Source: Anaerolineae bacterium
Lineage (GTDB): Bacteria; Chloroflexota; Anaerolineae; Aggregatilineales; Phototrophicaceae
DNA length: 20,966 nucleotides
NCBI GenBank assembly: GCA_028284565.1
Contig: JANQRM010000293.1
Location: forward strand, 1 to 20,966
Direction: 5' to 3'
Shown here piece by piece: positions 1-20,966 of this stretch. A model generated the notes under the pieces. The model was given only the letters and a program-made list of their open reading frames with translations, had not been told where the DNA came from and did not search any database. The position numbers and the translations under genes were made by a program. The stretch's first letter is position 1. Each line of letters starts with the position of its first letter.

Positions 1-930
1 GAATAGCTCATCAAACTTGGCATCACCAATCGAGGCACGCATGGTATCCGTTTCAATTGCAATAATCGCTGTCAGACACTCGGCAATCGTCAAGCCTTCC
101 AGCCACGATTTAATCGCTTCAGAGGCACTCACGCCGGGTTTGAGCTTCCAGTGCATAAAGCCCAAACGCACAAAATATTTGGGGTCTGCATACCCAAATT
201 CGAGGTCATCTGTCCATGCGACTTTCCAATCATCATGTTCATCTTTGTGATTGATATATTCATCTTTATAGTTGTGAGCATACCAGATACCCGCATTGAC
301 ACCGCGATTCTCGTTGGAGCGATTGACCTCATCGACAATATGTTGTCCAGTGGCTTCTTCTGTAGCATCAATTTCGGGTTTGCTCTCTGGTGTGCTACCA
401 CCAAACAGTTCATCCAGCTTGCCCATCGTCTGGCGACCAACCACACCATCATCATCTAAATCATGGTCGCCTTGAAATTTCTTGACTTTCTCTTTGGTCT
501 CTTTGCCATAGATTTCATCCGGTTCGCCTGTTTTGGCAGTTGAAATCGGCATAGGATAACCAAGATCGATCAGGGCTTGTTGCACAATGCCGACGGCGGG
601 ATGGGTGAGTGGGCGACGCATCGGTGGACTGTTATCATAGGCGGCTTCCAGGCGAGTATTCCCAGCAAATCGGGGTGAGGTGAGATTCATCGCTTTTTCT
701 TCGGGTGTCAGCGCACGCTGAATCTGACCAGCGACTGCGCCATCTGGATTGAGTTGACCACCTTCAATCAAGCGTTGGACTGCCTGATTGCCAAGTGTAT
801 TTTGCAAGTTAAGAATGTCATTTGTAGATTGTGAATCGGCTGAAGATTTATTCGACTTGTTGCTTGGCGAGGATGTTTGCTTCGATGACTTATTATCCTT
901 CTTTGTCTTTTGTTTCCGACGACTGTGCAT
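1..930 (-). CDS. Injection-system-associated modular protein (partial, C-terminus off the left edge)
   Basis: The frame is open from ATG at 930-928 to the window edge, giving 310 residues. The start has GGAAGG eight bases upstream, and an in-frame stop lies about 50 bases further upstream. Residues 1-35 are Lys/Ser/Asn-rich and probably disordered. Residues 42-54 carry the LQNTLGNQAVQRL motif, which is typical of the N-termini of proteins associated with extracellular contractile injection systems (eCIS). Residues 112-175 resemble a peptidoglycan-binding domain (VQQALIDLGYP, KKFQGDHDLDDDGVVG). Residues 205-310 form an unrecognised domain rich in Trp and acidic residues, ending with TIAECLTAIIAIE, where Cys285 could be a nucleophile. 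The same N-terminal motif occurs in the protein at 11850-13514. I infer an exported or injected cargo or wall-associated protein; the enzymatic role is not established. Confidence 0.85.
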   Translation of the reverse strand, partial: MHSRRKQKTKKDNKSSKQTSSPSNKSNKSSADSQSTNDILNLQNTLGNQAVQRLIEGGQLNPDGAVAGQIQRALTPEEKAMNLTSPRFAGNTRLEAAYDNSPPMRRPLTHPAVGIVQQALIDLGYPMPISTAKTGEPDEIYGKETKEKVKKFQGDHDLDDDGVVGRQTMGKLDELFGGSTPESKPEIDATEEATGQHIVDEVNRSNENRGVNAGIWYAHNYKDEYINHKDEHDDWKVAWTDDLEFGYADPKYFVRLGFMHWKLKPGVSASEAIKSWLEGLTIAECLTAIIAIETDTMRASIGDAKFDELF

Positions 931-1015
931 GGCAATTGCCTTCCACTCATTCCCTAAGATACCCTTGCCGACACAGATTCAGAATGTTAAGTCAAGTTGA
1001 TGCAGAATCATGCTC

Positions 1016-1021
1016 ATTATA
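1016..1021 (-). promoter_or_regulatory. Possible -10 box for the minus-strand gene at 1-930
   Basis: On the minus strand this reads TATAAT, about 86 bases upstream of the ATG. No convincing -35 hexamer lies at the normal spacing, so the assignment is weak. Confidence 0.3.
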
Positions 1022-1088
1022 CGCGTAAAAAGGACGTCTGTGTGGAATTTTACAACTTTTTTATGATTGGATACGGCTTGTAATGCCT

Positions 1089-1117
1089 TTGCGATTCAGT
1101 TATGCACCTTCTATAAT
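1089..1117 (+). promoter_or_regulatory. Sigma-70-type promoter of the acs gene
   Basis: TTGCGA at 1089-1094 and a perfect TATAAT at 1112-1117 are separated by 17 bases. The expected transcript start is about 35 bases upstream of the acs ATG. It lies in the 231-base divergent spacer shared with the minus-strand gene ending at 930. Confidence 0.65.
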
Positions 1118-1161
1118 CAACGTACAACATTATTCAAGAGACTTGTTACAAGGAGACCAAC

Positions 1162-3066
1162 ATGGACGAGGGTTTTTCTGCCCCAACAGGCGAATGGTAT
1201 CATCCATCCGATGACATCGTAAACAATGCGAATGTACCCGATTATGAAGCGGTGGCTCAAGAAGCCAAAGACGACCTCGAAGCCTTCTGGACAAAGCGTG
1301 CGGAGACTTTGGAGTGGTATCAACAATGGGATCAAGTGATTGACCGTAGCAATGCACCATTTTACAAGTGGTTCGTGGGTGGCAAGACGAATCTGGTGCT
1401 AAATGCTTTGGATCGGCATGTCAAAACGTGGCGTAAGAACAAGCTAGCCTTCATCTGGGAAGGGGAGAATGGCGATAAGGTCACGATGTCCTATTGGCGA
1501 CTGTATCGTGAAGTGAACAAGTTCGCCAATGTTCTCCGCAGTATGGGTGTCAAAAAGGGCGACAGAGTCACCATATATATGGGGCGTGTGCCAGAGATAG
1601 CCATTGCCATGCTAGCCTGTGTCAAAGTCGGTGCGCCACATAGTGTTGTCTATGGTGGTTTTTCTGAACAAGCACTGGCAGACCGTATCGAAGATGCTCA
1701 AAGTCGGGTATTGATTACCTGTGATGGGGCATGGCTACGAGGTAATATCGTGCCGTTGAAAAATACGGTTGACGAAGCCGTGAAACGGTCTCCGGTTGTG
1801 GATACTGTGATTGTGGTTCAAAGAACTGGACACGAAATCAATATGGAGCAGGGCAGGGACTATTGGTATCACGAGTTGATGCAACTGCCGATTGCCAGTC
1901 CAGTTGCCGAGACTGAAGTGATGGATGCCGAGGACCCCTTATTTATCCTCTACACCAGTGGGACAACGGGCAAACCAAAAGGCGTGTTGCATACACATGG
2001 TGGGTATCAGGTCTATACATCAACGACCTTATCGTGGGCATTTGACTTAAAAGATGATGACCGTTGGTGGTGTGCAGCGGATCCGGGATGGATTACGGGG
2101 CATAGTTATATTGTGTATGCTCCACTAATTTTGGGAGCAACGAGCATTATCTATGAAGGTGCGCCGACATTTCCATATCCAGACCGTTGGTGGAGGATTG
2201 TGGAAGAATATGGCGTGACGATTTTGTACACTGCACCGACAGCGATTCGGGGGTTGATGCGTTTTGGAGAAGCTTGGCCAAAGCGACATGACTTGTCGAG
2301 CCTGCGTCTGCTAGGTTCGGTGGGTGAGCCGATTAATCCTGAAGCATGGCGTTGGTATCATAAAGTGATTGGGCGGGAGCAATGTCCGATTATTGATACA
2401 TGGTGGCAGACAGAAACAGGTGGCTTCATGATTACACCATTGCCATCTGTGGGTTTGAAGCCGGGCAGTGCAACGAGACCATTTCCGGGGATTGATGTCG
2501 ATATTGTCGATGATGAAGGCACTCCTGTGGGAACAGGTGAGGATGGCAACTTGGTCATTAAATCACCTTGGCCAAGTATGATTCGGACGGTGTATGGTGA
2601 TGATGATCGGTTCATTGATCAATATTGGTCGAAGTATCAAAAGCAAGGTTGGTACTTGGCAGGGGATACTGCGAGACGAGATGAGGATGGATATATCTGG
2701 GTGATTGGTCGGAATGATGATGTACTGAAGGTCAGTGGGTATCGACTAGGCACAGCAGAAGTTGAGTCGGGATTGGTCAGTCATAAAGCGGTGGCAGAGT
2801 CGGCTGTGATTGGTGTGCCAGATGATTTGAAGGGCAATATCATTTATGCCTATTGTATTCTGGTGAGCGGTGTTGAAGGCGATGATGCCTTAGTGGATGA
2901 ACTGAAAAGCCATGTTCGACATGAGGTGGGACCAATTGCTGTACCAGCAGAAATCGAATTCGTGGATAAGTTGCCAAAGACACGGTCTGGGAAGATTATG
3001 CGACGGGTGTTGAAAGCGAAGGCAATGGGACAACCATTGGGTGATTTGAGTACATTGGAGGACTGA
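1162..3066 (+). CDS. acs: Acetate-CoA ligase (acetyl-CoA synthetase)
   Basis: This cytoplasmic enzyme of the adenylate-forming (ANL) family activates acetate with ATP and CoA to acetyl-CoA via acetyl-AMP. The 634-residue length fits full-length Acs (about 630-660). Residues 1-90 match the Acs-specific N-terminal extension. The P-loop [11 protein letters not shown] starts at residue 264. TWWQTETGG, with Trp414/Trp415, is the acyl-pocket motif of true acetate enzymes. [14 protein letters not shown] and the hinge/A8 region [12 protein letters not shown] follow. [11 protein letters not shown] carries the conserved catalytic Lys611, which is the site of regulatory acetylation in studied homologues. 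The start has AAGGAGA seven bases upstream. The gene is monocistronic, with its own promoter and a strong terminator downstream. No acetyltransferase or deacetylase partner is nearby. Confidence 0.95.
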
Positions 3067-3127
3067 GTTTTTAGTGATTAGTTGTTAGTTGTTGGTTCGT
3101 TGAATCAATGACTATAGCTTTGAAATT

Positions 3128-3168
3128 AAACACCTTATGTTCGAGAGGGCATGGGGTGTTTTTGTTTT
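3128..3168 (+). terminator. Intrinsic terminator after acs
   Basis: A 12-base-pair stem pairs 3128-3139 (AAACACCTTATG) with 3150-3161 (CATGGGGTGTTT), including two T-G wobbles. The loop is 10 bases and the stem runs into the T-rich tract TTTTTGTTTT. It lies 62 bases after the acs stop. Confidence 0.85.
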
Positions 3169-3427
3169 GAGATTTCAGATGTTAGATGTCAGAAAGGGAA
3201 TGTGATTCAAACAAAGGAAACGGTTTGATAACGAAAAATGGGGCGTGATAAACAGGCAAAAACAGGATGATTAATCGTATTGTTTTATAAGAATTAATAA
3301 TATTTAGCATGTTTGGGTTGGAATTTGCAAATGGATTTCTAACTAAAATCCATAGAAAAGATTGAATAGCAATCCCAAATTCATTGCTATTGAATAACAT
3401 ACGCTTCCGATAAGGTTTTCATGGCAT
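3169..3427. other. A+T-rich spacer without recognisable genes
   Basis: Together with the promoter and leader that follow, this makes a gap of about 430 bases between acs and the first VOC gene. It is clearly richer in A+T than the flanking genes. I see no convincing coding frame, RNA or repeat in it. Confidence 0.5.
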
Positions 3428-3457
3428 TTGACATAAACAGTACTTTTGTTCTATCAT
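3428..3457 (+). promoter_or_regulatory. Sigma-70-type promoter of the VOC gene pair
   Basis: A perfect TTGACA at 3428-3433 is followed after 18 bases by TATCAT at 3452-3457. The coding start at 3495 is about 30 bases beyond the expected transcript start. It probably drives both VOC genes. Confidence 0.65.
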
Positions 3458-3494
3458 TAGGCTGAAGTTTGTCTGGATAAGAAAGAGGTGTTAT

Positions 3495-3932
3495 ATGGGT
3501 TCTTTGTGGACTACTTTGGCGGTTAGTGATATAGATGAAGCAGTTGAATTCTACCAAAACAAACTCGGCTTTAGTGTTGATTTCACCGTACCAAATGAGG
3601 ATGGGAACATCTTCTTCGCAAGTGTTGAATTAGGTGAAAGTAACATCATGTTTGATTTACAACAGCCGCTAGAAATTGATGATTCAGTTCGTCGCAAAAT
3701 ACGAGCTGATATGCCTATCACACTTTTGTTACCAGACAGTATGGACATAGATACATTTTTTGCTCAGGTGAAAGGAAATGATGTTGAGGTAATCGCCAAT
3801 ATTGGGGATCGGTATTGGGGCAATCGTGAGTTCGCTATCCGCGATTTGAATGGTTATTGTATTGTCTTTGCGTCTTTCAAGAATGAAGTTGGTTTTGATG
3901 ACTTGAAGGAATTGGCTCAGGCACAAAACTAG
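3495..3932 (+). CDS. VOC-fold protein (glyoxalase/bleomycin-resistance superfamily)
   Basis: This 145-residue protein fits a single-chain VOC-fold protein made of two beta-alpha-beta-beta-beta units. The first unit shows the hallmark VSDIDEAVEFYQNKLGFSV (residues 10-28). The second ends in WGNREFAIRDLNGYCIVF, the usual metal-edge and C-terminal strand of VOC proteins. The Glu-containing metal ligand set of true glyoxalase I is not clearly present, so substrate and reaction are unknown. GAGGTG lies just upstream of the ATG. A second VOC gene follows after 31 bases on the same strand, so the two are probably co-transcribed. Confidence 0.85.
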   Translation: MGSLWTTLAVSDIDEAVEFYQNKLGFSVDFTVPNEDGNIFFASVELGESNIMFDLQQPLEIDDSVRRKIRADMPITLLLPDSMDIDTFFAQVKGNDVEVIANIGDRYWGNREFAIRDLNGYCIVFASFKNEVGFDDLKELAQAQN

Positions 3933-3963
3933 CCCAAGCCCTCAAATCAGAGTAACTAACTAC

Positions 3964-4356
3964 ATGACACAAGAACAGCTAAATTTGACAGCAACTGACG
4001 TCATTATATTTGTACCTGCCCTCGACTATGACCAATCGTTGCGGTTCTACACACTCTTGGGGTGGGAGATAAAATGGCAAGCTGACGATGGAAAGTTAAC
4101 AATCCTAGAGCTTGATGATAGTCGCTTCTATCTTCAAAACTACTATGTTGAAGATTGGGCAAATAACTTTATGTTCCAAGTGAATGTTGAAGATGCAACC
4201 GCATGGCATACGCACGTTTCAAAAATCATCGAAGCTGAAAACTTTGACTATGCTCGTTTAAGACCTCCGAAAAAACAAGATTGGGGGGCGATAGTTACCC
4301 ATGTATGGGATCCGTCAGGTGTTCTAATTCACTTTACTCAGCTAGTGACTGATTAA
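3964..4356 (+). CDS. Second VOC-fold protein
   Basis: The product is a 130-residue VOC-superfamily protein. Residues 11-34 (TDVIIFVPALDYDQSLRFYTLLGW) form the typical first strand and helix, and HVWDPSGVLIHFTQ near the C-terminus is the typical final strand pair. It shares the fold, but only low visible identity, with the preceding protein, so this is not a recent tandem duplicate. No function can be assigned. The gene ends one base before the stop of the convergent merB gene, with no terminator between them, so the transcripts of the two operons may overlap here. Confidence 0.82.
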   Translation: MTQEQLNLTATDVIIFVPALDYDQSLRFYTLLGWEIKWQADDGKLTILELDDSRFYLQNYYVEDWANNFMFQVNVEDATAWHTHVSKIIEAENFDYARLRPPKKQDWGAIVTHVWDPSGVLIHFTQLVTD

Positions 4357-4357
4357 A

Positions 4358-4996
4358 CTAGATATCATGCTTCATCACTGGTTCGATATAGATTTGTTGA
4401 GCCAATTGAAAGGCTTCTGGAACGGTTAGGATTGAAAAATCTGGTCGTTCTCCTATCCATTGCCTTGCCACTTCTTCTGAGGCAAAGAAATTGACTTGAC
4501 TACAAAATGTCCCTTCAACCCCTGCACTACAACCTTTAGCTGTCATAATCGATAACATGGTTTCGGTGGGTGCGTATGACTTAACTCCATGGGGGGTTAT
4601 CGTTACATCAATAGGTGTGTTGGTCACTGGACACGTAGACAAAACTTGAGCCGTTTTGCCAATGTAGGCTGGCAGAAACATGGTATCCAAAGCGCACCAC
4701 GCATATAGGGGTTTTCCATCAACTTCAAACTGATGGCGAGTTGGGGTAAAGGTTAAGGCAGCTCCAGTCAATTCACCCTTCTCATTGAACTCTGAACCCC
4801 CTTGTTGCATTTGATTAAAGGCGGTTGTTACTAACTCCACAGGGTCGCCCACCGCTTCAGCTAATTGTTGGGCAGACACAGGTTTTCCCTCTGCCAATAG
4901 ACGTGTGTAGGCTAAACAAAATCTGGCACTCTCTGGCGGTAGTTCTCGACCGCGTCGGTGTTGTAATAACTCAATCGTTTCGGCTAAATCAGGCAC
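4358..4996 (-). CDS. merB: Organomercurial lyase (alkylmercury lyase)
   Basis: MerB cleaves the carbon-mercury bond of organomercurials by protonolysis, releasing Hg(II). This 212-residue protein has the N-terminal winged-helix-like region (residues 1-80) and the catalytic core. YAWCALDT places Cys101 and Asp104 at the positions of Cys96 and Asp99 of the R831b enzyme. GTFCSQVNFFAS gives Cys165, equivalent to Cys159; the next residue, Cys in R831b, is Ser here. Cys122 matches the structural Cys117. All catalytic residues are therefore present. The start is GTG at 4996-4994, preceded by AGGAGG six bases away. It follows merR by 12 bases and is surely co-transcribed with it. No merA is in the window. 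Confidence 0.93.
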   Translation of the reverse strand: MPDLAETIELLQHRRGRELPPESARFCLAYTRLLAEGKPVSAQQLAEAVGDPVELVTTAFNQMQQGGSEFNEKGELTGAALTFTPTRHQFEVDGKPLYAWCALDTMFLPAYIGKTAQVLSTCPVTNTPIDVTITPHGVKSYAPTETMLSIMTAKGCSAGVEGTFCSQVNFFASEEVARQWIGERPDFSILTVPEAFQLAQQIYIEPVMKHDI

Positions 4997-5008
4997 TTCA
5001 CCCTCCTA

Positions 5009-5428
5009 TCAATTCGACTTCTTTTCACCACTAATTTGTATTAGATGACAGACACAGGTTTTCATCTGCACATCTTCAGGGAGTTGTTTTCCCGCTTCAT
5101 GAAGGGTTTTAATTTCGGTTCGTAGTCGCTCTAAATCTTGTATCCTCTGCTCAATTTCTCCAATCCGTTCTTCCATCAAATCCATAACGAATTGACATGG
5201 TGGTTCTTGGCGTTCCCGAAAAGCAAGGATTTCTTTTATTTCATTAATTCCAAAGTCCAACGCTCTCGACCGCTTGATAAACTGCAATCGCTCAACATCA
5301 GAATCATCGTATTGGCGATACTTGTTGTTAGCTCGATGGGGTGGGGGGAGTAGGGCAATCCGTTCATAGTATCGAATGGTTTCAGTTGAAACCCCTGTTT
5401 GTTGACTTAAAGCTCCAATTGAGTACAT
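5009..5428 (-). CDS. merR: MerR-family heavy-metal-responsive regulator
   Basis: This 139-residue regulator has the N-terminal winged helix-turn-helix (YSIGALSQQTGVSTETIRYYE, residues 2-22), the wing with KYRQYDDSDVERLQFI, and a long dimerisation helix (about 82-112). It ends with a metal-loop segment MKTCVCHLI. Cysteines are at 78, 125 and 127. Cys78 corresponds to the Cys82 region of Tn501 MerR, but there is no Cys at the place of Cys117, so the metal site may differ from classical Hg(II) MerR. I chose ATG 5428 because GGAG lies eight bases upstream; an in-frame TTG one codon earlier is less likely. It is transcribed with merB from a 19-bp-spacer promoter that it probably controls itself, and it likely also controls the divergent redox operon. 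Confidence 0.9.
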   Translation of the reverse strand: MYSIGALSQQTGVSTETIRYYERIALLPPPHRANNKYRQYDDSDVERLQFIKRSRALDFGINEIKEILAFRERQEPPCQFVMDLMEERIGEIEQRIQDLERLRTEIKTLHEAGKQLPEDVQMKTCVCHLIQISGEKKSN

Positions 5429-5451
5429 CAAATTTGCTCCGCTGTTTTTTA

Positions 5452-5482
5452 ATACTAAACCCTGTAGTCACTACAAGGTCAA
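5452..5482 (-). promoter_or_regulatory. MerR-type promoter/operator of merR-merB
   Basis: On the minus strand, TTGACC (5482-5477) and TAGTAT (5457-5452) are separated by 19 bases, the elongated spacer diagnostic of MerR-activated promoters. The spacer holds a near-perfect dyad, CTTGTAGT-g-ACTACAGG. The expected start of transcription is close to the merR ATG, giving a very short leader. Confidence 0.85.
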
Positions 5483-5490
5483 CCACTCTC

Positions 5491-5521
5491 TTGACCTTGT
5501 AGCCACTTCAACCCTTACACT
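5491..5521 (+). promoter_or_regulatory. Second, divergent MerR-type promoter for the redox/chaperone operon
   Basis: TTGACC at 5491-5496 and TACACT at 5516-5521 are separated by 19 bases. The left half-site CCTTGTAG is identical to that of the merR promoter, while the right half (ACTTCAACCC) has diverged. The two -35 boxes are back to back, 8 bases apart. This strongly suggests that the same regulator controls both directions, with weaker dyad symmetry on this side. Confidence 0.72.
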
Positions 5522-5545
5522 ATCCAAAAATAAAAAGGAAATCTC

Positions 5546-5796
5546 ATGACTGATCAATCTGTTATTGTCTATTCACAATCTAATTGAATGTTTTGCAACA
5601 GGGAGTTGACTACGTAGAGCGTGATGTTTCAGTCAGCGAGGAAGCATTTGAGGAACTCTCAAAACTTGGATTTATGACTACTCCTGTCACTGTCATTGAT
5701 AATGAAGTGGTCGTAGGTTTCGATAAACCAAAACTTGAAGAATTACTAACTTTGTCAGTAGAAGGTTCACGATGGAAGTCCAATTACAATCAATAA
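5546..5796 (+). pseudogene. Glutaredoxin-like gene with in-frame TGA at the redox cysteine (candidate selenoprotein), frameshifted
   Basis: ATG at 5546 has AAGGAA six bases upstream. The first frame reads MTDQSVIVYSQSN, then TGA (5585-5587), then MFCNR, ending at TAG 5615. The strand plus CxxC context of glutaredoxin is exact, with TGA replacing the first Cys, so a UxxC selenoprotein is implied. The rest of the fold lies in another frame from about 5593: LQQGVDYVERDVSVSEEAF, then FMTTPVTVIDNEVVVGFDKPKLEELL, with the cis-Pro TTPV motif. In E. coli Grx3 and NrdH, 11 residues separate the second Cys from the Gly before the next strand. Here TGC and GGA are 8 bases apart, so about 25 bases are missing. 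It is either a pseudogene by small deletion or an assembly error. The 3' end overlaps the next gene by 25 bases. Confidence 0.8.
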
Positions 5797-5975
5797 TTAC
5801 CTGTCCGAATTGTGGTCATGCACAAGAGGAAACCATGCCTACAGATAGTTGCCAGTTCTTTTATTCATGCTCGAACTGCAAGACGACCTTCAAACCAAAG
5901 CAAGGCGATTGTTGTGTGTTCTGCTCCTATGGCAGTGTCCCGTGTCCACCTGAACAAGCGAAAAAGGCGGTGTAG
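5772..5975 (+). CDS. GDCCVxC-domain small zinc-ribbon-like protein
   Basis: This 67-residue cytoplasmic protein carries four cysteine clusters: CPNCGH (11-16), DSCQFFYSCSNCK (25-37), GDCCVFC (45-51) and PCPP (57-60). It matches the known family of GDCCVxC-domain (seleno)proteins, some of whose members have selenocysteine at one of these cysteines. Here all positions are cysteine codons. A role in binding or handing over soft metals such as mercury is inferred from the Cys content and neighbours. GAAGG lies six bases upstream of the ATG. It overlaps the end of the glutaredoxin gene and abuts the next gene in a TAGTG arrangement, so translation is probably coupled. Confidence 0.82.
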   Translation: MEVQLQSIITCPNCGHAQEETMPTDSCQFFYSCSNCKTTFKPKQGDCCVFCSYGSVPCPPEQAKKAV

Positions 5976-6415
5976 TGGTGTCTCAAGAAAAGGTTGGTAG
6001 TTGCCCTCAATGTGGTAGTCAGGGACATAGTGTTGATAACGCAACAATCAAGTGCCTCATCTCAGTGAGCTTGCATCGCGTAGAGGATGTTAAACATCGT
6101 TTTTGCTCTGGTGCTAATTGCTCGGTAGTGTACTTGGCTGAAGATGGTTCTGAGGTATTTTTCACTACTGATTTACGAGAACGAGTCTATCAAAAAGAAC
6201 CTGATGCTGACGATGTTTTGGTCTGCTACTGTTTCTTTCATACACTTGGCGATATTCGATTGGGTATCTCAGAATCCGGGGCAAGCGAGATTGTGGATGA
6301 CATTAAGTTTGGTATCCAACAGGGTCATTGTGCTTGTGACTGGCGTAATCCAGAGGGTAGGTGCTGTCTTGGGAATGTTGTTAAGATTGTCAAATCTCAA
6401 ACTATGAAGGAATAG
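5975..6415 (+). CDS. CopZ-type iron-sulfur cluster-binding metallochaperone
   Basis: The product has 146 residues and eleven cysteines. CPQCGSQG (10-17) and the FCSGANCSVVYL segment (43-54) precede VCYCFFHT (83-90), GHCACDWRNPEGRCCLG (117-133) and a short basic tail. This order matches the N-terminal zinc and [2Fe-2S] domain of Archaeoglobus CopZ and the stand-alone metallochaperone family. The C-terminal HMA domain of full CopZ is absent. A role in electron supply or metal transfer next to MerB is inference. GTG at 5975 overlaps the previous stop by one base; GTG at 5978 is equally possible. AAGGCGG lies just upstream. It is the last gene of the plus-strand metal operon. Confidence 0.85.
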   Translation: MVSQEKVGSCPQCGSQGHSVDNATIKCLISVSLHRVEDVKHRFCSGANCSVVYLAEDGSEVFFTTDLRERVYQKEPDADDVLVCYCFFHTLGDIRLGISESGASEIVDDIKFGIQQGHCACDWRNPEGRCCLGNVVKIVKSQTMKE

Positions 6416-6435
6416 AATAAGCATGTGATTCTATT
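6411..6435 (+). terminator. Weak hairpin at the end of the metal operon
   Basis: AATAGAAT (6411-6418) and ATTCTATT (6428-6435) form a perfect 8-base-pair stem with a 9-base loop, overlapping the stop codon. It is A+T-rich and lacks a T-tract, so termination is uncertain. Confidence 0.3.
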
Positions 6436-6449
6436 GAGTATCTATTTGG

Positions 6450-6478
6450 TTGGAGATGGACAGAGGGTAGTTTATAAT
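6450..6478 (+). promoter_or_regulatory. Sigma-70-type promoter of the LysE-family gene
   Basis: TTGGAG at 6450-6455 and a perfect TATAAT at 6473-6478 lie 17 bases apart, about 70 bases before the LysE start. Confidence 0.5.
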
Positions 6479-6546
6479 TGGGCTGAAATTTTCCTAATTC
6501 TTCAAAATGATAACCAGACCCAACAACAATTTTGCTAAGGATAAAC

Positions 6547-7164
6547 ATGATTAATCTCGAATTTCTGTTGACTTCGCTGGTGGTGTTATTGGTGCCGGGA
6601 ACAGGGGCGATTTATACGATTACGATAGGGCTGACTGTGGATTGGCGGGCAAGTTTCTTTGCGGCGTTTGGCTGTACGCTGGGAATCTTACCCCATATTA
6701 TTGCCAGTATCTTAAGCCTATCTGCATTATTAAATGCGAGTTCAGAGATATTCTTTTTGATGAAACTAGCTGGTGCGGTCTATTTGCTATATTTGGCGTG
6801 GCAGATGTGGCGTGAAACCGGACTCATCGACTTGAATAAAGAAGTCACGGAACGGAGTGCGAAGCAAATCATCACCCGCGCGATTGCCATCAATTTACTC
6901 AATCCCAAACTGACGATTTTCTTCGTTGCCTTTTTGCCACTGTTTACGCCTGACCAATCCTTAGCACCTACGCTCGAGTTGGTCGTTCTCAGTGTCATCT
7001 ATATGGTGATGACATTTATCGTCTTCGCGTGTTATGGAATATTGGCGAGTGGAATCAGCACGTATTTGACCCACTCGCTAAAAGCCATTCAACGATTGCA
7101 AAAAGTCTTTGCGCCCATCCTTGCAGGCTTTGCAGTTGAGCTTGCTTTGAGCGACAATCGGTAG
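6547..7164 (+). CDS. LysE/RhtB-family amino-acid exporter
   Basis: This 205-residue inner-membrane protein has about six hydrophobic helices. Near the N-terminus LVPGTGAIYTITIGL replaces the common VPGPN loop of the family. The central INLLNPKLTIFFVAFLPLF is the second family signature and precedes the C-terminal helices. Such proteins export amino acids or related small metabolites using the proton gradient; the substrate cannot be read from sequence. ATG 6547 was chosen because AAGGA lies five bases upstream; an in-frame TTG at 6532 has no ribosome-binding site. It lies 54 bases before the next gene on the same strand and may be co-transcribed with it. Confidence 0.88.
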   Translation: MINLEFLLTSLVVLLVPGTGAIYTITIGLTVDWRASFFAAFGCTLGILPHIIASILSLSALLNASSEIFFLMKLAGAVYLLYLAWQMWRETGLIDLNKEVTERSAKQIITRAIAINLLNPKLTIFFVAFLPLFTPDQSLAPTLELVVLSVIYMVMTFIVFACYGILASGISTYLTHSLKAIQRLQKVFAPILAGFAVELALSDNR

Positions 7165-7218
7165 GTTAGTATCGGATAACCGGAACCACCTTCTTTAGTT
7201 CAATTAGCAAGGATGAAT

Positions 7219-8211
7219 ATGGCTGACAAAATACGCTGGGGGATTCTCAGCACGGGTACGATTGCTACAAAGTTTGCGACAGGTTTACAGGCTGTCCCGG
7301 ATGCACAACTGTTGGCGGTGGGGTCGCGGTCACAGACTTCGGCAGATGCCTTTGGCGACCAATTTAATGTGGAACGTCGCTATGCCTCTTATGAGGCACT
7401 GGCACAGGACGCAGATATTGATGTGATTTATATCGGCACGCCCCATAGCTTTCACAAAGCAAATACCTTGCTCTGTCTGAATCATGACAAAGCCGTTTTA
7501 TGTGAAAAGCCATTTGCCATTAATGCTAGTGAAGCCGAATTGATGATTCAGACCGCGCGCGAAAAGGGTGTCTTTCTGATGGAAGCCATGTGGTCGCGTT
7601 ACCTGCCGGTGATGCAACGGGTGCGTGAGTTGTTGGCAGATGGTGTGATTGGCGATGTGATACAACTCATAGCAGATTTCGGCTTCCACAATACATTTGA
7701 CCCAAAGCATCGGCTTTATGATCTTGCCTTAGGGGGTGGGGCATTATTGGATATTGGGATTTATCCAGTGTCAATGGCATCAATGGTTTTGGGGACACCG
7801 AATCGGATTCAAAGTATGGCGTTTCTGGGTGAAACAGGTGTCGATGAAAATGCGGGAATCATTTTGGGTTATGCAAATAGCCCAGCATTGGCAATCATCA
7901 CCACTACGATGCGGGTACAATCACAGCGTTCAGCCATTATCAACGGAACCAAAGGGCGCATCATTTTGCCTGAGCCTTGGTGGAAGACAGCTCACTTCAC
8001 GCTCGACATTCATGGCGGCGAAACCACCGAGATTGCCGTACCCATCACCGGAAATGGTTACAATTACCAAGCCGTTGAAGTTGGGCGTTCTTTGCGTGAA
8101 GGTTTGAAGGAAAGTGACATTATGTCGCTAGATGAAACCCTAGCGGTCATGCAAACAATGGATACCATTCGCGCACAATGGAGACTCAAATATCCAATGG
8201 AGGATAATTAG
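7219..8211 (+). CDS. Gfo/Idh/MocA-family NAD(P)-dependent oxidoreductase
   Basis: This is a 330-residue cytoplasmic dehydrogenase. Residues 4-120 form the Rossmann domain: IRWGILSTGTIATKFA binds the dinucleotide, and VLCEKPFAIN carries the conserved Lys97 of the EKP motif. Residues 125-330 form the alpha/beta dimerisation and substrate domain, with GGGALLDIGIYPV (172-184) holding the usual Asp and Tyr/His-type catalytic positions. The MWSRYLP motif and overall layout resemble dimeric dihydrodiol dehydrogenase and glucose-fructose-oxidoreductase-like members. ATG 7219 has AAGGA five bases upstream; ATG 7213 is in frame but too close to that site. The next gene, an aldo/keto reductase, starts two bases after the stop, so both probably act on the same sugar-like substrate. 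Confidence 0.9.
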   Translation: MADKIRWGILSTGTIATKFATGLQAVPDAQLLAVGSRSQTSADAFGDQFNVERRYASYEALAQDADIDVIYIGTPHSFHKANTLLCLNHDKAVLCEKPFAINASEAELMIQTAREKGVFLMEAMWSRYLPVMQRVRELLADGVIGDVIQLIADFGFHNTFDPKHRLYDLALGGGALLDIGIYPVSMASMVLGTPNRIQSMAFLGETGVDENAGIILGYANSPALAIITTTMRVQSQRSAIINGTKGRIILPEPWWKTAHFTLDIHGGETTEIAVPITGNGYNYQAVEVGRSLREGLKESDIMSLDETLAVMQTMDTIRAQWRLKYPMEDN

Positions 8212-8213
8212 TC

Positions 8214-9182
8214 ATGCAGTATGGTGAGATTGCAGGCATTAAAAAGCCTGTTTCACGGATTGTACAGGGAACTGGTTTTATCGCTACTAAAGACAAAGAC
8301 GAGATGTTTCGGCTCATGGATGCCACTTTGAAAGCTGGGATTAACACCTTTGATACAGCGCATGTTTATGGACAGGGTGAGGTTGAGCGAATCTTTGGCG
8401 AGTGGATGAAAGAGCGTGGCAATCGGGATGAGATTGTGCTGATTGCAAAAGGCGCGCATCACAATGACTATCGCAGACGTGTGACTCCCTTTGACATTGA
8501 AGCTGATATTCATGATTCAATGGCGCGACTTCAAACCGATTACTTTGATATCTATATGTTACACCGCGATGACACCAACGAGTCAGTGGGTCCTATCGTT
8601 GAAAAATTGCACGAGTATCAACAAAAGGGGATTATCGGTGTCTATGGTGGCTCAAACTGGACAACAGCGCGTATTCAGGAAGCGAATGATTATGCTAACA
8701 AACATAATCTCAGCCCCTTTATGGTGAGTAGTCCTCATTACAGCCTCGCGGATCGGGTCAACGAACCGTGGGAAAACTGTATCACCATCAGTGGTCATTC
8801 TCGCGCATCGGAACGGGTATGGTATGAGGCAAATCAAATGCCACTTTTTACATGGTCGAGTTTGGCTGGTGGCTTCTTCAGTGGGCGGTTTACACGAGAT
8901 AACCTCGACACTTTTACTGAGCATTTTGATCGACAAGTTGTGCTTGCTTATATTGATGAATCTAACTTCGAGCGATTGGACAGAGTGAAGACGCTCGCTA
9001 CTGAAAAAGAAATGAGTTTCTCACAGATTGCCGTTGCCTTTGTTTTTAACCAGCCTTTGAATGTATTTGCATTGCTTGGTTCACGCACGCCCGATGAAAT
9101 TTTACAGAACATCGCCGCAATGGAACTTGAGCTCAGCCCGGAAGAATCTGCCTGGCTGGATTTACAATCGGACACACACTAA
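8214..9182 (+). CDS. Aldo/keto reductase
   Basis: This 322-residue NADPH-dependent oxidoreductase has a TIM-barrel fold. The catalytic tetrad is intact: Asp47 and Tyr52 in FDTAHVYG, Lys79 in IAKGAH, and His117 in MLHRDD. The C-terminal LLGSRTPDEILQNIAA is the usual cofactor-binding segment. The length and the loops after YGGSNWT resemble family members acting on sugars or their oxidised derivatives, but the substrate is not identifiable. GGAGG precedes the ATG by 11 bases, inside the end of the upstream Gfo/Idh gene. The pair of dehydrogenase and reductase in one operon suggests consecutive redox steps. It converges with the minus-strand gene ending at 9244. Confidence 0.9.
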   Translation: MQYGEIAGIKKPVSRIVQGTGFIATKDKDEMFRLMDATLKAGINTFDTAHVYGQGEVERIFGEWMKERGNRDEIVLIAKGAHHNDYRRRVTPFDIEADIHDSMARLQTDYFDIYMLHRDDTNESVGPIVEKLHEYQQKGIIGVYGGSNWTTARIQEANDYANKHNLSPFMVSSPHYSLADRVNEPWENCITISGHSRASERVWYEANQMPLFTWSSLAGGFFSGRFTRDNLDTFTEHFDRQVVLAYIDESNFERLDRVKTLATEKEMSFSQIAVAFVFNQPLNVFALLGSRTPDEILQNIAAMELELSPEESAWLDLQSDTH

Positions 9183-9243
9183 TTTACTGTGATCGAATAA
9201 ACATCTATCTAGGCATAACGCTTCGTGCAAAACAGCGAAGAGA

Positions 9244-11082
9244 CTACTCCGCCCAAGCGTGACGGAAATAGCCATAGAGCCAAAACTGGGTTGTAACTTC
9301 GTATTGCCCTTGCCCATCGTTCTGGTGGCGTTGAGTCACCCAATAATCACGGTTGTCGTCGCGTCCGGTTTGTTGCCACATCTGGTAGAGGTCATCGGGT
9401 GAATAAGAACGATCAATCGTGGCGAATAAGCGGTCTCTTTCAAAAAAAGCGACGATATCATAGATGAGTAGCATCCCATTGACATAGCGTATGGCGGCTT
9501 TGGCGGCGACCCGTGCTACACGCAGAGTTAAACGACGTAAGCCTCGCTTGGCAAGTTCTCCCGCATCTTCAAGGGCATCGCGTGCTTCTTTGGCGGCTTC
9601 GATATTGGCGACATCGACAAATTCCATATGCTCAATCAGATAGCTGTCGGCTAAGACATCCACAAGGAGTGGGACAAATTCACTGCTATCGATTGTTCTG
9701 CCGGAACCTACGGATTCAATATAGAATTGCTGTTCGCCGGGGATGCTTTCACCATTTTTATCAATCTCATAAATGGTGTAGGAGAGCATCAGGTTGTCCC
9801 ATGTGCGACCATTCATCACCATGCGTCGTGTTGTCGATACAACGTCCAATTGGTCAATGTGATAGTTGACAATGTAGCCTGCAGGACGTTCATCCCCCAA
9901 AACGTGCACCTCTTTTTCACGGAAGGAACGGGCTTCTAAGATTTCGTTTTCGTTGGCTCGTTCGATGGTCACCACAGGGAAATAGGAATAGGAGCCGAGT
10001 GTAAAGGCGTTGTAGGGGACGTAGATGGGAATCGCATGATCTCCTGCAAAGAGATTAACTTCATCACAGCAGGGAGTAATAGTCGCCCAACTGAATAATC
10101 TGCCAGAAGCAGTCTGATAATAGCCTTCTATTGGTAGGGCGTTTTGAATGAACTCGTCGTTGTAAAAACTGAAGAAGAGAAAGACATCTAATTCCTGACC
10201 AGAGTAGCCGATGGTGTCCATATCAATAAAATAGGTCACGCCAGAGTCTTCAAAACGGGCAGTAATATCCCGAATGATGATGCCGGATTCAGGCGCAGGG
10301 TGAGATGAGGAAGCAATCACTGTACTGGTGAAGTCTTCGCGGTCTATCTGTTCGCCGGACCCATCTACAAGAGTCACAACGGGGTAATATTCGTAGATTC
10401 CGCGTGGGAACTCGAAATAGGGCATAAAAAAGGAAAGATCAGACTCGCGAAATTGCTGGTGCGCGACGGTAGAGGAAACATCTTGATATAAGTAGAGGAG
10501 GTTGATGTCATTGCGCTTGGATTCACTGGCAAGGGGATTCTGTAGCCAGTCAGATGTTGTCACATTTTGAAACCATAAGTAGACCGTCAATTCTTGGGTA
10601 GCACGGTCAATAATATCCGCATCAACCCAAAGCCAGACCCCTTCTTCTTGCAGTTGATAGGATAAATTGCTGAACGTAGGTCGTGTTGGCACAGCAGTGG
10701 GGGGGATTTCGGTTGCTTCGTCGCCTTCACTTGGCATTCCAAACATGATGGGTGGTGGTTCAACTAGCCAATAATTATTCGCATCACCTTCTGCCATCCA
10801 ACCTAGCGTTCCCGCATAATCGACTTGCCACCAACGCAATCCGTCCCGTGTGCCACATAGCGGACCTTGCTGGATAATCACATATTCATCGGCGGGGACT
10901 TCGAGAAGTAAGTCGGATTCTGGGAAGGCGTATAGATTGCGATTGGCTCCTTCTTCAAAGACAGCAGATGCGCCAACACTTAATCCGGTGGGGAGTGTAT
11001 TGGGGCAGTCCTGAGCATATGTGATGGTGTCGTTCATGCCGACGAGTGTGAACAGAAGGAAAATCGGAAGCAGTTTTTTCAT
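9244..11082 (-). CDS. Secreted SH3-like protein with a duplicated beta-rich domain
   Basis: The product has 612 residues. A signal peptide covers residues 1-24 (hydrophobic LLPIFLLFTLV, cleavage after TYAQ). Residues 32-107 look like a bacterial SH3 (SH3b) domain, with WWQVDYAGTLGWMAEG as its end. A Pro/Thr/Glu-rich linker (110-137) follows. Residues 138-255 and 268-390 are two related beta-rich units: each ends in a YYPVVTL or YFPVVTI strand preceded by a PY[FN]xF segment. Residues 400-490 are another beta-rich part. Residues 495-550 contain an amphipathic helix rich in Ala/Arg ending in a hydrophobic stretch (GMLLIYDIVAFF). No catalytic motif was recognised. The role is probably extracytoplasmic binding. 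It is monocistronic, without a clear ribosome-binding site, and convergent with the aldo/keto reductase gene. Confidence 0.82.
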   Translation of the reverse strand: MKKLLPIFLLFTLVGMNDTITYAQDCPNTLPTGLSVGASAVFEEGANRNLYAFPESDLLLEVPADEYVIIQQGPLCGTRDGLRWWQVDYAGTLGWMAEGDANNYWLVEPPPIMFGMPSEGDEATEIPPTAVPTRPTFSNLSYQLQEEGVWLWVDADIIDRATQELTVYLWFQNVTTSDWLQNPLASESKRNDINLLYLYQDVSSTVAHQQFRESDLSFFMPYFEFPRGIYEYYPVVTLVDGSGEQIDREDFTSTVIASSSHPAPESGIIIRDITARFEDSGVTYFIDMDTIGYSGQELDVFLFFSFYNDEFIQNALPIEGYYQTASGRLFSWATITPCCDEVNLFAGDHAIPIYVPYNAFTLGSYSYFPVVTIERANENEILEARSFREKEVHVLGDERPAGYIVNYHIDQLDVVSTTRRMVMNGRTWDNLMLSYTIYEIDKNGESIPGEQQFYIESVGSGRTIDSSEFVPLLVDVLADSYLIEHMEFVDVANIEAAKEARDALEDAGELAKRGLRRLTLRVARVAAKAAIRYVNGMLLIYDIVAFFERDRLFATIDRSYSPDDLYQMWQQTGRDDNRDYWVTQRHQNDGQGQYEVTTQFWLYGYFRHAWAE

Positions 11083-11213
11083 GGATACAATCGCAATCTG
11101 TCAAACAAATACCTGACTAGTATACTCTTTGAAGCAAATGTGGGTGGATTAATTTTGGATCATCTTATCCATGGAATCTTTTCGACCTTGATGCTATCAA
11201 AGGAAAAATTCGG

Positions 11214-11684
11214 ATGCTGAAGCGATTTAGTTATGGCAATGAAGTGCGAAGGTTTGTCCCTTGTGATGCACCAGTGCAACCTGCTGATGACCCCAATACT
11301 CCCATCACGTGGGCGAAGGTGTTGGCGAAGCATGGGGACGATTATGTCTTGTTGTTTAACTATAATCGTCAGCAATGGGAAACTCCGGGGGGTGGCATGG
11401 AATCAGGGGAGACCCTGTATGAAACTGCCGTGCGTGAAGTGATGGAAGAGACCTGCCAAGTGGTTACCAATCTGGTGCATCGCGGGTTGTTTAAGTTGTG
11501 GTTAGCCGATACACAGCGAAGCGAGTATGGGGCATTGTATACGGGTGAGATTGAGACATTGTTGCCGTTTATCGTCAATAATGAGAGCGATAAAATCTGC
11601 TTGTGGCAGGTTGGAGATGAGTTGGAAGGCAAGATAAGTGAGTTGAGCCTCTTCCTTATTGAACTCATTGAAGGACAAAGTTGA
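11214..11684 (+). CDS. NUDIX hydrolase
   Basis: This 156-residue protein has a NUDIX box at residues 60-82: G60 x5 E66 x7 R74-E75-V76-M-E78-E79, with Cys81 in place of the usual last Gly. The metal-binding Glu residues of the REVMEE core are present, so it should hydrolyse nucleoside-diphosphate-linked substrates with Mg2+. The substrate is not predictable. The preceding WAKVLAKHGDDYVLLF strand pair and WETPGGG are typical. GGA lies about nine bases before the ATG. It is a stand-alone plus-strand gene divergent from the SH3-like protein gene. Confidence 0.88.
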   Translation: MLKRFSYGNEVRRFVPCDAPVQPADDPNTPITWAKVLAKHGDDYVLLFNYNRQQWETPGGGMESGETLYETAVREVMEETCQVVTNLVHRGLFKLWLADTQRSEYGALYTGEIETLLPFIVNNESDKICLWQVGDELEGKISELSLFLIELIEGQS

Positions 11685-11849
11685 GGATGTTTTCACCACT
11701 CAGACATTGAATATTACCTCAATCCAATTAAATACAAACCAAGTTATGACCTGAGCTGTGCCATCTAGTTCATTAAGTTCTGTTACACTTAGTATGTCAG
11801 CATAATTCCTAAGCAAGCTCTCCAATAACATTATTTGGAGCCAAGTGGC

Positions 11850-13514
11850 ATGGCGTTACATCAGGCACGTGCGCCCAAAGACAAAAAGCAAGATGTGAAG
11901 CAGAACACGTCGTCAAGACAAGATGATGAGCTTCAACATGCCTCGCCAGACCTCCAAACCTTAGATCGCAAAACCATCTTACACCTACAAAGCACAATCG
12001 GGAATCGAGCAGTTCAACGCTTGTTGGCTACAAAACAGCAAGGTGCTAGCAGATCCCGTCCTATCCGCAATGTTCAACGTCAAGTCGCTGTGCGGGATGT
12101 CAACGAGGATAATCAGCTAGAGGGGAAAGAAGCCTCCGCGTTTGAGCCGTCGTTGAATGACCTTGCACCGCCACCTGCAGATAGCAATACAGAATCACCA
12201 ACCTTTGCCCCCGTCGAATCCGTCAATCCCATTTATCAGCCAGTCGAAGCGGATGAAACACAAAGCCCAGCTATTCAGACAACAACTATTATCGCCAGCC
12301 CATTACCAGCTTCAGCGATTCAAACAAAGGTGAAAACACCATCTATCCAGCGTGGCTTCTGGGATAGTGTTTCGAATGCCGCCAGTTCCGTCGGCAATGC
12401 GATTGGGAATGCGGCAAGTTCAGCAGGCAGTGCAGTTGGCAGTGCTGTAGGTTCAGCCGGGAATGCGGTTGGCGAGGCGGCAGGTGCTGTTGGGGGAGCT
12501 GTTAGTAATGCGGTGAGTGGTGTCGGTGGGGCTATCGGAGGAGCAGTTAATACTGTCGGTGGAGCGGTCAATCGCGGGAAAGAGTGGGTTTTTAACAATG
12601 CCTTGCGTCTGGCTGGTGTGCCAAAAAATGCGGTGATGTCATTGATTGGTCGGGCTGGGAGCGCGATGTTCCGCATTGTCGAAAATCCGATAGGCTTTGT
12701 CTCTTCCTTGATATCGTCGATTAAACAAGGTTTTACACAATTTGGTGGGAACATTGCGCGTCATTTGAAGAAAGGCTTATTTGGGTGGCTCTTTGGGACG
12801 TTGGAGAATGCAGGCATATCGCTCCCTGAGCGTTTCGATCTGAAGGGAGTTTTTTCCACCGTCTTCCAAGTGGTCGGCTTGACAGTTGAGAAACTCAAGG
12901 GTCGGCTTGCAAGGATGCTTGGTGAGCAGAATGCCGGAATGTTAGCAAAAGCCTATGAATATATCACCTCCTTCATGAAGGGCGGACTCACGGGTTTATG
13001 GTCGCGTCTCACGGGAGTCTTGACAAATCTAAAAACCGCAATCTTTGAGCCAGTCCGTAATTGGGTTGTAACGAACATCTTGCAAGGTGGGATACGAAAA
13101 ATTCTTGATCGGTTCAATCCGGTATCGGCACTGGTATCCGCGATCCAAACGATCTATCGGGTCGTGATGTTCTTCAAAAATCAAGCTGGACGGATAGCCT
13201 CGCTCCTTCAAGCCGTGCTGGGGTCCGCCAAACAGATTGCAACAGGTGCGATTGGGACAGTAGCAGGCAGGATTGAACAAGCATTGGGTCGGGCTATTCC
13301 ATTGGTGATCAATTTCCTATCGCGTTTCCTAGGACTGGGAGGGATTGCCGACAAAATCCGCAATCTGATTATGCGAGTCCGTGCACCAATTGAGCAAGTC
13401 ATCAACCGAGTATTGCAATGGATTGTGAGCAAAGTCAGACGGCTTATTGCCCATCGACAAGGAAACACTCAATCGGCGACTGCATCCCGAAAGGCAGAGC
13501 AGGTCAAGCAATAA
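11850..13514 (+). CDS. Injection-system-associated protein with Gly/Ala-rich segment and helical translocation-like region
   Basis: The product has 554 residues. Residues 46-59 (LQSTIGNRAVQRLL) carry the N-terminal motif typical of eCIS-associated proteins. Residues 60-165 are Pro/Ser/Gln-rich and disordered, with VQR/IQR tripeptides at 75 and 166. Residues 172-241 are a Gly/Ala/Ser/Val repeat with a period of about 4-8 (GNAIGNAASSAGSAVGSA). Residues 245-535 are long amphipathic helices including GLFGWLFG (309-316), ERFDLKGVFS and FLGLGGIADKIR. I recall such sequence from large eCIS and DUF4157-type proteins, where it precedes a toxin domain. Here the chain stops after this region, so no effector is visible. 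GGAG nine bases before ATG 11850 decides the start over TTG 11835. No DUF4157 (HExxH) domain is present. Confidence 0.85.
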   Translation: MALHQARAPKDKKQDVKQNTSSRQDDELQHASPDLQTLDRKTILHLQSTIGNRAVQRLLATKQQGASRSRPIRNVQRQVAVRDVNEDNQLEGKEASAFEPSLNDLAPPPADSNTESPTFAPVESVNPIYQPVEADETQSPAIQTTTIIASPLPASAIQTKVKTPSIQRGFWDSVSNAASSVGNAIGNAASSAGSAVGSAVGSAGNAVGEAAGAVGGAVSNAVSGVGGAIGGAVNTVGGAVNRGKEWVFNNALRLAGVPKNAVMSLIGRAGSAMFRIVENPIGFVSSLISSIKQGFTQFGGNIARHLKKGLFGWLFGTLENAGISLPERFDLKGVFSTVFQVVGLTVEKLKGRLARMLGEQNAGMLAKAYEYITSFMKGGLTGLWSRLTGVLTNLKTAIFEPVRNWVVTNILQGGIRKILDRFNPVSALVSAIQTIYRVVMFFKNQAGRIASLLQAVLGSAKQIATGAIGTVAGRIEQALGRAIPLVINFLSRFLGLGGIADKIRNLIMRVRAPIEQVINRVLQWIVSKVRRLIAHRQGNTQSATASRKAEQVKQ

Positions 13515-13540
13515 GACAGGTCAATTACACTGGCAGACTA

Positions 13541-13577
13541 TAAAAAAAGCGCGACGGGGGGAGAGGCGAGTCGCGCT
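13541..13577 (-). terminator. Intrinsic terminator of the minus-strand polysaccharide operon
   Basis: On the minus strand AGCGCGAC (13577-13570) pairs perfectly with GTCGCGCT (13555-13548) across a 14-base loop. The stem is followed by a run of seven T (the A-run at 13542-13548 on the plus strand). This is the classical arrangement for leftward transcription. On the plus strand the same stem lacks a T-tract. Confidence 0.85.
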
Positions 13578-13592
13578 AGTTCATAAATCTTG

Positions 13593-13616
13593 GTCTTTAC
13601 CATCTCTAGTAAAGAC
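13593..13616. repeat. Inverted repeat (8-bp stem, 8-base loop)
   Basis: GTCTTTAC at 13593-13600 and GTAAAGAC at 13609-13616 are perfect inverted copies around an 8-base loop. There is no adjacent T-tract in either direction, so a terminator role is not evident. Confidence 0.6.
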
Positions 13617-13634
13617 GGAAATTCTGATGTTGGA

Positions 13635-13754
13635 ATGCTGACCGAAACACAAGATGGTCATTCATATGAACACAATCTCTATGTCCCGGCTGGCATTTCC
13701 AAGCTATACAAACTCTACCAGATGTCACCCTCTAAAGTTCTGAAAAAGTCATGA
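13635..13754 (+). other. Short coding-like frame, possible gene remnant (39 codons)
   Basis: ATG at 13635 opens 39 codons ending in TGA. The frame is open upstream to a TAA at about 13583. The predicted peptide (MLTETQDGHSYEHNLYVPAG and onward, ending SKVLKKS) has a composition like a globular protein rather than random sequence. No ribosome-binding site is seen. It may be the remnant of a degraded gene or a chance frame. Confidence 0.25.
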
Positions 13755-13767
13755 ATTTTTTGTAACA

Positions 13768-13791
13768 GAATTGTTAGTTTGAGAACAATTC
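13768..13791. repeat. Inverted repeat (8-bp stem, 8-base loop)
   Basis: GAATTGTT at 13768-13775 and AACAATTC at 13784-13791 form a perfect stem with an 8-base loop. It lies 48 bases downstream of the acyltransferase stop in the minus direction, without a T-tract. Confidence 0.55.
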
Positions 13792-13838
13792 GTGGCATCA
13801 TGTGAAGAAGGTAAATGGAATGGGTTTATAGCAGCATG

Positions 13839-14402
13839 TTACAAGGCTGATTCACGGTGTCGGATCACGCTGGCTGGCACACCACCAACAACAGTAAACG
13901 GTTCGACAGATTTGGTCACCACAGCACCAGCGGCAACGATTGCACCTTCACCGACTGTAACCCCCGGCAGAATAATAGCCGATGCACCCAGCCATGCATC
14001 GTCCGCAATAGTAATGGGTGCAGTCACAGGGTCTGCTGTTCGCATCTTGCCTTGCTCATCAGGGATACCATGTCCTGCCGTGATGAGTTGTGACCCATGC
14101 CCAATCATGACTCGATTGCCAATGTGAATCTTGTCGACGGAAATCAGCATGGCACTTTTGCCGATGGTCACATTATCACCGATGACAAGATTTTTTGGGT
14201 CGGCTACCCAGACATCCCGCCACATTTTCACTTGTTTGCCAATGGATGCGCCACGTCGACGAAGCAGGAAGGATTTGATGCGGTTCGATAAGCTATCGTG
14301 CGGTAGTAACGCCATCAACAACTCCACCCAATAATCGAAAATGGCTTTTGTGAGTGGCACATGACGTTGGACAATCGGGTCAGTCATTGGCGCGTCTCGC
14401 AT
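13839..14402 (-). CDS. Hexapeptide-repeat (left-handed beta-helix) acyltransferase
   Basis: This 187-residue protein has irregular N-terminal helices (1-50) followed by left-handed beta-helix repeats. They start at GASIGKQVKMWRD and run through LVIGDNVTIGKSAMLIS, IHIGNRVMIGHGSQLITAGHG and PITIADDAWLGASAIILPGVTVGEGAIVAAGAVVTKSV, ending in the typical VVGGVPASVIR cap. The His in the GHG turn is in the expected place of the catalytic His. It resembles the serine/maltose/xenobiotic acetyltransferase group, using acetyl-CoA or a similar donor on a sugar. It is the last gene of the minus-strand operon. Its start lies inside the 3' end of the preceding gene (23-base overlap). ATG 14402 has no clear ribosome-binding site, and ATG 14387 is an alternative start. 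Confidence 0.9.
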   Translation of the reverse strand: MRDAPMTDPIVQRHVPLTKAIFDYWVELLMALLPHDSLSNRIKSFLLRRRGASIGKQVKMWRDVWVADPKNLVIGDNVTIGKSAMLISVDKIHIGNRVMIGHGSQLITAGHGIPDEQGKMRTADPVTAPITIADDAWLGASAIILPGVTVGEGAIVAAGAVVTKSVEPFTVVGGVPASVIRHRESAL

Positions 14403-15375
14403 AGATCGTTACCAGTATAAACCAGCCGACATCCTCAGACACAATCAAGAGGCGGGATAAAAGCGAAATCACCGTTGCCATTCCGGGCGGAATACCCATT
14501 GTAGAAAACAACGTGAACATCACACCTTCGCGTACACCGAAACCTGCCGGAGCTAAAGGGACAAAAAAACCAACCAGCCAAGCAATCGCAAAAATGCTGG
14601 ATACTGTCAATATATCGGTGTTGATTCCACTATAAACAGCGCGAATAAGATAATAGAGACTCGCTCCGCCCACTAACCAGACGGCGATGCTCACCACCAG
14701 CAAGCCGACCATCATCAGATAGCTGACTTCAATATCGAGTGTTTCTTGTTTGCGTAATCTCATCAATCCATTGACGAATGCACTGAGAACTCGCGGATGA
14801 ATCAAGAAAAACCCGATGACTAGAATCCCCAATAAAATGAGGGGGAAATTGGTTGGGAGGGATAAGGCGTTAAGTGCGATGGGCAAGTATAAGGTTGCTA
14901 CCATAATCCCAGCTAATAACAAAACGATTTGTTCGAGAATAATGCTGAAAGTTGTGCGGAGTGCAGACAAGCCTTCACGTGCGTTCATATAAATTCGACT
15001 GGGAATAAACCAATAGGAACCGGGGATGTAGGTCGCCATATTTGAGAAGAAGTAGACACGGAGATTAGTGCTGAGATTAGTAAAAATTGCCTCACGATTG
15101 ACCAAAGCCACCGTCATGCTCCAGCGTATCCCGCCAATGAGTCGCCTGAGCATCGCTGAGACCATCGCCAAAGCGAGTAAACCAACATCAACTTGCCATT
15201 CAATAGTGGAGAGTTCTTGCCAATTAGTGGCTAATGCTTGGACGATGAAAAATACGACCAGTCCCGTCCAAATTAAGGTAACACCACGCTGGAAACGACG
15301 GCTTTTCCAAAAGGCGGTATCGTCTGATTGTGAATCGGATATTGGTTCGTTTGTCTCCAAGTGCGTGGTATTCAC
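14380..15375 (-). CDS. Flippase-like membrane protein (lysylphosphatidylglycerol synthase TM region/UPF0104 family)
   Basis: The product is an integral membrane protein of 331 residues. After a hydrophilic N-terminus of about 30 residues there are roughly eight hydrophobic helices. The family signature PLAPAGFGVREG (273-284) sits in the penultimate helical hairpin, as in the membrane region of MprF and in stand-alone relatives. The lysyl-transferring domain of MprF is absent. Members in polysaccharide clusters are thought to move lipid-linked glycans or lipids; the substrate is unknown. The start is GTG at 15375-15373, overlapping the upstream TylF-like gene stop in a GTGA arrangement, so translation is probably coupled. 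The downstream acyltransferase gene starts inside its 3' end. Confidence 0.87.
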   Translation of the reverse strand: MNTTHLETNEPISDSQSDDTAFWKSRRFQRGVTLIWTGLVVFFIVQALATNWQELSTIEWQVDVGLLALAMVSAMLRRLIGGIRWSMTVALVNREAIFTNLSTNLRVYFFSNMATYIPGSYWFIPSRIYMNAREGLSALRTTFSIILEQIVLLLAGIMVATLYLPIALNALSLPTNFPLILLGILVIGFFLIHPRVLSAFVNGLMRLRKQETLDIEVSYLMMVGLLVVSIAVWLVGGASLYYLIRAVYSGINTDILTVSSIFAIAWLVGFFVPLAPAGFGVREGVMFTLFSTMGIPPGMATVISLLSRLLIVSEDVGWFILVTIYARRAND

Positions 15376-16160
15376 GGTTTAATGATTAGCCCTTGTCCGG
15401 TTGGTAGTGCCAAAACTTGTACTCCACGGGACTGAGCAAACGCATCGAAGGCATATTTTTGCTCGATGTGCTTACGCCAGCCATAATCATCGAGTACCAC
15501 AATCGCACCACTCACGAGTTTATCCCAGAAATATTCTGCCGCCGCGATTTCTGGTTCCCGAACATTCATGTCAATGGATAAGAAACTGATTTTATCCGAC
15601 ATGACTTGTGGCAATGTTTCTGGAACCATGCCTCGAATGATTTTGACATTGGGGTAGGGCTTAAAAGTTTTCAAGACGGCATCATAACATTCTTCATAGA
15701 CACCCACTTCGATGCCCTGTGCTTTTTCTTCTGACGTAATTTGACTTTCGACCAGTCCAGAAAAGGTATCTAGCAGATAAAACGTTTTGGGATGATTAGC
15801 GAGGTCAACATACTGAATAATGGAGAGCGCATTGCCACCCCGATTCACGCCACACTCCACAAAGTCGCCTTCGAGGTTCAATGCTTGATAAGCCGCCCAA
15901 CATAACACATGAATCCGCCATTGCAGGTCACCTGCCCGCCAAGAGCCTGTACTTTTTCCGGAGGCATAGGCGTTAGCAAAGCGTGGGTCATGCATGAAAT
16001 CCGCATTATGAACCGTCAGCAAACCGTCCTGATTATAGGTCGCTTTACCATAGATGAGGCGTGGTAGGGAATTCCCACGAGTGAGTAATTGAATAATTGA
16101 TGTTTGGAGCGATTTAGGAAGCCAATTGCGCCAAATCCGTCTCAAAGTCTGATTTATCAC
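15372..16160 (-). CDS. TylF/MycF-family O-methyltransferase
   Basis: This 262-residue class I SAM-dependent methyltransferase is related to macrocin O-methyltransferase. GDFVECGVNRGGNALSI (98-114) is the SAM-binding loop I. TFYLLDTFSGL (127-136) is the ribose-binding acidic strand. ISFLSIDMNVREPE (191-204) and IVVLDDYGW (220-228) carry the Asp residues of the metal/catalytic site seen in this family. The likely role is methylation of a sugar hydroxyl in the glycan made by this operon, which is inferred from the family and neighbours. It follows the bi-domain oxidoreductase gene after 11 bases and overlaps the next gene by four bases. Confidence 0.9.
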   Translation of the reverse strand: MINQTLRRIWRNWLPKSLQTSIIQLLTRGNSLPRLIYGKATYNQDGLLTVHNADFMHDPRFANAYASGKSTGSWRAGDLQWRIHVLCWAAYQALNLEGDFVECGVNRGGNALSIIQYVDLANHPKTFYLLDTFSGLVESQITSEEKAQGIEVGVYEECYDAVLKTFKPYPNVKIIRGMVPETLPQVMSDKISFLSIDMNVREPEIAAAEYFWDKLVSGAIVVLDDYGWRKHIEQKYAFDAFAQSRGVQVLALPTGQGLIIKP

Positions 16161-16171
16161 CGTACGCTTCC

Positions 16172-18328
16172 TCAGATTTTTAGGGGCTTGTTTTCACGGA
16201 GACTGTCCATCGCCAATAGGGTTGTTCGCATACTCAAGATATAATCATCAAAGCTAAACGGTGCATCCGAACCATCGGCAATGGCATCTAAGTAGGAATG
16301 CACTTCGGATTGGAAGCCTTTATCATTCGTGATACCACTCCGCTTTTTATCGACGCGACCATTGCGACTGAATTCCAGACTGCGCCAGTCCTCCATCACC
16401 GCCACTGTGCCATCGGCATAGGCTTCAACACGTTCTTGTGTATAGCTTCCGTCACCACCCGACAGGTAGGCAATTACTGCCATTGACCCATCGGCATAGC
16501 TCACATTGATCATGACATGCTCTTCTTCGCGGATTTCATCATGCGGACTGTGTAGGCTCTGAGTAAAGACTTGGATGGGTGGCGAACCTGCTAAAAATTG
16601 GCAAAAGTCGATGAAGTGGCAACCTTCGCCAATAATGCGCCCCCCACCCAGTACCGGGTCACGAATCCAAGATTTGGGATTGATGGGACCCGGATTGTAA
16701 CGATAGATGATGCTAATCGGTTGACCTCGTGTTTCAAATCGTTGGCGCATTTCGCTGGCATAAGCTGAGAAGCGTCGATTATGACCGACCAACACACGCC
16801 CTCCCGATTTGGCTTGGGCATCAATGACCGCATCCAGTTCGTCATGGGTCATGGCTAAGGGTTTTTCGACGAATACATCTTTACCCGCTTCCAATGCCGC
16901 AATGGTCAGTGGCGCATGAGTATCATGGCGTGTTGCGATAAACACCACATCCGTATCGGAGTCACTTAAAACTTGCTCGGCAGTACCCGCAAAAGCAAAG
17001 CCGTGTTTTTCAGCCGCGTTTTGTGACCGTACCCCTTTATTACTGGCGATCCCGCGTAAGTGACCTCGTGAGTAGCTCGCAATTTCTGGAATCAAGAAGG
17101 TGCTGGCGAAATTGCCTGCGCCAATGACTCCAACCCCGACTTGTCCTGTAGGCGGTTTTCTGGAAGGTTTGACTGAAATCGGCGATGTCTCTAATGACTT
17201 TTCGGTGTCATAAGTGATAACAATCCCAACGTTTAACTCATCCGATTCACTTGACAATAGCTCATAGGCATCAACAGCATTCTCTAATGGGTATTCATGC
17301 GTGACTAGGGCATCAAGTGATAGTCGGTTACTTGCCAATAAATCATTGAAGGCAATGACGTTGCGATTCATCGTCCAGCGGACTTGATCGATTGGATAGT
17401 CGATGCCATGCTCTTCGTAGAGGAAGTCATTCACCCCAGCGCCGGAATTAAATGCGGTGCGGAAATCCAATTGCTTAAACAGGAAATCATCGCGCGGAAG
17501 TTCATAATCCACACGTCCGACTGCTACAACACGCCCACCAGGACGCGCGACTTGCCCCGCTAGGACAACCGGGTCGTTGTTGGGTGCAAAGGCAGTGATA
17601 ATCACTGCATCGACTCCGACACCTCGTGCAAAGGCGGTAATGGCTTCAACCGCATTCGGCTTATCGCGAATCAAAGCAAGGTCTAAGCCCAGTTGGGAAG
17701 CAAGTTCGACCTTGCGCGGGTCCAAATCAACCCCAGCAACCCGACAGCCATTGGCACTTAAGAGTTGTACCGTCAGCAATCCCAGCAATCCTAAACCAAT
17801 GACCAACACATTTTCGCCAAGTTGCACCTCAGCTCGTCGAACACCATTCAGTGCAATCGTTCCCAATGCACCAAAACTGGCATCGCGTAGGGACACATTA
17901 TCTGGAACAGGTGCGACCAAGTTGCGTGGAACAGCGATGACTTCGGCATGGCTGGCATGACCCGCACCAAAGCACGATACCCGATCGCCCACTTGCATAT
18001 CGCTGACATCTTCGCCGACACCAATCACCGTCCCTGAGGCACTGTAACCATGCGCCAGTGGCATATCCAACTGACCGGTAATCGCTTGATAGGTGGTTAC
18101 CAGCCCCTGAGTACGAACCGTTTTAATGACTTTCCGCACGAGGTCGGGGCGCGCACGAGCTTTACCAATCATGCTCTGTTTGGCAAGACGTACTGTCCCT
18201 CCTTCGGTTCCTGTAGATAGCAGGGAAAAATGTGTGCGGACGAGGACACTATTGGCTCCCACCTCGGGAAATGGGACATCTTCGACTTTGATTTCGCCAT
18301 TGCGGAAATTTTGAGTGACTTGTTTCAT
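16172..18328 (-). CDS. Bi-domain oxidoreductase (zinc-type dehydrogenase fused to Gfo/Idh/MocA dehydrogenase)
   Basis: The 718-residue product is a fusion. Residues 1-380 form a medium-chain dehydrogenase, with FSLLSTGTEGG at the usual catalytic zinc region (Ser/Thr in place of Cys, as in this fused family) and the Rossmann motif VLVIGLGLLGLL (174-185). Residues 395-718 form a Gfo/Idh/MocA unit with VGVIGAGNFAST (399-410), the EKPLAMT motif (488-494), and GGGRIIGEGCHFIDF with the expected His. Such fusions recur in polysaccharide and glycan clusters and probably act on nucleotide sugars or related polyols; the exact reaction is not known. ATG 18328 gives the full domain. It starts five bases after the upstream methyltransferase stop, which shows tight operon packing. 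Confidence 0.92.
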   Translation of the reverse strand: MKQVTQNFRNGEIKVEDVPFPEVGANSVLVRTHFSLLSTGTEGGTVRLAKQSMIGKARARPDLVRKVIKTVRTQGLVTTYQAITGQLDMPLAHGYSASGTVIGVGEDVSDMQVGDRVSCFGAGHASHAEVIAVPRNLVAPVPDNVSLRDASFGALGTIALNGVRRAEVQLGENVLVIGLGLLGLLTVQLLSANGCRVAGVDLDPRKVELASQLGLDLALIRDKPNAVEAITAFARGVGVDAVIITAFAPNNDPVVLAGQVARPGGRVVAVGRVDYELPRDDFLFKQLDFRTAFNSGAGVNDFLYEEHGIDYPIDQVRWTMNRNVIAFNDLLASNRLSLDALVTHEYPLENAVDAYELLSSESDELNVGIVITYDTEKSLETSPISVKPSRKPPTGQVGVGVIGAGNFASTFLIPEIASYSRGHLRGIASNKGVRSQNAAEKHGFAFAGTAEQVLSDSDTDVVFIATRHDTHAPLTIAALEAGKDVFVEKPLAMTHDELDAVIDAQAKSGGRVLVGHNRRFSAYASEMRQRFETRGQPISIIYRYNPGPINPKSWIRDPVLGGGRIIGEGCHFIDFCQFLAGSPPIQVFTQSLHSPHDEIREEEHVMINVSYADGSMAVIAYLSGGDGSYTQERVEAYADGTVAVMEDWRSLEFSRNGRVDKKRSGITNDKGFQSEVHSYLDAIADGSDAPFSFDDYILSMRTTLLAMDSLRENKPLKI

Positions 18329-18333
18329 TACTA

Positions 18334-19173
18334 TTAGGCTTTCTTTCGGGCGATGATGATAAACCCTTTTTTCAGTAATTCTTCTTCGCTGTAATCGCTC
18401 AACTCCCTACGGATGGCTGGGGTCAACAGAGCCTCTCCCTCGATGGAATGGGTTATCCATGCCAACACCTCTAATTCCCGTTCAAAGATGTCGCGGTATG
18501 TCTGTTCGCGCTGGCGATTAATCCACGAGGGAATGTCTGGATAGCGATTATCACGCAGATGATCCCATGCGGGAACGGTCTTGGAAGGAGATTCATCTGG
18601 ATATTTCCATGCGATGTGATGCCCCCCCGAAATACTCGCGTAATTGTGGACGTAGAGATAGGTCAATGCCCCCGGTTTCATGACCCGTTTCATCTCAACC
18701 ACCGAAGCCTCTAGGTCGGGCAAATGCTCGAATACCTCATGAGAGACAATCAGGTCAAAGGTGTCATCCGCCATCGGTAACTCTGTTGCACTTTGTTGTT
18801 GAATATCCAATCCGCGTTGGGGTAGGGGGATTCCCACCGCTTGTTCTAAGGCACCGTAATAGGAGCGACTGTAGACAAAGTCCCAGTAAAATGTTTTCGC
18901 TGTGCGCTCTAAGCCATTGGTTCTTAAGACATGCAGATACTTCAATGGACTATAACCGGGCTTCACATATTCGATGTCGATTCCGGTCACATCCGCCCCA
19001 GCATGGTGGAACAGGAGTGTGAACCAGTATTGCTTACCACAGCCAATATCTAGTACCCGTTTTCCGCTTACCTCATTGATTCCATAGATTTGCAGGTCTT
19101 GTTGCATCCGATGGAAGAAGTTGGCATTTTCTTGGGCAAAACGCTCAGTATTGGAATCCGCATAGCGAATCAT
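18334..19173 (-). CDS. Class I SAM-dependent methyltransferase
   Basis: The product has 279 residues. RVLDIGCGKQYWF (39-51) is SAM motif I. GADVTGIDIEYV carries the acidic end of strand 2. FDLIVSHEVFEHLPDLEASV followed by MKRVMKPGALTYLYVHNY is the typical motif II/III region of the methyltransferase-11/25 group. The C-terminal part (about 195-279) is family-variable. The substrate is unknown; its place in a glycan operon suggests a sugar or lipid-carrier target. No clear ribosome-binding site lies before ATG 19173. The gap of 35 bases to the lipoprotein gene upstream is the largest within this operon, so a weak internal promoter cannot be excluded. Confidence 0.9.
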   Translation of the reverse strand: MIRYADSNTERFAQENANFFHRMQQDLQIYGINEVSGKRVLDIGCGKQYWFTLLFHHAGADVTGIDIEYVKPGYSPLKYLHVLRTNGLERTAKTFYWDFVYSRSYYGALEQAVGIPLPQRGLDIQQQSATELPMADDTFDLIVSHEVFEHLPDLEASVVEMKRVMKPGALTYLYVHNYASISGGHHIAWKYPDESPSKTVPAWDHLRDNRYPDIPSWINRQREQTYRDIFERELEVLAWITHSIEGEALLTPAIRRELSDYSEEELLKKGFIIIARKKA

Positions 19174-19208
19174 GGAAAAATAGAGTTTGAGTTTTGATAA
19201 GGCGATTA

Positions 19209-20345
19209 TTACGAACCTTCCTCAAAGATGTCATCAATTATCATTTTGACTCGTGATACCTCCATGCAATGATGCTGATTGGCAAAGGCACACGAATCAT
19301 CCGTCAACAGCACGAGGTGAGCCAAGTCCGGTTGCTCGCGCAATGCATAATATTGCAAAATCGAATTCGCGTTCGCAAGGGCTTCTTCATAAACACCTGT
19401 CGAATCTTTATCATTCAATTCAATAATCATTGGGCGTGGGAAATAACTATAGGGAACTTGGTAAAAATCGGGACGATTAATCGCATCGTGGAGATAATAA
19501 CTCGGATAACGAATACGTCGATTGCTGGTGACTTGCGTGAAGAGACTCGTAAAGACATTGGTTCCACTCGCCGCGATAACGCCAAAACGGTCATCGCACG
19601 CCGCCCCCGTGATAGAAGCCCAACCGCCTAATGAAATACCATAAATAGCAATATGCGACTCATCTGCCCCCGCTTGGGTCAAGGCAAAATCCAGCGCAGG
19701 TGTGATGCGATCACAAGTTTGATAGTACAACCAATTCATGCCACTGATGTTGGAGAACAAGAAGGTTTCGGTAGCGAGATTAGGAATATCCACCGCAAAA
19801 ACGATATAGGGTTCGGCAAATTGCCCACCCACATTATTGTGATAATCTCTCCCTGATATACCAAAGAGCTGATAGGGTGACGCATTGCTACCCGTTGGAA
19901 TGATAATAATCGGATGGCTGGTTGCATCATTCTGTGGTACAGACAACACACCCCTTACTGTCAAGCCATGAGCATTTTTGAACTGCACATAACGCATCTG
20001 GTATGTCGATGGCGAGTCGAGGTCATTCGTGACTAATTCATCAAAGCGTGACTCGGATTCGGGTATTTGTAACCAGTCTCTGAAATCACGTTGAATCTGC
20101 TCCCCCACTTGAGCTAAATCCGCCTGTGACATCGTTTCATCAAAACCATAACGGGATCGAGCCTCAGTTTCATATTCCAGCATGTAGGCTTCTTGAAATG
20201 CGATCGCCTCATCCAGTAGCGAGACTTCTTGAATGACTATCGACTCGTCCGACGGTGGTATCTCTTCAGTCGGATTTGCCGTAGTACAGCTTGCAATTAC
20301 AAAACAGAGCAGGAGCAAGCAACCGATGTTGCCTGAAAATCCCAT
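19209..20345 (-). CDS. Lipoprotein alpha/beta hydrolase (putative esterase/deacylase)
   Basis: This 378-residue protein has a lipoprotein signal: hydrophobic CLLLLCFVIASC with the lipobox cysteine at residue 20. A Glu/Ser/Pro-rich tether to about residue 45 and a helical segment follow. The alpha/beta-hydrolase core begins near residue 120 (TVRGVLSVPQND). The nucleophile elbow IYGISLGGWAS places Ser238, and likely partners are Asp312 or Asp314 in ELNDKDSTG and His358/His359 in ANQHHC. PIIIIPTGSNASP resembles the oxyanion loop region. It would act on the outer face of the membrane, perhaps removing acyl groups from a surface glycan. Its ATG overlaps the asparagine synthase stop by one base (TAATG), so the two are translationally coupled. 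Confidence 0.85.
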   Translation of the reverse strand: MGFSGNIGCLLLLCFVIASCTTANPTEEIPPSDESIVIQEVSLLDEAIAFQEAYMLEYETEARSRYGFDETMSQADLAQVGEQIQRDFRDWLQIPESESRFDELVTNDLDSPSTYQMRYVQFKNAHGLTVRGVLSVPQNDATSHPIIIIPTGSNASPYQLFGISGRDYHNNVGGQFAEPYIVFAVDIPNLATETFLFSNISGMNWLYYQTCDRITPALDFALTQAGADESHIAIYGISLGGWASITGAACDDRFGVIAASGTNVFTSLFTQVTSNRRIRYPSYYLHDAINRPDFYQVPYSYFPRPMIIELNDKDSTGVYEEALANANSILQYYALREQPDLAHLVLLTDDSCAFANQHHCMEVSRVKMIIDDIFEEGS

Positions 20346-20966
20346 TAGAAATAGTCCTCGATATTGAAACTGGGTTGTGTCATATCACCATCAATAAACA
20401 TCTGGAACCAGAGTTCAAATCCTATCATGTTCCATAGATAAAAATAGTGCCATCGGAGGCGAGGGTGGGGGGGTGCTTCCATGATTTCGCGCAGATAATC
20501 GTAGTTAAATATCCCACGAGAGACAACTTTATCTTGTGTCAGCACCCGTTCTGCTACGGTTTTGAGGTCTTTTTGGAATTGATGGTAGGGATTAAAGCTA
20601 AAGCCCCATTTCTTCTTATCGAGGGTATGGTCTGGCAAAATTCCGCGCATGGCTTCTTTGAAAATATATTTCATTGTCCGCCCATTCAACTTGAGGGATG
20701 TGGGAATGCTGTTAGCAAAGGCGACAAGGTCTCTATCGAGGAATGGGACACGGACTTCTAGCCCATGCGCCATTGACACCCGATCTTCATTCAACAAGAA
20801 ATCATCCACCATTTTGGTATGAAATTCGGCATGGAGGGCTTGGGTTAAAATATCATGCTTTGACGCGAAGTAGTCGTCAAAATACGCGCGCGTCCGCCGG
20901 GTATTTTTGCACATCTCATCTCGTAATCGGGGTCCATAGACATTACTAAATTGCCCGCTGTCATCA
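20345..20966 (-). CDS. asnB: Asparagine synthase (glutamine-hydrolysing), C-terminal part (partial)
   Basis: The frame is open to the right edge, and 207 residues of the synthetase domain are visible. LNEDRVSMAHGLEVRVPFLDRDLV is the hallmark segment of the AsnB synthetase site. Next come MKYIFKEAMRGILPDHTLDKKKWGF, with the conserved Lys-Lys-x-Gly-Phe region, and the C-terminal YLWNMIGFELWFQMFI. The N-terminal glutaminase and PP-loop lie outside the window. AsnB paralogues in polysaccharide clusters often amidate sugar uronic acids or similar carboxylates rather than making free asparagine, and the neighbours favour that reading. It is the first gene visible in the minus-strand operon, and its stop overlaps the start of the lipoprotein gene. 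Confidence 0.92.
   Translation of the reverse strand, partial: DDSGQFSNVYGPRLRDEMCKNTRRTRAYFDDYFASKHDILTQALHAEFHTKMVDDFLLNEDRVSMAHGLEVRVPFLDRDLVAFANSIPTSLKLNGRTMKYIFKEAMRGILPDHTLDKKKWGFSFNPYHQFQKDLKTVAERVLTQDKVVSRGIFNYDYLREIMEAPPHPRLRWHYFYLWNMIGFELWFQMFIDGDMTQPSFNIEDYF

Follow-up and report, generated by a model that had tools for sequence, protein, structure and literature searches.

A probably inactivated selenocysteine glutaredoxin gene as the first gene of a MerR-type metal operon from the Anaerolineae (Chloroflexota)

Glutaredoxins that contain selenocysteine (Sec) are known from the Sargasso Sea data set (PMC1088965), and a UxxC glutaredoxin with Sec is known from GOS data (PMC2398784). 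A 2026 review (PMC13188914) lists Grx UxxC and the UXX-star families 1 and 2, assigns a HUGP/GUXX-star fusion to NF041212 and a GOS protein to NF041374, and states that the Sec residues of UXX-star proteins may be metal ligands, with roles that are still open. We analysed a stretch of 20,966 nucleotides of contig JANQRM010000293.1 from an Anaerolineae bacterium (here called the window), for which an earlier note had proposed a selenoprotein glutaredoxin. The kind of gene is already known, as Sec-glutaredoxin UxxC and as UXX-star, and the window holds a probably inactivated member of it. Like the UxxC Sec-glutaredoxins of PF00462, it belongs with proteins of the glutaredoxin fold in which the first redox residue is encoded as Sec and a Cys stands three residues further on, and in its relatives the UGA is immediately followed by a SECIS-like hairpin. 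Unlike them, the window copy is devoid of the SECIS stem, of eight codons and of the continuous frame, and some of its relatives adjoin MerR-type regulators and metal genes. The members of the UXX-star families (NF041212, NF041211 and NF041114) are likewise small, resemble glutaredoxins and have their Sec in the same position, and NF041212 matched all eight full-length relatives scanned at E ≤ 0.001, as did TIGR02196. However, the relative L009 obtained 56.7 bits with NF041212, where the cut-off is 66, and fitted the YruB-type family TIGR02196 better, yet still under the cut-off (73.1 of 88.55).

The third system to which the locus can be compared is the mercury resistance operon (merR, merB, merA), with which the window shares a MerR-family regulator, MerB and divergent promoters with 19-base spacers. 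In contrast to such operons, merA, merT and merP were absent among the eight neighbouring open reading frames of the window that were scanned, and the regulator is slightly nearer to CadR-PbrR than to MerR, both being under their cut-offs. In the open-licence literature no paper was found that joins selenocysteine, glutaredoxin, mercury and Chloroflexi, and a search there for a selenoprotein glutaredoxin with MerR or mercuric gave none on topic, as judged by title. For selenoprotein pseudogenes with a SECIS the same literature gave PMC5029168, which in the passages concerned uses 'pseudogene' for selD only, and the deep-Sep paper makes no mention of glutaredoxin, mercury, Chloroflexi or pseudogene.

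On the forward strand of the window, a ribosome-binding site AAGGA (5535-5539) precedes an ATG (5546-5548), from which the N-terminal piece of a glutaredoxin, MTDQSVIVYSQSN, is encoded (5546-5584). This piece ends in VYSQSN and is followed by TGA (5585-5587) and ATG TTT TGC, so that both the ribosome-binding site and the reading VYSQSN-TGA-MFC, as given by the earlier note, were borne out. The same note gave the coordinates 5546-5620, and an open glutaredoxin gene with a single TGA as its sole interruption was not borne out. Behind the TGA the frame encodes MFCNRELTT (5588-5617) and is closed after these nine sense codons by TAG (5615-5617), and the C-terminal piece of the glutaredoxin is found at 5584-5796 on the same strand, out of frame with respect to the ATG at 5546. 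The span 5546-5620 covers the gene start only, and the window has no frame that continues across the TGA and stays open until the fold is complete. The C-terminal piece matched PF00462 with 27.8 bits (cut-off 22.9; E = 2.8e-6), only from profile position 21 onward, and reached 30.5 bits with the UXX-star profile NF041212 (cut-off 66), the piece being half a protein. Its 70 codons are free of any additional stop or frameshift.

Relatives were collected in order to compare the residue at the TGA position. A protein search with the C-terminal piece gave 149 candidates, corresponding to 147 proteins, and the 120 of these that were listed are 42 to 73 residues long, except for one of 99 residues; the closest of the 120 is 78% identical to the window piece, and the top three (P0001-P0003) lie at 73 to 78%. 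Among 27 fetched proteins (from the set P0001-P0120), 13 start with MFC, right behind the TGA, ten start slightly later at KEFLS or similar and four otherwise, so that 23 begin at the Sec codon or a few residues behind it. The three best matches start immediately behind the codon for the Sec position. Starts of this kind are typical of gene callers that meet an internal stop. When one genome per species was scanned, 134 relatives emerged, and in the best 80 of these 134 loci, when read upstream of the match, the first redox position is an in-frame TGA in 58 (two of them, L005 and L075, assigned under a looser rule), a Cys codon in 20 and unreadable in two (L070 and L079), which answers the question, raised with the original proposal, whether homologues have Cys or TGA there. 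All 23 top-ranked loci (L001 to L023) have TGA. With 58 of 80 relatives showing TGA and 20 showing Cys, the TGA is more than chance. A profile built from eight TGA forms matched 133 of 298 sampled Anaerolineae genomes at E ≤ 1e-12; the 15 places with more than 100 bits, in 14 genomes, have one TGA apiece, and the subsequent places, with 91 bits or less, are mixed. On this comparison, the TGA of the window is to be read as the inherited Sec codon of a glutaredoxin family and as neither a chance triplet nor a fresh nonsense mutation.

In a few genomes two glutaredoxin-like genes with in-frame TGA stand in tandem, as at positions 3617 and 3890 of L007 and at 3819 and 4087 of L059, where a UADC or UADS type stands behind a UMFC or ULFC type. 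Such pairs were also encountered in G003, G502, G457 and G642, as if two selenoproteins act together.

The region behind the TGA was studied in an alignment (A3) of 51 bases from the TGA onward from 42 genes, namely 36 of the 58 TGA loci, the second gene of L059 and five loci from the profile search of the 298 Anaerolineae genomes. Members were chosen by the UxFC motif, L057 (UHYC) being included in addition, and 22 of the 58 TGA loci were left out, including the UxFC loci L041 and L049. Columns 19-37 of A3 form a stem of seven pairs with a loop of five bases that contains an invariant G. In this stem 93.9% of the cells are paired as compared to 90.5% in shuffles (reached by 0 of 500), whereas 31.6 to 65.6% are paired if the stem is slid to other positions. 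The covariation score amounts to 0.169 versus 0.100 in shuffled alignments, which take no account of relatedness and of which 0 of 500 reached this value. Most of the change resides in pair 20-36 (UA 16, CG 13, AU 3, UG 3, other 7), and the single pair of A3 in which both sides changed is not above what shuffles give (384 of 500). RNAalifold found the same stem, shifted by one pair. A covariance model of the 42 genes (R1) matched nine of ten TGA loci outside the training set with 27.9 to 53 bits, gave no match for the remaining one (L050) and matched none of five Cys loci at the corresponding site. From these alignments, the hairpin directly behind the TGA of the relatives resembles a bacterial SECIS. 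In the window, R1 aligned to 5585-5619 with 19.8 bits by its flanks only, skipping the hairpin part, and a SECIS stem-loop directly behind the TGA is absent. A search of the window with Rfam at E ≤ 1 gave three matches, all under their gathering scores. A second weak match of the SECIS model, with 12.8 bits, lies at 13752-13802, where one frame reads UIFCNR; again the hairpin part was skipped, a glutaredoxin is absent around it, and we take it as probably due to chance.

When the window was aligned with five relatives using MAFFT, a single gap appeared inside the gene, amounting to exactly 25 bases that are missing in the window between 5595 and 5596 (+ strand), with a joint whose placement is ambiguous within about 5594-5603. 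Compared to the relatives, the window has lost the whole SECIS stem together with most of helix 1 (VKEFLS in the relatives), in all eight codons, and since 25 is not a multiple of three, the observed change of frame results. Because stem, codons and frame are lost, no Sec-glutaredoxin can be made from the window copy as sequenced: in the absence of a SECIS, ribosomes should halt once 13 residues are joined and the TGA is reached, and even with Sec inserted translation would end at the TAG at 5615. The C-terminal 70 codons have not acquired another stop or frameshift, so that the loss is either recent or an artefact. When columns 12-19 of A3 were compared with shifted ones as a test for slipped mispairing, the mean match peaked at an offset of 25 (3.26 of 8); as the neighbouring offsets 24 (3.0) and 23 (2.79) score close to it, slipped mispairing is favoured only slightly. 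Elsewhere, L070 (2850-3190) and L079 (3700-4080) retain only C-terminal remains, in which the active-site half is gone and the SECIS model found no match, and this indicates that the glutaredoxin gene has decayed in other genomes too. In L005, the TGA and the SECIS are kept and a recognisable in-frame first strand is absent.

The reading that we prefer, with a probability of roughly 0.7, is that the window feature is an inactivated gene for a UxFC-type selenocysteine glutaredoxin, the first in a MerR-regulated metal operon of an Anaerolineae (Chloroflexota) bacterium. The intact protein would have reduced or handled metals or metal-thiol adducts by means of a selenol at its first redox position. 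The loss of 25 bases would be a real deletion, perhaps caused by a slip across the hairpin; translation would now end with the TGA, and the GDCCVxC and CopZ-like genes further along, each with a start of its own, would presumably continue to work.

The strongest competing explanation, which we regard as unlikely though deserving weight, holds that the genome possesses an intact Sec-glutaredoxin and that the gap is an artefact of assembly or sequencing or the allele of a minority strain. The gap was seen in this one sequence only, the nearest of the 120 listed proteins being no closer than 78%, and what is missing is a hairpin. Polymerases can skip hairpins. The otherwise undamaged C-terminal codons fit such an origin as well. 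However, a stem of seven base pairs is a weak obstacle, the neighbouring genes that were checked are open, and broken copies such as L070 and L079 occur in other genomes too.

That a functional selenoprotein is made from the window sequence, as had originally been proposed, appears very improbable to us, although the TGA and its UxxC context are conserved, a ribosome-binding site is present and Sec machinery occurs in close genomes. Against it stand the TAG that closes the frame nine codons after the TGA, the absent SECIS stem, the missing residues of helix 1 and the remainder of the fold in another frame. The proposal of a selenoprotein thus stands for the family, in which 58 of 80 loci have TGA, a SECIS-like hairpin follows and close genomes have the machinery, and fails for the window copy, where SECIS stem, eight codons and frame are gone. 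Least probable of all is an ordinary Cys-glutaredoxin pseudogene in which the Cys codon mutated to TGA, for although a Cys is found there in 20 of 80 related loci, the 23 best-ranked loci all have TGA and the three best protein matches begin right behind that codon.

The surroundings agree with the preferred reading of an inactivated gene at the head of an operon. A 19-base spacer is a mark of MerR-family promoters. A promoter-like site of this kind (TTGACC, 19-base spacer, TACACT; 5491-5521, + strand) lies before the glutaredoxin remains and the genes that follow them, and a divergent one (TTGACC, 19-base spacer, TAGTAT; 5452-5482, - strand) is directed towards the regulator gene; a loose scan of the window for promoter spacing gave ten sites including these two, the others being five on the + strand and three on the - strand. 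Downstream are the Cys form of a GDCCVxC domain protein (5772-5975, +; NF041374, 104.2 bits, cut-off 40) and the Cys-Cys form of a CopZ-like iron-sulfur metallochaperone (5975-6415, +; NF047645, 104.9 bits, cut-off 100; PF18423). The statement that the GDCCVxC family has selenocysteine members agrees with the match to NF041374, a '(seleno)protein' family, the window protein itself having Cys. On the other strand are the MerR-family regulator (5009-5431, -), for which CadR-PbrR was the best NCBIfam match, slightly above MerR and with both under their cut-offs, and the organomercurial lyase MerB (4358-4996, -; NF009710, 200.6 bits, cut-off 193; PF03243). MerB is accompanied by a MerR-family regulator with a divergent promoter, as in a mercury operon. 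The genes for MerB, the regulator, the GDCCVxC protein, the CopZ-like protein and the acetyl-CoA synthetase have open frames and match their families or homologues over the full length. As an aside, among the MerB-like matches listed for Chloroflexota, nine of 44 contain one in-frame TGA (for example in G082, G260 and G404), and some of these may encode selenoproteins akin to the MerB-like SaoL.

Neighbours of the relatives were searched with tblastn within 2.5 kb, the full 2.5 kb on both sides being available for 31 of the 58 TGA loci and 14 of the 20 Cys loci. Among the 58 TGA loci, MerR-type regulators were found at nine, heavy-metal ATPases at five, MerA-like and CopZ-like proteins at two each and a MerB-like protein at one, and the MerA-like neighbour of L018 exceeds the MerA cut-off (511.7 versus 454.45). 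Any of these five kinds was present at 17 of 58 TGA loci as compared to 0 of 20 Cys loci, a contrast that is biased because the queries came partly from TGA loci. A Pfam scan of 20 proteins encoded beside ten TGA loci assigned seven to metal or MerR types and eight to other kinds and left five unmatched, so that with 13 of 20 in the latter two groups the metal link is not general. Gene neighbourhood of this kind is no more than suggestive of a link between the TGA loci and metal handling. Similarly, binding of mercury by a selenol at this site, as the earlier note imagined it, may be supposed and fits the metal-gene neighbours of some relatives.

The host was placed by means of the acetyl-CoA synthetase of the window, which among the matches listed shows 80 to 84% identity to proteins named as Anaerolineae, Aggregatilineales or Phototrophicaceae, with one (81%) named Spirillospora; nearer matches among those listed are 85 to 89% identical, and one fragment reaches 96%. 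Neither MerB nor the gene of 718 residues had allowed such a placement. By the acetyl-CoA synthetase, the five closest of the 298 sampled Anaerolineae genomes are G636 (86%), G667 (84%), G627 (83%), G572 and G254 (both 82%). Within the family of G636, 73 of 98 genomes, the five closest among them, have SelB over the cut-off, and in the other 25 no SelB match exceeded it. SelA and tRNA-Sec were both over the cut-off in all nine genomes asked, namely the five closest and four carriers of TGA loci; in control genomes tRNA-Sec passed in five of 14, so that it is not strict on its own, and SelB in two of 14. The best tRNA-Sec match in each of the nine genomes scored 64.7 to 74.7 bits, as against 50.2 for the highest of all further matches in the nine. 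SelB was also over the cut-off in 14 of the 16 genomes behind the loci, the two others being G014, with the Cys form L034, and G013, with the TGA form L030.

A profile of the Sec-glutaredoxin, which works in other Anaerolineae, found no match at E ≤ 1e-10 in any of the 98 genomes of the family of G636. The window copy is unusual for this family and was perhaps gained from outside it. In viral contigs, an exact pattern of 30 bases had no match and the A2 alignment no relative, although the latter search was ill suited to TGA forms, since one of its two peptide patterns has Cys at the Sec position. Among plasmid records there was a single match of 34%, in a record of 2.6 Mb.

These findings demonstrate that reading a TGA in place of a Cys codon can be right on the family and wrong on the gene at hand, and that SECIS and frame need to be checked before a selenoprotein is called. 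They also point to an under-annotated clade of Sec-glutaredoxins, for which the protein catalogue has short entries only among the 120 listed. Tentatively, and with more doubt than confidence, we propose a wider picture in which a widespread UxFC clade, known from short catalogue stubs and with at least one intact member (L009) under every NCBIfam cut-off shown, would act in metal or mercury handling, partly from MerR-type operons, and would have been lost repeatedly; the loss in the window might then have taken exactly the SECIS hairpin and left a selenoprotein fossil beside Cys-only operon partners that are open. Where genes of the clade adjoin MerA, MerR-type regulators or metal-pumping ATPases, a role of the selenol towards metals is directly testable.

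Elsewhere in the window, the proteins encoded at 1-930 (- strand) and 11835-13514 (+ strand) share a similar stretch, LQNTLGNQAVQRLI and LQSTIGNRAVQRLL, which is reminiscent of the eCIS core motif, known from proteins that contractile injection systems carry as cargo.
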